Positions 1 to 64,000 of a DNA stretch of 64,000 bases are shown here, piece after piece. Where the stretch lies: contig JAIPEW010000016.1 in NCBI GenBank assembly GCA_021736985.1, positions 1-64,000 on the forward strand, read 5' to 3'. This stretch comes from Clostridiales bacterium. GTDB taxonomy: Bacteria; Bacillota; Desulfotomaculia; Desulfotomaculales; VENG01. The notes beneath the pieces are model-generated. The model did not search any database. It saw only the letters and a program-made list of their open reading frames with translations, and was not told the origin of the DNA. How positions within the stretch are numbered: position 1 is the first letter of the stretch; the number at the start of each line of letters is the position of its first letter. The position numbers were made by a program, and so were the translations under genes.

Positions 1-139
1 TTGCTTGGCATAGCCTAATCAATAATTAAGAACCGTTGGGCAAACGGGGTTAGCTTGGTAATTATACTGGCGTTAGCTAGTACGTCCCAAGAAGCCCCCA
101 CCTCTAAGCGTTAGCGTAGGTAGGGGAGTATGTCACTTA
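1..139 (+). mobile_element. Right end of an IS200/IS605 (tnpB-type) element, omegaRNA-like tail
   Basis: The first ~139 bases resemble the 3' end of tnpB-carrying IS200/IS605 elements: an AACCGTTGGGCAAACGGGG hairpin region followed by GTACGTCCCAAGAAGCC and a terminal hairpin (about 95-127, CCCC.ACCT with AGGT.GGGG), ending in GTATGTCAC. In this family the same bases form the transposon right end and the 3' scaffold of the TnpB guide RNA (omegaRNA). One frame is open to a stop at 112-114 and could be the tnpB C-terminus. tnpB itself lies outside the window. If this is right, the guide would be the bases directly 3' of about 139. Recognition is from remembered motif patterns, not a search. Confidence 0.6.
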
Positions 140-393
140 GTAAACATGAAAGCGAAGACCATAATTTAAACATGAATTACAAAATTGTCGATTTTACATC
201 AATATTTACAATTCCATATAATTATTTAAGTACTTTTGCCGAAAAATCTGGGAAACGCTTACGATTAAATTCACCTCACCGCGAATTGTTATCTCAGGAA
301 TTTGGAAATTTTTTTGCAAGAATAGGGTTGCCTAATGAAGATTTTATACAAAAAAAAGAATTAAAAGAAGCAGTTGAACAAGTTGATGAGTAG
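130..393 (+). pseudogene. Hypothetical ORF cut by the IS end
   Basis: An open frame of at most 87 codons runs out of the transposon end into flanking DNA. Its first ATG (130) lies inside the IS end. The next internal ATG (172) has no convincing ribosome site. The encoded sequence (NYKIVDFTSIFTIPYNYL... to ...LKEAVEQVDE) is not one I recognise. The simplest reading is the 3' part of a gene interrupted by the IS. A short genuine gene starting at 172 remains possible. Confidence 0.35.
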
Positions 394-551
394 TTTTAGT
401 ACCCCCATTCTACCCCAATGTAGATAAAAAAGTGCTTAAATTATGGATGTTAGATAAAACTTCCAGAGGTTTGGAATAAGCATTATAAAAGGCTTTTAAA
501 GTTAGTCGTTAATTGTTGAAACTCATTCTATAAATGGCACGCAAGAGGTTT

Positions 552-677
552 AATAACTGGGGTATTAATGGTAAGAATCTTCTGAGGGCGGAACAGGCAG
601 CCGCCACCCCCGTTATCTAGGCGGTGTTAGGAGATGCAGGAGTGCCACCCTGCCTAAGATTCTTACCATCGTTATTT
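552..677 (+). ncRNA. Candidate structured small RNA
   Basis: A 14-bp perfect stem (568-581 with 656-669) encloses about 74 bases rich in G and C. A further AATAAC/GTTATT pairing (552-557 with 671-676) extends it outward. Inside are a GGCGG/CCGCC hairpin (587-591 with 601-605), a competing second GGCGG (620-624), a GCAGG...CCTGC hairpin (about 637-653) and GGCAG/CTGCC (596-600 with 650-654). An intrinsic terminator follows within 2 bases, so the element reads as a free-standing transcript. It does not match the riboswitch, T-box, 6S or SRP consensus motifs I know. Function unknown. Confidence 0.5.
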
Positions 678-678
678 G

Positions 679-701
679 GGCCGTGTTAAACACGGCCTTT
701 T
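679..701 (+). terminator. Intrinsic terminator of the small RNA candidate
   Basis: GGCCGTG-TTAAA-CACGGCC stem-loop followed by TTTT. It ends the structured RNA on its left. Confidence 0.75.
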
Positions 702-778
702 AAATATTTTAGAAGAATTTTAACAAGTTCCCTTAAATCTTCTATGTTGGTGGCAATCAACTTCAGTGAAAAGTAACT

Positions 779-800
779 AAAAAAACAAAAGCCCGGGAGT
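779..800 (-). terminator. Intrinsic terminator of the coiled-coil gene
   Basis: Read on the minus strand: CCCGG-ACTC-CCGGG followed by CTTTTGTTTTTTT, directly after the stop codon of the minus-strand coiled-coil gene. Confidence 0.75.
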
Positions 801-805
801 CCGGG

Positions 806-1177
806 TTATTTTATTGCCCTTTTTTCTTGTTTAGTTAAGCGGTTATCCAGGTTTAGTATATCTTCCCAGATAGCCTTGACATCCTTCTTAATGATAGCAA
901 CATCTTTTTGCAGCTGCTCCTGGCCCAGCTCCAAATTATGCTGACGCTCTTCTAAGTTTTGTTGGCCCAGCTCCAAATTATGCTGGTGCACTTCTAAGTT
1001 TTGTTGGCCCAGCTCTAAATTATGCTGGCGCACTTCTAGCTTTTGTTGGCCCTTTTCCAGTGTAGTAAGGCGGGTGGTAACTTCTGACCGAAATTCCTGC
1101 AATTCCTGCCGTAGGGGCTGTAATTCTTCCTGAATAACGCTGCGGAGCATATTTGCCATGTCATTATTGTCAGCCAT
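806..1177 (-). CDS. Coiled-coil repeat protein
   Basis: A 123-residue, soluble, almost wholly helical protein. The middle (about residues 43-88) is three 14-residue repeats of the type QQNLEVRQHNLELG, encoded by 42-bp DNA repeats. Heptad-spaced leucines predict a long coiled coil. No signal peptide, membrane segment or catalytic motif is visible. Similar Glu/Gln/Leu-rich proteins are common and unnamed in Clostridia. A structural or oligomerising role is the most that can be inferred. It has its own terminator and is divergent from the diguanylate cyclase gene. Confidence 0.7.
   Translation of the reverse strand: MADNNDMANMLRSVIQEELQPLRQELQEFRSEVTTRLTTLEKGQQKLEVRQHNLELGQQNLEVHQHNLELGQQNLEERQHNLELGQEQLQKDVAIIKKDVKAIWEDILNLDNRLTKQEKRAIK
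922..1047. repeat. Three 42-bp tandem repeats inside the coiled-coil gene
   Basis: The motif GGCCCAGCTCCAAATTATGC recurs at 42-base spacing (starting near 922, 964 and 1006, the last with one substitution). Each unit encodes 14 residues, so copy-number change would keep the frame. Confidence 0.8.
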
Positions 1178-1303
1178 TGGTAGATTCCCCTTTACAAGAG
1201 GTAGTTTATAAAGAGCTGTAATTTTATAGCTAATTTATATTGAAATTGTAAAACAAAAAAATTATAATTGCAATGTTACAACCAATGAAAGAAGGTTTAT
1301 TTG

Positions 1304-2779
1304 ATGAGAAATCTTCTATTTAAATACAAATATTTAATCATAACTCTATTATTTTCCATTATGCTGCTGCTCTTTTTTCACGGTTACCGGGATACAAAGA
1401 ACATGATGGAAGAGAGTAATAAGATTCAGCGGGCCATGGTTGAACGAAATATTTTAGAGTCTTTTAGTTATGCTGACAGCACATATAAGATACTGGAAGA
1501 ACATTTAAATAAAGATATGAAAAAGTATTCTAAGGTGCTGGTAGATAAATATAAACAAAACCCGCATATCTACAGCTGGGATCTTGAAAAGATTAAAGAA
1601 AAGTTTCATGGTTATGACATTTATATAATAGATAAAAACCTGGAAGTTAAACGTACAACCTTTAAAAAAGATCTGGAACTTGATTTTGACCAATTTCCTA
1701 ACTTTGCAGATTTACTTAGAAAGCGGATGTCCGGGGACATTTTTCATGCCGATAGAATGGACATATCTACAAATGCCCACAAAATAGTTAAATACAGCTA
1801 TATGCCTTCCCCTGATAACAAATATCTTTTTGAATTAAGTACTAACATACTGGAAACTCACCCTTTAATGAAGAATATAAATGTTTTTTCCCATGCCAAT
1901 GAATTGACAAACAAATATGACCTGGTTAAAAAAATTTCTTTTTACAAGTTTAGCGAAACGGGCAGTGAGGTTGGAATTGTTACCAGGGGAGAGGGTCCTT
2001 ATATAGATAAAGATATTTCAAACAAAGTTAAAGATATTGTCGAAAATACTGTATTATCTAACAAGTCAATTGAAATAACTAAAGATAATTCTCCAGGAGC
2101 AAATTATACATACAAGTATATACCTTATTTGAATTATTCAAAACATGATGAGTTAGACTGGTGGAATTCTTATGTAGTTGGCATTACATATGACGATAGT
2201 ATTTTACAATCAAAACTGGCAGCAGAAAGAAATTTATTTATTGGAAAAACAGTGATAATCACCTTAGTATTTATATTATTTGCCTTTATCATGGTGTACT
2301 TAATAAAGCGCACCGAACAGCTGGCATCCTGTGATTGTCTAACTGCCTTACCTAATAGAAAGCGATATGAAGAGCATTTTAATAAAATAGTTTCTCAAAG
2401 AAAAGATGAAAGAGCGGCAGTGCTGTTTATCGACCTGGATGATTTTAAGGCAATTAATGACACATACGGTCATGAAACAGGAGACCTGGTTATTAAAAAA
2501 GCAGCGGAAATATTGAAAAGCAATGTTCGTGAGGATGACATGATAACCAGGGCAGGCGGAGATGAATTTTTAGTACTTCTTACCGGTATTACTTCACCCG
2601 CGGATGCAGAGTCTGCAGTTAAAAAAATTATGCAAGCATTAAAAATAACGTTAGTTGTTGATAATAAAACAATTAACGTCAGGGCAAGCACAGGCATGAG
2701 CATTTACCCGGACGACGGAACAACGCTACAGGAGTTACTGAGAAAAGCCGATCATGCCATGTACAGTGCTAAGAGATAA
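1304..2779 (+). CDS. Membrane-anchored diguanylate cyclase (GGDEF)
   Basis: Predicted to make cyclic di-GMP from two GTP at the membrane. Residues 8-25 form a transmembrane helix, followed by a roughly 280-residue extracytoplasmic sensor region of no recognised family, a second membrane helix near 312-332, and a C-terminal GGDEF domain. The GGDEF motif is intact (about 417-421), as is the RxxD product-inhibition site (REDD, five residues upstream), so the enzyme should be active and feedback-controlled. There is no EAL or HD-GYP domain. ATG 1304 is preferred over TTG 1301 because GAAGG lies 8 bases upstream. It is followed by its own terminator and is likely monocistronic. Confidence 0.93.
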   Translation: MRNLLFKYKYLIITLLFSIMLLLFFHGYRDTKNMMEESNKIQRAMVERNILESFSYADSTYKILEEHLNKDMKKYSKVLVDKYKQNPHIYSWDLEKIKEKFHGYDIYIIDKNLEVKRTTFKKDLELDFDQFPNFADLLRKRMSGDIFHADRMDISTNAHKIVKYSYMPSPDNKYLFELSTNILETHPLMKNINVFSHANELTNKYDLVKKISFYKFSETGSEVGIVTRGEGPYIDKDISNKVKDIVENTVLSNKSIEITKDNSPGANYTYKYIPYLNYSKHDELDWWNSYVVGITYDDSILQSKLAAERNLFIGKTVIITLVFILFAFIMVYLIKRTEQLASCDCLTALPNRKRYEEHFNKIVSQRKDERAAVLFIDLDDFKAINDTYGHETGDLVIKKAAEILKSNVREDDMITRAGGDEFLVLLTGITSPADAESAVKKIMQALKITLVVDNKTINVRASTGMSIYPDDGTTLQELLRKADHAMYSAKR

Positions 2780-2827
2780 ACAAAAAGTGTTAAAATAATA
2801 AAGTTACTTATATGATAAATAAGAGTG

Positions 2828-2853
2828 CCCGGTGATACATTTCGCCGGGTTTT
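2828..2853 (+). terminator. Intrinsic terminator after the diguanylate cyclase gene
   Basis: CCCGGTGA / TTCGCCGGG stem-loop followed by TTTTC. Confidence 0.75.
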
Positions 2854-2879
2854 CTTGTTATCAGTCGAAAAAACAGATT

Positions 2880-2908
2880 TTGACTCACAATTTTTGTCAA
2901 GGAAATAT
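2880..2908 (+). promoter_or_regulatory. Possible sigma-A promoter for the surface-protein block
   Basis: TTGACT, 17 bases, AAATAT, about 60 bases upstream of the DUF1616 gene. The -10 is poor, so this is only a suggestion. Confidence 0.3.
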
Positions 2909-2965
2909 TTTCTTTATGTCGAAAATTAAATCAGTCAACTTAAGGTAATAAAAGGAGGATTTGTA

Positions 2966-3811
2966 CTGAAACTAGAGACAAAAAATGAGTTTTATGCAAT
3001 TATAGGCGCGTCAGTAGTATTAGGACTGGTAATTGCCTTTACCCAGGTTCAATCTATTCGCGTTATTTTAGGCTTGCCTTTTATACTTTTTTTCCCGGGG
3101 TATACCCTGATAGCAGCTCTATTCCCTCGCCGGGATGATCTGGATGGTATAGAAAGGGTGGCCTTGAGTTTTGGTTTGAGTATTGCCGTGGTACCTCTTA
3201 TTGGCCTGGGGCTTAACTATACTCCCTGGGGGATAAGGCTTTGTCCTATATTTATTTCCCTTATTGTGTTTATTACCGCAATGTCGGGAATTGCGATGTA
3301 CAGAAGGAGCAGGTTAGAAGAGGGTGAGTATTTTTTCCCTTCTTTTGAGGTCAATATGCCCCAGTGGGAAAGCCTTTCCCGCCTTGATAAAATACTCTCT
3401 ATTACACTCGTACTGTCCATACTATTTGCCATAGGTTCCATAGCATATGTGGTAACTACCCCAAAAGTAGGTGAAAAGTTTACTGAATTTTACATATTAG
3501 GGCCCGGGGGTATGGCAGAAAATTACCCCAGTGAATTAAAAGTAGGCGAGTATGGAGAAGTTATCCTGGGTGTAGTAAACCACGAGTATAAAGAAATAAA
3601 TTACCGGGCGGAAGTGTGGATGGCCGGCAATTTAAAAAAACGTTTATCTCCAATAACGCTGGAACACGAAGAAAAATGGGAACATCCCCTGGTATTTAAA
3701 ACTAACCGGGCACATAAAAATCTTAAGGTGGAATTCAGATTGTACAGGGGGGATGAAAATGAACCTTACCGCAAACTCCATCTCTGGGTGGATGTGATAA
3801 AGATTGAATGA
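2966..3811 (+). CDS. DUF1616-family membrane protein, CTG start
   Basis: About 281 residues. The N-terminal half has four membrane helices (FYAIIGASVVLGLVIA..., GLPFILFFPGYTLIAALFP..., ALSFGLSIAVVPLIGLGL, and one near FISLIVFITAMSGIA). A fifth helix (about residues 137-155) precedes a soluble, probably external, beta-rich domain. The FFPGYTL / FPRRDDLDGIERVALSFGLS block is typical of DUF1616. The family start lies upstream of the first TTG in frame. A strong AAGGAGG (2952-2958) sits 7 bases before CTG 2966, so a rare CTG start is favoured. Its stop overlaps the next gene by 8 bases, suggesting coupling. Molecular function is unknown. Confidence 0.85.
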   Translation: MKLETKNEFYAIIGASVVLGLVIAFTQVQSIRVILGLPFILFFPGYTLIAALFPRRDDLDGIERVALSFGLSIAVVPLIGLGLNYTPWGIRLCPIFISLIVFITAMSGIAMYRRSRLEEGEYFFPSFEVNMPQWESLSRLDKILSITLVLSILFAIGSIAYVVTTPKVGEKFTEFYILGPGGMAENYPSELKVGEYGEVILGVVNHEYKEINYRAEVWMAGNLKKRLSPITLEHEEKWEHPLVFKTNRAHKNLKVEFRLYRGDENEPYRKLHLWVDVIKIE

Positions 3812-4616
3812 ATCAAAAATTGAGCTGGAAAATGAAGAATCAAATCTTAAACGGGGATTTCTAAAGAATAAACAAATAATTTTTTACTGCCTATACGGAA
3901 TAATTTTAACCCTGGCTGAATTGGTAGTAGGTTACGGCAGCGTGAAGCTGGGGATATTTTTACATATTTTATTACTGGGGTTACTTATAGTTCATACCTC
4001 TTTTTTATTTGCAGAAAAAATGCACTTGCTCTACCTGGCGCTGGTATTAGCTCCGCTGACCAGGATAATGAGCCTGTCAATGCCGCTCGGGGAAATATCT
4101 CCTATTTACTGGTATCTTGTGATAAGTGCACCCCTTTTTGCTTCTGGCATAGGTGTTATGCGAATTGCCGGGTTTAGTCCCGGCGAGGTAGGACTGCATT
4201 TAAATAAACTGCCGGTGCAGCTTTTAATTAGTTTAATAGGATTTCCCCTTGGAGTAATAGAGTATGTTATTCTGCGCCCGGGGCCCATGGTTTCTTCTCT
4301 TGCATTTAGCAATGTATGGTTCCCGGCGCTGGTATTAATAATTTGCACGGGCCTTTTAGAGGAATTTATTTTTCGGGGGATTATGTACAGGGCAGCATTA
4401 GAGGCAGTCGGCAAAAAATTTGCTCTATTTTACGTGAGTTTTATCTTTGCCGTGCTGCACATCACGCACCTGTCTTTTACAGACGTTATCTTTGTTTTCT
4501 GCGTTGCCTTACTGTTTACCGGTATATTTATGCAGCAGAGATCTATAGTAGGGTTAACACTTGCTCATGGTATTACGAATATTACCTTGTATATTATTTG
4601 CCCGTTAATAATTTAA
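3804..4616 (+). CDS. CPBP-family intramembrane metalloprotease
   Basis: 270 residues, about seven to eight membrane helices. The Abi/CPBP signature is present: EEFIFRG (about 187-193), then HITH (about 217-220) and a late HGITN. These supply the glutamates and histidines of the predicted zinc site. Family members process prenylated or membrane proteins or act in bacteriocin immunity. The substrate here is unknown, but overlap with the DUF1616 gene and the 24-base gap to a tiny membrane protein suggest a shared job at the envelope. The start is TTG 3804, inside the upstream gene. Confidence 0.85.
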   Translation: MNESKIELENEESNLKRGFLKNKQIIFYCLYGIILTLAELVVGYGSVKLGIFLHILLLGLLIVHTSFLFAEKMHLLYLALVLAPLTRIMSLSMPLGEISPIYWYLVISAPLFASGIGVMRIAGFSPGEVGLHLNKLPVQLLISLIGFPLGVIEYVILRPGPMVSSLAFSNVWFPALVLIICTGLLEEFIFRGIMYRAALEAVGKKFALFYVSFIFAVLHITHLSFTDVIFVFCVALLFTGIFMQQRSIVGLTLAHGITNITLYIICPLII

Positions 4617-4640
4617 ATATTTCTAGAAAGGAGGGATTTT

Positions 4641-4925
4641 ATGATATCTACAGTAACCACCACCACTACCACTACAACAACAACTACTACTACAACTGCA
4701 GCAGGTGCTTCTTTAACCTCTGAGATTGGCCTTCTTGCCGTTATTTCATTGATTGTTTTACTAGTTGTCAAAGAATTAGCCGGGGCAGCATTGGAGTCCG
4801 GTGGTGAGTTACGGGGCTATTCCACAGTAGCAGGGTTAGATAAAGTGTTAAATGTGGGCATAGTTCCATTGTTGTTTGCTTTCAGTTTTATCGTTGTAGA
4901 CAAAGTTGTGCAGATTTTAGCTTAA
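4641..4925 (+). CDS. Small membrane protein with N-terminal poly-threonine tract
   Basis: 94 residues behind an AAAGGAGGG site. Residues 4-19 are MISTV followed by fourteen consecutive threonines, then two hydrophobic helices (EIGLLAVISLIVLLVVKELAG and IVPLLFAFSFIVVDKVVQILA). The threonine run is encoded by mixed ACN codons, so it is probably selected and not pure slippage. I do not recognise the family. It is the third gene of a DUF1616-CPBP-mini-protein unit and might be a substrate or partner of the protease; that is inference. Confidence 0.75.
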   Translation: MISTVTTTTTTTTTTTTTTAAGASLTSEIGLLAVISLIVLLVVKELAGAALESGGELRGYSTVAGLDKVLNVGIVPLLFAFSFIVVDKVVQILA

Positions 4926-4956
4926 CCAGAATACAAGCAAGGACATAAGACGGGAA

Positions 4957-4990
4957 AGGCCCTGGATGCCGTGTGGTACCGGGGCTTTTT
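4957..4990 (+). terminator. Intrinsic terminator of the DUF1616-CPBP unit
   Basis: GCCC.GG ... CC.GGGC hairpin followed by TTTTT, between the mini membrane protein and the first SLH gene. Confidence 0.7.
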
Positions 4991-5027
4991 ACCAGTATTA
5001 TTAATTGTACCCTGTAAGGAGGGATAA

Positions 5028-7553
5028 GTGATTAAAAAACAGACAAAGTTATTAACTCTGCTGCTGTGCTTACTGTTTGCCCTGACCATAGGTGTGGGGG
5101 CAGCAGGGGCAAGCAGTTCAACTGATCAAGATGTTGCTAATAAAATAGTAGAAGTATATTCTTGTCTAAATGATTCTGGAAAAGATGCAATAAATGAAGC
5201 CAGGGGAAATGTGGTGGAAACAGAAACAGAAATAGAAAACAGTCTTGATCCAATATTCGAGAATACTAGCGTAGTTGAACGATATGATGGTGACGCAGAT
5301 AAAGCAAGAAATGATATTACTAATATGTTATACGATCTTGCTAAAAATGTCCAATATGCTGACCCTGATTCATCACTAGAAGTATTAAAAGATAATATAA
5401 GCAGTTTTAGAGAAGATCATAATGATACAGTTACTGATCTACTGGGGTCAGATATCGATGCCGGTGATTTGCTTGATTTTTATATAGCAGTAACTGACAA
5501 TGTTAAAGATATAGTACGTGATAATCCAGTTGATTACGGTACTGCTTTATTAAACTATGATGAAAGTGAAATTAAAAGTTTGTTTAAAGAAGCATATCAT
5601 AAGAATAATTATTCACAAGAGGATGTTAAGAGTGCACTAGAAGACTTAGGTCTAACTGTAGAAAAATTATATGAAGTTAGAGTTAATATAAATAATAAAG
5701 TAGATCCAAATCATGATGCTGAAGAAGCATTACTTGGGGCGTATTTAGTTTCTCAAACAAGTATTGAGCTTGATACTGATACTGATGATGATGGCACTAG
5801 CTCTGGTTCAAGCGGCGGAGGCGGGGCCCCTGCAGGCTCATCTGACCCAGATGAAGCCGCTGGTGAAGCCGAGGAAACAGTCGACAATCCCGATGCTACC
5901 GACGACGAAGTAGCAGATTCTGCTAACAATGCTGCTGACAGCCTGGATAGTGCTGCCCGTGATGCAGAAACATCCGAGGATGCAGAAAAAGTCGTAGATA
6001 CAGTAAGTGGATTCTCAGAGACATTGGATAAAGCAGTTGACCGAGTAGAGGATGCAGATGCAGCAGGTAAACTGGGCGACTCAGCAAGCACAGTGGCAAG
6101 TTCCCTGGCTGAAGCAGCTGGGAAAGTAACCAGTGATGAAGGTAAGCAAAAAATAGGGGAAAGTGCATCCAAAGTTATCGATACTGCTTCCAGGGCAATG
6201 GATAAGATGGATGGGGATAAAGCCTCAGAAGTTGCCGAAAATATGATTAAGTCTGCTGCTTCCCTGGGTGAGACACTTGGCGAAGATGCAGCAAAAGATG
6301 TAACTGACAAAACTGTTGACCTGGCTGAGAAAGCAGTTGAAAGAGCAGGTACTGACAAAATACCCGAAAGTGAAGTAAAAGTTGAAGGCGATAAAGCCAG
6401 CGTAGAAGCTAACCCGGACAGGATACAAGAAAAGGCTCAAAAAGCACTTGAAGCTGCTGAAAAAATGCAGTCCGCTTTAGAAGAGAATGGAATAGAAAGT
6501 GGTAAAGAAGTTAGTACCAGTGTAAGTGTAGAAGTTCCTGCAACCGGCAAAGATGAAGTAGAAACAAATCTTCCAGCAGGTACCCTGGAAACACTGGCTG
6601 AGAACAATGTTGACAAGTTAAATGTTAAGACAGAGGTAGCATCCTTCGGTCTTTCTGCTGACACCTTTGGTGAAGAGTCAAAAGGCAAAGATGTATCCCT
6701 GTCTGCCAGTAATATCAATCATGAAGATTTACCCGGTGCTGCTAAAAACCTGGTTCCTTCTGACAGTACTGTTGTAGATTTAAATGCTTCTGTTGATGGA
6801 AACAAGACAAGCAATTTCGAGAAACCAGTGGAAGTTTCCATTCCATATACTTTAAATGAAGGTGAAGATCCCGACGAAGTAACAGTATTTGTAGTAAATG
6901 ACGATGGAGCAGTAGAGCCGGTAGGCGGAAAATATGATCCGGCAACAGGACAAGTGAAGTTCAATAGGTCCCACTTCAGTAAGTATTTTGCTAAGACAGC
7001 AAGGAAAGAGTTTTCTGACCTGGGTAATTTCGAATGGGCCCGGAACACAGTCGAAGTCATGGCAGGCAAAGGCTTAATAGCAGGACGCACTGCCGCTACC
7101 TTTGATCCCGCAGCCGACATTACCAGGGCTGAATTCTCTGCACTGGCAGTCAGAATGCTGGCCTTAGAACAACCAGCAGAAGAATTACCATTCAAGGATA
7201 TTGCTGAAGGTGCATGGTACAGAAATGTAGTCGCAGCAGCTTATGCCAACAATATTGTAGCAGGTAAATCAGCAGATGTATTTGATCCTAACGGCAAAAT
7301 AACCAGGCAGGAGATAGCAGTAATTATCTCCAGGATAATGGTTGATGAAGGATACAAGCAGGGTAAAGTAAGTGACCTTGCCGCGTTTAAGGACCAGCAG
7401 CAAATTAGCCGCTGGGCAAGAAACGGTGCAGCCCTGGCTTCCAGGGAAGGTATAGTAAAAGGCCTGCCGGGCAGCAAGTTTGCCCCGGATGAGAAAGCAA
7501 ACAGGGCCCAGGCCGCTGTAATGCTTTACAGGTTGTATGAAAAGTTATACTAA
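5028..7553 (+). CDS. Large S-layer homology (SLH) surface protein
   Basis: 841 residues with a classical signal peptide (KKQTKLLTLLLCLLFALTIG...AGA). After a helical N-terminal region comes a Ser/Gly linker (near 260), an Ala/Asp-rich repetitive helical stretch (about 270-480), a beta domain (about 490-650, ending in SHFSKYFA) and three SLH repeats (about 660-841). Their hallmark motifs are visible: FDPAADITRAEF, FDPNGKITRQE and FAPDEKANRAQ. SLH repeats anchor proteins to pyruvylated secondary wall polymer. The start is GTG behind TAAGGAGGG. Flanked by terminators, so likely an independent, well-expressed transcript. Confidence 0.93.
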   Translation: MIKKQTKLLTLLLCLLFALTIGVGAAGASSSTDQDVANKIVEVYSCLNDSGKDAINEARGNVVETETEIENSLDPIFENTSVVERYDGDADKARNDITNMLYDLAKNVQYADPDSSLEVLKDNISSFREDHNDTVTDLLGSDIDAGDLLDFYIAVTDNVKDIVRDNPVDYGTALLNYDESEIKSLFKEAYHKNNYSQEDVKSALEDLGLTVEKLYEVRVNINNKVDPNHDAEEALLGAYLVSQTSIELDTDTDDDGTSSGSSGGGGAPAGSSDPDEAAGEAEETVDNPDATDDEVADSANNAADSLDSAARDAETSEDAEKVVDTVSGFSETLDKAVDRVEDADAAGKLGDSASTVASSLAEAAGKVTSDEGKQKIGESASKVIDTASRAMDKMDGDKASEVAENMIKSAASLGETLGEDAAKDVTDKTVDLAEKAVERAGTDKIPESEVKVEGDKASVEANPDRIQEKAQKALEAAEKMQSALEENGIESGKEVSTSVSVEVPATGKDEVETNLPAGTLETLAENNVDKLNVKTEVASFGLSADTFGEESKGKDVSLSASNINHEDLPGAAKNLVPSDSTVVDLNASVDGNKTSNFEKPVEVSIPYTLNEGEDPDEVTVFVVNDDGAVEPVGGKYDPATGQVKFNRSHFSKYFAKTARKEFSDLGNFEWARNTVEVMAGKGLIAGRTAATFDPAADITRAEFSALAVRMLALEQPAEELPFKDIAEGAWYRNVVAAAYANNIVAGKSADVFDPNGKITRQEIAVIISRIMVDEGYKQGKVSDLAAFKDQQQISRWARNGAALASREGIVKGLPGSKFAPDEKANRAQAAVMLYRLYEKLY

Positions 7554-7561
7554 AAGTTATG

Positions 7562-7597
7562 AAAAACGGGGCTATCTCCGGATAACCCCGTTTTCAT
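7562..7597 (+). terminator. Intrinsic terminator after the large SLH gene
   Basis: AACGGGG...(loop)...CCCCGTTTT stem-loop with T-run. Confidence 0.8.
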
Positions 7598-7617
7598 AGT
7601 AATAGGAGGAGATGGCT

Positions 7618-8721
7618 GTGTGTAAAAAACTAATTATAATGACTTCACTGGCTGTGTTTAGCTTGTTTACATTTGTCATGCCCGGCCAGGCCGAAGAAAT
7701 AAGCAGCCTCTACAACCAGGTAAAAGAAGATAACCAGGAATACATAGATACATTGACAGAATACGAAAATGTTAATGAAAATAAAATAGAAGAATTTGTA
7801 GATGACCTGGAAAGCGAACTTACCGGAGTGACCTTAACCGGAGATAACTTTGAAGAAGAAATGATGAAGGCTGCTTTATCTGCAGCAGGAAAGAATGAAG
7901 AAGTGACTGCAGCTATTACTGATGCCTATCCTAACAGTGTTGAGCAAGCCCTGGGCGGAGATGTGCCAAGTGGTTTTGAACCAATATATAATACAGTTGA
8001 AGATCAGCTGGTAGAAGATAGCAATGAAAACTCACCGGGCGGCGGTGGGGGAAGAGGCCCTGCACCAGGCATTGAAGATGAAGAAGTAAAGGAAGAACAA
8101 AAAGAAGAAGAAATTCCTGCAGTCGAGGAAAAAGTACCGCAGCAACAAAAACAGGAGTTGACCTGTGATTTCAAAGATATCGAAGGTCACTGGGCGCAAA
8201 AAGAAGTAAAAGTCATGGCGGGAGAAGGCATAATTGCCGGTGTAACAGAGCAGAAATTCGAGCCCGGCGAACATGTTACCAGGGCCCAGCTGGCAGCGAT
8301 ACTGGTCCGCATGTTAAATATTGATAATACAAACGGCAGCGCATCTGGTTATCAAGATGTCAAACAAGATGCCTGGTACCACAACGTTGTAAACACTATT
8401 TCACAAGCAGGTCTAATCAATGGATATAATGAGAATACATTCGGTCCTGATAATCCAGTTACCAGGCAGCAGGTAGCTGTAATATTAAATAGAGTTATAC
8501 AGAAAAAAGGCAGTTTTGACAGATTAAATAAGACAATTAACAGCTTAAATACTTTTGATGACAGCGAGAGTATATCTTCCTGGGCCAGGCAAAGCACAGC
8601 TAACATGGTACAGTACGGACTCATTGCAGGCCGGCAAAACAACAGGTTTGCACCCCTGGACAAAACTACCCGTGCAGAAATTGTTGTGCTGTTATACAGG
8701 CTTAGAAATCAAGTTTTTTAG
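7618..8721 (+). CDS. SLH-domain surface protein
   Basis: About 367 residues. Signal peptide KKLIIMTSLAVFSLFTFVMPGQA, a short acidic helical domain, a GGGGG spacer (near 143), a Glu/Lys/Gln linker, then three SLH repeats (about 185-367; FEPGEHVTRAQ, FGPDNPVTRQQ, FAPLDKTTRAE). GTG 7618 is preferred over ATG 7612 because AGGAGG (7604-7609) is 8 bases away from the GTG but only 2 from the ATG. It has the same domain plan as the larger neighbour upstream (helical head, Gly spacer, SLH tail), so the two probably arose by duplication and divergence. Confidence 0.92.
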   Translation: MCKKLIIMTSLAVFSLFTFVMPGQAEEISSLYNQVKEDNQEYIDTLTEYENVNENKIEEFVDDLESELTGVTLTGDNFEEEMMKAALSAAGKNEEVTAAITDAYPNSVEQALGGDVPSGFEPIYNTVEDQLVEDSNENSPGGGGGRGPAPGIEDEEVKEEQKEEEIPAVEEKVPQQQKQELTCDFKDIEGHWAQKEVKVMAGEGIIAGVTEQKFEPGEHVTRAQLAAILVRMLNIDNTNGSASGYQDVKQDAWYHNVVNTISQAGLINGYNENTFGPDNPVTRQQVAVILNRVIQKKGSFDRLNKTINSLNTFDDSESISSWARQSTANMVQYGLIAGRQNNRFAPLDKTTRAEIVVLLYRLRNQVF

Positions 8722-8767
8722 TTAAACTATTAGCAATAAAAACAGTATAAAGTTAGATGAGCCAAAA

Positions 8768-8812
8768 AACCGGGAAGAATAATACTGAGACAAAAATTAA
8801 TATACTCCCGGT
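8768..8812 (+). terminator. Terminator-like inverted repeat after the second SLH gene
   Basis: AACCGGGA (8768-8775) pairs perfectly with TCCCGGTT (8805-8812) over a 29-base loop. There is no proper T-run, so function is uncertain. Confidence 0.35.
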
Positions 8813-8848
8813 TAATCAAATAATTATCTTCTAAAACGTGGTGTTTTT

Positions 8849-9526
8849 ATGACGAGAGTAAAACTTATAATACCTTTTTTGCTGGCTGCTGGCCTGTTAG
8901 CATTCTGGTTTTTTAACCAGAATGTATTTATGAGCAGCATAGATAACTCAGCCGTGAAGCAGGAAGAACAGTCAAGAGAAAAAGATGATGCTCAATCAAA
9001 GGCAGATAATGATAAGACAGAACATAACCAGGATCAGGACGAAAAAAATGAACCTTCTGAACAAAAACAAGAGCAGCAGCCTGTAAAAGACCCTGCAAAA
9101 GATAATGAAAACAAAGCCCCTGGTTCAAACAAAAATAATCAGCCTTCAAAAAATGAAAAACCTGCAATTACTGTAGAAGACATTGAAAATAAGTATAAAC
9201 CAGAATTTACAGCCTTAAGGGAAGAATACGATGCAAAAATAGATAACTTAATCAACCAGGCTTTGAATGAATACCGGGGATATAAAGAAGAAGGTAAAGA
9301 TCCACCGGTGCTCAGCCTGGCACGAAAATATATTCAATCCGGCAACCAGTTGGAAAATGAATGCGATAAAAAGTTTTATAATTTACTGGATAAAATGAAA
9401 AAGGAATTAAAAAAAGAAAACCTTCCATTAAACATTGTCGAAAAAGCAGAAAAAGATTACAAAGATCAAAAGGCCCGGGGGAAAAAGGAATTAATAGATA
9501 AAGGACTTAAATTTATTGACTTGTAA
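8849..9526 (+). CDS. Exported helical protein with charged linker
   Basis: 225 residues. One N-terminal membrane helix or uncleaved signal (LIIPFLLAAGLLAFWFF) is followed by a long Lys/Glu/Asp/Gln-rich disordered linker (about 32-105) and a C-terminal helical domain (about 108-225). That domain aligns by eye with the C-terminal part of the minus-strand protein at 52509-53012 (shared pattern: LA-KYI/M, roughly 20 residues, KM/NMEKKLK, then EKAEKDYK/ELAEQARYAYR). It is probably tethered outside the membrane. No enzymatic motif is visible. No strong ribosome site precedes the ATG. Confidence 0.7.
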   Translation: MTRVKLIIPFLLAAGLLAFWFFNQNVFMSSIDNSAVKQEEQSREKDDAQSKADNDKTEHNQDQDEKNEPSEQKQEQQPVKDPAKDNENKAPGSNKNNQPSKNEKPAITVEDIENKYKPEFTALREEYDAKIDNLINQALNEYRGYKEEGKDPPVLSLARKYIQSGNQLENECDKKFYNLLDKMKKELKKENLPLNIVEKAEKDYKDQKARGKKELIDKGLKFIDL

Positions 9527-9552
9527 ATTATACCCGGACAATTACGTTAATA

Positions 9553-9603
9553 AACCCGCAGTAAAAATTTTGTAATTTTACTTGCGGGTTTTGTTGTTTT
9601 TTT
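9553..9603 (+). terminator. Intrinsic terminator after the exported helical protein
   Basis: AACCCGCA-GTAAAA ... TTTTAC-T-TGCGGGTT hairpin followed by TTGTTGTTTTTTT. Confidence 0.85.
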
Positions 9604-9856
9604 AGACAACTTAGTGTAAGTAATCGAAACATGTTGATAATTATTGGAATTTGCTGCTAGAAAAAGGAAGGGGGTTCGTGAATAACATAGAAATGAGTTA
9701 TTAAAAGAAAATTTGATAATAAATTATTTTTCCACTAAATTATATATTAAATTTTTAACGAGCTCTATAAGACAGCAGTCAGTATTTATACAGGACTATA
9801 GCCCTATATCTAAACCTTGTTTGCCATATAAAAAACGTAATGGAAGGAACATAAAT

Positions 9857-11086
9857 ATGAAATACGATGTGCTTGTTGTTGGTTGCGGGCCTGCAGGGGC
9901 CCGTACAGCCAGGTTGCTGGCTGAGCAAGGACATAAAGTACTAATACTGGAAGAACATAACCTGGTAGGCGAGCCGGTGCGATGCGCTGGTTTAATATCT
10001 GAACGCAGTATGCAGTTGGCCGGTGCCAGTAAAGATATAATTCAAAACCGTTTAATGGGGGCCAGTATAATTTCCCCGCAGGGGACAACCCTGGATATTT
10101 CTACAGGTAAAGTGCAGGCCCTGGCAGTTGACCGAGCAGCATTTGACCGGGAATTAGCTGTACAAGCTCAAAATGCAGGAGCTGAATTACATACAGGAGC
10201 AAGAGTTAGGAATCTGATTTTTACCGGTGACGGTTACAAGGTTGAAGTAGAAGAAAAAAATCAACCTGCTGTATATAACACCAGGCTTGTTATAGGAGCT
10301 GATGGTGCTAATTCAACCACTGCCAGGCTGGCAGGATTGCAGGATAATAACCCGGCAGCCGTGATATATTCAGCCGAGGTAAAAATAAAAAGATTCAATG
10401 AAGATATGGTGGATGTATTCGTGGGGCAGGACCTGGCTCCTGGCTGGTTTGGCTGGATTATTCCCCTGGGAGAAGAAAGGTGCAGGGTGGGTACTGGTTA
10501 TGCACTCTGCCGTCCTGAGCACACTCCGCGATACTACTTTGAACATATAGTTAACAAGTTTCCTGGTTACTTTAAAGATATGCAAATATTAAAGTATACA
10601 GGTGGAGTAGTACCCCTGGGGATGAAACAAAAGATTTATGCCCCCCATTTATTACTGGTTGGAGATGCTGCCAATCAAGTAAAACCTATTTCCGGTGGCG
10701 GCGTTTACCCTGGTTTAAGGGGGGCGCAGTTGTGTGCTGAAACTGCAGGTGAATCGCTCAGGGAAAATAATTTGACCGAGCACGGCCTGGTGAAATACCA
10801 GCTAACCTGGGAAAAAGAATTTGGCAAAGAAATACAGTCCGGTATAAGTTACCGGGAAAGGTATCTTAACTTAAATGACAATGACATTGATCAATTGATT
10901 AAATTCTTAAGCAATCCATACTGGCGAAATATTATTTCTAAGTATGGAGACATAGACTACCCCTCATGGTTATCCGGCAGGCTTTTTAATGCCGGGCCCT
11001 GGGTGAAAAAGTTTTTAAAAGTGACTGTAGGTGTGACAAATTATACATCCTCAATAAAAAGCGGCTTAAAAAATGTTTTCACATAA
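9857..11086 (+). CDS. Geranylgeranyl-reductase-family FAD oxidoreductase
   Basis: About 409 residues. An N-terminal FAD-binding Rossmann motif (VVGCGPAGARTA, residues 7-18) ends with the acidic ribose ligand in LILEE. Mid-protein GWFGWIIPLG and late GDAANQVKPISGGG motifs are typical of geranylgeranyl reductase/digeranylglycerophospholipid reductase-like proteins. The family reduces isoprenoid double bonds; in bacteria the substrate may be menaquinone or polyprenyl side chains. ATG 9857 is chosen because GGAAGGA lies 8 bases before it and homology begins there, although the frame is open about 48 codons further up. The 3' end is 2 bases from the convergent recombinase gene. Confidence 0.88.
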   Translation: MKYDVLVVGCGPAGARTARLLAEQGHKVLILEEHNLVGEPVRCAGLISERSMQLAGASKDIIQNRLMGASIISPQGTTLDISTGKVQALAVDRAAFDRELAVQAQNAGAELHTGARVRNLIFTGDGYKVEVEEKNQPAVYNTRLVIGADGANSTTARLAGLQDNNPAAVIYSAEVKIKRFNEDMVDVFVGQDLAPGWFGWIIPLGEERCRVGTGYALCRPEHTPRYYFEHIVNKFPGYFKDMQILKYTGGVVPLGMKQKIYAPHLLLVGDAANQVKPISGGGVYPGLRGAQLCAETAGESLRENNLTEHGLVKYQLTWEKEFGKEIQSGISYRERYLNLNDNDIDQLIKFLSNPYWRNIISKYGDIDYPSWLSGRLFNAGPWVKKFLKVTVGVTNYTSSIKSGLKNVFT

Positions 11087-11088
11087 TA

Positions 11089-11931
11089 CTATAAATGCGT
11101 TGCCAGTTTAATTATTTCCATGGGTGATGTCTTAGCATAGGTGCGAGTAGTCTTGATACTTGCATGGCCCAGCGCTTCCTGGACTACATCAATAGGTACT
11201 CCGCCTTGCAGCAGCTCAGTGGCAAAAGTATGCCGCAGCCTGTGGGGGTGAAAATGTATTCCAGTAGTATTGCGGCACCTGCGGGCATGATACCCAAAAG
11301 TATGAAAAGCAAGCCCGAAAAGAGTTTTGTTGTCCTTATTTTTTTCTGCATATTCAGCTACTTCCAGGGCTGTTTCGCGGTCAACGATGGGTGCCAGCCT
11401 TTCCTTGGCTCCCTTTCCGCCTCTTACATGTACTAAGTACGCGTTGTCGCGAATAAAAACATCCCGGGGTTTTAGAGAAGCGCATTCTCCGATGCGAAGC
11501 CCTGCAGAGAGCATGAGCATAAAAGCTAGCCTTACATGCTCCGATTGATTGGAGAAATAATTCATAATCTTGTTCTTTTCGTCTTCAGTTAAGAATTCAG
11601 GGAGAGTTTCAGGTATCTTGACCCTGAGCTTGGCAGTGTTAACAGGGTTGCGGTTGATTATTTCTTCATCAACCAGGAAATCGTAAAAGGTTTTCAAGGC
11701 TGAAAGGCAGCCATTAATAGTATTTGGACTTAAGCCCTTTTCTGCCAGGAAATTGCGGTAAGCTTTGGCCTGGCGATAATCAAGCTCCTTGTATTTTATC
11801 CTGTTGCGGTGGCAAAAAGACCTGAAATACTTTAAGGAAAATTGATAAGTCTCAACAGTCTTAGAACTCTTACCAAGGAACTCCAACTCGCGATAAAAGT
11901 TTTCAAGATTCTGGATCATGTTTCGCAGCAT
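11089..11931 (-). CDS. Tyrosine recombinase (XerC/XerD-like)
   Basis: 280 residues from ATG 11931, which has TTAAAGGAG 9 bases upstream. The frame extends 25 codons further but without a ribosome site. An N-terminal SAM-like core-binding domain (KTVETYQFSLKYF...) is followed by the catalytic domain. The full set is visible: Arg146 (GLRIGE), Lys173 (GGKGAKER), His230-x-x-Arg233 (HRLRH), His256 (LGHAS) and Tyr265 (TYAKT). It should therefore cut and rejoin DNA. It is a standalone gene with no adjacent excisionase or evident att site. It may be a housekeeping-type or orphan integrase. Confidence 0.9.
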   Translation of the reverse strand: MLRNMIQNLENFYRELEFLGKSSKTVETYQFSLKYFRSFCHRNRIKYKELDYRQAKAYRNFLAEKGLSPNTINGCLSALKTFYDFLVDEEIINRNPVNTAKLRVKIPETLPEFLTEDEKNKIMNYFSNQSEHVRLAFMLMLSAGLRIGECASLKPRDVFIRDNAYLVHVRGGKGAKERLAPIVDRETALEVAEYAEKNKDNKTLFGLAFHTFGYHARRCRNTTGIHFHPHRLRHTFATELLQGGVPIDVVQEALGHASIKTTRTYAKTSPMEIIKLATHL

Positions 11932-12175
11932 GGCTTTTATCTCCTTTAATTTAAGGGACAGCATGTTAGGAACATCTGTTCTGTTATTTGAGTATATTTT
12001 ACACAATAATAAATTAATTACAAGTCTAACAATTGTTTATTTAAATTAAATAAAATGGAAATAATGTGTATTTCGAACAAATATTCGATCGTTCGCAGAT
12101 TATGATTTCAGAAGGTCCATTAGTTGTTGTAACTAAAGCATTAATTAGGTGTGTTGTATTTAGTACACTTTTTAT

Positions 12176-12202
12176 AAAAAAATACCCACTTTTAGGTGGG
12201 TA
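12176..12202 (-). terminator. Minus-strand terminator-like hairpin with no gene assigned
   Basis: TACCCAC-TTTTAG-GTGGGTA. On the minus strand it is followed by seven T. It would stop leftward transcription coming from 12.2-12.7 kb. Confidence 0.5.
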
Positions 12203-12311
12203 GCTAATAAAAATATTTATTTGTTTAATTATAAAAACATAAAGTTATTTTCTTATAATTATTGCAATAGTTATATATTAATTATAAATATAATTATGCT
12301 AAGTATAGTTA

Positions 12312-12351
12312 AATTGTATTAAATTTAATATATTATTTAATTTAATACAAT
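12312..12351. repeat. 14-bp AT-rich inverted repeat in the cluster leader
   Basis: 12312-12325 is the perfect reverse complement of 12338-12351, with a 12-base spacer. It lies about 385 bases upstream of the first cluster gene and could be a protein-binding site or a leader hairpin. Confidence 0.6.
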
Positions 12352-12736
12352 TAATAGGAATTAATTGTAGCTGTGAAACCAAGTTTTTCAAGATGAGAAC
12401 ACAAAAATTGTGTGATTTTATGTAGAAAATTCAGCCATATTACAACTTAATAAATAATATAGTAGAATCCTGTTGAAATAACATGGAAAATGTTCCAAAA
12501 AATAGGAAGGAGAGGCGTACAATTTAGGAGAAAAGAATTAACCGTAGTACTTAAAACAATATTCTATCACATGAATGTTGTTATTAGCATCGCACAATCG
12601 TGTTATTTTTCTGGGACTAAAGTGCTAATTTGCATTGTTAAGATTGGTCCCAATTTAAGCAAACTCTCCGTGTAAGAGATTAAATAGCGCGATTGTATTT
12701 TGAGTTTAATGTAGATCGTTGAGAAGAGGGATTGAT

Positions 12737-14092
12737 ATGGAGTTATTAGATGTAACTGATCATAAAATAAACAATTGGTCGGATTATCTCCAAAAAGCAA
12801 TTATTGAAAAAACAGCAAAGGTAGGGGTTATTGGTCTAGGATATGTAGGTTTGCCCCTGGCTGTAGAAAAAGGAAAAGTTGGTTTTGATGTTCTTGGAAT
12901 AGATCAAAATAGAAGCCGAGTAGCTAGAATTAATGAAGGTTTGAATTATATACAGGATGTAAAAGGTGAAGATGTACAAGACTTAGTAAGTGATAAAAAG
13001 TTAACTGCTTCTTATAGTTTTGATCATATAGAGGATCAGGATATATTAATTATCTGTGTACCTACTCCTTTATCAAAAAACAGAGAGCCTGACATCTCTT
13101 ATGTTGAAAATGTAACAAAAGAAATTGCTAAAAGACTACAACCAGGAAAACTTATAATTTTAGAGAGTACAACTTATCCGGGAACAACTGAAGAAGTTAT
13201 ATTGCCCTTATTAGAGTCCACAGGTTTGAAGGTTGGGCAGGACTTTTTTTTAGTGTATTCCCCTGAAAGGGTAGATCCAGGTAATAAAAGGTATACAACT
13301 AAAAATACTTCCAAAGTAGTAGGAGGGATGACTGCTGCTTGCTTGGATATTGCTGAAACATTTTATTCGCAAACTATAAGTAAGGTAGTGCGCGCGTCTT
13401 CACCTTCTATAGCAGAAATGACCAAAGTATTTGAAAATACTTATAGGTCTGTGAACATTGCTCTGGTAAATGAATTAATGATGCTCTGTGATGAAATGAA
13501 CATTAATGTTTGGGAAGTTATAGATGCTGCTGCAACTAAGCCATTTGGTATACAAACATTCTATCCCGGACCAGGTGTAGGAGGACATTGTATCCCTATA
13601 GACCCTTTTTATTTATCCTGGAAGGCTCGTCAATACGATTTTCCCACTCGTTTTATTGAATTAGCTGGCGAGGTAAATATTCAAACGTCCTATTATGTAG
13701 TTGATAAAGTTATTGAAGCTTTAAATGACAAGGGAAAAGCGCTGCATAATTCCAAAATACTTGTACTAGGGGTTGCCTATAAAAAAGATATTAGTGATTA
13801 TAGAGAATCACCGGCAATTAAAATTATGAAAAAAATACAAGATAAGGGAGCTAACCTTGTATTTTACGATCCCTATGTGGATTCAATAGATGGTCTTTAC
13901 GGTTCAATACTGGCTGTAGAAAAAGTAGATTTAAATGAATATGAACTCAGAAATAGTGATTGTGTTCTCATCATAACCGACCATTCTTTGGTTAATTATG
14001 ATGAGGTTGTAGAAAAAGCAAACTTAATAATAGATGCAAGGAATGCAACAAAAAATGTTGCAGGTAACCGGGATAAAATTGTTTTGATATAA
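12737..14092 (+). CDS. wbpA: UDP-N-acetylglucosamine 6-dehydrogenase, WbpA-like
   Basis: Predicted to oxidise C6 of UDP-GlcNAc to UDP-GlcNAcA with two NAD+. About 451 residues: Rossmann motif VGVIGLGYVGLPLA (about 28-41), central dimerisation domain, and the catalytic cysteine in GVGGHCIPIDP (about 283). The C-terminal UDP-binding domain has the VLGVAYKKDISDYRESP block. The next three genes are WbpB-, WbpD- and WbpE-like, which argues for the GlcNAc rather than the glucose or ManNAc dehydrogenase. ATG 12737 is taken as start; the frame is open to a TTG at 12719. First gene of the polysaccharide cluster. Confidence 0.85.
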   Translation: MELLDVTDHKINNWSDYLQKAIIEKTAKVGVIGLGYVGLPLAVEKGKVGFDVLGIDQNRSRVARINEGLNYIQDVKGEDVQDLVSDKKLTASYSFDHIEDQDILIICVPTPLSKNREPDISYVENVTKEIAKRLQPGKLIILESTTYPGTTEEVILPLLESTGLKVGQDFFLVYSPERVDPGNKRYTTKNTSKVVGGMTAACLDIAETFYSQTISKVVRASSPSIAEMTKVFENTYRSVNIALVNELMMLCDEMNINVWEVIDAAATKPFGIQTFYPGPGVGGHCIPIDPFYLSWKARQYDFPTRFIELAGEVNIQTSYYVVDKVIEALNDKGKALHNSKILVLGVAYKKDISDYRESPAIKIMKKIQDKGANLVFYDPYVDSIDGLYGSILAVEKVDLNEYELRNSDCVLIITDHSLVNYDEVVEKANLIIDARNATKNVAGNRDKIVLI

Positions 14093-14105
14093 GGAGATAT
14101 AAAAG

Positions 14106-15137
14106 TTGTCTGCTATTCGTTTTGGTATTGTAGGTTGCGGCCATATTTCAAAAAAGCATGTATCAGCAATACAACAGTTAGAAGATGCTGATCTAGTTGC
14201 TGTTTGCGATAGTGATCTGGATCGTGCTAACTCCTTTGTAGAGCAAAATAATATTGCAGTTTATAGCGATTATGATGAGTTTATCCATGATAACAAAATT
14301 GATGCTGTAATCATTTGTACTCCGAGCGGTTTACATGCATCTATGGGAGAAAAAGCCGCGTTAGGTGGTAAACATTTATTAATTGAAAAACCTTTTGTTT
14401 TAGACTTAAAGGATGGAAATAAGCTTGTTGAAGTATGTAAACAACAGGGAGTTAAACTGGGTGTTGTCCACCCTAATAGGATGAAACCGGCAGTACAGGC
14501 ATTACACAGGGCAATAAAAGACAACTGGTTTGGCAAAATAACACATGTTAATGCCACTTTGAGGTGGAATAGAAATTCAAATTATTTTAAATCGGCTGCA
14601 TGGAGAGGGACAAGAGAGTACGATGGTGGTATTTTGTTAAACCAGGCTATCCATAATATAGATTTATTAAATTGGCTCGTAGGTCCTGTAGAAGAAGTAT
14701 TTGCATATGGTACTACTAGATTGCGTGATATAGAAGTTGAGGATGTGTGTGTTAGCAGTTTAAGGCTTCAAAATGAGGCTTTAGGTATTATAGAATCTGC
14801 TATTACCTTATATCCCGAAAACTTGGAAGAGACGTTATCCATTTTTGGTAGTGAGGGTACGGCAGTGTTAGGGGGTAAAACCTTATCACGTATTCAAGAG
14901 TGGAAATTCTCTTGTTTATCTGAGAATGATGCATTGAAGCAAGTGGAGGAGATAAATAGCAGGAAAATTAATGTTGGTCATAATGAAATTGTCCGTGATT
15001 TCGTATCAGCTGTCCTTAATGAACGAGATCCATTAGTGTCAGGAGAAGAGGCACTTAAAACTATACAACTTATTTTATCGATATATAACTCTATTGATAA
15101 TCATGTACCGGTTAAAGTTAAGGAGATGTGCATGTGA
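14106..15137 (+). CDS. wbpB: Gfo/Idh/MocA-family sugar 3-dehydrogenase, WbpB-like
   Basis: 343 residues. N-terminal NAD-binding domain (FGIVGCGHISKKHV, residues 5-18), the EKP motif (LIEKPF, about 95-100) and the C-terminal alpha/beta dehydrogenase domain with NQAIHNIDLLNWL. In the UDP-GlcNAc(3NAc)A pathway this enzyme oxidises C3 of UDP-GlcNAcA so an amino group can be installed. It starts at TTG with AAGGAG about 10 bases upstream. It overlaps the acetyltransferase gene by 4 bases (GTGA), indicating translational coupling. Confidence 0.85.
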   Translation: MSAIRFGIVGCGHISKKHVSAIQQLEDADLVAVCDSDLDRANSFVEQNNIAVYSDYDEFIHDNKIDAVIICTPSGLHASMGEKAALGGKHLLIEKPFVLDLKDGNKLVEVCKQQGVKLGVVHPNRMKPAVQALHRAIKDNWFGKITHVNATLRWNRNSNYFKSAAWRGTREYDGGILLNQAIHNIDLLNWLVGPVEEVFAYGTTRLRDIEVEDVCVSSLRLQNEALGIIESAITLYPENLEETLSIFGSEGTAVLGGKTLSRIQEWKFSCLSENDALKQVEEINSRKINVGHNEIVRDFVSAVLNERDPLVSGEEALKTIQLILSIYNSIDNHVPVKVKEMCM

Positions 15138-15886
15138 ATATTATAAGTTCGAATGCAAAAATAGGAGAAAATATAAGTGTAGGTTACTATTCAATTATTC
15201 ATGAGGATGTACAAATAGGGTGCGGTGTTACTATAGGTAATAATGTTACCGTTTATCCCGGTACGATTATAGGTGATAATGTTTACATAGAGTCCAATGC
15301 TGTTGTTGGTCGGCAGCCCAGACCTGCAAAAAATAGTACTGTAAAAATAAATGAACCAGTACCACCGGTTCAAATAGGTGAAGGTTCTACTATTGGAGCA
15401 GGAGCTGTGTTATATGCGGGGTCTTATATAGGAGCGTGTTGCCTTGTGGGTGATACAGCAGTAATACGAGAAAAATGCTCTATTGAAGATTCTGTCATAA
15501 TTGGTTCAGGTGTAATTGTTGAGAACTCAGTCAAAGTAGGTCAAAATACAAAAATTCAAAGTGGTTGTTATATTACTGCTTATTCGAATATTGATGAGCA
15601 GTGTTTTATTGCACCTATGGTGACAACTACCAATGATAATTTTATGGGGCGTACAGAAGAAAGATTTAAACATATAAAGGGAGCAATTATCAAAAAGGGT
15701 GCCAGGGTAGGCGGAGGTTCAATTATTTTACCAGGGGTTACGATTGCAGAAGAAAGTTTTATTGCAGCAGGTGCAATAGTTACCAGGCATACTTCATCTA
15801 AAAAAGTATATAAAGGAATGCCGGCTGGTGAAGTTAGGGATGTTCCTAACAAGGAACTGCTTGAGAAAAAAGATAACGGTAGATGA
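15134..15886 (+). CDS. wbpD: Left-handed beta-helix N-acetyltransferase, WbpD-like
   Basis: About 250 residues with many hexapeptide repeats ([LIV]G-x4: IGENISVG, IGNNVTVY, IGDNVYIE, IGAGAVLY...) forming a trimeric left-handed beta-helix that uses acetyl-CoA. In the pathway it acetylates the 3-amino group of UDP-GlcNAc(3NH2)A. GTG 15134 is preferred to GTG 15128 because AAGGAG (15120-15125) is 8 bases from it. The order dehydrogenase, oxidoreductase, acetyltransferase, aminotransferase matches the Pseudomonas Wbp pathway in content. Confidence 0.85.
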   Translation: MNIISSNAKIGENISVGYYSIIHEDVQIGCGVTIGNNVTVYPGTIIGDNVYIESNAVVGRQPRPAKNSTVKINEPVPPVQIGEGSTIGAGAVLYAGSYIGACCLVGDTAVIREKCSIEDSVIIGSGVIVENSVKVGQNTKIQSGCYITAYSNIDEQCFIAPMVTTTNDNFMGRTEERFKHIKGAIIKKGARVGGGSIILPGVTIAEESFIAAGAIVTRHTSSKKVYKGMPAGEVRDVPNKELLEKKDNGR

Positions 15887-15904
15887 TTCTAGGAGGCTTT
15901 AAGA

Positions 15905-17008
15905 TTGATACCTTTATTAGACTTAAAAGCCCAATATGACTCAATAAAAGATGAAATCAATGAAGCAGTTTTAGGAGTTTTAGATAGTGGAATTTACATA
16001 AATGGTCCTAATGTTAAAGCGCTGGAAGAAGAAGTCGCAAGATATTGTGGGACAAACTTTGCTGTAGGAGTTGCAAATGGGACAGATGCATTAGTTTTGA
16101 GCTTAGATGTTTATGGAATTGGTGCTGGTGACGAAGTTATTACAACATCTTATAGTTTTTTTGCAACAGCCGAAGCTATATCCAGAGTAGGGGCTACGCC
16201 TGTCTTTGTAGACATTGACGAGGATACATATAATATTGATGTTTCACAAATAGAAAGTAAAATAACTGAGCGTACAAAAGCTATTTTGCCTGTGCATTTA
16301 TACGGGCAATTAGTATTAATGGATAAAATAATGGATATTGCAAAACGTAACAATCTCATTGTTATTGAAGATGCATGCCAGGCTATAGGTGGTTCATATA
16401 AAGGGAAAAGAGCGGGTGCATGGGGACATGCTGCTTGTTTTAGTTTTTTTCCTACAAAAAACCTTGGCGGGTACGGAGACGGGGGCATGATAACAACAGA
16501 TGATGAAGATTTTGCAGAATGGGTGAAAATTCTTAGAGTGCATGGAAGCCGTAGGAAATATTTTAATGAGGTAATAGGTTATAACAGTAGATTAGATGAA
16601 ATGCAGGCTGCGATTCTTCGTGTAAAGTTAAAGCATCTGAATACATGGAACGAGAAACGAAGGGAAATCGCAGAACAATACAATAATAAACTTAAGAGTT
16701 TAGATATTAAGCTTCCTGTAGAAACACCTGGAGCTAAACATATTTATCACCTTTATATTGTTCGTCATTCTGCCAGGTCAGACATGGTTGCACAACTAAA
16801 AGAACAAGGTATAGCATGCGGGGTTTATTATCCAGTTTCTCTCCATATGCAAGATGCTTATAAAGGGGTATATGATGATGGGCACCTGCCAGTTGTTGAG
16901 CAAGTATCTAATGAAACTTTTGCAATACCATTATATCCTGAAATGACAGATAAGCAAATAATGGACGTAGTAAATCAGTTAATTAATTTAATAAAAAATA
17001 TAAGATAA
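15905..17008 (+). CDS. wbpE: DegT/DnrJ/EryC1 sugar aminotransferase, WbpE-like
   Basis: 367 residues, a PLP-dependent fold-type I enzyme. Visible are the cofactor aspartate block (VIEDACQAIGGSYKG, about 154-168) and the Schiff-base lysine in FSFFPTKNLGGYGDGG (about 183). It is predicted to transaminate the 3-keto intermediate, with glutamate as donor, to UDP-GlcNAc(3NH2)A. It starts at TTG behind AGGAGG. With the three genes before it, it completes synthesis of a UDP-2,3-diacetamido-uronic acid. A WbpI-type 2-epimerase was not found, so the gluco form is the default expectation. Confidence 0.88.
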   Translation: MIPLLDLKAQYDSIKDEINEAVLGVLDSGIYINGPNVKALEEEVARYCGTNFAVGVANGTDALVLSLDVYGIGAGDEVITTSYSFFATAEAISRVGATPVFVDIDEDTYNIDVSQIESKITERTKAILPVHLYGQLVLMDKIMDIAKRNNLIVIEDACQAIGGSYKGKRAGAWGHAACFSFFPTKNLGGYGDGGMITTDDEDFAEWVKILRVHGSRRKYFNEVIGYNSRLDEMQAAILRVKLKHLNTWNEKRREIAEQYNNKLKSLDIKLPVETPGAKHIYHLYIVRHSARSDMVAQLKEQGIACGVYYPVSLHMQDAYKGVYDDGHLPVVEQVSNETFAIPLYPEMTDKQIMDVVNQLINLIKNIR

Positions 17009-17022
17009 AAAAGGGGTTCCTT

Positions 17023-17808
17023 ATGTATCGCGATAAAACGGTGGGTGTAGTTGTACCGGCTTACAATGAAGAACTTTTAATCAAAAATGTTATAGAAACC
17101 ATGCCTGAGTATGTAGATAAAATCTATATTGTAGACGATTGTTCCACCGACAGTACTTATGATGTTGTAAATAGTTATGAAGAGACCAGGATAACATTAA
17201 CGCGTCATGCAATAAATAGTGGTGTTGGTGCAGCTATTGTTACGGGTTATAAACAAGCTTTAAAGGATAATATAGACTTAGTTGCTGTTATGGCCGGAGA
17301 TAATCAAATGGATCCAGATGAGTTACCTAAATTATTAGATCCAATAGTGGATGATAAAGCTGATTATACTAAAGGTGACCGGTTATCTAAACCTGAATTA
17401 AAACGTGGGATGAGTAAATGGAGAAGGTTCGGAAATTTTTTGTTAACTCAACTTACCAGAATATCCTCGGGGTATTGGAAACTTCAAGATCCACAAAATG
17501 GTTATGCTGTAATTTCAAAAGAAGCACTTAAGAAGCTTAATTTAGATAAGATATATCCTCAATATGGGTATTGTAATGATATATTAGTTAGACTTAATGT
17601 ATCCGGCTTGCGCTTATTGGATATACAAATCCCTGCTAGATATGGGAATGAAAAATCAAAAATAAAATATGGGCGTTATATTAGAAAAGTTTCATTATTG
17701 CTTTTAAGTAATTTTATTTGGAGAGTTTTCCGTAAACAAACTTTATGTAGCTTAACTATGTTAGGTGTGAGTTATATAAGTGGGATGTTTTTTTTGCATT
17801 TGGAATAA
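17023..17808 (+). CDS. Family 2 glycosyltransferase (polyprenyl-phosphate type)
   Basis: 261 residues. GT-A fold: VVVPAYNEE (about 8-16), VDDCSTDST (about 38-46) and MAGDNQMDPDE with the metal-binding D-x-D-like segment. Similar to dolichyl/undecaprenyl-phosphate sugar transferases. A single hydrophobic C-terminal segment (SLTMLGVSYISGMFFLHL) may hold it at the membrane. It may initiate or load a lipid-linked sugar. The acceptor is not deducible. Confidence 0.82.
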   Translation: MYRDKTVGVVVPAYNEELLIKNVIETMPEYVDKIYIVDDCSTDSTYDVVNSYEETRITLTRHAINSGVGAAIVTGYKQALKDNIDLVAVMAGDNQMDPDELPKLLDPIVDDKADYTKGDRLSKPELKRGMSKWRRFGNFLLTQLTRISSGYWKLQDPQNGYAVISKEALKKLNLDKIYPQYGYCNDILVRLNVSGLRLLDIQIPARYGNEKSKIKYGRYIRKVSLLLLSNFIWRVFRKQTLCSLTMLGVSYISGMFFLHLE

Positions 17809-17907
17809 TGATTTTCAAAAATTTATTGATTGTAACCTGTGTGTGGATGAGTATGCTTATGCTATTAATATTATGACTTAATTAAATTAAAAGTGTGGGA
17901 TTTAAAA

Positions 17908-18657
17908 ATGGATTTTACTATGCGTATGTATGAACGAATATGTGAATCGTTGAAATCTTACAATATAGTTACCGTGTCACAGTATTTAACACAGAAGGTG
18001 GATTCGCCTTTTGTGATTATAAGGCATGATGTTGATCGTCAACCTAAAAATGCTTTGAAAATGGCAAAGCTTGAGAATTTGTTGGGAATTTGTAGTACAT
18101 ATTATTTCAGATACCCTAAGACTTATAACTTAGATATAATAAAAACTGTTAATTCATTGGGACACGAAGTTGGGTATCATTATGAGGTCTTAGATAAAGC
18201 TAAAGGAGATTATGATAAAGCTATAAAGATATTTGAAAATGAGTTAAAAGTATTGCGAGAAGATTTTGATATAAAAACAATATGTATGCATGGTAATCCG
18301 TTAACTAAGTGGGATGGAAAAGACTTATGGAATTATTATAACTATAGGGATTTTGGGATAATTGGCGAGGCTTTTTTGTCATGCAAAACAGTCTCATTTT
18401 ATTTTACGGATACAGGTAGAAGTTGGTGTAGTAAGCTAAACATGAAAGATAATTTTGAGTTAGGCAAGGAATGTTTAAAAGTTTGTTCATCGTTAGATTT
18501 AATACAATTACTACAAAGTTGTAGGACAAATAAAAATTATATCACAGTTCATCCTGAACGATGGAGTAATAACTTAATTTATTGGACTACGGCATTAGCT
18601 AGGGATGTTATCTTCAATACAGGAAAAAAAATATTACAAGTAGGGTTGCGTAAATGA
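17908..18657 (+). CDS. Polysaccharide deacetylase-like protein
   Basis: About 249 residues with the NodB-like pattern FVIIRHDVDRQP (metal-binding Asp), HEVGYHYE (two His) and a late TVHPERW (His). The fold is therefore that of a metal-dependent carbohydrate deacetylase, although the motif spacing is unusual. No signal peptide, so a cytoplasmic role on a lipid- or nucleotide-linked sugar is likely. ATG 17908 is taken; GTG 17893 is also possible. It overlaps the next gene by 4 bases. Confidence 0.65.
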   Translation: MDFTMRMYERICESLKSYNIVTVSQYLTQKVDSPFVIIRHDVDRQPKNALKMAKLENLLGICSTYYFRYPKTYNLDIIKTVNSLGHEVGYHYEVLDKAKGDYDKAIKIFENELKVLREDFDIKTICMHGNPLTKWDGKDLWNYYNYRDFGIIGEAFLSCKTVSFYFTDTGRSWCSKLNMKDNFELGKECLKVCSSLDLIQLLQSCRTNKNYITVHPERWSNNLIYWTTALARDVIFNTGKKILQVGLRK

Positions 18658-19685
18658 AAATCCTTTTTAATTTAAGCCATCCAGGGCATGTACATTTATT
18701 TAAGAATGCAATTATAAAATTACATAATGAAGGTCATCGAATTTTTTTAACAATAATAGACAAGGATGTTACAGTAAAGCTTATTGAAATTATGAAATTA
18801 CCATTTTGGAAGGTAGGAGACTCTCAGCGAGGATTATTCTCAAAGGCTATGGAAACCTTTAAGATTGAAAAGAATATATTAAAATTAGCAATTAGATATA
18901 AACCTGATGTTTTAGTTGGGGGAGTAGGAAATTTGTATGTTACACATGTAGCACAATTAATTAATAAGCCTTCAATTATTTTTGATGATACAGAACATGC
19001 TAAAATTGAGCACATACTTATGGATCCTTTCGCTACTAAAATTTATACTCCTAACTGTTATAAAAAAAATTTGGGGCGTAAACAAGAACGTTATAATGGG
19101 TATCACGAGGTTGCATATTTACATCCTCGTTATTTTAACCCTGATCAAGGTGTATTGAAGCGATGGGGAATAAGCAAAAAAGAAAAAATTTGTATTGTTA
19201 GGTTTGTTGCGTGGGACGCTGGTCACGATAGAGGATATAATGGAATTTCTAATAAGGTAAGTTTTATTCAAGAGTTAAGTAAATATTCTAGAGTAATTAT
19301 TACTTCAGAAAATCATCGCTTACCTGAATTATTAAGACCATATCATATAAATATAGCACCTGAAGAACTTCACCATTTATTGTATTTTAGTTCTCTTTAT
19401 ATTGGTGAAGGTGCTACAACTGCATCAGAATCTGCTGTATTAGGCACTCATGCTATTTACATAAATCCTTTATCAGTTAGTTATGTTGAAGAGCAAAGTG
19501 AATTATACGACTTAGTATACAGTTATAATGATATTAACCAAGAAGGTAATGCTTTAGATAAAGCAATTTTATTGTTATCAAGGGATGAATTATGGAAAGA
19601 AGGTAAACGTAAGAGAGAAAAATTATTAAAAGATAAAATAGATGTTACTGCGTTTATCGTAAAAAAAATAAAAAGCTTTAGTTAA
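18654..19685 (+). CDS. DUF354-family protein, GT-B-like
   Basis: 343 residues beginning MKILFNLSHPGHVHLFKNAI, the signature start of DUF354. Later motifs KPDVLVGGVG, SIIFDDTEHA and the GEGATTASESAVLGT block also fit. The family resembles MurG-type glycosyltransferases or UDP-GlcNAc 2-epimerases in fold. Its reaction is not established. ATGA overlap with the preceding deacetylase-like gene suggests paired action in glycan building. Confidence 0.8.
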   Translation: MKILFNLSHPGHVHLFKNAIIKLHNEGHRIFLTIIDKDVTVKLIEIMKLPFWKVGDSQRGLFSKAMETFKIEKNILKLAIRYKPDVLVGGVGNLYVTHVAQLINKPSIIFDDTEHAKIEHILMDPFATKIYTPNCYKKNLGRKQERYNGYHEVAYLHPRYFNPDQGVLKRWGISKKEKICIVRFVAWDAGHDRGYNGISNKVSFIQELSKYSRVIITSENHRLPELLRPYHINIAPEELHHLLYFSSLYIGEGATTASESAVLGTHAIYINPLSVSYVEEQSELYDLVYSYNDINQEGNALDKAILLLSRDELWKEGKRKREKLLKDKIDVTAFIVKKIKSFS

Positions 19686-19803
19686 ATTGTAAATATGTAT
19701 AATATAAATGTATAATGTATTTTTATTTTGAAACAGAGTGTAGCTAATTTTTTATTTTGTCAATTAATTTTATTAATAATATAAAAGAGGATGTGAATAA
19801 TAT

Positions 19804-20784
19804 TTGAATAGTAAAAAAAAATGCTTAGTAATTTATAGAACAAACATGTCATTTGTAAAAAATGATATAAAAATATTGCAACAAAAATATATTGTTAAAA
19901 AATTTCAATTCAGAAATATAATAGATTGCTTTAAGTTGTTAAGAGAAGTCTATATTACTGACTTTAGTTTTGTATGGTTTGCTAATATATGGAGTGTTTT
20001 AGCTATAATTTACAGCAAATTTTTTAAAAAGAAAGTTGTAGTCGTTGCTGGAGGATATGATGCTGCTTTTGAACCTCAAATAGAGTATGGTTTAATGTGT
20101 CATTTCCCACTAAAGTATGCTGCCAAATTTAGTTTTAAGCATGCTGATAAAATACTAGCTGTTTCAGAATATACAAAAAATGAGTTGATTAATAACGTTG
20201 GAGAACTTAATAATGTTGAACTAGTGTATAATGGAGTTGATCATAGTGAATTTAAATGCTTGGCAGACAAAAAAGAGAATGTTGTTGTTACAATTGGTGC
20301 AGTAAAAAAAGGAAACTTACAAAAAAAAGGTCTTAAATTGTTTGTAGAAAGTGCAAAGTACTTACCTCAAATAAATTTTTTGTTAATAGGTCCTTATATA
20401 GATGATAGCATAAATGAATTGAAAGCAATTGCTTCTGAAAATGTTTTTTTTATTGGTTATGTGCCTCATGAACAGATAGTAGAGTATTTAAATGTAGCAA
20501 AAGTATATGTTCAAGCTTCAGTACATGAATCTTTTGGGGTAGCAGTAGCTGAAGCTATGCTGTGTAAATGTATACCAGTTGTTGCTAATAAAGGCGCTTT
20601 ACCCGAAGTTGTTGGAAACAATGGGGTATATTTGTATTCATTTATGGCTAAGGAATTAGCTGACAAAATAAATCAAGCATTAAATGGTTCCACAAATTCT
20701 GAAGGGCGAAAATGGATTATGAATAATTACTTGTTGGAATATAGAAGTACAAAATTAAAAAAATCTTTAGAGCGTATTACTTAA
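19804..20784 (+). CDS. Family 4 glycosyltransferase
   Basis: 326 residues with a GT-B fold. The C-terminal half has the nucleotide-sugar pattern VYVQASVHESFGVAVAEAMLCKCIPVVANKGALPEVVG, including the E-x7-E motif. The N-terminal acceptor domain is short and diverged. Starts at TTG. Retaining glycosyltransferase for the cluster's repeat unit; donor unknown. Confidence 0.82.
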   Translation: MNSKKKCLVIYRTNMSFVKNDIKILQQKYIVKKFQFRNIIDCFKLLREVYITDFSFVWFANIWSVLAIIYSKFFKKKVVVVAGGYDAAFEPQIEYGLMCHFPLKYAAKFSFKHADKILAVSEYTKNELINNVGELNNVELVYNGVDHSEFKCLADKKENVVVTIGAVKKGNLQKKGLKLFVESAKYLPQINFLLIGPYIDDSINELKAIASENVFFIGYVPHEQIVEYLNVAKVYVQASVHESFGVAVAEAMLCKCIPVVANKGALPEVVGNNGVYLYSFMAKELADKINQALNGSTNSEGRKWIMNNYLLEYRSTKLKKSLERIT

Positions 20785-20934
20785 TGCGAATATTTTAATT
20801 AACAGTCTAATGGAATAAGGATTAAGCAATTAAAAAATAATTCTAATACGGTACAAATAGAATTTTAATATTATGCTAAAAAATTAGAAAGAAAGAGTTT
20901 GTTTCTCAAAAAAAATTTATAACAGAGTGATAAT

Positions 20935-22098
20935 ATGAAACAATTATTAATTATATCATATTACTTCCCACCGTCAGGAGTCGTGGGGTGTTATCGTACA
21001 TTGAAATTTGTAAAATATTTAAAACCCTTGGGTTGGAATCCAATTGTAGTTACAATTAAAGAAGAATATTATAAATTAAAAGATCGAGCATTAATCTCAG
21101 AAGTTTCTAATGTTAAAGTTTTACGGACAAAACTAATGCCTAAAATATTTTTGAAAGATGAAGGAGTTAGGTGGATTCCTTATTTATTTTTTAATATAAT
21201 TTTATGTTTGAAAAAGACTAATGCCATTTACATAACTGTTGGTCCATTTCCATCACTATGTTTACTGCCTATAATAAAAGCAATATCAAATAAACCTATT
21301 ATAGTAGATTTTCGCGATCCATGGTGGTTAGGAAGGAGAAATGTTATATCTAGTAATTTATTTGCAAAAGTCAAAAGATTATTAGAACGAATATTTGAAG
21401 TCTTGACTTGTTGTTTAAGTGATTACTTGATTTTTGCTACTCCTACTATGAAGTATGAGTATTGTCAGCACTTTGGTTTTTTATTAGATAAAAAGTCGAC
21501 TGTAATTACAAACGGTTTTGATCCGTCAGATTTTGAAAAAATTAAAAAAAATAAAAATAATACATTTACAATTGTATATACTGGAAAGTTTAGCTATTCT
21601 TTAGCACGACAGAATATTAATAATTTTTTAGGAGCGCTAAAAATATTAGATGAAGAGAAAGTAGATTTTTATTTTATTCACGTAGGACCTAAGAGTGATT
21701 ATGTGGAAAAACAAATTAAAAAATTTGGTTTATCTAAAAAATATTATTTTGCAGGTATTTTAAGTCATAATGATGCTTTGGAGTGGTCTTATTCAGCAGA
21801 TTTATTGCTTGTATTAGGATATCATAAACGAGAACTCCCTGGAAAATTTTTTGATTATCTAGGTACAGGTAATCCAATCTTGTGTCTTGGACCGCCAAAA
21901 GGTGATCTATATAATTTTGTCGTTAAAACAAATTGTGGTTTTGCTTTAGAAAATAAAGATCCAACTGAGATTGCAGAAGCAATAAAGCAAGTAATTAATG
22001 GTAAAACTTTTGATCGTAATGAACATATTATAAATTCACTACGTAGAAAAGAATTAACGCGTAATTTAACTAGTATATTAGATGAATTAATAAAATAA
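20935..22098 (+). CDS. Group 1 glycosyltransferase
   Basis: 387 residues. It opens ISYYFPPSGVVGCYRTLKFVKYL, the typical start of GT-B glycosyltransferases that assemble exopolysaccharide, followed by DFRDPWW and a C-terminal donor domain (TGKFSY..., HVGPKSDY, PGKFFDYLGTGNPILCLGP). The EX7E region is weak. It probably adds one sugar of the repeat unit at the inner face of the membrane. Confidence 0.8.
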   Translation: MKQLLIISYYFPPSGVVGCYRTLKFVKYLKPLGWNPIVVTIKEEYYKLKDRALISEVSNVKVLRTKLMPKIFLKDEGVRWIPYLFFNIILCLKKTNAIYITVGPFPSLCLLPIIKAISNKPIIVDFRDPWWLGRRNVISSNLFAKVKRLLERIFEVLTCCLSDYLIFATPTMKYEYCQHFGFLLDKKSTVITNGFDPSDFEKIKKNKNNTFTIVYTGKFSYSLARQNINNFLGALKILDEEKVDFYFIHVGPKSDYVEKQIKKFGLSKKYYFAGILSHNDALEWSYSADLLLVLGYHKRELPGKFFDYLGTGNPILCLGPPKGDLYNFVVKTNCGFALENKDPTEIAEAIKQVINGKTFDRNEHIINSLRRKELTRNLTSILDELIK

Positions 22099-22218
22099 AA
22101 AAAAGATGTGTATAGTAATTGCAAATGATTATTATGTTTTTATAAGTAGTTTTTATAGTGTAGCAATGTGTTATTTGTATTGGTAGAAGTGCGCAAGTCA
22201 TAAAAATGGGGTAATATT

Positions 22219-24036
22219 ATGGTTAATATCAAGAATTTATATATTTTTTGTGGGTTGGTTGTGTTTGCAGTAATTATGGGTGAATTAATAGGCTTTATAA
22301 TAGGAAAACCTTATTTATCTATTAGAGGTCTTTTGTTGTTCGTGCCAAGCATAAGTGCTGTATTGGTTTTAATTAATATGGCTAAAGTGGGGACATTAAA
22401 AGAAAATTTTCTAGTACAGAGTATTAATAATAATTGTTGTTATGTAATATTTTGTATGTTTTTTATTTTTTCTATTTTATCTTTATCTTGTTCTCATGAT
22501 AGATCGCATGTGTTTTGTGCGTTTTTTTTATTGGCGGTAGTTTCATTGTTGTTTATGGTGTTATTAAAGAACATATCTAACAAGCTGTTTTTATTCTGTA
22601 CAATTGCATTATTAAGCACCTTTATTTCAAGTGTTGTTTTTAAATATGCATTTTATTTTGGCACAACCGATGTGATTGGGCATATTTCATTGATTAAAAT
22701 GTTAATTGCAGATGGTCATTTGTTTTCTGAGAATGTATGTATATACTATCATGCTTTCCCTTTGTACCATATATTGCACACTATTGCTATTTGCATAACT
22801 GCTATGGATGCAAAAGAGTCGGTCTTTTTAGTAAATTTACTTATTTTCTTAATCACACCAATTATTACTTTAATAATTATGATAAAAAGTGGTGTTGAAC
22901 AGAGACTTGCACAGTTAACTGTCTTAATAGGTTCTTTTGCAACAGTGAATTTGTTTAAGGGGCTTGAATTTGTACCAAGGGCTTACGTTTTTGTTGGTTT
23001 ACTATTCTTGCTGTATTTAATAATTTTTCGGAGTAAGATGCAAGATAAAATTATTGCAATGATTGTTATTGCTTGGATAGTATTGGGGCACCAAGTTTCA
23101 TCTGCACAATTCTTAGCAATTATGGTGTTGTTGATAATTATAGAACGGATTGTACATAAAAAAATATATTTTAAACCTAGTCATGTGATTTTATTTGCAG
23201 TAGCTTTTACTACAATTTGGATTTATAACGCTATAAACTTGTTTGAAAAAGTGTTGATACAAAACATGGACAGTGGTGAAATTTTAACTCATCTTACAGT
23301 AAAAGGGAGTGTTGGGCAAGGAGAGGCTTATCGATTTATTGTTGAAAATTTAGATAAAGGACTTGCCCTTTTTTTCGTGGTTATTGGTGCAGGAATAGTT
23401 ATTTCAAAACATTTTAAAGGATATCAAAAAGTTTTTGGTATTTTAGGGATATTCGGTATGTTATTTTGGTTCCCTAATCCAATATATATGTTTATGGAAA
23501 CTGCTAAGCTTTTGCGAGTTGATCGGTTAGCGTATGTATTCACACCATTTGTTGCATATTTGTTATCTGTTGGAATTTTAGTTAGTCTTAAGTTTCGTAA
23601 AAATTTTATAATTATTTTATCATCAATTCTAATAATATTTTTTATTATTTCACCAGTTGTTGCTTCGGATTTTGATAAATTGTGGCCTAATGAATCACGT
23701 AAATATTTTACTAATGGTGAGTTGGTAGGAATATCATTTATTGATAAATATGTGCCAATAAATAGTAATATATATAGTGATTATCCGGTTACTCGATATT
23801 TTAGATTTGATTTTATTAAAACAGATAATCATTATGACTTGGCATATAGAAGGAGACTATTTGCTGAAGATGATGGACAACCTGGTTACCGTTTTATACG
23901 GAACAAAGAACTTAACGAACATGGTCTTGAGGTTGCAAATTATTATAGCGGAGTAGATAAAATATATTCATACTCAGAATTACCTTATGTGAATAAGATT
24001 ATTTATGATAGTAACATAGTTAAAATTAGTAATTAA
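22219..24036 (+). CDS. Polytopic membrane protein, candidate polysaccharide polymerase
   Basis: 605 residues with about 12-13 hydrophobic helices through residue ~485 and a soluble C-terminal tail. The first large extracytoplasmic region carries GTTDVIGHISLIKMLIADG and YYHAFPLYHI, a layout seen in GT-C glycosyltransferases and Wzy-type polymerases. It stands directly before the flippase gene, where a polymerase is expected. A membrane glycosyltransferase using polyprenyl-phosphate donors is the alternative. Sequence family not firmly recognised. Confidence 0.6.
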   Translation: MVNIKNLYIFCGLVVFAVIMGELIGFIIGKPYLSIRGLLLFVPSISAVLVLINMAKVGTLKENFLVQSINNNCCYVIFCMFFIFSILSLSCSHDRSHVFCAFFLLAVVSLLFMVLLKNISNKLFLFCTIALLSTFISSVVFKYAFYFGTTDVIGHISLIKMLIADGHLFSENVCIYYHAFPLYHILHTIAICITAMDAKESVFLVNLLIFLITPIITLIIMIKSGVEQRLAQLTVLIGSFATVNLFKGLEFVPRAYVFVGLLFLLYLIIFRSKMQDKIIAMIVIAWIVLGHQVSSAQFLAIMVLLIIIERIVHKKIYFKPSHVILFAVAFTTIWIYNAINLFEKVLIQNMDSGEILTHLTVKGSVGQGEAYRFIVENLDKGLALFFVVIGAGIVISKHFKGYQKVFGILGIFGMLFWFPNPIYMFMETAKLLRVDRLAYVFTPFVAYLLSVGILVSLKFRKNFIIILSSILIIFFIISPVVASDFDKLWPNESRKYFTNGELVGISFIDKYVPINSNIYSDYPVTRYFRFDFIKTDNHYDLAYRRRLFAEDDGQPGYRFIRNKELNEHGLEVANYYSGVDKIYSYSELPYVNKIIYDSNIVKISN

Positions 24037-24111
24037 ATCAATAATAGCTACTAAATATAAATACAATTTATAGTTCTAATTTTTTAAATTTATTATATAA
24101 AGAGTGAAGTT

Positions 24112-25593
24112 ATGGCTTTCATAAATGTAGGTAAATTAAAAAATATGATTAATACATGTTTACCAACAGGGACTTTTGTTCGTAACGTGATAGTTTTAGT
24201 GACTGGTGCAACTTTTGCGCAAGCTATTGGTATACTTGTAGCACCTATTCTTACTAGATTATACACTCCAGAAAATTTTGGGGTTTTTAGTTTATATGCA
24301 TCTATCTTAGGTATTGTGGCTGTAGTAGCCTGTCTTCGTTATGAGCTAGCTATTGTTTTGCCTGAAAAAGACAAGGATGCTGCTAACTTACTGGTGCTTT
24401 CTATCACCACATGTTTGTGCATGGCGGTAATAATCTTTATATTGGTTGCTTTGTTTCGCAATGTTGTAGCGAATCTTTTGAGTGCTCCTGAGTTGGCACC
24501 ATGGTTATGGTTTTTACCTCTAAGTTTGATTGCTGTTGGGTTATTTCAAGCGTTTAATTACTGGAGTACTCGACGTAAGCACTTCCGACGCTTGGCAGCA
24601 CGAAATATTACCGAAAGAACCGCAACTGCTGGGGTACAGGTTGGATCTGGGGCGATACTTAATCTGGGTTCAGGTGGATTAATTAGCGGTGTAATACTGG
24701 GACATTTAATTGCTACAGTTCGTCTTGCCTGGCAAATATGGAAAGATGAAGGAAAATTATTAAAGTCTTATATTAAAATTAGCAATATTAAAAGAATGCT
24801 TATTCGTCATAAAAAATTTCCGCTTTATTCTTCCTGGTCAGGTCTGTTAAATACAGCATCTACTATGCTGCCGGCGCTGCTTTTGGGTTATTTTTTTTCA
24901 CCTGTTGTGGTAGGATATTATGCTTTAGGTCATCGTGTTCTTGCACTGCCAATGGGGGTAATAGGTAGATCAGTTTCACAGGTGTTTTTCCCCCGTGCAA
25001 CTGAAGCACGACGTGCTGGGGAATTGGATCGCTTAACATATGATTTGTTTAAGCGTTTGCTTCAAATTGGTTTCGTGCCATTTTTACTTCTTACAATTGT
25101 AGCCCCTGATCTTTTTGCCTTGTTATTTGGTGCTCGTTGGTGGACAGCAGGTGAGTATGTTCAATGGTTAAGTGTATGGTTATTATTTGTTTTTATTTCT
25201 TCACCATTATCAACTATGTTTTCTGTTCTTGAGAAGCAGAAAAATGGACTAATAGTTAATATTGTTATGTTTAGTACCCGTTTGTCGGTACTCGTAATAG
25301 GTGGGCTTAAGGGTAACGCACTTTTTACTATTGCTTTGTTTGGAATTACAGGTGCATTATTATGGTGTTTGAACTGTACTTATATTTTATATATGGCTGG
25401 GGTTTCGGTAAAACAGGTGTATACTACTATATTGCAGCAGGTTATTAGGGCTTTACCTTATGCATTTTTTCCATTACTAATTTTATACATGTTTAACAAT
25501 TCGCTTGCTTTTGTACTGGCAGGTATTGCTGCTGGGATAGCATTTATTTTAATTCAAATATACCGCGTTAGAACGACAGGAGCATTATTATGA
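24112..25593 (+). CDS. Oligosaccharide flippase (Wzx/MATE-like)
   Basis: 493 residues, about 14 membrane helices. The N-terminus GATFAQAIGILVAPILTRLYTPENFGVFSLYASI is characteristic of the polysaccharide biosynthesis/flippase family. It would move the lipid-linked repeat unit across the membrane. The GC content is visibly higher than in the glycosyltransferases before it. Its 3' end overlaps the asparagine-synthase-like gene by 4 bases. Confidence 0.88.
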   Translation: MAFINVGKLKNMINTCLPTGTFVRNVIVLVTGATFAQAIGILVAPILTRLYTPENFGVFSLYASILGIVAVVACLRYELAIVLPEKDKDAANLLVLSITTCLCMAVIIFILVALFRNVVANLLSAPELAPWLWFLPLSLIAVGLFQAFNYWSTRRKHFRRLAARNITERTATAGVQVGSGAILNLGSGGLISGVILGHLIATVRLAWQIWKDEGKLLKSYIKISNIKRMLIRHKKFPLYSSWSGLLNTASTMLPALLLGYFFSPVVVGYYALGHRVLALPMGVIGRSVSQVFFPRATEARRAGELDRLTYDLFKRLLQIGFVPFLLLTIVAPDLFALLFGARWWTAGEYVQWLSVWLLFVFISSPLSTMFSVLEKQKNGLIVNIVMFSTRLSVLVIGGLKGNALFTIALFGITGALLWCLNCTYILYMAGVSVKQVYTTILQQVIRALPYAFFPLLILYMFNNSLAFVLAGIAAGIAFILIQIYRVRTTGALL

Positions 25594-27230
25594 TTTATGT
25601 ATCAATTCAACATTACCAGTATCGAAAATATAATGAATCCCCTAATTGTGTTGTTAGTGGGAAAGCGTTCTATCATGATAAACTTTACTGTAGTGAAAAA
25701 TTTAACCAATTAGTATCGGCATGGTATACAGAAGAACGGTTTTTAGATGGTATTCAAAAGCTAAATGGCTTTTACGCTCTTATTTTTAACAAAGGTAAAC
25801 AGCTTTTTGCTGCAGTAGACCGGGTGCGTAGTATTCCGCTTTTTTATGGTGTTAAAGGAAATGATTTTTATATTAGTGATAATGCCGAATGGATAAGACA
25901 GCAGGTTGGTAACCAGGAGTTAGATCCACTGGCGAAAGAAGAATTCTTGCTTACTGGATATGTAACTGGTCCAGACACCCTTTTTCCTGATGTAAAACAA
26001 CTACAGGCTGGAGAAGCTATTATTGTTAAAGAAACTAAACAGGGATTATCAATAAATCCCATTCGTTATTATCGCTTTGTGCATGAATACGAGCAGGATA
26101 AAAATATGGAACAGTTAATGGATGAACATGACCAGGTTCTTGTACGTGTCTTTAACCGTCTTATACAGGTAGCCAATGGAAGAACCATAGTTGTTCCATT
26201 GAGTGGAGGATATGATTCACGGCTTATTGTTTTAATGTTGAAGCGATTGGGCTATGAAAACGTTGTTACTTTTTCATATGGTCGTCCAGGTAATCAGGAA
26301 TCTGAAATTAGTCGCCAGGTAGCCGAAAGCTTAGGAGTTAGATGGGAGTTTGTACCATATAGTAATAAAGATTGGTATAGGTGGTTTAATTCAGAAGAAA
26401 GAAAAGAATATTGGAAATTTGCTTGTGGTTTTAGCTCTTTAGGGCATATCCAGGATTGGCCTGCCGTTATGAAATTAAGAGAAAAAAAATTAATATCTGA
26501 GAATAGTATTTTCGTTCCAGGCCATTCTGCTGATCTTCCTGCTGGTAGTAGAAGTTTATCTGAATCGAAACTTTATAATAATGATCTAGTCAATCAAAAA
26601 AAAGTAATTAACGCAATACTTCGTTATCACTTTTCGTTACGTATATGGTCTAAACGGGCTAAAAGATTTATGCCTTTTTTTGAAAGTCGAATATTGACAA
26701 TATTGGAATCTTTAAATCAATATCCTGACAATGCAAGTGCTTTTGAATCTTGGGATATAGCAGAACGACAAGCTAAATTTATTATTAACTCATTAAGAGT
26801 ATATGAGTTCTGGGGATATGACTGGTGGATACCATTTTGGGACTACGAATATATGAAGTTTTGGTGCAAAGTGCCATTAGATTTTAGAATTAACAAAAGG
26901 TTGTATGATAAGTATGTAAACAAACTATTTTATGATCTTACGGGACAACAACTACAAAATCAATACATAGCTAATACCTATAAACAACATTTAAAAAATT
27001 TGCTGGGATTATATGTGAAATTTTCTTTAAAAAAAATATTAAGAAAATTAAATTTTAATAGTAAGACAGCATTAATAAATAAGTATAAGTTTCATTCTCT
27101 TGCTTTTTGGGGACGATATGCAAAAACAGAAAGAGAATTTTTAAAGATTATAAATGCAAATGGTATAAATCCAAATGCAATAAATTGTAATATATACATA
27201 AAAGAGATAATCAATAAGTTAGGTTTATAA
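25590..27230 (+). CDS. Asparagine-synthase-like amidotransferase
   Basis: 546 residues. A class II glutamine amidotransferase-like domain (about 1-150; DRVRSIPLFY) precedes an ATP-pyrophosphatase synthetase domain with PLSGGYDSR (about 204-212). The protein starts MIYVS: the N-terminal nucleophile cysteine of active glutaminase domains is missing, so it may use free ammonia or be degenerate there. In polysaccharide clusters such proteins (for example WbpS) convert uronic acids to uronamides. The diacetamido-uronic acid genes upstream make this a good fit. Confidence 0.8.
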   Translation: MIYVSIQHYQYRKYNESPNCVVSGKAFYHDKLYCSEKFNQLVSAWYTEERFLDGIQKLNGFYALIFNKGKQLFAAVDRVRSIPLFYGVKGNDFYISDNAEWIRQQVGNQELDPLAKEEFLLTGYVTGPDTLFPDVKQLQAGEAIIVKETKQGLSINPIRYYRFVHEYEQDKNMEQLMDEHDQVLVRVFNRLIQVANGRTIVVPLSGGYDSRLIVLMLKRLGYENVVTFSYGRPGNQESEISRQVAESLGVRWEFVPYSNKDWYRWFNSEERKEYWKFACGFSSLGHIQDWPAVMKLREKKLISENSIFVPGHSADLPAGSRSLSESKLYNNDLVNQKKVINAILRYHFSLRIWSKRAKRFMPFFESRILTILESLNQYPDNASAFESWDIAERQAKFIINSLRVYEFWGYDWWIPFWDYEYMKFWCKVPLDFRINKRLYDKYVNKLFYDLTGQQLQNQYIANTYKQHLKNLLGLYVKFSLKKILRKLNFNSKTALINKYKFHSLAFWGRYAKTEREFLKIINANGINPNAINCNIYIKEIINKLGL

Positions 27231-27440
27231 AAACATTGAATATAAAATAAAATATACATCAACCGGTATGTATAGTTGATTTTTATAAGCATGTAAGCAA
27301 ATTAGTTAAAATACTTGTATATATAAATTTTGTTATAAAAGCAATTATCATGTAACACATTTTCTTGTTTTGAGTCCTTGTTGCTATATAAGTAGAGTGA
27401 AATGGCATTATAATTATGAAAAAAGTTTGGTGGTTTTTGA

Positions 27441-28409
27441 ATGTTAAAAATAGGAAAATTAATTAGCGATGGTTTAAATACATTTGGTGGGGCAGTTGAA
27501 AAAAAAATCTTGTTAAAAAGCTCTTGTAAATTAAGTTATCCTCCTGTGTTTATTATTGGTCCTCCACGTTCGGGTACAACACTTTTATATCAATTATTAG
27601 TACATTCTTGTGATTTTGCTTATTTCTCTAATTTATCAACATTATTTTGGAAAATGCCTGTAATCGCATCTCATCTATCTAAAGGATTTTTAAAAAGATA
27701 TAACTCGGATTTTTCAAGTAACTATGGAAGAACCAAAGGATTATCGGCACCTCATGAAGCAGGTGAAATATGGAATCGCTGGTTTCCTAAAAAATATAAT
27801 TATGTTACAAGTGGTTATTTGACAAATATAAGTAAGAAGGAAATATATGCTACGGTTGCTGCGATTGAAAACTTATATAATGCTCCTTTTATAAATAAAA
27901 ATGTTAAAAATAGTGTACGAATTCTTGCACTTAAAGAAATATTTCCCATGGCAGTGTTTATTGAAATTCAAAGAAATCCAATTTCAAATGCTATATCAAT
28001 ATTGAAAGGGCGTAAAAATAATCTTAAAGACATTAATCAGTGGTGGTCTGTGATGCCAAAAGAAGTTGAAAGTTTAAAAGATAGAAACTATATTAACCAA
28101 ATAGCTGGTCAATTATACTACGTTAAAGAAAATATCAGAAAGGATAGTAATATTTGTGGGAAAGATAGTTTTTATAGATTAAGTTATGAGGAATTATGTT
28201 CTAATCCCAATAAAGAATTGAAAAATATTTTAGAATTTTTATGGAAAAGGGGTGTATTTGTTAAAAAAACAAAGAACTTTATACCTGAAAGATTTTCACA
28301 AAAAACAGTAAATATAAATTCATTAAATAAAGAAGAAGCAATGTTAGCGTTAAAAGTTGAGAACTTGTTTGAACAAAGCGAGATAATCAGTAATTATGCT
28401 GAATGTTAA
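27441..28409 (+). CDS. Sulfotransferase-family protein (first copy)
   Basis: 322 residues. The 5'-phosphosulfate-binding loop is visible as GPPRSGTTLLYQLL (about 38-51), and the 3'-phosphate-binding Arg/Ser as QRNPISNAIS (about 175-184). It is predicted to transfer sulfate from PAPS to a hydroxyl on the glycan. A second sulfotransferase and an APS kinase follow in the same cluster, supporting a real sulfation step. It lacks a signal peptide, so it acts in the cytoplasm. Confidence 0.83.
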   Translation: MLKIGKLISDGLNTFGGAVEKKILLKSSCKLSYPPVFIIGPPRSGTTLLYQLLVHSCDFAYFSNLSTLFWKMPVIASHLSKGFLKRYNSDFSSNYGRTKGLSAPHEAGEIWNRWFPKKYNYVTSGYLTNISKKEIYATVAAIENLYNAPFINKNVKNSVRILALKEIFPMAVFIEIQRNPISNAISILKGRKNNLKDINQWWSVMPKEVESLKDRNYINQIAGQLYYVKENIRKDSNICGKDSFYRLSYEELCSNPNKELKNILEFLWKRGVFVKKTKNFIPERFSQKTVNINSLNKEEAMLALKVENLFEQSEIISNYAEC

Positions 28410-28484
28410 ATTTTATATTTATTTTTATTTGATTTACTTTTTATAGATATATTTATTAGTTGTTAAGTTGGAGCTGAAAAAATT

Positions 28485-29417
28485 ATGGATAAAACAATAA
28501 ATGAGGTTAATTCAATTTTTCAACAACCATGGTGGCTTGATGTGGTAGCTCCTGGGCAATGGGATGAAGTATTGGTTAAACAAGGGGATGAAGTAGTAGC
28601 ACGGATGCCTTATATAATCAAAAATAAGTTTGGCTTAAATATAGTTACTATGCCTCCCCTTACTCAAACCCTAGGACCTTGGTTGCGTCCGTCTAATGCA
28701 AAGTATGCTAAAAAACTTTCAGAACAGAAGAACTTAATGAACGAGTTAATTGATAAATTGCCGAAATTAGATTGTTTTTGTCAGAATTTCTCGCCACAGA
28801 TTACCAATTGGTTGCCTTTTTATTGGGCGGGTTTTCATCAAACAATGAGATACACTTATAGAATAAATGATTTAAGTGATCATGAAAAAGTATGGAAAGG
28901 CTTTATGCAAAATATTCGCACTGATATACGAAAAGCTAAAAAGATAGTTAAAGTTAGGAGTGATCTGGAGCTTGATAAATTTTTTAAAATCAATGCGCTT
29001 ACATTTGAAAGACAGGGTATGAAGTTGCCTTATACATATGAATTTGTCAAGTGTCTTGATACTGCTTGCATGACTCACAACTCACGAAAGATATTTTTTG
29101 CTGAAGACGCACGAGGGCGTATACATGCTACGATATACATTGTGTGGGATTCTAATACTGTTTATTATTTAATGGGTGGAGGAGATCCAGAATTAAGAAA
29201 CAGTGGAGCTACAAGTTTTCTTGTGTGGGAAGTTATAAAATTTGCATCAACAGTTTCTAGAGCATTTGATTTTGAAGGTTCAATGATAGAACCAGTTGAA
29301 CGTTTTTTTAGATCTTTTGGAGCAATACAGACGCCCTATTATCAAATCACGAAAATGAGTCGCAAAATGAGAATAGCTTATCACGGTAAGCAATTTATTA
29401 AGGATATAGTGAATTGA
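28485..29417 (+). CDS. FemAB/GNAT-like acyltransferase
   Basis: 310 residues of the FemX/GNAT_6 type. It has the N-terminal FQQPWWLDVVAPGQWDEV segment, the central RTDIRKAKK helix and a C-terminal DFEGSM..ERFFRSFGA motif. Members transfer aminoacyl or acyl groups to peptidoglycan or to polysaccharide sugars. In this cluster an N- or O-acylation of the repeat unit is the likely role. There is no membrane segment. Confidence 0.75.
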   Translation: MDKTINEVNSIFQQPWWLDVVAPGQWDEVLVKQGDEVVARMPYIIKNKFGLNIVTMPPLTQTLGPWLRPSNAKYAKKLSEQKNLMNELIDKLPKLDCFCQNFSPQITNWLPFYWAGFHQTMRYTYRINDLSDHEKVWKGFMQNIRTDIRKAKKIVKVRSDLELDKFFKINALTFERQGMKLPYTYEFVKCLDTACMTHNSRKIFFAEDARGRIHATIYIVWDSNTVYYLMGGGDPELRNSGATSFLVWEVIKFASTVSRAFDFEGSMIEPVERFFRSFGAIQTPYYQITKMSRKMRIAYHGKQFIKDIVN

Positions 29418-29465
29418 TAAGTAAAGAACATTTCCAATATTATTTCAAAAAATAAACAGATAAAA

Positions 29466-30923
29466 GTGAATTACATCAAATGTAAACTTGATTTTAGGGT
29501 AGGTGTTATTTTGCTGATTGTATGTATTCCTAATACATATGTTCCTGAACGAAATTATATAATACAAACATTAATTTATGATTTTTTGGGTATTGATATT
29601 CAAATAATTATTGAGGAACGTAAAGATATCTTAATAAAAGATAAAGGCATAAGCGATAAAACTCTACGTGTTGCGGATATACTTTTCCAAACTCCAAAAA
29701 GCCAATGGTTTACCCAGGATTCATTGCCTGAACAACCATTAAATATATGGGACACTGCAAACACTTTACCAGATGATTTAGTGGTTAATTCAAAATTACC
29801 AATTATTTATGGTAATGAGATAAACGTAAGCGGTTCAATGAAAGACTATATAATAGATAATCAAAATGAAATATGTCTTGGTATCGATATCTTTGGCTCT
29901 GCCTTCTTCATGCTAACTCGGTATGAAGAATATGTTAAGCCAGATAAGGATCAGCACGGTCGTTTTCCGGCAACAGCCTCTTTAGCATATCAGGAAGGCT
30001 TTCTGGACAGGCCCATAATAAACAAATACATTGAAATCCTCTGGTGGTGTATGAAGAAGCTTTGGCCAGGTCTAGAAAGAAAAAAAAGAAGCTTTAAAAC
30101 TATAGTCAGCCATGATGTTGATGTACCTTTTGCATATATATTTAAAGGTGTTTCACAGCTTATTCTTAGCTGCGGTGGAGATGTTCTTAAACGAAAGTCT
30201 CTTGCTATGGCTTTGAGCAGAATAAATTTATGGCAAAAAGTAAAAAGAGGTAATTACAAACAGGATCCGAACTATACTTTCGACTATATCATGGATATTA
30301 GCGAACGTAGTAATATAAAGAGCGCCTTTTATTTTAAAACTGCTTGTACAAATACTTCTTATGATGACAAATATTCTATAGACAACTTATATATAAAACA
30401 ATTAATAAGGGATATTTATAACAGGGGGCACGAAATTGGTCTCCATCCAAGCTATGAAACTTATCAAGATCTAGAGCAGACGAAAGCGGAATTTTATAAG
30501 TTATTAAAGGTCTGTAAAGAGGAGGGAATACAGCAGGAGCAATGGGGTGGGCGGCAGCACTTTTTGCGCTGGAAAGCGCCTACTACTTGGCGTAATTGGA
30601 GAGACGCAGGATTAAATTACGATAGTACTTTATCCTATGCTGATCATGCTGGTTTCCGCTGTGGAGTCTGTTACGAATTCTCAGTTTATGACTTAGAACA
30701 GCGAAAAACCTTACCTCTTATTGAACGTCCTCTCATTGTTATGGAAGGCAGTGTTTTGGGAGAGAAATATATGGGGTTAAAAGGGCAAAAAGCATTGGAA
30801 TATATGCACAAACTAAAAAAACGCTGTCAGAAGTTTAATGGAGATTTTACCCTACTATGGCATAATAGTTCTTTTACTCAAACGGATAATTGGTTAATGT
30901 ACAAGAGCTTAGTACAAGAGTAA
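29466..30923 (+). CDS. Polysaccharide deacetylase with long N-terminal domain
   Basis: Up to 485 residues. After an N-terminal domain of ~200 residues (of the kind found on exopolysaccharide deacetylases; IPNTYVPERNYIIQTLIYDFLG) comes a NodB domain with SHDVDVP (about 216-222), HEIGLHPSYE (two His) and a late LLWHNSSF. The residues for a metal site are present. TTG 29511 may be the true start, since family similarity begins there. It probably N- or O-deacetylates the cluster's product or a precursor. Confidence 0.78.
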   Translation: MNYIKCKLDFRVGVILLIVCIPNTYVPERNYIIQTLIYDFLGIDIQIIIEERKDILIKDKGISDKTLRVADILFQTPKSQWFTQDSLPEQPLNIWDTANTLPDDLVVNSKLPIIYGNEINVSGSMKDYIIDNQNEICLGIDIFGSAFFMLTRYEEYVKPDKDQHGRFPATASLAYQEGFLDRPIINKYIEILWWCMKKLWPGLERKKRSFKTIVSHDVDVPFAYIFKGVSQLILSCGGDVLKRKSLAMALSRINLWQKVKRGNYKQDPNYTFDYIMDISERSNIKSAFYFKTACTNTSYDDKYSIDNLYIKQLIRDIYNRGHEIGLHPSYETYQDLEQTKAEFYKLLKVCKEEGIQQEQWGGRQHFLRWKAPTTWRNWRDAGLNYDSTLSYADHAGFRCGVCYEFSVYDLEQRKTLPLIERPLIVMEGSVLGEKYMGLKGQKALEYMHKLKKRCQKFNGDFTLLWHNSSFTQTDNWLMYKSLVQE

Positions 30924-31109
30924 TTAATTCATTGTAAGAATTTAAAAATAATTTTTCTAACATTTACCTGTTATGTACAAAGAATTGGTAAAAGTGTTAA
31001 TACAATTTTGTATTGTTAAATTTAATTATAATATTATTTAGTTATTAAGTATTTATATGGAAATTTAAGATTGACTTGATAAAAAATTATAATATGTTAG
31101 GAGTCTATT

Positions 31110-32102
31110 ATGGATTTAGTAATTTTATTAAAAAAATTTATAAATATTTTTCATTTTCACGAAAAGAGTAGGAAAAGAGATATTTATATTTTTTCAACTC
31201 CAAGAAGCGGTTCTACATGGTTAATGGAGCTTATTCAAACTCAGCCTAAAATTAAGGTGGTTGCTGAGCCATTGATTAATAAAGAATTAATAAATAATTA
31301 CCATCAATTAAGCAAACCTCAATGGAGATACATTCAAGTAAATCAAGAAGATGCTGAAAAAATGTATGATTATTTTACTAATTTATCCAAAGGAAAAATC
31401 CCTGCAATTACTTATTTTAATGTATTTTCAAGATATCACAGTTTTCTTACTGATAGGACGCTCTTTAAAATTTTAAGAGCGAATGATTTGATAGGTTGGT
31501 TAAATGATAATTTTGAAATGGATGGTATTTATTTAATTAGACATCCAATACCATCTTGTTTATCTAGAGCCAAAAATAATTGGGATTATTATATAGACTT
31601 GTATGTACAAAATAAAGCATTTTGCGATATTAATCTTAATGATGATTTAATAGATGTTATTGAAAATATTAAAAAAAATGGAACCATACTACAAAAGTTT
31701 ATTGTTAGTTGGTGTCTTGAAAATTTGTCTATAGTTAAGAAAATTAAAAATAAAGAGTTAAGTGATAATTTTATTTTGTTAACTTATGAAGAGTTAGTAA
31801 TGAATCCATATAAAGTCATTGATATGTTGAGTGAGAAGTTGAATTTAGAAAAAAAGAAAAGAATGTATAAAAAAATTCAGACACCTTCGTCAACGACACA
31901 TTTTAGTAGTACAAAGACAAAAAAAGTTATGAAACATAAATATGATCGTGATTATTTAATAAGAAAATGGAAAGATGAAATAAATAATGAAGAGGAAAAA
32001 GAAATATTTAAAATTTTAAAGAAGTTTAATATAGACATATATAAGTATAATCAACTTATGCCTAGTGCTAAGTATTTGAATTTTAACGATAGTAAGATAT
32101 AA
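31110..32102 (+). CDS. Sulfotransferase-family protein (second copy)
   Basis: 330 residues. The PAPS loop STPRSGSTWLMELI (about 29-42) and the 3'-phosphate site IRHPIPSCLSRA (about 146-157) are present. It is divergent from the first sulfotransferase, so it probably sulfates a different position. Codon use is very AT-rich. It lies just before the decayed ugd/cysC region. Confidence 0.82.
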   Translation: MDLVILLKKFINIFHFHEKSRKRDIYIFSTPRSGSTWLMELIQTQPKIKVVAEPLINKELINNYHQLSKPQWRYIQVNQEDAEKMYDYFTNLSKGKIPAITYFNVFSRYHSFLTDRTLFKILRANDLIGWLNDNFEMDGIYLIRHPIPSCLSRAKNNWDYYIDLYVQNKAFCDINLNDDLIDVIENIKKNGTILQKFIVSWCLENLSIVKKIKNKELSDNFILLTYEELVMNPYKVIDMLSEKLNLEKKKRMYKKIQTPSSTTHFSSTKTKKVMKHKYDRDYLIRKWKDEINNEEEKEIFKILKKFNIDIYKYNQLMPSAKYLNFNDSKI

Positions 32103-32141
32103 AGATTTTGGTACAAAAATTAAACTTTAGATAGAAGAACC

Positions 32142-32399
32142 TTGTATTCCATAGTTAGGGAATTTAGACAAGAGAGTGATTTGTATATGGAAGCAAGTAA
32201 TATATACGAGGCTATAGAAGGGGCTCAAGCAGTAATATTAACTACTGAATGGGATGAGTTTATTAATTTAGATTGGATAGAAGCTAAGCAATACATAACA
32301 CCACCTTATATTGTAATAGATGGGAGAAATGTTTTGCAACCGCGTTTAATGAAAGAGATAGGTTATGATTATATAGGAATTGGCAGGAATAATTATTAG
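32142..32399 (+). pseudogene. 3' remnant of a UDP-glucose 6-dehydrogenase gene
   Basis: The 85-codon frame matches only the C-terminal UDP-binding domain of UDP-glucose dehydrogenases: IYEAIEGAQAVILTTEWDEF, PPYIVIDGRNVLQP and EIGYDYIGIGR. The Rossmann and catalytic-cysteine domains are absent, and the frame is closed just upstream (stop at 32121). No ribosome site. It is a relic of a gene once placed directly before cysC. Confidence 0.8.
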
Positions 32400-32455
32400 T
32401 TTTGTGAGGTATGTAAATATTATTTTAGTAAGTGTAATTAATGAGGTGTTAGTTA

Positions 32456-33064
32456 ATGGAGATAGAAGCTTCTAATATAATCTGGCATTCATCAACAGTA
32501 AATAAAGAGCAAAGGCAAAAATTAAACCAGCATTATAGCTGCATGCTCTGGATAACAGGACTATCAGCATCAGGCAAATCTACTTTAGCAAATGCATTAG
32601 AATATAGATTGCATGAAATGGAAGTCCGTACATATCTCCTTGATGGCGATAATATAAGAAAAGGTTTGAATAGCGATTTAGGTTTTGGAGCAGAAGACCG
32701 CCGGGAAAATATCCGCCGCATAGCAGAAGTGGCCAGGCTATTCGTAGATGCCGGAGTTATGTGCATTACAGCATTCATTTCACCATACCAACAGGACAGA
32801 GATTTTGCAAGAAATCTGGTAAGTTTAGGCGAATTTGTCGAAATTTTTGCAAAATGCCCCTTAAGCGAATGTGAAAAACGAGACCCTAAAGGATTATACA
32901 AAAAAGCACGTTCCGGTAAGATACCAGATTTCACCGGCATAACCGCACCCTACGAAGAACCTAAAAACCCAGAAATCATGGTTGAAACGAATAAACTATC
33001 AATAGACAAGTCTGTTGATAGAGTAATAAGTTATTTATATAACAAGGGCATTTTATTCTTTTAG
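32456..33064 (+). CDS. cysC: Adenylylsulfate (APS) kinase
   Basis: Phosphorylates APS to PAPS with ATP. 202 residues with an intact P-loop GLSASGKST (about 35-43), LLDGDNIRKGLNSDLGF (APS site) and the C-terminal ARSGKIPDFTGI..PYEEP segment. It supplies the sulfate donor for the two sulfotransferases upstream. ATP sulfurylase would have to be encoded elsewhere. It is the only intact copy of three cysC-like sequences in the next 4 kb. Confidence 0.92.
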   Translation: MEIEASNIIWHSSTVNKEQRQKLNQHYSCMLWITGLSASGKSTLANALEYRLHEMEVRTYLLDGDNIRKGLNSDLGFGAEDRRENIRRIAEVARLFVDAGVMCITAFISPYQQDRDFARNLVSLGEFVEIFAKCPLSECEKRDPKGLYKKARSGKIPDFTGITAPYEEPKNPEIMVETNKLSIDKSVDRVISYLYNKGILFF

Positions 33065-33428
33065 GTGGGATAGAAAATGTTATTAAAACTCATACTCAGA
33101 TCCCCCGGTTTAACCATCCTCTATTGGAGACTACTCCGTTTTCGTGGGAAAGTGAATTGAGCTGAGTGAAATTTTGGGGAAAAGCTTAATAAATTCGTTC
33201 GAAGTTTTAAAGATAGATTAAATCTAGTAATGTACAGTTAATGATTTCAATTAAGAAAGATTAACCGAAGTGATTAAATAATTTTTACATGTTTTCTATT
33301 TATTTTCCTGGGATTAAATAAGAAAAATTACTTCAATTAATTTTTAATTGCTATAAAGTATATCCTCTTTTTTCTTTTGCAGAAAATTATTGGGGTATGA
33401 ATGTTATATAAAGGTTGTAGTTTAGAAA
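33065..33428. other. Intergenic stretch with a 27-codon ORF
   Basis: After cysC, a ribosome-site-like AGGTGGGA precedes ATG 33077 and a 27-codon frame (to 33160) that starts MLLKLILRSPGLTILYW. It may be the head of a deleted gene. The rest is AT-rich and unremarkable until the decayed ugd copy. Confidence 0.4.
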
Positions 33429-33532
33429 TGTTGATGGACGAATTAAAATTTAGATAAATAAACACTAAGTAATACACGAAACCACTCTATATTGTAATAG
33501 ATGGGAGAAGTGCTTTGCAACTGCATTTAATG
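33429..33532 (+). pseudogene. Second, decayed copy of the ugd 3' remnant
   Basis: Aligns base for base with about 32250-32354, including a near-identical ATTGTAATAGATGGGAGAA segment, but is full of stops. About 150 bases present between ugd and cysC in copy one are deleted here. Confidence 0.75.
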
Positions 33533-33540
33533 ATTTTTAC

Positions 33541-34102
33541 AGTAAATAAAAAGACAAGTATTAAACCAGTACTATAGTCGTATGCTCTGGATAACAGGAC
33601 TATCAGCATCAGGCAAATCTACTTTAGCAAATGCATTAGAATATAGATTGCATGAAATGGGAGTCCGTACATATCTGCTTGATAGCGATAATATAAGAAA
33701 GGGATTAAATAGTGATCTGGGTTTTGGTGCAGAAGACCGCCGGGAAAATATTCGCCGCACAGCAGAAGTAGCCAGGCTGTTTGTAGATGCTGGAGTTATG
33801 TGCATTACAGCATTCATTTCACCATACCAACAGGACAGAGATTTTGCGAGAAACTTGGTAGGTTTAGGCGAATTTGTCGAAATTTTTGCAAAATGCCCCT
33901 TAGGTGAATGTGAAAAACAAGACCCTAAAGGATTATACAAAAAAGCACGTTCCGGGAAAATACCAGATTTCACCGGCATAACCGCACCCTACGAAGAACC
34001 CGAAAACCCAGAAATCACTATGGAGACGAATAAAACGTCAATAGACTAGTCCGTTGATAAAGTAATAAGTTATTTATTTAACAAGGACATTTTATTCTTT
34101 TA
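33541..34102 (+). pseudogene. Second cysC copy, broken
   Basis: Nearly identical to the intact cysC over most of its length. A 5-base deletion near the 5' end shifts the N-terminal frame to a stop. LLDGDN has become LLDSDN in the APS-binding motif. AAG to TAG (near 34047) truncates the last ~15 residues relative to copy one. A 155-codon frame (33582-34049) survives in the middle, but a functional kinase is unlikely. Homology to copy one ends at 34102, where a palindrome begins. Confidence 0.85.
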
Positions 34103-34140
34103 AGAGCAAAAGTTGGTGACAGGCACCAACTTTTGCTCTT
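34103..34140. repeat. 23-bp palindrome family, copy 1 (extended)
   Basis: Core AAGTTGGTG-ACAGG-CACCAACTT (34110-34132), extended here to AGAGCAAAAG...CTTTTGCTCT. It lies exactly where cysC homology stops. The only copy of the family before 40.9 kb. Confidence 0.85.
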
Positions 34141-34161
34141 AATCAGGAAGTAAAGTATCTT

Positions 34162-34170
34162 GGGGGGGGG
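34162..34170 (+). repeat. G9 tract in the ribosome-binding region
   Basis: Nine consecutive G directly upstream of AGAGATA-ATG. The run serves as, or overlaps, the Shine-Dalgarno site of the nuclease-like gene, so slippage could change its translation. Confidence 0.7.
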
Positions 34171-34177
34171 AGAGATA

Positions 34178-35239
34178 ATGGATATTACAGGAAAGACAAT
34201 TTGGCAGGTCGCTGCGGGCGATGCAGATCGAAACCATGCAGATTTATGTTTATATTGGAATGTTATTTTGAATGGTCCAGGTGCTGATGGTCCTTGGCCC
34301 GATTGCGTAGAGACCTTACGTTCTCATTGGGGCTTATCAACCCGTAAAATTACAGATTTAAAAAGATTTTGCGAGGAAATAAAAGACGGCGATTTAGTTG
34401 TGTTGCGCCTAGGTACAACAGATGTGTTGGGAGTAGGGATAATTGTTGGCGATTATCAGTGGCATGAAGAGTTTGGTGACATTGATGGATGGGATTTACA
34501 ACACATTAGAAGGGTAAAGTGGTTATGGCAGTATGACGGGATACCCAAGAAATTTCCCGCTTATACATTAAAGTTTGGTGATACAGTACAGACAATGGAT
34601 TGTAAGGAAGTATGTGAATGGATTGCAGATTTAGAAGTTTATGATGATGTTCAAGAATCTAGCTTAAAAGATTTACCTCAACTATCAAGGCATAGTAGTT
34701 GGAATGAGATTTCAGAATATCTTTTTGACTATGGGGTTGCCAGTAGTGCAATTAAGAATCTGACTGAACAAATAGATGAACTTATATTTATTTCAAAATG
34801 GTATCACCGTACTGGCAATCCATCAGAAACTGAAACAACTGCTTACCTTGTAATACCCCTATTACGATCCCTTGGATGGACACCTCAAAAAATGGCCATG
34901 GAATGGTGCAGTGTTGATGTGGCCTTGTTTAATACTTTACCAAGGCATGATGAAAACCTATCAGTCGTAGTTGAAGTTAAGCAACAAGGTCGGTCATGTT
35001 TTAACGCACAGTCACAGGCTCAATCTTATGCTCAACAATCAGGACGTGAATCGTGCGGACGGCTTATTGTTACCGATGGATTACGATATGGCATCTATCT
35101 TAGAAACAAAGATAATGGATTTGAAAAAAAACCAGATGCATACCTGAATTTATTAAATATGCGTAATGAATATCCAGTTTTAGGGTGCAAAGGTGCGAAA
35201 GATGCATTTTTATTCATGTCTGCTGATTGGACTCAATAA
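34178..35239 (+). CDS. PUA/EVE-like protein with nuclease-like C-terminal domain
   Basis: About 353 residues from ATG 34178. The N-terminal domain (about 1-130) has the GDLVVLRLGTTDVLGVGIIVGDYQW beta pattern typical of PUA/EVE-like modules that bind modified bases. The C-terminal domain (about 200-353) has ETETTAYLVIPLLRSLGW, VDVALF and VVVEVKQQG, matching the E...D...ExK order of HsdR-N-like PD-(D/E)XK nucleases. Together these suggest a restriction-like defence protein. It stands between decayed cysC copies. Domain calls are by eye; no exact family is assigned. Confidence 0.65.
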   Translation: MDITGKTIWQVAAGDADRNHADLCLYWNVILNGPGADGPWPDCVETLRSHWGLSTRKITDLKRFCEEIKDGDLVVLRLGTTDVLGVGIIVGDYQWHEEFGDIDGWDLQHIRRVKWLWQYDGIPKKFPAYTLKFGDTVQTMDCKEVCEWIADLEVYDDVQESSLKDLPQLSRHSSWNEISEYLFDYGVASSAIKNLTEQIDELIFISKWYHRTGNPSETETTAYLVIPLLRSLGWTPQKMAMEWCSVDVALFNTLPRHDENLSVVVEVKQQGRSCFNAQSQAQSYAQQSGRESCGRLIVTDGLRYGIYLRNKDNGFEKKPDAYLNLLNMRNEYPVLGCKGAKDAFLFMSADWTQ

Positions 35240-35298
35240 TACTATTTAATTTAAAGAAAACTTAAAAATACAAACTAGATAGGGGGATAAACCTTGGG

Positions 35299-36309
35299 AT
35301 GATAAAGCAACAAATACTCAATGATATTACTGATGTAGATTTGATGGATTATAAAATTTCTAATCCAGGTAGGGTTAGATATTTTCTTGAATTAGACCCG
35401 TTAAATCAAAATATTAGAAGAAGAGAAGCTTTAAAAATTACAAAGGATATTTTAAGTCAACATGGTAAGATAGACATTAATGAATATTTATATGAGCTAT
35501 CGAGAACGGAAACAGGGATTAAAGCTTTGCAAGAAAAACTTAGGGATCATGCAGTACATTCTTTAAATACTTTCTTGCTTGGTATCGTTTTTAATAATAA
35601 ATTTAATTTTAATGTAGGTAAGTTTAGATGGAAACTAGCTAGTTTGTTACACGATATTGGATATCCAATACAAATAGGCTTCAATTTGCAAAAAGAGGTA
35701 GAAAATAATATAAATAATCTTTGTGAGAAGCTTGGTGGATACTCACCCAAAACTAACTTTGGAGTATGTTTAAATAAATTAGATTTGCTATCAAATAATA
35801 GAAATTCACTAGATATAATTCAAGGCAGATTAAATGATTGGGATATAGGTATTGATGCAAGAATGCTTTTTGAAGATTTTAAAGCTGGCAAATTGGACCA
35901 TGGCATAATAAGTGCACTTATGGTTATGAAAGTAGTGGATTCTTATTATGAAAAAAATTCAAATAGAGAAGAAACAAGGCTAAACTGGGATCTAGGAAAT
36001 TATTATAAAGATGTTGTTGATGCTTGTACTGCAATTTTCTTACATAACTTAAAAGATAAAGAACTTGGCAGATGTAAAATCTGTTTTGATAAAGCACCTT
36101 TAGCCTTTTTATTAAAATTATCTGATGTTTTTCAAGATTGGGAAAGACCTAGTTTTGAAAAGCCAAAGGGTATTCCATCTACAGAGTATTGGTATGAAAT
36201 AAGTGATAGTCAAATAATTTATTATGTAAAAAATAAAGAAAGATGTAAAGAAATACAGAAAGAAACAGAAGTATTGGAAGGTTTTTCAGTTAAAGTTGAG
36301 GATTGGTAA
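35299..36309 (+). CDS. HD-domain protein, putative phosphohydrolase
   Basis: 336 residues. Metal-ligand order of an HD domain is visible: RDHAVHSL, ASLLHDIGYP (the HD pair, about 113-123), LDHGIISAL, AIFLHN and a late LLKLSDVFQDW aspartate. Such domains hydrolyse nucleotides, cyclic nucleotides or phosphoesters. It sits about 60 bases after the nuclease-like gene and is bracketed with it by cysC remnants, so the two may form one cassette. Substrate unknown. Confidence 0.7.
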   Translation: MIKQQILNDITDVDLMDYKISNPGRVRYFLELDPLNQNIRRREALKITKDILSQHGKIDINEYLYELSRTETGIKALQEKLRDHAVHSLNTFLLGIVFNNKFNFNVGKFRWKLASLLHDIGYPIQIGFNLQKEVENNINNLCEKLGGYSPKTNFGVCLNKLDLLSNNRNSLDIIQGRLNDWDIGIDARMLFEDFKAGKLDHGIISALMVMKVVDSYYEKNSNREETRLNWDLGNYYKDVVDACTAIFLHNLKDKELGRCKICFDKAPLAFLLKLSDVFQDWERPSFEKPKGIPSTEYWYEISDSQIIYYVKNKERCKEIQKETEVLEGFSVKVEDW

Positions 36310-36417
36310 TAAAAGGACCTACCAGTGGAATGGTTTCTCTGGTTATAGATTAGCAATAGTGCTATGTGATGTGTAAAAGGAGAACCGTCCACCCTGGTTG
36401 ATTCTAGGGTTGTTTGA

Positions 36418-36513
36418 GGTTTTGGTGAAGAAACCGCCGAGAAAATATTCACTGTATAGCTGAAGTGGCTAAGCTATTTGTAGATGCTGGAATCATGTGT
36501 ATTACTGCATTTT
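36418..36513 (+). pseudogene. Third cysC fragment
   Basis: About 95 bases matching the GFGAEDRRENIRRIAEVARL to VDAGVMCITAF part of cysC (compare 32682-32780) with several substitutions. Both ends of the gene are missing. Confidence 0.75.
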
Positions 36514-36701
36514 ATTGCACTTTAAATTTGCCACCTTTCTATTTGTTTCATATACCTCTCCCCATATGATTGATTATTTCCAGCTCAATCATACCGAAAA
36601 AGGTACTTTATGGTAAATAGTGTTCATTGTTATTTGCTGAAAAATGTTAAGTTTATTTTACTGGTTACACCCCCAACCCGCCAATAAGTTGGTGATAATT
36701 A

Positions 36702-36762
36702 GTGACAAGGGGACGGGGGTAGTGTCACTTTCCATGTGACACTACCCCCGTCCCCTTGTCAC
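36702..36762. repeat. 60-bp palindrome family (REP-like), copy A
   Basis: GTGACAAGGGGACGGGGG-TAGTGTCAC and its reverse complement around a TTTCCAT loop. TAGTGTCAC subtype, shared with copy B. Confidence 0.9.
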
Positions 36763-36928
36763 CTTTGAAACTGGAGCCCCTGCCAAACATGGGAAGTTTT
36801 TAGGGGCAATTTCAAAGAACAGCCACGGCAAAGAGTTGGACAAAATTAGAAAGCTGAGTGAAACCATTCAAAAAAACAGCGGCACAAATAATCGAAAAAA
36901 TGGACAAGATCAATTAATATCCAATTAG
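36761..36928 (+). pseudogene. ORF fragment downstream of palindrome A
   Basis: A 55-codon open frame without a start codon runs out of the palindrome (TFETGAPAKHGKFLGAISKN... to ...NGQDQLISN). It reads like a real coding tail (KNSHGKELDKIRKLSETIQ) whose 5' part was lost where the palindrome sits. Family not recognised. Confidence 0.45.
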
Positions 36929-37084
36929 AATTGGATACAACACTGGAAACGAAGAGCAAACCGATTTCACTTCCACTATTATAACTATTGTTAGTTTTAA
37001 ATTGAAAAATGTATATGCCTAAAAATTTTTGCAAAAAATTTTATTTTTACACAGGAACAGAGCTAATATTTATAGTAGTATTTC

Positions 37085-37250
37085 AATGAGTAGTATGTGG
37101 AGTTTGGGAATTGATTTTCGTTGTTGATCCTGCGACGAATATGGATGGTTAACTTTACGTGCTTTTTCATATCTTTGGTATGCCTGTTTCATGTTACTTG
37201 GCTCAGAGATGCAGTAAGCAGAATTCCAAACTCCATCATATATACTCATT
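37085..37250 (+). ncRNA. Candidate retron ncRNA (msr-msd) region
   Basis: A long imperfect inverted repeat lies about 95 bases before the RT gene: 37085-37112 pairs with 37222-37250 (AATGAGTA/TACTCATT, an internal loop, TGGAGTTTGG/CCAAACTCCA, a bulge, AATT/AATT). Between the arms are small hairpins TTCGTTG/CGACGAA (37117-37139), CATA/TATG (37168-37182) and TTACTTG/CAGTAA (37194-37217). Position and architecture fit a retron ncRNA. Which arms are the a1/a2 pair and which form the msd cannot be settled by eye. Confidence 0.5.
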
Positions 37251-37344
37251 TCCATTTAAGTAGAAAACTGCTGCTAAAGCTTGCTGTTGCCCCTTTGTTG
37301 TGAGCCAAGGGCTTGTAGATGTTTAATGAGAAAAGGTGTAACAA

Positions 37345-38958
37345 ATGGAGATAAAATTAAGAGCTGATGATTCTACATTAATTGAAAAATTTATAGCTTT
37401 ACAATCAAGGAAAGAAGTTGCCGATTTATTAGAAATTGATGTTAAAACTTTGATTTATTTTCTCTATAGAAGAAAAGATAAAGATAATTATAAGATTTTT
37501 TATTTAAGAAAACGATCGGGAAAAGAGCGAACAATATGTGCACCTATCAATTCATTGAAAATAATCCAAAGAAAGCTCAATTATATTTTAAGCCTCATTT
37601 ATAAACCTAAACCATCTGCTCATGGTTTTATTGTTGAAAGAAGTATTTTAACAAACGCGCAGGCTCACTTGAAGAACAATAATATGTTAAATGTTGATAT
37701 TTTAGATTTTTTCCCAAATATTAATTTCGGACGCGTTAGAGGAATGTTCATGGCTAATCCTTATAATATACCTCCAGAACCCGCCACGGTTTTAGCTCAA
37801 ATATGTAGTTGTAATAACCAATTACCTCAAGGCGCACCAACATCCCCAATTATATCAAACATGATTTGCGCACAACTAGATAGCCAACTCCAAAAGTTGG
37901 CTAAGAAACATAGTTGTACATATACTCGTTATGGAGATGATCTTAGCTTCTCAACTTGGCAATATAAATTTCCTAAAGAGTTGGGATATAAAACAAAAAC
38001 GGGAGAAGTTATTGTAGGAATATCTTTAGAAAAAATAATCAGGCAGAATGGTTTTAAGCATAATAAAGATAAAGTTACACTAAAGAGTAGAAAAAGTAGA
38101 TTAAGTGTTACTGGTTTAATTGTTAATGAAATTCCAAACGTACCACGAAAATTCGTAAGGCAAATTAGAGCCATGTTACACTCTTGGGAAAAAGATGGGC
38201 TAATAAAGGCGGAACAGATACATTTGAATAAATACCGCTATAAACAAAAAAACCCTAAGGCATTCCAACCCAAATTTTCAAATATTGTTAGAGGGAAGAT
38301 AAATTATATTAGAATGATAAAGGGAGAGGAAAATCCTGTTTACCAAAAGCTGGCAAGTAAATTTAACGATTTAAACGGTGGGGGGTTTCCGAAATATTAT
38401 CATAATCTTCGTGAAGAACTTGAAGCTGCGGTCTGGATTATAGAAGGAGAAGGAGGCACAAATCAAGGGACAGGTTTCATGTTAGAAGGATTTGGCATGA
38501 TAACTTGTGCGCATGTATTAACTAAGTCCATGGAAGCCTTTAGATGCAATGATTACGGCAATAAATTTCCTGTAGAAATAATTTCATACGATAATGAAAA
38601 TGATGTTGCAGTACTTAAAATAAAAGGTAATGAAAATTACCATTATTTAAGGGTTGGGGATTCCGATGAAATAGATGTCGGTAGCGAAATAAAATTGTCT
38701 GGTTTCCCCAATTACAATATTGGAGACAGTATTTATATTGATGATGGTAAAGTTACCTTATGTCGTAAAAGTCTTGGACGAACTAGATATTTGATAAGTG
38801 CGAGGATTGTCAAAGGTAATAGTGGTGGTCCGGTATTGAATAAAAACAATGAAGTAATCGGGATAGCAGCTAAAGGTGCGCCATGTTTTGAGGATAAAAA
38901 TATGGATGAGAAATTTGAGGTTATTCCGATTACAATTATTAACCCGGAACCCCTTTAA
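37345..38958 (+). CDS. Retron-type reverse transcriptase fused to trypsin-like protease
   Basis: 537 residues. RT part (about 1-340): HGF near 93, NAQAH, VDILDFFPNI (catalytic Asp), QGAPTSPIISN, the catalytic YGDD in TRYGDDLSFS (about 193-202) and VTGLIVN..NVPRKFVRQIRAMLHSW. The NAxxH and VTG motifs mark retron RTs. C-terminal part (about 355-537): trypsin-like domain with His in ITCAHVLT (~388), Asp in NENDVAVLKI (~419) and Ser in KGNSGGPVL (~492), so the triad is complete. Retron RTs make msDNA and act in phage defence; the protease is the likely effector. AAAAGGTG precedes the ATG by about 6 bases. Confidence 0.9.
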   Translation: MEIKLRADDSTLIEKFIALQSRKEVADLLEIDVKTLIYFLYRRKDKDNYKIFYLRKRSGKERTICAPINSLKIIQRKLNYILSLIYKPKPSAHGFIVERSILTNAQAHLKNNNMLNVDILDFFPNINFGRVRGMFMANPYNIPPEPATVLAQICSCNNQLPQGAPTSPIISNMICAQLDSQLQKLAKKHSCTYTRYGDDLSFSTWQYKFPKELGYKTKTGEVIVGISLEKIIRQNGFKHNKDKVTLKSRKSRLSVTGLIVNEIPNVPRKFVRQIRAMLHSWEKDGLIKAEQIHLNKYRYKQKNPKAFQPKFSNIVRGKINYIRMIKGEENPVYQKLASKFNDLNGGGFPKYYHNLREELEAAVWIIEGEGGTNQGTGFMLEGFGMITCAHVLTKSMEAFRCNDYGNKFPVEIISYDNENDVAVLKIKGNENYHYLRVGDSDEIDVGSEIKLSGFPNYNIGDSIYIDDGKVTLCRKSLGRTRYLISARIVKGNSGGPVLNKNNEVIGIAAKGAPCFEDKNMDEKFEVIPITIINPEPL

Positions 38959-39201
38959 GATTAACATTAATAAATTTTAAATGTAATAAAAAAATAATAT
39001 TTGAAGAAGTGTGAACTGCACCCTGTTGAGTAAACACCTAAAAAATAAGAAGCAAACTAGTATAACTGACACATGGGAAATTGGTGTTGTGCAGAATTTG
39101 TTATTTTAAAAGATTATGATTAGAAGTTAATTCACAGAATAAATTATTACATGATATATTATATACAGGAAGTTATTGATTAAGGAAGGAGCTGGCTTCT
39201 A

Positions 39202-39855
39202 ATGGATGAAAAGCGTATTAATGCTTTAAAAGAAGCGGCTGTAAAATATAGGAACAATCATCCTTTGAAGCAATATATTGTTGATAATACTGAGCTTGTA
39301 AGGGGTTTAAGAGAAATAGATAATAACCTTCTGGATACAGGTAAAAATTTTGTAGTATCGCGCTTTAAAATAGAATTTTGGAATTATGCTAATAAGGTTG
39401 TAAGTCAGTTGCAAAAAGCAAGCAATAGTAATGATATTAAAAAAAGATATAATTATTGGCTTGAAAAGAAGGCAATTCCTTTTTTGAATAAATTGCCAGA
39501 TCGTTTAGATGTAAATAATTGGAATGATTTAATTGACTTAATAATGGTAACTGATAATAGAATCAAAACACTAGAAAAAGTAAGTGATGTAGAGTTACCT
39601 TCCATACTAGTTGAGATCTTAAATGTTTTAGAAAATAAACTCCAAGACAATGGCCTGCTTAAGAAGAGTAATTTGTTGAACATGGAGCAGCTAAATAATA
39701 TTGATAGCAGAATTATATTAACTTATGGTATAAAGTATATTAGGAGTCAGAAAGAAAAAGCGTTTATAGATCATGATTTGGTTTATGATAATGTAGGGTA
39801 TGAGTTTGATGATGGGAGGCAAAAGTGGCATGAGTGGAGAAAACACTTGCAATAA
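39202..39855 (+). CDS. Unknown protein, first gene of SecB-like/nuclease operon
   Basis: 217 residues, charged, mostly helical, no membrane segment or signal. I do not recognise the family. Notable segments are NHPLKQYIVDNTELVRGLREID near the N-terminus and a C-terminal HDLVYDNVGYEFDDGRQKWHEWRKHL tail, which could be a partner-recognition tail. ATG 39202 has GGAAGGAG about 11 bases upstream. Its end overlaps the SecB-like gene by 26 bases. In a toxin-antitoxin-chaperone layout it would be either the toxin or the chaperone-dependent antitoxin; that is inference. Confidence 0.7.
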   Translation: MDEKRINALKEAAVKYRNNHPLKQYIVDNTELVRGLREIDNNLLDTGKNFVVSRFKIEFWNYANKVVSQLQKASNSNDIKKRYNYWLEKKAIPFLNKLPDRLDVNNWNDLIDLIMVTDNRIKTLEKVSDVELPSILVEILNVLENKLQDNGLLKKSNLLNMEQLNNIDSRIILTYGIKYIRSQKEKAFIDHDLVYDNVGYEFDDGRQKWHEWRKHLQ

Positions 39856-40234
39856 GTTAAAAAGGGCCTCTGTTTGGTTATCAAAAATGAATGTAAACTG
39901 CTATGAGTTAGTACAAGCAGGTCAATATAAAAAAGTAATTAGAAAAAACAGTATTAATTTAATCTACCAAACCGAAAAGGAAATTCAGTTGAGGGCTATT
40001 GAGGATATAAAATTTGAACCTGACTCGGGTCCTTTTGAATTATATCTTGAAGTAGACGGGATCTTCTATGTAGAAGATCCACCTTTAGAAAAAGATTTAA
40101 CTCAAGAAGATGTTGAAGAAATTGGTGAGAACTTGTTATTGTCTTATGCAGCATCAGTAATTGCTTCTACTACTCAGTTAATGAAGGTAACTCCTTTGGT
40201 TTTACCACCTCTGCTTGAAAGAGATGAGGAGTGA
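39830..40234 (+). CDS. SecB-like chaperone
   Basis: About 134 residues. The C-terminal half aligns by eye with SecB: FELYLEVDGIFYVED matches the CEVQQGGIFSI strand, and LLLSYAASVIASTTQL..VTPLVLPPL matches the FPYARECITSMVSRG.FPQLNLAPV helix and loop. Solitary SecB-like proteins in Gram-positives occur as chaperones of toxin-antitoxin (TAC) modules, including phage-defence ones. ATG 39830 is preferred (GGGAGG 10 bases upstream); the frame opens further at 39800. It lies between two genes with very tight spacing. Confidence 0.72.
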   Translation: MSGENTCNKLKRASVWLSKMNVNCYELVQAGQYKKVIRKNSINLIYQTEKEIQLRAIEDIKFEPDSGPFELYLEVDGIFYVEDPPLEKDLTQEDVEEIGENLLLSYAASVIASTTQLMKVTPLVLPPLLERDEE

Positions 40235-40243
40235 CAAGGAGAT

Positions 40244-40921
40244 ATGTCACAGATCAGTTTTATAGAAGCAAATCCTATTGATAAGTTAATTAAAATAAAA
40301 ATATTGCATGAAACATGTGATATACTTGTTCAGGAACCGGGGTTACTTGAAGATTTTTATTTTATTATGTCAGAGTGTTCAACCACAGAGGATTTAGAGA
40401 GCTATATAATAAAAAAATTAAATGAGACTGACGAATCACAAATATCACAATATTTCTGGATGTTAACTAGTTACTTAGAGAACATGCTTAAAGGGTATAA
40501 TGATGGACAAATAAAGGCTGACACGGCACAGCTTAAGGGTAAAATGGTGGAACTATATATATTTAGGTTTTTTGCAAAAAGATATGATTGTAAAGAATGT
40601 CAGGTTAACATGAGACATCATGTAAAAATAGATAATTGGCAAAGTGTTAAGGAAGTAGATGTACTAGGGTGGGATTATTCTATAACAAATGGAGAATTTT
40701 ATGAGTGCAAATTTAGTCTTAGTAGTACTGAGACTAAGGAAATAAATAGTCAACTAAGTAATTTGTGGTATATTAAACATCAAATAAAAATGGCATTTGG
40801 AACCAATTGTAGTGTAGGGTTTGCAACTTTCCAGGATTCAAAAAGTGCTAGAGATTATTTAAATATAATTAGTGAGACAAGTGATTTTTACGATATCTTA
40901 GGTAGAGATTGTTTTATGTAA
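40244..40921 (+). CDS. PD-(D/E)XK nuclease-like protein
   Basis: 225 residues. An all-helical N-terminal half (about 1-90) is followed by a restriction-endonuclease-like core: QLKGKMVELYIFRFF (Glu ~103), KEVDVLGWDYS (Asp ~138) and GEFYECKFS (ExK ~152-154). This is the expected alpha-E-beta-D-beta-ExK order. It begins 9 bases after the SecB-like gene, behind AGGAG, and is closed by a hairpin terminator. It is probably the toxic effector of the three-gene unit; that role is inference. Exact nuclease family not recognised. Confidence 0.7.
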   Translation: MSQISFIEANPIDKLIKIKILHETCDILVQEPGLLEDFYFIMSECSTTEDLESYIIKKLNETDESQISQYFWMLTSYLENMLKGYNDGQIKADTAQLKGKMVELYIFRFFAKRYDCKECQVNMRHHVKIDNWQSVKEVDVLGWDYSITNGEFYECKFSLSSTETKEINSQLSNLWYIKHQIKMAFGTNCSVGFATFQDSKSARDYLNIISETSDFYDILGRDCFM

Positions 40922-40952
40922 CAAAAGTTGGTGACAGTCACCAACTTTTTGT
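40921..40952. terminator. 23-bp palindrome family, copy 2, acting as terminator
   Basis: Core AAGTTGGTG-ACAGT-CACCAACTT at 40925-40947, flanked by ACAAA and TTTGT. It sits at the stop codon of the nuclease gene and is followed by a T-run. Confidence 0.8.
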
Positions 40953-41011
40953 ATTCTATGGAAGTCTAGATGAATTATTAGAAGTTCCTGACTGAACTGG
41001 GGTTTAAACAT

Positions 41012-41830
41012 ATGGAGATTATTATTAAGAATTTGATAGTAATTGCTATAACGCTGGTGGTTTGTAGTTTATTAATTTTTATGGCAAAAAAAGTAATTGA
41101 TAGAATTTTTAATTTGTCTGATAAGATTGGAAATTTTTTAACTCAAAAATTAAGTGCTAGACTAAAGAAAAATCGATGGAATCGTGCCTGTTTAGAAATT
41201 TTATTTCTAATTGCTACATTGTTATTGATGTTTATATCATTTACTCAATTTAGATATATTGCATTAGTTTTTTATGCAATTTTAGTTTTAATCCTTGGTT
41301 CCTTGATCAAATACATAAGAGAAGAGTCACCAGATTCACTGTCAATTTTACAATTGCTAAGCAATAAGGTAAATAAAAAGAATTATTTCATTAACCGCTT
41401 GATCTTAATGTTAGAACAATGCGATAGCATTCTTTTATTGATAGGTGCTATTGTTGTAACTTTAAGTTTTATTATCCAGTTAAAATGGCCAAATTCTGTT
41501 TATTATGGTGCAGTGCTAGTAGTGCCATTGTACGTAAATATGTGGATATATTTCACTCTTAGGTTAAAATTCAGAAAAGAGCAAAGTATAGTAAATATAA
41601 GGCGTTTAATAGCATATTTATCATTACTAGTTCTTGTAGTAATGGATTCATATATGAAGTTCTATTATTACTTTTTTGAAAAAGAGCATTATAAAAAAGA
41701 TGGAACTTTTTTTCTTTTATATATTGCAAGTATTATTTTTATTGCAATTGATAGATTTCTAAAAGCGCTAATAGAAGACTATAAAAAATTTAAAGAGCAA
41801 ATAGAAGAGGACAGTTCTAGTGACCAATAA
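41012..41830 (+). CDS. Polytopic membrane protein of unknown function
   Basis: 272 residues with six to seven hydrophobic helices (first at about 5-27; pairs near 58-80, 83-100, 137-155, 162-182, 196-215 and 228-248) and a charged, acidic C-terminal tail (KFKEQIEEDSSSD). Not recognised. No strong ribosome site. It lies between two palindromes at the edge of the defence-like genes, so an accessory or effector membrane protein is possible, without direct support. Confidence 0.65.
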   Translation: MEIIIKNLIVIAITLVVCSLLIFMAKKVIDRIFNLSDKIGNFLTQKLSARLKKNRWNRACLEILFLIATLLLMFISFTQFRYIALVFYAILVLILGSLIKYIREESPDSLSILQLLSNKVNKKNYFINRLILMLEQCDSILLLIGAIVVTLSFIIQLKWPNSVYYGAVLVVPLYVNMWIYFTLRLKFRKEQSIVNIRRLIAYLSLLVLVVMDSYMKFYYYFFEKEHYKKDGTFFLLYIASIIFIAIDRFLKALIEDYKKFKEQIEEDSSSDQ

Positions 41831-41839
41831 AAGTCTAAT

Positions 41840-41862
41840 AAGTTGGTGCCTGTTACCAACTT
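41840..41862. repeat. 23-bp palindrome family, copy 3
   Basis: AAGTTGGTG-CCTGT-TACCAACTT (one mismatch), followed by a T-run, just after the membrane-protein stop. Probable terminator. Confidence 0.8.
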
Positions 41863-41878
41863 TTTGTTCGCCAAACCA

Positions 41879-41939
41879 GTGACAAGGGGACGGGGGTAGT
41901 GTCACATGAAAAGTGACACTACCCCCGTCCCCTTGTCAC
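41879..41939. repeat. 60-bp palindrome family (REP-like), copy B
   Basis: Same sequence and TAGTGTCAC subtype as copy A, loop ATGAAAA. It borders the replication module on its left. Confidence 0.9.
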
Positions 41940-42051
41940 TTTTCAAATAACTACAATATCTATCATAATACAACAAAGGAAAACATGGTGTTTAAATTGA
42001 AATAAGCAGGGATTGTCCCCGGCCGGGGTGTGCCCAACCGGGGAGTGGGTG

Positions 42052-42396
42052 TTATACTATCCCGGCTTTTTTTAGCCTGTATTTCATGTATCTGCAGGTT
42101 TGCAGGGAGTGATTGAGTTTTACGCTGATTTCTTTGTAAGGGTATTTTTGCCGGGCCATCATGATCAGGGTGTACATTTCTTCGCAGCTCCAGGTGTTGC
42201 TGCGCTGCCTGGTTTTTCTGTTGAGTTCGTGGAGGTGTTCTAAGAGTTCGGTGTCTATTTCCGGGGTGTTGTATTCCACGGGCCCCTGGGCCGGTTTTTC
42301 ATTTCGGCGTACTTCCCTGGCCATTCCTTTCCAGAACTTGCGCAGGTTGTTTACCAGTACCTTTCCGGTTATGATATCGACTTTAATCAAGATCAC
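42052..42396 (-). CDS. Small helix-turn-helix protein, end of replication module
   Basis: 114 residues. The C-terminal half WSCEEMYTLIMMARQKYPYKEISVKLNHSLQTCRYMKYRLKKAG looks like a Myb/SANT- or GcrA-like DNA-binding helix bundle. A basic N-terminal part precedes it. It starts (GTG) a few bases after the DnaC-like stop, with its ribosome site inside that gene, so the genes are co-translated. Function unknown; probably a regulatory or packaging-type phage protein. Confidence 0.6.
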   Translation of the reverse strand: MILIKVDIITGKVLVNNLRKFWKGMAREVRRNEKPAQGPVEYNTPEIDTELLEHLHELNRKTRQRSNTWSCEEMYTLIMMARQKYPYKEISVKLNHSLQTCRYMKYRLKKAGIV

Positions 42397-42400
42397 GTGT

Positions 42401-43225
42401 TTATCCCCTTTCCGGTTTATTTTGTCCGCGCATGCGCCTGCGGGCGATTTCCCGGCGGTAGCTCTGCGCGGTGAGTTCTATAATGGTATTGCGTTCCAGT
42501 ATGCGGTCTACGGCTCGCTCGCCCAGGGCGGAGATGAGTTTTACTTCCCCGCCGCTGCCGGTGTCGTTGCCGGTGATGATGGTGGGCAGGCGGTACCGGT
42601 AGCGGTGGTCGATGACGGTGTATAGAAATTCTTCTGCCCATTCGGTTTGTTTATGGGCCCCCACGTCGTCCAGCACCAGGCACTGGACTTTTTGCAAGAA
42701 GTCCAGCAGCTGTGCTTCGGTCTCGCCGCTGCCGTTGTAAGATGCCCGTACTCGTTTTAGGAGTTCCGGTACAGGGCGAAATGAGGCAGTTATTTCCCGG
42801 TTGATCAGCTGGTGAACGACAGCCCCGGCCAGGTGGCTTTTGCCGCAGCCGTAGGGCCCGATGAGCACAAAGCCTTTCCCGCTTTCGCTGTAGGATTTAA
42901 AGTCGCGTGCAAAGTTGCGGGCAAAAGAGAGTGCCGCTTCGGTGCCGGCGCGGGGCTCGAAGTTTTCAAAGGTGTATTCTTCTGCGTTTCCGTTCAGCCC
43001 GCTCCGGGACAGCATGCGTTTATGGGCATCCCGTTTCTGGCGGTTTTTTAGAAGGTCCATCTTGCGCTCGAAGGCGTCGATTTCGCACTGGCAGCTGGGA
43101 GTTACCGTGAACTTTATGCCCAGCAGTTCCATGGTCCTGGGGTGTTTTTCCCGCCCGCAGTAAGGGCAGGTTTCAACAGCTGATGATGAATTCGCTGATT
43201 CCTCCTGAGTCTTTGGCTTTTTCAT
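42401..43225 (-). CDS. DnaC/IstB-like helicase-loader ATPase
   Basis: About 274 residues. An N-terminal zinc-binding pattern (CPYCG...CQCE) is followed by an AAA+ domain: Walker A GPYGCGKSH (about 110-118), Walker B CLVLDDVG and a sensor Asn/Asp in ITGNDTG. It is the type of ATPase that loads replicative helicase in phages and mobile elements. ATG 43225 is chosen (AAGGGGG about 9 bases upstream). Its start overlaps the end of the DnaD-like gene by 53 bases. It is GC-richer than the surrounding accessory DNA. Confidence 0.85.
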   Translation of the reverse strand: MKKPKTQEESANSSSAVETCPYCGREKHPRTMELLGIKFTVTPSCQCEIDAFERKMDLLKNRQKRDAHKRMLSRSGLNGNAEEYTFENFEPRAGTEAALSFARNFARDFKSYSESGKGFVLIGPYGCGKSHLAGAVVHQLINREITASFRPVPELLKRVRASYNGSGETEAQLLDFLQKVQCLVLDDVGAHKQTEWAEEFLYTVIDHRYRYRLPTIITGNDTGSGGEVKLISALGERAVDRILERNTIIELTAQSYRREIARRRMRGQNKPERG

Positions 43226-43976
43226 TGTCACCGGCCCCCTTTACTTTTTCTTTTTTTCGCCAGGCAAGGGCAGAGCGCACTTCTCCCGCGGTTTTGTACC
43301 CGGCTTTGTGCCAGTTTCTGAGGGTGCCGTCTATGTAGTCCACCCTGTGCTTTCCGGCCAGGGCGGCCTTTTCCGCGGCCATTTTTACGGTGTCTATCTC
43401 TATACCTTGTCCAAGCCAGTACTGCAGTTTTTGTACTTCGAAAGGAGAGGGGGCGAGTATGCCTGCCGACTGCAAAGCTTTTTGAATTTCTCGCGCGCGG
43501 TTACTACTACTTACTACATAATCTTTATCTTTATCTGTCTCTGTCTCTTTCTCTGGGGCGTGACATGCGCGTGACACAGGTGTGACATTCCGGGTAGCGT
43601 TTTCATTTTTCTGGCGTTCCCGCTGGGCCTGTTTGCGGGCCCGGCTGTTCTGGGGCTGGTCCGAGGGCTTTTCATACTGTCGCTCTAAAAAATTAGTGAC
43701 CACCCAGGTGCCGTTTTCCGTGTGCAGCATGTCCATGGCCTCGAACTTGGGCATCGCCTCTTGCACCACGCTTATATCCAGCGCTGCCTCGTCGGCTAGA
43801 TCTTCGGCAGTGTAAGAGAGGCTCCGGCACACTAAAAGACTCCCCCTATCGGGAGAGTCAGAAGCAACGCACAGCAAAACCACCCAGAGCCATTTTTCCT
43901 CCGGGTTGAGTTTTTTCATCTTGCGGTCGTTTTTTATTTCGCTGTACATTTTAAACCACGGTTTACACTTTGCCAT
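43173..43976 (-). CDS. Phage-type replication initiator (DnaD-like)
   Basis: 267 residues. The N-terminal winged-helix resembles phage replisome organisers (KCKPWFKMYSEIKNDRKMKKL, then SLSYTAEDLADEAALDISVVQEAMPKFEAMDML). A low-complexity Arg/Gln/Lys linker follows, then a C-terminal helical domain (FEVQKLQYWLGQGIEIDTV...YIDGTLRNWHKAGYKT) of DnaD/DnaB2 type. It probably recruits the DnaC-like loader encoded next. ATG with CGGAGG upstream. Second gene of a four-gene minus-strand unit. Confidence 0.8.
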   Translation of the reverse strand: MAKCKPWFKMYSEIKNDRKMKKLNPEEKWLWVVLLCVASDSPDRGSLLVCRSLSYTAEDLADEAALDISVVQEAMPKFEAMDMLHTENGTWVVTNFLERQYEKPSDQPQNSRARKQAQRERQKNENATRNVTPVSRACHAPEKETETDKDKDYVVSSSNRAREIQKALQSAGILAPSPFEVQKLQYWLGQGIEIDTVKMAAEKAALAGKHRVDYIDGTLRNWHKAGYKTAGEVRSALAWRKKEKVKGAGDNEKAKDSGGISEFIISC

Positions 43977-44009
43977 TTATAAAACCTCCGTTTTTAAATA
44001 ATTGTTTAA

Positions 44010-44216
44010 TTACTGGATGTAGAATAAATCGTCAAACTGAACTCCCAGGGTTGTATGAAGCCTGTATGCCACTTCAGGACCGGGATTTCTTGTTCCCTTC
44101 TCCAGCTGGCATATAAAGGACTTGCTTATATGCACCTTTTTAGCTAGGGCTTTTTGCGTATAACCCATTCGCACCCTTAAATCAGACAACTTTTCTACAT
44201 AAACATTGATATACAT
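44010..44216 (-). CDS. XRE-family repressor-like regulator
   Basis: 68 residues from ATG 44216 (GAGGTGA about 7 bases upstream; the frame runs 35 codons further without a ribosome site). A single Cro/C1-type HTH: LRVRMGYTQKALAKKVHISKSFICQLEKGTRNP. It closely resembles small phage and element regulators and is likely to control the replication unit it heads. Confidence 0.85.
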   Translation of the reverse strand: MYINVYVEKLSDLRVRMGYTQKALAKKVHISKSFICQLEKGTRNPGPEVAYRLHTTLGVQFDDLFYIQ

Positions 44217-44358
44217 AAACTCACCTCGGACCTCTTTTGTTCGATTTTTCACAACATGTATTATAATAAGAAGTTCATTAGTCAACAAGAATATTTTTGA
44301 AGTTATTGTCACAAAATACATTTTTGTGTATTAATGTAAACAATGACAGGGAGGGAAA

Positions 44359-44417
44359 GTGACAAGGGGACGGGGGAACTGTCACTAAAAGTGACAGTTC
44401 CCCCGTCCCCTTGTCAC
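44359..44417. repeat. 60-bp palindrome family (REP-like), copy C
   Basis: GTGACAAGGGGACGGGGG-AACTGTCAC with its reverse complement, loop TAAAA. AACTGTCAC subtype, shared with copy D. Its right edge is 5 bases from the start codon of the next gene. Confidence 0.9.
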
Positions 44418-44422
44418 CGATT

Positions 44423-44947
44423 ATGTTTTTACTTGCCCATTCCGGGATAACACTGGCAGCAGCCAGATTTGTAGAAAAAATGAATAAGGGTGCGGTGCGA
44501 GGGGTGGTGGATTACAGGTTTATTTTGATAGGGTCTGTTTTGCCCGATCTTATAGATAAACCTTTAGGGGGCTTGCTTTTGCGGGAAACCCTGGGAAACG
44601 GGCGCACATACAGTCATACCCTGGCTTTTTTAATTCTTCTTTTTGCAGCTGGTTTACTTTTCAAGGGGAAATGGAGAAATGTTTTTCTTACTTTGGCCGG
44701 GGCAAGCATGATGCATCATATATTAGACGGGATGTGGCGCAGCCCGGATACATTTTTGTGGCCGCTGTACGGCTGGAGATTCCCCCGGGGTGTCCCGGAG
44801 AATTGGATAGACCAGTGGATACAGAACTTTTTAAACAACCCCTTTGTTTTTGTACCGGAGATAACAGGGGGAGTATTTTTACTTTTCTTTCTGGCGGCCG
44901 TCAGCCGCACGGGTATCAAAAGCTTTCTATTAACAGGCAGGCTGTAA
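44423..44947 (+). CDS. Membrane-bound metal-dependent hydrolase (YdjM/DUF457-like)
   Basis: About 174 residues, four hydrophobic helices. FLLAHSGITLA near the start, GSVLPDLIDKP, RTYSHTLAF and MMHHILDGMW give the His/Asp pattern of the YdjM-like inner-membrane hydrolase family. Function in the cell is poorly known. ATG 44423 lies 5 bases after palindrome C, and no normal Shine-Dalgarno is visible, so the native upstream region may have been replaced. Confidence 0.75.
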   Translation: MFLLAHSGITLAAARFVEKMNKGAVRGVVDYRFILIGSVLPDLIDKPLGGLLLRETLGNGRTYSHTLAFLILLFAAGLLFKGKWRNVFLTLAGASMMHHILDGMWRSPDTFLWPLYGWRFPRGVPENWIDQWIQNFLNNPFVFVPEITGGVFLLFFLAAVSRTGIKSFLLTGRL

Positions 44948-44973
44948 TATGTATGTTATAATATAGGAAATCA

Positions 44974-45462
44974 GTGAATTATAAAAAGATTGTGGTGATT
45001 AGTTTGTACCGTTTTAAAAGAATAGAACATAATATATTAGAATATATTCCCTCGCTGGTAGAGAAATTAAAAAACGATAAAGATATAGTTGCCATTTATC
45101 TTTTTGGCTCGTATGCAGAAAAAAAACAAACTTCTGCCAGTGATGTTGACCTGGGGGGTCTTCTGGACCAGGACTTTTCACCGAAGCAATATTTTGATAA
45201 AAAGCTGGAATTGCTTTCTGAAATGACCTCTTTGCTCAAAACAGATGAAGTAGACCTGGTAATTTTAAATGATGCCCCACCGGTCCTCTCTTACCGGATA
45301 TTGAGCCAGGGAGAGCTTCTTTTTGAGAAAGAAAATGAAAAAAGTCAACGGGTAGAATTTCAGGTGCAGACTTACAACCGCTATTTTGACTTTATACCTA
45401 TCGAAAAAATAATACATGAAGGATTAGTAAGGCGAATCAGGGAGGGTCGATTTGGTGGTTGA
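44974..45462 (+). CDS. MNT-domain nucleotidyltransferase (MntA-like antitoxin)
   Basis: 162 residues. The minimal nucleotidyltransferase signature is intact: IYLFGSYAEKKQTSASDVDLGGLLD (Gly-Ser, then D-x-D, about 41-65). A downstream VDLVILNDAPPVL strand follows. In HEPN-MNT toxin-antitoxin pairs MntA AMPylates and silences the HepT RNase. Here the partner gene directly downstream is truncated, so the antitoxin is probably orphaned. Start GTG 44974, or TTG 45004. Confidence 0.85.
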   Translation: MNYKKIVVISLYRFKRIEHNILEYIPSLVEKLKNDKDIVAIYLFGSYAEKKQTSASDVDLGGLLDQDFSPKQYFDKKLELLSEMTSLLKTDEVDLVILNDAPPVLSYRILSQGELLFEKENEKSQRVEFQVQTYNRYFDFIPIEKIIHEGLVRRIREGRFGG

Positions 45463-45541
45463 CAGGCAAAGGATTGAGAAGCGTCTTTTGAAATTGGAGC
45501 AATCCCTGCGTAAGTTAAGGGAATTGTCAAAAGTTAGCTGA
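45455..45541 (+). pseudogene. Truncated HepT (HEPN toxin) gene
   Basis: GTG 45455 with GGAGGG 8 bases upstream begins VDRQRIEKRLLKLEQSLRKLRELSKVS, the typical HepT N-terminus. It then stops at TGA 45539, one base before palindrome D. About three quarters of the toxin, including the RNase motif, are missing, and no continuation is seen beyond the palindrome. Confidence 0.75.
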
Positions 45542-45542
45542 G

Positions 45543-45614
45543 GTGACAAGGGGACGGGGGAACTGTCACTTCTAGTGACAGTTCCCCCGTCCCCTTGTCA
45601 CCTCCCCTTGTCAC
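45543..45614. repeat. 60-bp palindrome family (REP-like), copy D plus partial duplicate
   Basis: Full palindrome at 45543-45601 (AACTGTCAC subtype, loop TTCTA), followed by a duplicated CTCCCCTTGTCAC arm end to 45614. It lies between the broken hepT and the NhaC-like gene. Confidence 0.9.
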
Positions 45615-45642
45615 GCATATTTTAAAAACAGCAGTGCATGAT

Positions 45643-47070
45643 ATGTTTATGGAAGCAAATTGGCAGTCTATTTTACCGCTGGTTGTAGTTATACCTGTTG
45701 CTGTTTGGACAAAGCAAGTATTACCCGGCTTGATCCTGGGGCTATTGCTCGGGTCATACCTGGTTGAGCCAACCTTGCTGGGTGGTTTTGAGCAAATGGC
45801 AGCTTATATTATTGAGAACTTGACGCAAGAAGGGCAGTTAATGATTATTGCCTTTTTATATATTTTTGTGGGTATTATCAACATGATCAAGATGACCGGC
45901 GGGATAAAAGGTTTTGTAGATTTGAGTTCCAATCGAATAAAGACGAAAAAAAGCGCCTTGTCTTTGATCTGGCTCTCTGTGCTGGGAACGTTCAGTGCAC
46001 CTACTTTTCGTATTGTAACTATTTCCCCGGTTATGAAGGCGCTGGCGGGGCCCCTGGAAATGTCCAGGGCGAGGCTTGGTTTTATTATTGAAACAACTTC
46101 GGGCCCCATTATTGCACTCATTCCTGTAGCTACTGCTTATATAGGCTACATGATTTCTCTTATTAATGTTTCCCTTCAAAACCAGGGTATTGAAGGAGAT
46201 TCCTATACTCTTTTCTTAAAAAGTATTCCACTTAATTTTTTCTCCCTTGCTGTTTTACTGATGGGGGCATATTTTAGTTTCTTTCACCGGCATAAAAAAG
46301 AAAAGAAATTATTAAAAACAGAAGACAATCCCGAAAATGAAGAAGAGGAAAAAGAACGCATATCTCATTCAGCAATTTCCGAGAAATTACCGTCCAAACC
46401 GGAGAATTTAATCATTCCGCTGGGACTCATCCTGGGGTTGACAATATTTTTAACCTGGTGGGACGGGTATAACAAAGTAGAGACTGGAAACCTGCTGCAG
46501 GCATTTATTGCTGCCAACGTGACTAAAGCCATGTTTGTTTCGATTGTAATAACTTCTATATTTACAGTGCTCATGTATTTATTGCAGGGATTTTCTTTAA
46601 AAAGAATTATTAATCAATTTTTTGCGGGCGGCAATGAATTAATGCCAGTAATATTTTTGCTCACTCTTGTATGGGCATTATCATCAACAACCGAAGACCT
46701 GGGGTTATCCGGGTTTGTAACCCAGAACCTGGGATGGGTTCCCGGTAATTTAGTGCCCCCGGTAATATTTTTACTGGGAGCAGTTATTTCTTATTTTATA
46801 GGGTCTTCCTGGGGCACCTGGGGAATTCTCATGCCCCTGGGTATTTCTATGTCTGCAGTTTCTGATTCTTCGCTTCCCTTGATTATCGGGGCTGTTTTTG
46901 CAAGCGGGGTCTTCGGTGCCTTCACATCACCATTAAGCGATAACACGATTACTACTGCCCGCATTTTTGATTTACCTGTCATAGAATACAGCAACTTCAA
47001 GTTGAAATTCGGCCTTATTCCATTAGCTTCAGCTTTTGCAGCATATTTTGCAGCTGCACTTGCCTGGTAA
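45643..47070 (+). CDS. NhaC-family Na+/H+ antiporter
   Basis: About 475 residues and 11-12 membrane helices. NhaC/COG1757 hallmarks: FSAPTFRIVTISPVMKAL, the late GSSWGTWGILMPLGISM and AFTSPLSDNTITTA. It exchanges Na+ for H+ (or malate/lactate in relatives) at the membrane. The frame is open back into palindrome D. ATG 45643 or 45649 is the likely start, but no good ribosome site is visible, again directly beside a palindrome. Confidence 0.85.
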   Translation: MFMEANWQSILPLVVVIPVAVWTKQVLPGLILGLLLGSYLVEPTLLGGFEQMAAYIIENLTQEGQLMIIAFLYIFVGIINMIKMTGGIKGFVDLSSNRIKTKKSALSLIWLSVLGTFSAPTFRIVTISPVMKALAGPLEMSRARLGFIIETTSGPIIALIPVATAYIGYMISLINVSLQNQGIEGDSYTLFLKSIPLNFFSLAVLLMGAYFSFFHRHKKEKKLLKTEDNPENEEEEKERISHSAISEKLPSKPENLIIPLGLILGLTIFLTWWDGYNKVETGNLLQAFIAANVTKAMFVSIVITSIFTVLMYLLQGFSLKRIINQFFAGGNELMPVIFLLTLVWALSSTTEDLGLSGFVTQNLGWVPGNLVPPVIFLLGAVISYFIGSSWGTWGILMPLGISMSAVSDSSLPLIIGAVFASGVFGAFTSPLSDNTITTARIFDLPVIEYSNFKLKFGLIPLASAFAAYFAAALAW

Positions 47071-47078
47071 GAAGCAAA

Positions 47079-47107
47079 AAAAAAGGTGCCGTGCGGCACC
47101 TTTTTTT
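47079..47107. terminator. Bidirectional terminator between convergent genes
   Basis: GGTGCC-GTGC-GGCACC with A-run before and T-run after. Serves the NhaC gene and the convergent oxidoreductase gene. Confidence 0.85.
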
Positions 47108-49112
47108 AAATGCTCCTGGCTACTTCATAGGCATCCCAGATGGCATACATAATATTGCGGGCATCACTGGCATCACCTATTGCATAAAGATCAGCAAGTT
47201 CACCGGCAAATGAGCTGTAAAGTGAATTTTCCGGTTTGTATCCGACGGCAATAGCGACTGTATCTGCAGGAAGAGTTTGTTTATTAAAGTTTTTATCTAT
47301 TACCGTGACATTGTTATCTGCAATTTCTAAGAGAGAATTGTTCGGCAGCAGGTTTACCTGGTGGTATTTTAGAAGGTCAATGAGCATGCTCCTGTTTGTA
47401 TGCGGCACAGGCGGCTTGGCACCCAGCATCAGGTCTTGCATGGCTTCTACTATAGTTGCCTGTTTACCCTGTTTGGCCAGCCACAGTGCTGTTTCACATC
47501 CTACCAGGCCTCCGCCGATGATAACTACCGATTGACCGGCCTGTTTTTTACCTAAAAGCAGGTCAGTTGCTGTGGTGACGTTGCCTTTGTCTATACCCGG
47601 TATATCAGGTATAACCGGGGTTGAACCTGTTGCAACAATTACTGCATCCGGTCGATCCCGGTTTACAACGTCTTTATTAACTTCCTGGTTCAGATGTATA
47701 TTTATATTTAATATGTTTAGTTCATTTTTGTACCAGCTGAGCAGCCGCTCATCATCCTTTTTAAAATCCGGTGCTCCCCCTGCAATAACGTGGCCGCCGA
47801 GTTCACCGGTCTTTTCGTAGAGTGTAACATTGTGTCCTCTAATGGCAGCAACCCTGGCTGCTTCCATTCCGGCTATGCCGCCGCCGGCAATTAAAACATT
47901 TTTCTTTTCACTGGCTGTATCTATGCCGTATTCTATTTCCCTTCCTGCGGCAGGATTTACTGCACAGGAAAGCGGCCTGCCTTCAAATATCCGGCCCAGG
48001 CAGCCAACATGACATCCAATACAGGGACGGATTCTTTCTACTTCACCCTTGATTACTTTTTGCGGCCAGTAAGCTTCAGTTAAAAGTCCTCTGCCCAGTG
48101 CTACCATATCGGCTTTTCCTTCGACAAGCGCTCTTTCTGCTAGATCAGGGTATTCCATCCTGCCTGCAACCAGTACCGGTACGTTTACTACTTGTTTGAG
48201 TTTTTCAGTTAGCGGCAGGTAGCAGCCGTGTTCGAAATAGAGGGGAGGATGGGCCCAGTACCACGCATCGTATGTCCCTGCGTCTGCGTTAAGATGGTCA
48301 TAACCGGCTTGCTCCAGTATCTTTGCAGCTTCGAGCCCTTCATCCAAATCACGCCCGAGTTCCTGGAATTCTTCTCCCGGGAGCCCGCCCTGGCCCCAGT
48401 TTTTAATATAACTTTTAATGCTGTACCTGAGTCCCACGGGGAATTTCTTGCCGGCCTTGCTCTTGATTTCTCTTACTATTTCTGCGGGCAATGTCAACCT
48501 GTCCACCACGTCTCCCCCGTATTTATCTGTCCTCCTGTTAAATAAATTCAGGGTGAACTGGTCAAGAAGATAGCCTTCATGTACAGCATGTATTTCCATG
48601 CCGTCAAAACCGGCTTCTACTGCTATATGGGCTGCTTCACCGAAACGCTTTACCATTGTTTCTACTTCACTAGTTGACAGCTCCCGGCAAGTTACAGAAG
48701 GGTCCCAGTAGTTTGGAATAGCAGATGGGGCTACCGGGGGCCCGTCCAGCAGCTGCGGCGCGCCGCTGCGGCCAAACCCTAAAGTCACCTGTAAAAAAAT
48801 CTTGGTCCCGTATGCATGTACCCTTTCTGTCAATTCGCTTGCCGTTTGGATAAAATGCATGGGGTTTAAAGTTATGCAAGGAAAAGTAGGCATCTTCAAT
48901 TGTTCAATTTCATTTTCCACCTTGGTAACACTGGTTATTATCAGCCCTGTTCCACCTTTGGCCCTCTCGACATAATAATCAATTCCCCTCTGGGCAAATC
49001 CCCCTTCCGGTGTGCTGAGTCCTAAAATTCCCATGGGAGCCATGGCAATTTTATTTTTGATATCCACCGGGCCGATTTTCATAGGCTTAAATAAATTTGC
49101 ATAATTCGACAT
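47106..49112 (-). CDS. NADH:flavin oxidoreductase / enoate reductase-like
   Basis: 668 residues, the size of clostridial 2-enoate reductase and FadH. An N-terminal old-yellow-enzyme barrel (HAVHEGYLLDQFTLNLFNRRTDKYGGD) is followed by a [4Fe-4S] cysteine set (CIGCHVGCLG ... C in LSCAVNP, about 365-385). Two nucleotide-binding folds follow (VLIAGGGIAGMEAARVAA for FAD; SVVIIGGGLVGCETALWLA for NAD(P)H). It reduces activated C=C bonds such as 2-enoates or dienoyl-CoA. Strong AGGAGG before the ATG. Exact substrate cannot be told. Confidence 0.88.
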   Translation of the reverse strand: MSNYANLFKPMKIGPVDIKNKIAMAPMGILGLSTPEGGFAQRGIDYYVERAKGGTGLIITSVTKVENEIEQLKMPTFPCITLNPMHFIQTASELTERVHAYGTKIFLQVTLGFGRSGAPQLLDGPPVAPSAIPNYWDPSVTCRELSTSEVETMVKRFGEAAHIAVEAGFDGMEIHAVHEGYLLDQFTLNLFNRRTDKYGGDVVDRLTLPAEIVREIKSKAGKKFPVGLRYSIKSYIKNWGQGGLPGEEFQELGRDLDEGLEAAKILEQAGYDHLNADAGTYDAWYWAHPPLYFEHGCYLPLTEKLKQVVNVPVLVAGRMEYPDLAERALVEGKADMVALGRGLLTEAYWPQKVIKGEVERIRPCIGCHVGCLGRIFEGRPLSCAVNPAAGREIEYGIDTASEKKNVLIAGGGIAGMEAARVAAIRGHNVTLYEKTGELGGHVIAGGAPDFKKDDERLLSWYKNELNILNINIHLNQEVNKDVVNRDRPDAVIVATGSTPVIPDIPGIDKGNVTTATDLLLGKKQAGQSVVIIGGGLVGCETALWLAKQGKQATIVEAMQDLMLGAKPPVPHTNRSMLIDLLKYHQVNLLPNNSLLEIADNNVTVIDKNFNKQTLPADTVAIAVGYKPENSLYSSFAGELADLYAIGDASDARNIMYAIWDAYEVARSI

Positions 49113-49188
49113 AATTTAACCTCCTGGTATTTTAAACTGCTGGTTTATTTAGTTTGCGAGAGTTTTGCACATATTATACAATATAAAA

Positions 49189-49211
49189 AAGTTGGTGCTT
49201 GTCACCAACTT
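49189..49211. repeat. 23-bp palindrome family, copy 4
   Basis: AAGTTGGTG-CTTGT-CACCAACTT between divergent genes, with A-run and T-run at the sides. Position in a promoter region argues against a pure terminator role. Confidence 0.8.
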
Positions 49212-49235
49212 TTTTGTTATAGTATATAATAGTTA

Positions 49236-49263
49236 TTTCTGACAGAGGATTTCTGACGGAGGA
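49236..49263 (+). repeat. 14-bp tandem duplication carrying two ribosome sites
   Basis: TTTCTGACAGAGGA followed directly by TTTCTGACGGAGGA. The second copy's GGAGGA lies 8 bases before the MFS start codon. Confidence 0.8.
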
Positions 49264-49270
49264 TTTATAT

Positions 49271-50659
49271 ATGGAAAGTACCGCGCAAGTGGCTGAGCAG
49301 AACAGGGTAGTAATTGTAGCAGTACTCCTTACAGGTTCTTTTATAGCAATTCTAAACCAGACATCAATGGTTACTGCTCTACCACCTATAATGAAAGACT
49401 TGAATATAGATGCAGCTAAGGCTCAGTGGTTAACTACTGTTTTTATGTTAATGAACGGCATTATGATCCCTATTACTGCATTTTTAATTGAAAGATACAC
49501 TACACGCCGCCTGTTTATTACGGCTATGTCCTTATTTACAGCTGGAAGCATTATAGCAGCAGTATCTCCAAATTTTTTAATTTTGCTGCTTGGCCGTATT
49601 GTTCAAGCATCAGCTGCCGGGATTTTGATGCCGCTGATGCAGACTGTATTATTTTTAATTTTTCCTATCGAAAAACGCGGCACTGCAATGGGCATGGCCG
49701 GGCTTGTTATTGCGTTTGCCCCTGCACTGGGCCCCACGCTGTCGGGCTGGATCACTGATCACTATACCTGGCGATATATATTTTACTTAATACTGCCAAT
49801 TGCTGTTTTAGATATACTTCTTGCAGTTATTAAACTAAAAAACGTTTCAGATTTAATGAAACCCAGGATTGACATATTATCAATAATCTTATCGTCCGTA
49901 GGTTTCGGGGGATTGCTTTACGGCTTTAGCAGTGCAGGATCAAGAGGATGGGGAAACAATGATGTAATTATTACACTAATTATTGGATTAATTAGTTTAA
50001 TATTCTTTATCCGCAGGCAGCTCAAGCTAGAGAAACCTATTTTAGAGCTTCGTGTTTTTAAAAATTCCATTTTCACCTTAACGACAATTATCACCATGAT
50101 AGTATTTACTACCATGATTGCAGCTGAAACAATCATACCCATGTATATTCAAAATGTAAGAGGATTATCAGCATTACAATCAGGTTTAATTCTTTTCCCG
50201 GGTGCTATCTTAATGGGAATTATGTCTCCAATTAACGGGAGAATTTATGATAAATTTGGTGCACGGGGTCTAGTTCTTACAGGACTTACACTGCTGACCG
50301 CGGCAACAATACCTTTTACAAGCCTTGATAATTCTGTATCGCTAACTTTTCTTACATTAATGTATGCTGTCAGGATGTTTGGAGTATCTATGATAATGAT
50401 GCCTCTGACAGCAGCTGCATTAAATCAACTGCATGATCATCTAATACCTCACGGCAATGCCGTGACAAACACAATGCGTCAAGTAGCAGGTTCCATTGGA
50501 ACAGCAATGCTCATTACAATAATGAGCGTCACAGCTGCTCATGCAGATACCAATCAACCAGCCCAGGCCATGCTGCAAGGCATAAACACCGCATTCATCG
50601 CAGCCACAATACTCTCCTTTACTGGATTAACACTCTCTTTTTTCATTTGTAAAGAATAA
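49271..50659 (+). CDS. MFS drug exporter, DHA2 (EmrB/QacA) family
   Basis: 462 residues with 13-14 membrane helices. Motif C-like GPTLSGWITDHYTWRYIFY and the early LNQTSMVTALPPIMKDL are typical of the 14-helix DHA2 proton-coupled multidrug exporters. Motif A-like RIYDKFGARG is in the second half. It probably exports toxic compounds at the expense of the proton gradient. No regulator gene adjoins it. Confidence 0.9.
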   Translation: MESTAQVAEQNRVVIVAVLLTGSFIAILNQTSMVTALPPIMKDLNIDAAKAQWLTTVFMLMNGIMIPITAFLIERYTTRRLFITAMSLFTAGSIIAAVSPNFLILLLGRIVQASAAGILMPLMQTVLFLIFPIEKRGTAMGMAGLVIAFAPALGPTLSGWITDHYTWRYIFYLILPIAVLDILLAVIKLKNVSDLMKPRIDILSIILSSVGFGGLLYGFSSAGSRGWGNNDVIITLIIGLISLIFFIRRQLKLEKPILELRVFKNSIFTLTTIITMIVFTTMIAAETIIPMYIQNVRGLSALQSGLILFPGAILMGIMSPINGRIYDKFGARGLVLTGLTLLTAATIPFTSLDNSVSLTFLTLMYAVRMFGVSMIMMPLTAAALNQLHDHLIPHGNAVTNTMRQVAGSIGTAMLITIMSVTAAHADTNQPAQAMLQGINTAFIAATILSFTGLTLSFFICKE

Positions 50660-50680
50660 GTTGGTGACAGGCACCAACTT
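50658..50680. terminator. 23-bp palindrome family, copy 5, at the MFS gene end
   Basis: AAGTTGGTG-ACAGG-CACCAACTT begins at the stop codon and is followed by TTT. Likely terminator before recQ. Confidence 0.75.
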
Positions 50681-50733
50681 TTATGATTTGATATAATAGA
50701 TACAGATTCAAATTTTAGACGGAGTGTCTTATT

Positions 50734-52506
50734 ATGCAGGAAAAAGCACGGGAACTGCTTGTTAAATATTTCGGGTATTCTACATTTAAAACAGGCCAGG
50801 AAGAGATTATCGACAGTATTTTAAACGGCGGGGATACGCTGGGTATAATGCCTACCGGCGGGGGGAAGTCCATTTGTTACCAGCTTCCTGCACTGCTCCT
50901 TTCCGGGACTACTTTAGTAATTTCGCCCCTGATATCATTGATGAAAGACCAGGCCGATGCCCTGGAAAACCTGGGAGTGCCGGCAACTTTTATTAACAGC
51001 TCTCTTACATACAAAGAAGTTAACTATCGTTTGCAGGAAGTATCCAGCGGAAAATTCAAGCTGCTTTATGTGGCGCCGGAGAGGCTGCAGTCCGAGGAGT
51101 TTATTAGTATGCTCAACCGCGTGCAGGTTTCCCTGGTTGCAGTGGATGAGGCTCACTGCGTTTCCCAGTGGGGACATGATTTCCGGCCCAGTTACCTTGC
51201 TATTGCCAGCTTAATCGCCGGTTTTTCCGTAAGGCCGCTGGTGGCTGCCTTTACAGCTACGGCTACGGGGAATATTAAGCAGGATATAGTCCATCAGCTG
51301 GCTTTGCGAGATCCTTATGTTTATGTTGCCAGTTTTGATCGACCCAACCTGCATTTTAACGTTTTACGGGGGGAAGATAAAAGAGATTTTTTACATAAAT
51401 ATTTAGTGGACAATGCAGGGCACTCGGGAATTATTTATGCTGCTACCCGCAAACAGGTGGATAATCTTTACGGGTTTCTTGCTGCTAAAGGTTTTGCGGC
51501 CGGAAAATATCATGCCGGGTTGAGTGATGACGAGCGTATCCGGGCCCAGGAAGCCTTCATCCACGACAACATTAAAATCATGGCAGCTACTAATGCCTTT
51601 GGTATGGGTATAGACAAATCCAACGTGCGTTTTGTAATCCACTACAACATGCCCAAGAACATGGAAGCATATTATCAAGAGGCCGGGCGGGCCGGGCGAG
51701 ATGGAGAAGAAGGTGAATGCATTCTCCTTTTCAGCCCGCAGGACGTCCAGATTCAGAAGCACTTAATAGAATACACTAATATGGCGCAGAAGCGCAAGGA
51801 AAAAGAATACCGCAAATTACAATCCATGGTGGATTATTGCCACACAACCTTTTGCTTGCGCCGGTATATCCTTTCCTACTTTGGTGAAGAAATATCCGGT
51901 AACTGCGGTAACTGCGGCAATTGCCGTGAAGATTTTGAGTTGGAGGAAATCACTGTTAACGCGCAAAAAATTCTTTCCTGCCTGTGGCGCATGCGTGAAA
52001 ACTACGGTACATCCCTGGCAGCCGCGGTTTTAAAAGGATCACGCAGCAAAAAAGTGCTCCAGCTGGGATTTGACCGGTTATCCACTTACGGCCTGCTGAG
52101 TAAATATTCCTCCCAGGAAATTAAAGAACTAATCAATATACTAATATCTGAGGGGTATATCACAGTGACTAATGGACAGTACCCCGTGCTTAAACTTTGC
52201 CAAAAAGCTTACCCGGTATTAAAGGGTGAAACCCGCGTTTACAGGAAAGTATTTGAGGAAAGGGAACGCCAGGTGGACAGTGAATTGTTTGATAGACTGG
52301 CTAACCTGCGTAAAGAACTGGCTCAAAAAGAAGAGCTGCCCCCTTACATGGTGTTTCACGACGTCACCTTGCGGGAGATGAGCCAGCGGTGCCCCGCGGA
52401 CGAACGGGCCCTGGGAGTAATATCCGGGGTAGGAGAGATAAAACTCCAGCGCTACGGACAAGCCTTCCTAACAGAAATCCGCCGCTATTTAGAAGAGAAA
52501 AATTAG
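50734..52506 (+). CDS. recQ: RecQ-family ATP-dependent DNA helicase
   Basis: 590 residues. Helicase motifs in order: motif I GIMPTGGGKSICYQLP (about 37-52), DEAH box DEAHCVSQWGHDFRPSY (about 137), SAT-like FTATAT, motif V AFGMGIDKSNVRFVIH and motif VI QEAGRAGRDG. A zinc-binding RQC region (CLRRYILSYFG..CGNCGNC), winged helix and a C-terminal HRDC-like domain (LFDRLANLRKELA...GVGEIKLQRYG) complete it. Unwinds 3'-5' DNA in repair. Confidence 0.95.
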   Translation: MQEKARELLVKYFGYSTFKTGQEEIIDSILNGGDTLGIMPTGGGKSICYQLPALLLSGTTLVISPLISLMKDQADALENLGVPATFINSSLTYKEVNYRLQEVSSGKFKLLYVAPERLQSEEFISMLNRVQVSLVAVDEAHCVSQWGHDFRPSYLAIASLIAGFSVRPLVAAFTATATGNIKQDIVHQLALRDPYVYVASFDRPNLHFNVLRGEDKRDFLHKYLVDNAGHSGIIYAATRKQVDNLYGFLAAKGFAAGKYHAGLSDDERIRAQEAFIHDNIKIMAATNAFGMGIDKSNVRFVIHYNMPKNMEAYYQEAGRAGRDGEEGECILLFSPQDVQIQKHLIEYTNMAQKRKEKEYRKLQSMVDYCHTTFCLRRYILSYFGEEISGNCGNCGNCREDFELEEITVNAQKILSCLWRMRENYGTSLAAAVLKGSRSKKVLQLGFDRLSTYGLLSKYSSQEIKELINILISEGYITVTNGQYPVLKLCQKAYPVLKGETRVYRKVFEERERQVDSELFDRLANLRKELAQKEELPPYMVFHDVTLREMSQRCPADERALGVISGVGEIKLQRYGQAFLTEIRRYLEEKN

Positions 52507-52508
52507 AA

Positions 52509-53012
52509 TTATTGTTTACCGATCATTTCTTTTGCTTTATCATAAAAATTGTTTTTAATCTTTCTTTTTTCAACGCGGTAAGCATATCTGGCCTGTTCAG
52601 CCAGTTCTATAGAGAGAGAACTGGTTTTTAATTTTTTCTCCATATTTTTTACATATGCCGTAAACCTGGAATCATAGGAGTCTTCCAGCTTCCTTATCTT
52701 TTTCATGTATTTACCTGCCAGGGAGCAGGGAGAAACATCTTGTCTGGAACCCTTATTTTCTTTATATTCTTTATATGCCGAGCTTCCCAGTGCTTTAATG
52801 TCTCTGTTAAAGTCACTTTCTAGACCTGACATGAATTTTTCACACTCCAGGGCTATCTTTATTTCCCGGGGCCCGGATACTACCTCCCGGCTGCCGGTGA
52901 GAAAATAATTATTTTCTTCCGAGTTTACATAGTGGGGCCCGGCAACCAGGCCAAGACACAAAATTACAGTTAAAGACGCGTACACAAGCGCTAGCATATG
53001 AGTTAATTTCAT
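52509..53012 (-). CDS. Exported helical protein, paralogue of the 8.8-kb gene product
   Basis: 167 residues. An N-terminal hydrophobic segment (THMLALVYASLTVILCLGLVAG) is a signal or anchor; the remainder is helical and basic. From about residue 60 it aligns by eye with the C-terminal domain of the protein at 8849-9526, but lacks the long charged linker. No motif for a reaction. It probably sits outside the membrane. Convergent with recQ, 2 bases between stops. Confidence 0.7.
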   Translation of the reverse strand: MKLTHMLALVYASLTVILCLGLVAGPHYVNSEENNYFLTGSREVVSGPREIKIALECEKFMSGLESDFNRDIKALGSSAYKEYKENKGSRQDVSPCSLAGKYMKKIRKLEDSYDSRFTAYVKNMEKKLKTSSLSIELAEQARYAYRVEKRKIKNNFYDKAKEMIGKQ

Positions 53013-53032
53013 ATTTACATTGTAACCACAAT

Positions 53033-53055
53033 AAGTTGTTGACAGTCACCAACTT
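53033..53055. repeat. 23-bp palindrome family, copy 6
   Basis: AAGTTGTTG-ACAGT-CACCAACTT (one mismatch), between divergent genes and only 25 bases before the lysE-type start codon. Confidence 0.8.
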
Positions 53056-53079
53056 ATTCTTTACAAAGGAGATTGGATA

Positions 53080-53721
53080 ATGAACCTGTCTTATATATTT
53101 ATTACATCTTTTTTAGTGGGACTTTCCGGAGCCATGATGCCCGGGCCCCTTTTAACTGTTACCATTACCGAATCCACCCGGCGCGGGTTCAAAGCCGGGC
53201 CCTTTCTAATCCTGGGCCACGGCCTGCTGGAGGTGGTGCTGGTAATTGCTCTCAGTCTCGGCCTGGCAGCATTTTTGACCCGGGATACGGTAACTACGGT
53301 TATCGCCTTCGTGGGCGGTGCATTTTTATTATGGATGGGCTGGGATATGGCCAGGGCAGCCTATCAAAATAAAGTGACGCTGGACGGCGGGGGAGAAAAT
53401 AATGAAGGTGTGCTGACCGGTTCCCTGCACCCGGTTTGGACAGGGATTTTAGTCAGCCTTGCCAACCCTTACTGGGTAATATGGTGGGCAACCATCGGCC
53501 TGGGCTATATCACCATGTCCTTAAAACTGGGCACTCCAGGGCTGCTTGCCTTCTTTAGCGGGCATATACTGGCCGACCTGGCCTGGTATTCTTTTATTGC
53601 TGCCGGAATCGTTGCCGGCAAACAGCTTTTAAGCCCCCGCGTCTACAGGGGCATAATTCTAGTATGCGGTGGCTTCCTGGTATTCCTGGGAGGCAGCTTT
53701 ATATACTACGGGTTTAATTAA
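53080..53721 (+). CDS. LysE-family amino-acid exporter
   Basis: 213 residues, six membrane helices. The family start FLVGLSGAMMPGPLLTVTITESTRRGFKAGP and the mid-protein SLANPYWVIWWATIG motif are those of LysE/RhtB exporters. Exports amino acids or related small molecules; the substrate is unknown. AAAGGAG precedes the ATG. Confidence 0.9.
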   Translation: MNLSYIFITSFLVGLSGAMMPGPLLTVTITESTRRGFKAGPFLILGHGLLEVVLVIALSLGLAAFLTRDTVTTVIAFVGGAFLLWMGWDMARAAYQNKVTLDGGGENNEGVLTGSLHPVWTGILVSLANPYWVIWWATIGLGYITMSLKLGTPGLLAFFSGHILADLAWYSFIAAGIVAGKQLLSPRVYRGIILVCGGFLVFLGGSFIYYGFN

Positions 53722-53726
53722 CTAAA

Positions 53727-53749
53727 AAGTTGGTGCCAGGCACCAACTT
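53727..53749. terminator. 23-bp palindrome family, copy 7, between convergent genes
   Basis: AAGTTGGTG-CCAGG-CACCAACTT located exactly between the LysE and NERD stop codons. Works as a bidirectional terminator. Confidence 0.8.
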
Positions 53750-54476
53750 ATTTCTTAACAATTTTATTGGCGATATTGTGTATTTCTTCAGGGGATAGTA
53801 CAGGGGCAGCTTTTTGTCGCAGTACATGGTGCAGTTCAGATGTAAGGCAGATGGTAGTGCTGCCCGGCGGTATAACCCGGGAGTTTATACTGTATTTTCC
53901 ATTGGGGTTGGCCAGCACGACAATTGAGTGTACCCTTGTATTCAGGAATTTTTCTAAAGAAGCTGCGTGGGCGGCGTTTTGCTCGGCCGGGTTTTTGTTT
54001 ACCGGGGCCCAGTGTCCCGTGTGAAAATGGTACCAGGTGCCGTTTTCATCGCACCCGGCATTGTTCCAGTTCTTGGTCTCCAGGCAGAAAACCCCTGTGG
54101 GGCTCACTGCAGCATGGTCTATCTGGCTGCCGCCTATAACAATATCGTTGATTATATACCAGCCTTCCGGCAGTTTATCTAATTCATAAGCAACTGCTGC
54201 CTCGCCTTTTAGCCCTTTTAGTCTTTTAGTACTTTCGCTTTCCACCCCGGAAGTGAACATATGATAGCCGTATGTAATCATCATCGCTGCAAAAATCCAG
54301 AATAGGAATAAATAAATCCCGGGCATTACATCTTTTAAATATAATTCTGCAATAAGAATCAAGCCCGTGCCAGTCAACAGCAGCGTAATAAATATCTTTA
54401 ATAATCCCGGTTTCCGGGGAGGTTCTGTATTTACCTGTTTTTTCAACGAGCCGGGCCATTTTAAAGTCTCTGCCAT
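53748..54476 (-). CDS. NERD-domain membrane protein
   Basis: 242 residues. Two N-terminal membrane helices (IFITLLLTGTGLILIAELYL and IYLFLFWIFAAMMITYGYHMF) followed by a nuclease-related domain: LKGEAAVAYELDKLP, DIVIGGSQIDHAAVSPTG and FCLETKNW, giving the E...D...ExK order of PD-(D/E)XK folds. NERD proteins are suspected DNA-processing enzymes of unclear role. Good GGGAGAG site. Confidence 0.88.
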   Translation of the reverse strand: MAETLKWPGSLKKQVNTEPPRKPGLLKIFITLLLTGTGLILIAELYLKDVMPGIYLFLFWIFAAMMITYGYHMFTSGVESESTKRLKGLKGEAAVAYELDKLPEGWYIINDIVIGGSQIDHAAVSPTGVFCLETKNWNNAGCDENGTWYHFHTGHWAPVNKNPAEQNAAHAASLEKFLNTRVHSIVVLANPNGKYSINSRVIPPGSTTICLTSELHHVLRQKAAPVLSPEEIHNIANKIVKK

Positions 54477-54604
54477 ATTTCTCTCCCGCTATTAAATAAT
54501 TACTTATTAGAACTATGATAACACGATTATTTTATTATACAATATGCTTAACTTGTACATATTTACAAGTAAGTTAATATTAATAATTATCGAGGTGCAT
54601 ATTT

Positions 54605-55564
54605 ATGTCATATTTACTTGAGCCGCTGCAAGCAGGTACATTGAAATTAAAGAACCGCCTGGTTATGCCGCCAATGGCTACCGGGAAAGCTGATACCGGT
54701 GGCAAAGTGAGCCAGGAGTTTCTGGATTATTATGATGAAAAATCCAGGGGCGGTAATATATCGCTTATCATCATTGAACACAGTTTTATAAAGCCGGAAG
54801 GAAAAGCCAGTGCAAATATGCTTTCTGCTGCTGATGACAGTGTGGTTGAAGATTTGAGCAAGTTAGCAGGTGTTATTCACGGCAACGATTCAAAGACAAT
54901 GATGCAGGTTAACCATGCAGGAAGCGGAACTACTGAAGAAATAGCCGGGACAGTCCCTGTGGGGCCCAGCGCAGTGCCTCACCCGCGTACAGGGAAAGCC
55001 CCTCGTGAACTTACTCCCCTTGAGATAAAGGACATTATCCAGGCATTTCAAGATGCTGCCCGCCGTACAAAAGAAGCGGGATTTGACGGGGTTGAAATTC
55101 ACTCGGCACACGGCTATTTATTAAATCAATTTTTTTCCCCGCTGACTAACAGGCGCACTGACCAGTACGGGGGAGATGTTCTCAATCGTATCCGCATTCA
55201 CCTCCAGGTGATAGAAGCAGTACGCGATGTGGTAGGGGGAAATTTCCCTGTTCTGCTGCGGTTAGGTGCTTCGGATTTTAAAGAAGGCGGTACAACCATT
55301 GAAGACAGTCAAATTGCCGCCCGGGAATTTGAAAAGGCCGGAGTGAATATTCTCGATATATCCGGCGGCTTATCCGGCTACGCCGTACCGGGCCTCACCG
55401 GTCAGGGCTATTTTGCACCGCTTTCTGAAGCTGTCAAAGAAGTAGTATCTATCCCGGTGATTCTAACCGGTGGAATAACAGAGCAGCAGGCCGCTGAACA
55501 CCTGCTCACTGAAGGAAAGGCAGACCTCATCGGCGTTGGCAGAGCCATAGATAACTTCAAATAA
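54605..55564 (+). CDS. Old-yellow-enzyme-family oxidoreductase
   Basis: 319 residues, a single FMN-binding barrel without the iron-sulfur and NAD(P) domains of its larger relative at 47.1 kb. LKNRLVMPPMAT, MMQVNHAGSG, the active-site block GVEIHSAHGYLLNQFFSPLTNRRTDQYGGD and VILTGGI..GKADLIGVGRA are visible. It reduces alkenes conjugated to carbonyl groups. The barrel is slightly short at the C-terminus. Confidence 0.87.
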   Translation: MSYLLEPLQAGTLKLKNRLVMPPMATGKADTGGKVSQEFLDYYDEKSRGGNISLIIIEHSFIKPEGKASANMLSAADDSVVEDLSKLAGVIHGNDSKTMMQVNHAGSGTTEEIAGTVPVGPSAVPHPRTGKAPRELTPLEIKDIIQAFQDAARRTKEAGFDGVEIHSAHGYLLNQFFSPLTNRRTDQYGGDVLNRIRIHLQVIEAVRDVVGGNFPVLLRLGASDFKEGGTTIEDSQIAAREFEKAGVNILDISGGLSGYAVPGLTGQGYFAPLSEAVKEVVSIPVILTGGITEQQAAEHLLTEGKADLIGVGRAIDNFK

Positions 55565-55585
55565 GTTGATGCCTGTCACCAACTT
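55563..55585. terminator. 23-bp palindrome family, copy 8, between convergent genes
   Basis: AAGTTGATG-CCTGT-CACCAACTT (one mismatch), starting inside the stop region of the oxidoreductase gene and facing the Fic gene. Confidence 0.75.
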
Positions 55586-55590
55586 ATTCT

Positions 55591-56334
55591 TTACAATTCG
55601 GTAGAAACTGTTTCCAGGTGCAGCCGGGTAGATTCTACAGCTGCTTGAACGGTTAGTTCCAGGAAATCATCAAGTTTATTTTCTGAAGAGGCTTTTTCTA
55701 AGGCTTCTAAATATTCCAGCCGGTGCTCTTTTTTAAAGATTGCCGGGGGAAAGCCGCTTTGCATCAAGGAAAAATTCATTAAAAGCCTTGCTGTTCTCCC
55801 GTTGCCGTCTACAAATGGATGTATATGAGTAATTTTAAAATGCAGCAGGGCAGCTCTCTTTACGGGATGTTTATCCTGCCATTTATTATTATATTTTTGC
55901 ACCATATCTTTCATTAAGGCCGGTACTTCAACAGGTGAAGGCGGCTTGTGTTTGCTGCCGGCAATTGTAACGCCGGTATTTCTATATTTGCCGGCGTGTT
56001 CGGAGAAGCTGTTTTTAAGAACCATGTAGTGAACATTTCTTATAAAGCTCTCAGTTAAAGGAATTTCTTCATTAATATAGTCCTCAACGTATTCGATAGC
56101 GTTTCTATGGTCTGTAATTTCCAGGTGTTCTCTCAATGTTTTTCCGCCTACAGTTATGCCTTCCAGTACTACCCGTGTTTCTTTTAAGCTTAATGTATTG
56201 CCTTCAATGGCCGTAGAGTGGTGTGTCCAATCAACTATATACTGTTCTCGCAGTTTTTCTGCTATTGCAGGCGAAAACGGGCGGTAGGAATCTAATTTTA
56301 TTTTAAGTTTATCTAATTGCTGAAATTTGCTCAT
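55591..56334 (-). CDS. Fic-domain protein with N-terminal inhibitory motif
   Basis: 247 residues from ATG 56334. The Fic core HPFVDGNGRTAR (about 172-183) is intact, so AMP transfer from ATP to a hydroxyl on a target protein is possible. An STAIEGN motif (about 40-46) matches the class II inhibitory helix (S/T-x3-E-G/N), which supplies a glutamate that blocks productive ATP binding; activity is therefore autoinhibited. The frame opens ten codons earlier (56364). No antitoxin gene is needed or seen. Confidence 0.9.
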   Translation of the reverse strand: MSKFQQLDKLKIKLDSYRPFSPAIAEKLREQYIVDWTHHSTAIEGNTLSLKETRVVLEGITVGGKTLREHLEITDHRNAIEYVEDYINEEIPLTESFIRNVHYMVLKNSFSEHAGKYRNTGVTIAGSKHKPPSPVEVPALMKDMVQKYNNKWQDKHPVKRAALLHFKITHIHPFVDGNGRTARLLMNFSLMQSGFPPAIFKKEHRLEYLEALEKASSENKLDDFLELTVQAAVESTRLHLETVSTEL

Positions 56335-56490
56335 TTTTTCACGCTCCGGTACAGGTGATACCATATAATTACATTATATGGGCGGGTTATTTAGAAAGTC
56401 AAGTAATATCCGGCGGTAGAAGGAGTTGAGGTAAATCATGGAGAATAAAACCAGTAATAGTTGTCTATTATGGAAATGAGAGGTGATAAA

Positions 56491-56934
56491 ATGAGTATTA
56501 AGGAACAGTTGAAGGCTGATATGAAAGAGGCCATGAAGAAGAAAGAGAAGGAGCGTCTTGCTGCTATAAGGCTGCTCAACTCGGCGATACAAAATAAAGA
56601 AATTGAACAGCATGCCGAACTGGAAGAAGCAGATATCTTAAGTGTAGTCAGCAAGGAAATAAAGCAGACAAAAGAATCTATAGAGGCTTACGAAAAGGCA
56701 GGAAACAGTGAAGAAGTAGAAAAGCTCCGGGCCCGGGTGGAAACCCTGGAAGGCTACCTCCCCCGGCAGATGACAGAAGAAGAGGTAAGAGAGCTTGTCA
56801 ACAGCATAATCGAGCAAAATAACATCCAGGGGAAACAGGACAAGGGTAAACTAATGAAAGTATTAATGCCTGAAGTAAAGGGAAAAGCTGATAACAAAAT
56901 GGTCAGCAGTATAGTAGATGAAATGTTAAGCTAA
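56491..56934 (+). CDS. GatB/YqeY-domain protein
   Basis: 147 residues. SIKEQLKADMKEAMKKKEKERLAAIRLLNSAIQNKEIE and EGYLPRQMTEEEVRELV...KVLMPEVKGKADNKMVS are characteristic of the YqeY family, related to the tail of GatB and thought to touch tRNA. Often encoded near rpsU, but not here. ATG 56491 with GAGAGGTGA is preferred over upstream in-frame codons. Confidence 0.9.
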   Translation: MSIKEQLKADMKEAMKKKEKERLAAIRLLNSAIQNKEIEQHAELEEADILSVVSKEIKQTKESIEAYEKAGNSEEVEKLRARVETLEGYLPRQMTEEEVRELVNSIIEQNNIQGKQDKGKLMKVLMPEVKGKADNKMVSSIVDEMLS

Positions 56935-56935
56935 A

Positions 56936-56958
56936 AAGTTGGTGCCTGTCACCAACTT
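56936..56958. terminator. 23-bp palindrome family, copy 9, between convergent genes
   Basis: AAGTTGGTG-CCTGT-CACCAACTT with A- and T-runs, between the YqeY and ABC-ATPase stops. Bidirectional terminator. Confidence 0.82.
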
Positions 56959-56959
56959 T

Positions 56960-57718
56960 TTAGCTTTCTTCCCAGAGTATTTCCATGATTTCTTTTTTTA
57001 ACGAGGTGAATTCGGAGGAGACTGTTACCCGGTGGTCCCGCGGCCGGGGTATGTCTATTTTGAATTTGTCCCTTATGCGCCCGGGGCGGCGGGACATCAC
57101 GTATACGTTGTCTGCCAGGAGCACTGCCTCGTCTATATCGTGGGTGATAAAGAGTACGGTGGTGCGTTCTTTTTCCATTGCAGAAAGAAGTAGTTCCTGC
57201 ATTTGCGTCCTGGTCTGGGCGTCCAGGGCCCCGAACGGCTCGTCCATCAGCAGCATCTCCGGCTTGTTGGCCATCACGCGTGCAATGGCCACCCGCTGTT
57301 TCATGCCGCCGGACAGCGCCTTGGGAAGTGCATCTTCGAACCCGGTCAGGCCTACCAGCTCGAGGTAGCGCCGGGCTGTTTCCTGCCGGGCCCCGGGCTT
57401 AATCCCTTTTATCTTCAGGCCGAATTCAACATTTTTCTGTACGGTAAGCCAGGGGAACAGCGTATAGGACTGGAATACCATGCCGCGGCCGGCGTCGGGC
57501 CCGGTAATCTCCGCCCCGTTCATCTTTACCGAACCCGTACTGGCCTGTTCCAGCCCCGCAACTATATTGAGCAGGGTGGACTTCCCGCACCCGCTGGGCC
57601 CCACTATAACAGCCAGCTCGTTCTCATCTATCCCCAGTTCTATATCAGAAAGCGCTTCTACACTGTTTTCGCCTTCTCCAAATACTTTACCGGCTCCCTG
57701 CAGGGTTAATTTGCTCAT
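56960..57718 (-). CDS. ABC transporter ATPase (nitrate/sulfonate/taurine type)
   Basis: 252 residues. Walker A VGPSGCGKST (about 39-48), Q-loop VFQSYTLFPW, signature LSGGMKQRVAIAR, Walker B LLMDEPFGALD and H-loop ITHDIDEA. Powers the importer formed with the two genes before it. Its ATG overlaps the permease stop by 4 bases. Sequence class SsuB/TauB; the true substrate (sulfonate, nitrate, riboflavin- or pyrimidine-like) is not deducible. Confidence 0.93.
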   Translation of the reverse strand: MSKLTLQGAGKVFGEGENSVEALSDIELGIDENELAVIVGPSGCGKSTLLNIVAGLEQASTGSVKMNGAEITGPDAGRGMVFQSYTLFPWLTVQKNVEFGLKIKGIKPGARQETARRYLELVGLTGFEDALPKALSGGMKQRVAIARVMANKPEMLLMDEPFGALDAQTRTQMQELLLSAMEKERTTVLFITHDIDEAVLLADNVYVMSRRPGRIRDKFKIDIPRPRDHRVTVSSEFTSLKKEIMEILWEES

Positions 57719-58509
57719 TTACGGGCACCTCCTTTTTCACTCCATGGTACTGCTTTTTCTGTTATCAATTTAAAGAGGTGGTCCGTTACCAGCCCCAGCA
57801 GGCCGATGATGATCAGCCCGGCAAATATGCGGTCTACGGCAAGGAAGCGCTGGGCCCTTAATATCATGTAGCCCAGCCCCGAATTGGCAGCTACCATTTC
57901 CGCCACTACCAAATAGGTCCAGGCCCAGCCGATGGTAATGCGCAGGCTGTCCATTATCCCCGGCAGCGAAGCCGGTATCAATACCATGCGGTAAGACTGC
58001 CATTTAGTTGCTCCCAGTGTAGAAGCTGCCCGCAGTAAATCTTTTGGTACTCCTGCAGCGGCATCGCTGACCAGCAGAACCAGTTGAAAGAAAGTGCCCA
58101 GGAAGATAACCGCAAACTTTTGCAGGTCGCCAATCCCGAAGTACAGCAGGGTAAGGGGAACCAGGGCTACTACCGGCAAGTAGCGGGCAAAGTCAACAGT
58201 AGGCTCAAAAAGTGCCTCTGCCTTCCTGGAAGTACCGATAAGCATGCCGATGGGAATGGCCGTGATTACTGCCAGGGCCCAGCCTACCATTACCCGGTAG
58301 GTACTGGCCAGCGTGTAGTGGATCAATATACCTTCCCGGTGCATTTCTCCGAAGGAGCTGAAAACTGCTCCCGGAGTAGGTAAAAATATGTCTTTTACTA
58401 TACCCCCGTAAGAGAGGAGGCACCAGATCGAAGCCAGAACTACGAAAGAGAGCAGGGTGAGTCCCCGGTTATTAAGTTGGTATATAATTGGTGCCTTAAA
58501 TTTGGACAT
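57715..58509 (-). CDS. ABC transporter permease (SsuC/TauC type)
   Basis: 264 residues with six membrane helices. The BPD permease domain has the EAA-like loop in AASTLGATKWQSYRMVLIPASLPGIMDSLR. It starts directly after the binding-protein stop and overlaps the ATPase gene by 4 bases, so the three proteins are made together. Confidence 0.92.
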   Translation of the reverse strand: MSKFKAPIIYQLNNRGLTLLSFVVLASIWCLLSYGGIVKDIFLPTPGAVFSSFGEMHREGILIHYTLASTYRVMVGWALAVITAIPIGMLIGTSRKAEALFEPTVDFARYLPVVALVPLTLLYFGIGDLQKFAVIFLGTFFQLVLLVSDAAAGVPKDLLRAASTLGATKWQSYRMVLIPASLPGIMDSLRITIGWAWTYLVVAEMVAANSGLGYMILRAQRFLAVDRIFAGLIIIGLLGLVTDHLFKLITEKAVPWSEKGGARK

Positions 58510-59514
58510 TTATTCTGCAGCCTCTTTTACATACTGGTCTGTGATAAGTTTATGCACGTCAACTTCTTTTTCAATAATGCCCTTGTTTTGCCAGAATCCT
58601 GCAGCCCGCTGGGTTACACTATATATACTCTCATTAGAATTCTGGTCAAAAAATGACAGGTTTTTATCTTTTCCGAAGAAAGTTACGCCCTCAACCATGG
58701 CAGCTATTTCTGCTTTATCCAGCCCCAGGGCGTCAGCCATTATCTTATTCCCTTCGTCGGGATTTTCACGGTACCAGTCGACAGCCTTGTACCATGCCTT
58801 CGTCAGCCCGTCAACTGCTTCCGGGTGTTCATCTACAAAGTCTTTGCGCATTGTAATCACGTCTACAATAGTGCGGGGGAAATCTTCGCTGCTTACCAGC
58901 ACGTGCCCGCCTTCACGCTTGGAAGCGTTTGTCAGCCACGGTTCCCAGACTACTGCTGCGTCCAGTTTTCCGGCCACGAAAGCAGACCCGGCATCTCCGG
59001 CTCCCATTTCTTCTATGTTCACATCTTCTTCTGCCACGCCGTACTTATCCAGCACAGTCAGGAAAAAGAAATACGCGGTGGAGGACTTGTCCAACCCGAT
59101 AGTGGCGCCTTCCAGGTCTTCTATGTTGTCAATGCCCTCTTTGGCGATTATCCCGTCTCCGCCTGACGATTCATCCATGGCAAAGATAAATTGTTCCGGT
59201 GTGCCCTTGGCGTAGTGGATTACTTCCCTGTCCAGCACGTTTCCCAGGCCTTCGATTTGCCCGGATGCCAGGGCCCCGGCGTACTGCGACTCGTTTTCGA
59301 TAACCACCAGCTCCGGAGCAATATTATTTTCCGCAAAAAAACCCTTCTCCTGTGCAATATACAGGGGTGCATACCCTACCCAGGTAGCATGGGCAACTTT
59401 AAATTCCACAGGCTCGCTGGCGTCTTTTTCAGCGTTATCACTGTTTCCGCCGCAGCCGGAAACAGCCAGCATGCAAACAGCTAACAAAGCAACTAACCAC
59501 CATATCCTTTTCAC
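58510..59514 (-). CDS. ABC transporter substrate-binding lipoprotein (SsuA/TauA/NMT1-like)
   Basis: About 334 residues. Lipoprotein signal with lipobox AVSGC (cysteine ~21). The mature part is an NMT1/THI5-like periplasmic-binding fold: WVGYAPLYIAQEKGFF, QIEGLGNVLDREVIHYAKG, AAVVWEPWL. The GTG at 59514 is chosen because GAGGAG lies 8 bases upstream; an earlier GTG (59523) is too close. First gene of the three-gene importer. No TPP-riboswitch signature is visible upstream. Confidence 0.9.
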   Translation of the reverse strand: MKRIWWLVALLAVCMLAVSGCGGNSDNAEKDASEPVEFKVAHATWVGYAPLYIAQEKGFFAENNIAPELVVIENESQYAGALASGQIEGLGNVLDREVIHYAKGTPEQFIFAMDESSGGDGIIAKEGIDNIEDLEGATIGLDKSSTAYFFFLTVLDKYGVAEEDVNIEEMGAGDAGSAFVAGKLDAAVVWEPWLTNASKREGGHVLVSSEDFPRTIVDVITMRKDFVDEHPEAVDGLTKAWYKAVDWYRENPDEGNKIMADALGLDKAEIAAMVEGVTFFGKDKNLSFFDQNSNESIYSVTQRAAGFWQNKGIIEKEVDVHKLITDQYVKEAAE

Positions 59515-59615
59515 TGCACACACTCCTCACTATAAAAATTAGAACTAAAATCTAATAATTCTACGTTAATTCGACATTACCTTCTTGCATTAACATTTTA
59601 ATTATCTAAAGCAAT

Positions 59616-59638
59616 AAGTTGGTGACAGTCACTAACTT
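59616..59638. repeat. 23-bp palindrome family, copy 10
   Basis: AAGTTGGTG-ACAGT-CACTAACTT (one mismatch), between divergent genes. Confidence 0.78.
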
Positions 59639-59704
59639 TTTAAATTACTATAGATATTTTTGGGTAAATTATTTAAAAATAAGATTAATGCTGGGAGGAG
59701 GGTT

Positions 59705-60694
59705 ATGCTGGTGTTTCCCAATATATATGGTATTAAAGCTGAAAAGACACAAAAAATGCTAAATGTATCGGAAGCTTATAATCTATGGGATATACTTAGC
59801 GCAAAATATATGGCTTTTGAACGGATACAGCTGTGGGAAAATTATGCCCATGACACTGATTTAAAGTATTTTCTGGGCTCTGTTCTGAAATCTATGCAAA
59901 AGAATGTAAGATCCCTGGAGAAAGAGATAGAAAAGTACGGTTTGCACGGGCCCGAAGGACAAGTCTCCGACGTCTGCTCGGCTGTGAATTCGCAGGCGCT
60001 AAGGGATGAATATATCGCTATAGACATGTTTGAGTTCATGCAGGAAAGTATAGAAATGCTCTTGCGGGTAATCAGGACAAGTACTACCAATGACAGGCTG
60101 CGAGACTTGTTTACCGGTATTCTCAAGGAAGCAGTGGAGGCAGCGGATGATTATATGAAGTATTTAAAGTTTAAGGGATGGGTAAGAACGCCTCCTATGT
60201 ATCCCAATATTCCTATTGGAGTGGAGGAAAAATTGGATGCCGGGGAGGCATTTCATTTATGGGATCATTTAACCTTCAGAAACGATAACATAGAGCAAAC
60301 TCAAAGATATCTTGCTTTTGCTAATGACGGCGATTTCAAGGTGCTTTTGAAAAAGGGTTTGCAGGATGTCTTGAGAGATCAGGCCGATATGCTGGAAAAG
60401 GAGTTGAAACACTTTGGACTGCCGCTGCCCGTAAGGCCGCCCAGGGTTTCTACCAAAGTAGAAAATACAAATATTATGAATGACGATAACATGTTCCGCC
60501 ACATATTTAATGGAATTCAGGGGGCGGCTATAATTCATGCCCAGGCATTCAAGTCAAGCGTTACCAACGATAGGATACGCAAAATATTTAAAAATCTTTT
60601 ATATTCAGAAGTCAAAATCCAGGACCGTATTATCAGGTTCGGCAAATACAAGGGATGGTTTAACATCGTACCGGAGTACATCACCGCCAGATAA
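59705..60694 (+). CDS. DUF3231-family protein, two ferritin-like halves
   Basis: About 329 residues built as a tandem repeat. Each half has an AY/FxLWD opening (SEAYNLWDILSAKY; GEAFHLWDHLTFRN), a four-helix pattern and a TNDRLRDLF / TNDRIRKIF motif followed by ..KFKGW / KYKGW. This is the DUF3231 layout, common in endospore formers and related to spore coat-associated ferritin-like proteins. ATG 59705 follows a strong GGAGGAGGG; the longer frame from 59660 lacks a site. Confidence 0.8.
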   Translation: MLVFPNIYGIKAEKTQKMLNVSEAYNLWDILSAKYMAFERIQLWENYAHDTDLKYFLGSVLKSMQKNVRSLEKEIEKYGLHGPEGQVSDVCSAVNSQALRDEYIAIDMFEFMQESIEMLLRVIRTSTTNDRLRDLFTGILKEAVEAADDYMKYLKFKGWVRTPPMYPNIPIGVEEKLDAGEAFHLWDHLTFRNDNIEQTQRYLAFANDGDFKVLLKKGLQDVLRDQADMLEKELKHFGLPLPVRPPRVSTKVENTNIMNDDNMFRHIFNGIQGAAIIHAQAFKSSVTNDRIRKIFKNLLYSEVKIQDRIIRFGKYKGWFNIVPEYITAR

Positions 60695-60715
60695 GTTGGT
60701 GCCTGTCACCAACTT
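60693..60715. terminator. 23-bp palindrome family, copy 11
   Basis: AAGTTGGTG-CCTGT-CACCAACTT beginning at the DUF3231 stop codon. Confidence 0.8.
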
Positions 60716-60932
60716 ATTGCGGGTGTGAGAGAGATCCTGCAAACAATATGATTCCTGTTTGGCATGCTTATTCTTTTATTGCTGTAGGGAAGGGCTGCTG
60801 CCTGAAAAGATTCTCCCTGGTAACACCTGAATTCCCCGCTTTGCTGCATCATGGGGTGGCTTTTTTCAATTATATTTCCCCCATTCTATGTTTAATATTT
60901 TAGACGACACAACTGCCGGGTTTGTTCTCAAT
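60716..60932. other. Non-coding stretch between palindromes 11 and 12
   Basis: About 215 bases with no supported gene, promoter or RNA. It is of interest only because identical-family palindromes flank it on both sides. Confidence 0.5.
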
Positions 60933-60955
60933 AAGTTGGTGACAGTCACCAACTT
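60933..60955. repeat. 23-bp palindrome family, copy 12
   Basis: AAGTTGGTG-ACAGT-CACCAACTT, about 70 bases upstream of the deacetylase gene. Confidence 0.82.
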
Positions 60956-61028
60956 ATTAGAGGAGGTGGTAAAAGGTGCTAGAAGTTATATAAATTAGAA
61001 ATTTGTATTTTTGGGGGAGGAAATTTTC

Positions 61029-61886
61029 TTGGGATTACAGGATAGGCGTAAGCTTCTATTTTTAATAATTTTTATAGGAATAGCTGTATCAATAGTTAAT
61101 TATTTTACTGGAGAAGAAAGTGACGGCGGGGGAGTAGTTATATTAACATATCATGATATAGTTACGGGAAAGCCTCAAAGCAGTGCACAAATAAATGCTG
61201 CTGATTTTAAAGAACAGGTGAAGTATTTATATAAAAAAGGGTATAATGTGCTCTCTCTGGATGAATTTATAAATTATTATAACCAGGGGAGTTTTCCTGA
61301 AAAATCAGTAATGATTACTTTTGATGACGGCTATCGATCTTTTTATACCAGGGCATACCCTATTCTCTTAAAATACAATTTTCATGCTGTAATTTTTCCT
61401 GTTGTAGGTTCGATACCAGGTTTGAAAAAAGATAAAACATGGAATCCTCATCTCAGTTTTCATGAAATGAGGTTAATGATAAAAAAAAGCGGGCTTATAG
61501 ATGTAGGGTCGCATACATTCAGTCTTCATAATATAAGTTCAAATGGAAAAGTGGGGATTATGCGGTGCCAGGATGAGAGTACGCCTGAGTACATAAATCG
61601 TATCCGCCAGGACTTAAGGGTTTCAAAAAATGTTTTAGAGTTGGAAACAAATTTAAAAATAAATACTATAGCTTGGCCTTACGGCAAAAGTACTTATTTA
61701 GCAGAGCAAATATCTGAAAATTTAGGGTATAATGTTTTTTTTACCGTTCGCCCCGGAGTATGTACCCCGAAAACTTCGTTAAGGGATGTACCACGTTTTA
61801 TTATTGAAAAAGGTGAACTGAGTAATTTTAAAAAAATTATAGAAAATCCTGGTTTATATGCTGAAAAGGTTGAAAGTAAAACGTGA
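61029..61886 (+). CDS. Membrane-anchored polysaccharide deacetylase
   Basis: About 285 residues from TTG 61029 (GGGGGAGG 8 bases upstream). An N-terminal membrane helix (LLFLIIFIGIAVSIVNYF) anchors an external NodB domain: VVILTYHDIV, ITFDDGYRSFY (catalytic and metal Asp, about 96-106), VGSHTFSLHN (His) and IAWPYGKS. It removes N- or O-acetyl groups from cell-wall or surface glycan, in the manner of PgaB/IcaB-type enzymes. Confidence 0.87.
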   Translation: MGLQDRRKLLFLIIFIGIAVSIVNYFTGEESDGGGVVILTYHDIVTGKPQSSAQINAADFKEQVKYLYKKGYNVLSLDEFINYYNQGSFPEKSVMITFDDGYRSFYTRAYPILLKYNFHAVIFPVVGSIPGLKKDKTWNPHLSFHEMRLMIKKSGLIDVGSHTFSLHNISSNGKVGIMRCQDESTPEYINRIRQDLRVSKNVLELETNLKINTIAWPYGKSTYLAEQISENLGYNVFFTVRPGVCTPKTSLRDVPRFIIEKGELSNFKKIIENPGLYAEKVESKT

Positions 61887-61889
61887 TAA

Positions 61890-61932
61890 AAAAAACTCCC
61901 TGCGGTTTCCACGCAAGAGAGTTTTCTTTTAG
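61890..61932. terminator. Hairpin between convergent genes
   Basis: AACTC-CC-TGCG ... CGCA-AG-AGAGTT with T-rich tails on both strands, shared by the deacetylase and small membrane-protein genes. Confidence 0.7.
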
Positions 61933-62135
61933 CTTCCCATTATGGTGGGGCCCCCGAACAGAATACCTGAGATGATCAACAGCCTGAAAGCTTGCCAGAA
62001 GGTTATTGATTTTAACCCGAAGACATCAGGCATGGTTATGTTCCACAGCCATTGTAATAATAAGGTAATAAGAAAAAATAATCCAACAATTAACAAAATT
62101 GCAAGCGGAGCTAATCCTGCAGCATTGGGAATCAT
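61929..62135 (-). CDS. Small two-helix membrane protein
   Basis: 68 residues. Helix one (LAPLAILLIVGLFFLITLLLQWLW), the conserved-looking MPDVFGLKSITFWQAFRLL segment, then helix two (LLIISGILFGG). GGGAGAG precedes the ATG. Small proteins with this VFGL-x-ITFWQAF motif occur widely and are unnamed. Function unknown. Confidence 0.75.
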   Translation of the reverse strand: MIPNAAGLAPLAILLIVGLFFLITLLLQWLWNITMPDVFGLKSITFWQAFRLLIISGILFGGPTIMGS

Positions 62136-62276
62136 TTTGATTCTCTCCCTTTTAGATAGTAATGTAAATATTGTAAAACATATATCTTAAAAAGTATAGA
62201 GGCAGGATATAGTTAAATCTTGTTAGAATTTACATTTGTAGATTATAATTGATTTTATTTTTAGGGAGTGAGTTGG

Positions 62277-63242
62277 TTGAACGTAATTGTAACCGGAGGG
62301 GCCGGGTATATAGGTAGCCATGTAGTGAAAGAACTTTTAAAAAGGAATTACGGGGTAATTGTACTGGATGATTTAAGCAGCGGGCATCGAGATGCTGTGC
62401 CCGGCGGTATATTTGTACATGGTGACTGTGGAGACAGGGAACTGGTAAAAGATATAGTTGAAATGCACGATATAGACGCAGCAATACACCTGGCTGCATC
62501 GAGCCTGGTAGGAGAGTCTATGGAAAATCCCGATAAATATTATCTTAATAATGTGTCCAATGGTATTAATTTTTTATCAGCTCTTTTGCATACGGGTGTG
62601 AGAAAGTTTATATTTTCATCGACGGCAGCGGTTTACGGTGAGCCCGAGTATAATCCTATTGATGAAGATCACCCTCTATGTCCTATAAATGTCTACGGCA
62701 AGACAAAGTTAATGCTGGAAAATATACTTGAGGATTATGATCAGGCGTACGGCATGCGCTATATTTCTCTGCGTTATTTTAATGCCGCCGGGGCAGACGT
62801 AGAAGGGGATACCGGGGAAGACCATGATCCTGAAACACACTTGATTCCTATTATAATGCAGGCTGTGCTGGGAAAACGCGATAAGATAATGATATACGGT
62901 GATGATTATCCTACCCGGGACGGTACTTGCCTGCGGGATTATATACATGTTACGGACCTGGCTGATGCACACGTGCTGGCGCTGGAGGCGCTCCATGAAG
63001 GAAAACCTTCAGCAGTATATAACCTGGGGAATGAGCAGGGGCACTCTGTTCGCGAAGTAGTTGATGCCGTACGCCGGGTGACCGGCCGTGACTTTAATGA
63101 AGAAACCGGGCCCCGCAGAGAGGGGGACCCGGCAGTACTTGTGGCCGGGTCGCAAAAGATTCGCCGGGAACTCGGCTGGCAGCCCTGCTACGGCGATTTA
63201 GAAGAAATCGTGCGCACAGCATGGAACTGGCACCGCCGTTAA
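62277..63242 (+). CDS. galE: UDP-glucose 4-epimerase
   Basis: Interconverts UDP-glucose and UDP-galactose. About 321 residues: NAD motif VTGGAGYIGSHV (about 5-16), the catalytic SST and YGKTK (Tyr-x3-Lys near 145-149), LRYFNAAGAD and the sugar-binding GDDYPTRDGTCLRDYIHVTDLADAH block. TTG 62277 is preferred (AGGGAG 8 bases upstream; the protein then begins directly at the Rossmann strand). It could feed the polysaccharide pathway but is 30 kb from the cluster. Confidence 0.93.
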   Translation: MNVIVTGGAGYIGSHVVKELLKRNYGVIVLDDLSSGHRDAVPGGIFVHGDCGDRELVKDIVEMHDIDAAIHLAASSLVGESMENPDKYYLNNVSNGINFLSALLHTGVRKFIFSSTAAVYGEPEYNPIDEDHPLCPINVYGKTKLMLENILEDYDQAYGMRYISLRYFNAAGADVEGDTGEDHDPETHLIPIIMQAVLGKRDKIMIYGDDYPTRDGTCLRDYIHVTDLADAHVLALEALHEGKPSAVYNLGNEQGHSVREVVDAVRRVTGRDFNEETGPRREGDPAVLVAGSQKIRRELGWQPCYGDLEEIVRTAWNWHRR

Positions 63243-63244
63243 AA

Positions 63245-63267
63245 AAGTTGGTGCCTGGCACCAACTT
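63245..63267. terminator. 23-bp palindrome family, copy 13, between convergent genes
   Basis: AAGTTGGTG-CCTGG-CACCAACTT with A- and T-runs, between the galE and SLH stops. Bidirectional terminator. Confidence 0.82.
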
Positions 63268-63269
63268 TT

Positions 63270-64000
63270 TTAACTTGTTTCAGCAGTTTCTTCATTAGTA
63301 GTGTCTTCACTAGTAGTGTCTTCACTGGAAGTTTCTTTGCTTGTCTCTTCATCTGTATTTTCTTCACTGTTTTGTTGATCAGTTGTCTCTTCTGTATTTT
63401 CATCTTTTGTTTCTTCTTCTGCGTTTTCTTCTGTTTCTTCTTCTTCAGCAAGGAGTCTTTCCATTATTGCTGCCATCTGGGCCCTGGTAATGGCGCTGTT
63501 GGGGTTGAATTTCCCGTCGGGAGTACCTGCTATGATTCCTTCAGCAGTAAGGGCCCTGATGCAGCCAATATCTTCTTCAGAAATCTTATAGGCATCATTA
63601 AAGTTGATATCCGAGGTGTCGGCAGGTTCCAGTTCCATTGCCCTGGCAATCCATACCGCGGCCTGGGCCCGGCTGGCTTGTACATGAGAATGGAAGCGGT
63701 TTATGTTTACTACGCCTTTTTTCTCGGCCTTGTTCACGGAAGCTTTTGCCCACTCGGGAGGACCTTGTTCCTCAGTTTCTTCCTCAACAGCTTCCTCTTC
63801 TTCAACTTCACCATCTTTGTCTTCACTTACACTGTCTTCTTGTTCTTCTTCTTCCTCAACTTCTTCATCTTCACTAGCACTATCTTCTTGTTCTTCTTCA
63901 GTATCTGTTTCTTCTTCGACTTCCTCTTGCTCTTCAGTTTCTTCCTCAATTTCATCTTCGCCGGTGTTTTCAGCGGTTTCATTGTCGGGGACTAACCTCA
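63270..64000 (-). CDS. SLH-domain protein with acidic low-complexity arms (partial)
   Basis: The reading frame is open to the window's right edge, so the N-terminus is missing. From the edge inward there is a strongly acidic Glu/Asp/Ser/Thr stretch of about 75 residues, then SLH repeats (PPEWAKASVNKAEKKGVVN..SRAQAAVWIARAM, and GTPDGKFNPNSAITRAQMAAIMERLL), then a second acidic tail of about 60 residues rich in EET/EEN/SEDTT to the stop. Acidic arms on both sides of the wall-anchoring repeats are unusual. It is probably exported and wall-bound like the two SLH proteins at 5-8.7 kb. Confidence 0.82.
   Translation of the reverse strand, partial: RLVPDNETAENTGEDEIEEETEEQEEVEEETDTEEEQEDSASEDEEVEEEEEQEDSVSEDKDGEVEEEEAVEEETEEQGPPEWAKASVNKAEKKGVVNINRFHSHVQASRAQAAVWIARAMELEPADTSDINFNDAYKISEEDIGCIRALTAEGIIAGTPDGKFNPNSAITRAQMAAIMERLLAEEEETEENAEEETKDENTEETTDQQNSEENTDEETSKETSSEDTTSEDTTNEETAETS

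Follow-up and report, generated by a model that had tools for sequence, protein, structure and literature searches.

A solitary skipping-rope RNA with an intact core, from a family that probably serves as antitoxin or immunity RNA against PBECR3 nucleases

The window analysed here, a 64,000-nucleotide stretch of a bacterial contig, carries close to its start a structured RNA with its own intrinsic terminator (positions 568-701, plus strand), the sequence being as first described (Table 1). A perfect 14-bp closing stem, several inner hairpins and an intrinsic terminator were claimed in the initial annotation of this DNA, and all of them are present, the middle hairpin being weaker than its neighbours; the terminator was caught by a custom terminator scan and missed by a simple scan. 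For segment 560-705 the predicted folding energy is -58.6 kcal/mol (z = -4.2), and none of 200 dinucleotide shuffles was equally stable. The RNA contains no open reading frame of 60 aa or more, as the annotation had also held, and it is present as a single copy in its 2.84-Mb genome. Its position outside the mobile-element end was likewise read correctly: the repeated element, for which the label IS200/IS605 is that earlier reading, ends at about position 137, and the RNA lies beyond it. The frame next to the RNA on its other side (806-1177, minus strand) encodes a coiled-coil product with an internally repeated HNLELGQQNLE motif and no confident Pfam family.

Table 1. Coordinates of the RNA, its parts and its upstream neighbours in the window
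Feature	Position	Strand	Details and basis
End of multi-copy element	1..137	+	near-identical copies at at least 7 places in the genome; contig starts there
Tail of a gene of about 183 aa	130..393	+	truncated by the repeated element; encodes no nuclease; no Pfam match
Weak candidate -10 box TATAAA	529..534	+	upstream of the RNA; sequence only
Closing stem P1	5' arm 568..581, 3' arm 656..669	+	14 perfect pairs (A568-T581 with A656-T669); sequence
Skipping-rope RNA core, RF02924	576..661	+	cmscan, full model 1-80
Hairpin P2	587..605	+	587-591 with 601-605, loop AACAGGCAG at 592-600; pairing across relatives
Kissing-loop contact	GGCA 596..599 with UGCC 643-646	+	covariation and PMC7779021, Fig. 3
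Variable middle hairpin P3	607..631	+	closed by invariant C607-G631; second GGCGG at 620-624
AGAU linker	632..635	+	most conserved unpaired stretch
Hairpin P4	636..653	+	636-640 with 649-653, loop AGTGCCAC at 641-648; pairing across relatives
Intrinsic terminator	679..701	+	679-686/690-697, then TTTT; sequence, custom terminator scan

The RNA had been presented as unassigned and as matching no familiar riboswitch or housekeeping RNA consensus. With Rfam 15, cmscan identifies it over its full length as skipping-rope RNA (RF02924), at 61.3 bits versus a gathering score of 36.7, and this match overturns the unassigned status on the annotation's own terms. Rfam types skipping-rope as an sRNA gene, and no published function for it was found among papers other than the one that first described it (10.1093/nar/gkx699). 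The window copy has the hallmarks of RF02924, including the closing stem, two outer hairpins, the AGAU linker and the loop-loop pseudoknot; all modelled pairs form, and the identity of its core to the consensus is 1.0. It belongs to the family by covariance model, by its stems and by the kissing-loop pseudoknot, and differs from it in the greater length of its perfect closing stem (14 bp) and in having no adjoining nuclease.

Covariation, which the annotation had advised seeking in relatives, is strong among 102 distinct sequences. Changes on both sides were seen in 18 of the 22 modelled pairs, in an alignment that was fitted to the covariance model for 18 of the pairs, and 92% of cells pair, versus 76% after the columns were shuffled and no more than 46% with the partners slid. 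All six pairs in the P1 columns covary across relatives. P2 is paired in 98% of cells, with four of its five pairs changed on both sides, and P4 in 99%, with all five pairs so changed. The closing C-G pair of P3 occurs in 102/102 distinct sequences and its interior varies widely in length, and the AGAU linker is 97-100% conserved (104 sequences). The long-range contact that covaries is a kissing interaction between the two outer loops (82% of cells paired; two of four pairs changed on both sides), and a loop-loop pseudoknot with covariation support is known for skipping-rope from the Rfam 14 paper (PMC7779021, Fig. 3). The transcript would be expected to adopt a compact kissing-loop structure.

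Both GGCGG segments (587-591 and 620-624) and the CCGCC (601-605) are present as had been noted, but the competition between them that was proposed as a switch did not hold up. The first GGCGG pairs with CCGCC in a helix that forms in 98% of cells, and the switch was rejected because the second copy sits in the variable, poorly conserved P3. A cis-acting regulator or riboswitch, which the complex fold and the terminator behind it would suit, is extremely improbable, since the downstream gene at 806-1177 lies on the opposite strand, the downstream genes of relatives differ, and the one neighbour that stays constant is either upstream on the same strand or convergent; the RNA ends in its own terminator, and most copies paired with that neighbour have their own promoter. 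No sign of riboswitch logic was seen.

The constant neighbour is a nuclease gene, and the findings favour an RNA that acts in trans as the partner of the nuclease. No direct DNA similarity to the window RNA was detected in phages, and a distant DNA search of plasmids led to Bacillus subtilis plasmid pTA1060 and its relatives, which gave the first lead to a partner. In pTA1060-type plasmids the gene directly next to the RNA carries the annotation PBECR2-fold nuclease, and its best Pfam score is to PBECR3 (PF18812). Among 399 sampled genomes of the window's phylum, the RNA occurs in 28, PBECR3 in 20 and both in 14 (Fisher P 5e-14), and where both occur the two genes are almost always neighbours. 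A covariance model built here recovered 144 RNA copies (138 distinct) from genome, viral-contig and plasmid loci. A nuclease gene, recognised by a profile of the neighbouring nucleases, lies within 300 bp of 68 of the 144 copies (67 of the 138 distinct ones); 57 of these RNAs are on the same strand and downstream of the nuclease and 11 are convergent, so that it is always the 3' end of the nuclease gene that faces the RNA, usually at a spacing of 0-110 bp with few exceptions. The hosts include Bacillota of several classes, assemblies labelled Synergistaceae and Bacteroidales, Fusobacterium and Treponema.

As the genome-contig and viral loci were picked with an RNA pattern, the reciprocal, protein-first direction weighs more. 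Nucleases found in plasmids and phages by protein similarity only have the RNA just 3' of them in 7/7 loci (5 distinct; RNA matches at E <= 2e-12); the nucleases are 28-40% identical and come from Fusobacterium plasmids, Streptococcus suis prophages, S. thermophilus pCS17-A and Treponema pTS1. Viral loci found by nuclease peptides carried the RNA in 8/8 cases, one of them newly found (L194 and a locus overlapping L278 are included). In the genome samples the RNA adjoins 16 of 19 PBECR3 frames shorter than 200 aa, versus one of seven frames of at least 455 aa (P 0.002). The three small frames with no adjoining RNA comprise a locus close to a contig end (L223), one in which a transposase lies between nuclease and RNA, now 1.8 kb apart (L250), and a broken nuclease gene (L304/L305). 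Distances between RNAs are correlated with those between proteins (Mantel rho 0.58), which is not taken as proof because joint inheritance alone would give such a value.

Both partners reside on plasmids, prophages and mobile regions, and in principle they could hitch-hike on shared elements with no functional coupling. That they would do so at so short a spacing, always at the same end of the gene, on unrelated replicons of several phyla and between unrelated flanks is very improbable.

Paired RNAs appear to be transcription units of their own. A sigma-70-like promoter matching at 10 of 12 positions or better precedes 85% of them, versus 3% when the upstream sequence is shuffled; a terminator follows 88%, versus 2.7% after shuffling. 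Among RNAs with no nuclease the corresponding values are 25% for promoters and 54% for terminators, in part because several of these copies lie in phage tRNA arrays.

The nuclease has 120-160 aa and a median pI of 8.9. All 47 proteins of an alignment composed of 46 proteins beside the RNA and one further locus member (A3) match PF18812 at E <= 1e-3, and the members scored individually exceed the cut-off. Among 48 nucleases, His40 is conserved in 46, and Lys/Arg79 and Thr/Ser104 in all 48. A site of His plus Thr/Ser has been described for PBECR domains in the passages of PMC5512222 that concern them, and the conserved residues match the active site predicted there. The same passages note solo PBECR versions in phages and mobile elements and give no RNA partner for PBECR. 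The small nucleases thus share the Pfam family and the predicted active site of the PBECR nucleases of polyvalent and MuF proteins (PMC5512222, same passages), and differ from the large polyvalent PBECR3 proteins, most of which, in this sample, have no RNA beside them. The AlphaFold model of the nuclease has a mean pLDDT of 93. Among viral proteins its fold is best matched by those of the minor capsid, MuF C-terminal and polyvalent kinds, with E down to 2e-7; matches in the PDB are weak, with BrnT among the best and the HigB2 toxin also present. In three loci from Clostridium-labelled sequences (L098, L034 and L086) a break in the nuclease frame falls at one common site, near residue 46, which may reflect either a shared pseudogene or a programmed frameshift.

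One locus joins the nuclease to a virion-like protein. In L253 PBECR3 forms the C-terminal domain of a 509-aa frame (176-1702, plus strand), and the RNA (1731-1851) lies 29 bp downstream. The frame looks, by sequence, like a phage minor capsid (MuF-like) protein, and the locus may encode a virion-delivered nuclease together with its RNA immunity factor.

The reading favoured here, with a probability of roughly 0.7, is that skipping-rope is an antitoxin or immunity RNA which inhibits PBECR3 nucleases, and that the window holds a solitary copy of it with an intact core. The RNA would be made from its own promoter, fold into the kissing-loop structure, bind the BECR-fold endoribonuclease PBECR3 and block it. 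The nuclease would be toxic and would have RNA as its target, with tRNA as a guess suggested by the phage tRNA arrays, and the two together would form a type III-like module of toxin-antitoxin or immunity kind, carried by plasmids, prophages and chromosomes. Lone copies, such as that of the window and those of phage tRNA arrays, would most probably be retained for, or be remnants of, protection against the nucleases of incoming elements.

Lone RNAs are common. With contig-edge cases set aside, no nuclease accompanies 22 of 62 genome-contig copies, 29 of 44 viral copies and 13 of 34 copies from the phylum sample, and in every collection lone RNAs make up 28 to 35 or more of each 100 non-edge copies. 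That nearly half of the RNA copies have no nuclease nearby counts against an antitoxin role. The loss is asymmetric, however: intact small nucleases with no RNA are rare, and about nine nucleases are broken or truncated beside an intact RNA (two of them possibly owing to a contig start or to sequencing). Lone and paired RNAs are alike in core identity (0.93 v 0.94) and in pairing (0.94 v 0.94), the shared search pattern constraining the first hairpin in both groups. In six phages (L160, L167, L168, L193, L195 and L199) a lone RNA lies close to or within the tRNA genes, on the same strand; phage tRNA arrays may be a place for genes that repair damage to host RNA. The common lone RNAs, the broken nucleases, the intact cores, the copies in tRNA arrays and the locus L253 all fit an RNA that neutralises the nuclease.

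Adjacency and co-distribution by themselves are also compatible with the RNA being a substrate, a cofactor or a guide. The nuclease would then be active only with the RNA, or would cleave and mature it, and the near-obligate pairing and the conserved structured core would suit any RNA-protein partnership as close as this. ToxN itself matures the RNA that serves as its antitoxin (PMC8860590), and processing of this kind could coexist with inhibition. A cofactor without its enzyme should decay, yet here the nucleases break and the RNAs stay intact, and intact lone RNAs are common where lone intact small nucleases are rare. As to a guide, no variable guide-like segment tied to targets was found, the variable part of the RNA being a hairpin. 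These roles taken together are considered unlikely, and inhibition of the nuclease by the RNA is preferred.

For the window copy itself the choice is between a protective RNA that has been kept and a recent relic. No PBECR3 gene was detected in the window or in its genome, and no nuclease remnant or second locus was found there, with the Pfam model and with a 49-sequence profile that had no positive control; the copy is therefore regarded as solitary. The frame at 130-393 occupies the site where the nuclease gene usually lies and was considered as an alternative toxin. It was rejected, being the tail of a gene of about 183 aa whose relatives (G019, G015 and G001) belong to genomes that have no RNA; the translation of this tail shares 62% identity with the C-terminal portion of a 183-aa protein from one related genome (G019). 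Scans for sigma-70 promoters upstream of the window copy found none of 9 of 12 or better, so that it may be poorly expressed. A non-functional relic, left to decay after the nuclease was lost, perhaps with insertion of the element, would agree with the lack of a detected PBECR3 and of a good promoter, with the truncation of the upstream gene by the end of the repeated element, and with the presence of the RNA in only 9 of 113 genomes of the window's order. Against decay, all modelled pairs of the RNA form, its core is that of the full consensus, its 14-bp stem has no mismatch, and it keeps an intact terminator. No close relative carries this copy. A relic is the less probable alternative, although a serious one.

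Type III toxin-antitoxin systems (ToxIN, CptIN and TenpIN) resemble the skipping-rope module in combining a small endoribonuclease with an adjacent compact pseudoknotted RNA and in occurring on plasmids, phages and chromosomes (PMC8860590). The family has the adjacent small endoribonuclease gene and the structured RNA with predicted promoter and terminator of its own; the window copy has no nuclease gene beside it. Unlike the type III RNAs, skipping-rope lies 3' of its nuclease, has its own promoter, is usually single and measures about 80-100 nt; its fold is a kissing-loop arrangement of three hairpins, and PBECR3 is not a ToxN homologue by profile search. The position 3' of the nuclease and the mostly single copies count against the antitoxin reading, classical type III RNAs being tandem repeats 5' of the toxin, and skipping-rope is doubled in seven loci only. 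As the 5' tandem repeats are absent, the family may be said to work like a classical type III system, not to be one.

A precedent is the abiF motif (RF03085), an orphan Rfam motif whose RNA RCd22, in the AbiF system, has proven to be a type III-like antitoxin that binds its toxin and acts in cis and in trans (PMC12373285). Skipping-rope is likewise an orphan Rfam motif and is likewise phage-borne. The AbiF protein (Abi_2/AbiD/F family) and its RNA are unrelated to the partners described here, and RCd22, which takes in its terminator, is encoded ahead of the toxin gene.

Neither PADLOC nor NCBIfam returned a defence or toxin-antitoxin family for the nucleases, and no paper naming both skipping-rope and PBECR3 was found in a search that covered literature other than the original description of the RNA family (10.1093/nar/gkx699); on these two grounds the link to the nuclease may be regarded as new. 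The wider proposal that skipping-rope and PBECR3 make up a toxin-antitoxin and conflict system absent from the literature searched, with a capsid-fused nuclease accompanied by its RNA and with lone RNAs in phage tRNA arrays and bacterial chromosomes as RNA-based counter-defence, is put forward with less assurance and is judged slightly better than even. Skipping-rope is a widespread orphan RNA, present in the 28 sampled genomes and also carried by phages and plasmids. PBECR3, too, is a nuclease domain of wide occurrence, and the link gives both a testable function. It would add a probable RNA-antitoxin family unrelated to ToxIN, it would make the lone copies interpretable as protection in conflicts between phages, plasmids and hosts, and the step from orphan Rfam motif to antitoxin would follow that of the abiF motif (PMC12373285).

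Several loci show further arrangements. One lone RNA (L247, 4830-4927) is situated in what appears, from inspection of the sequence, to be a toxin-antitoxin island, with HEPN/MNT-like pairs upstream and AbrB-like and MazF-like genes downstream. Two skipping-rope RNAs, mostly in tandem, occur in each of the loci L095, L100, L136, L184, L186, L207 and L209. In S. suis prophages the nuclease gene of the module is called spbA, and in two of them (L297, 2986-3710; L292, 2986-3465) spbA and the RNA lie between the lysin gene and the attachment site, the usual spot for lysogenic-conversion cargo. Two pTA1060-type Bacillus plasmids also carry a second orphan RNA, the Bacillus-plasmid RNA (RF01691), about 90 bp from the skipping-rope RNA and on the other strand (L212, 2329-2384, minus strand; L214, 4849-4904, minus strand).
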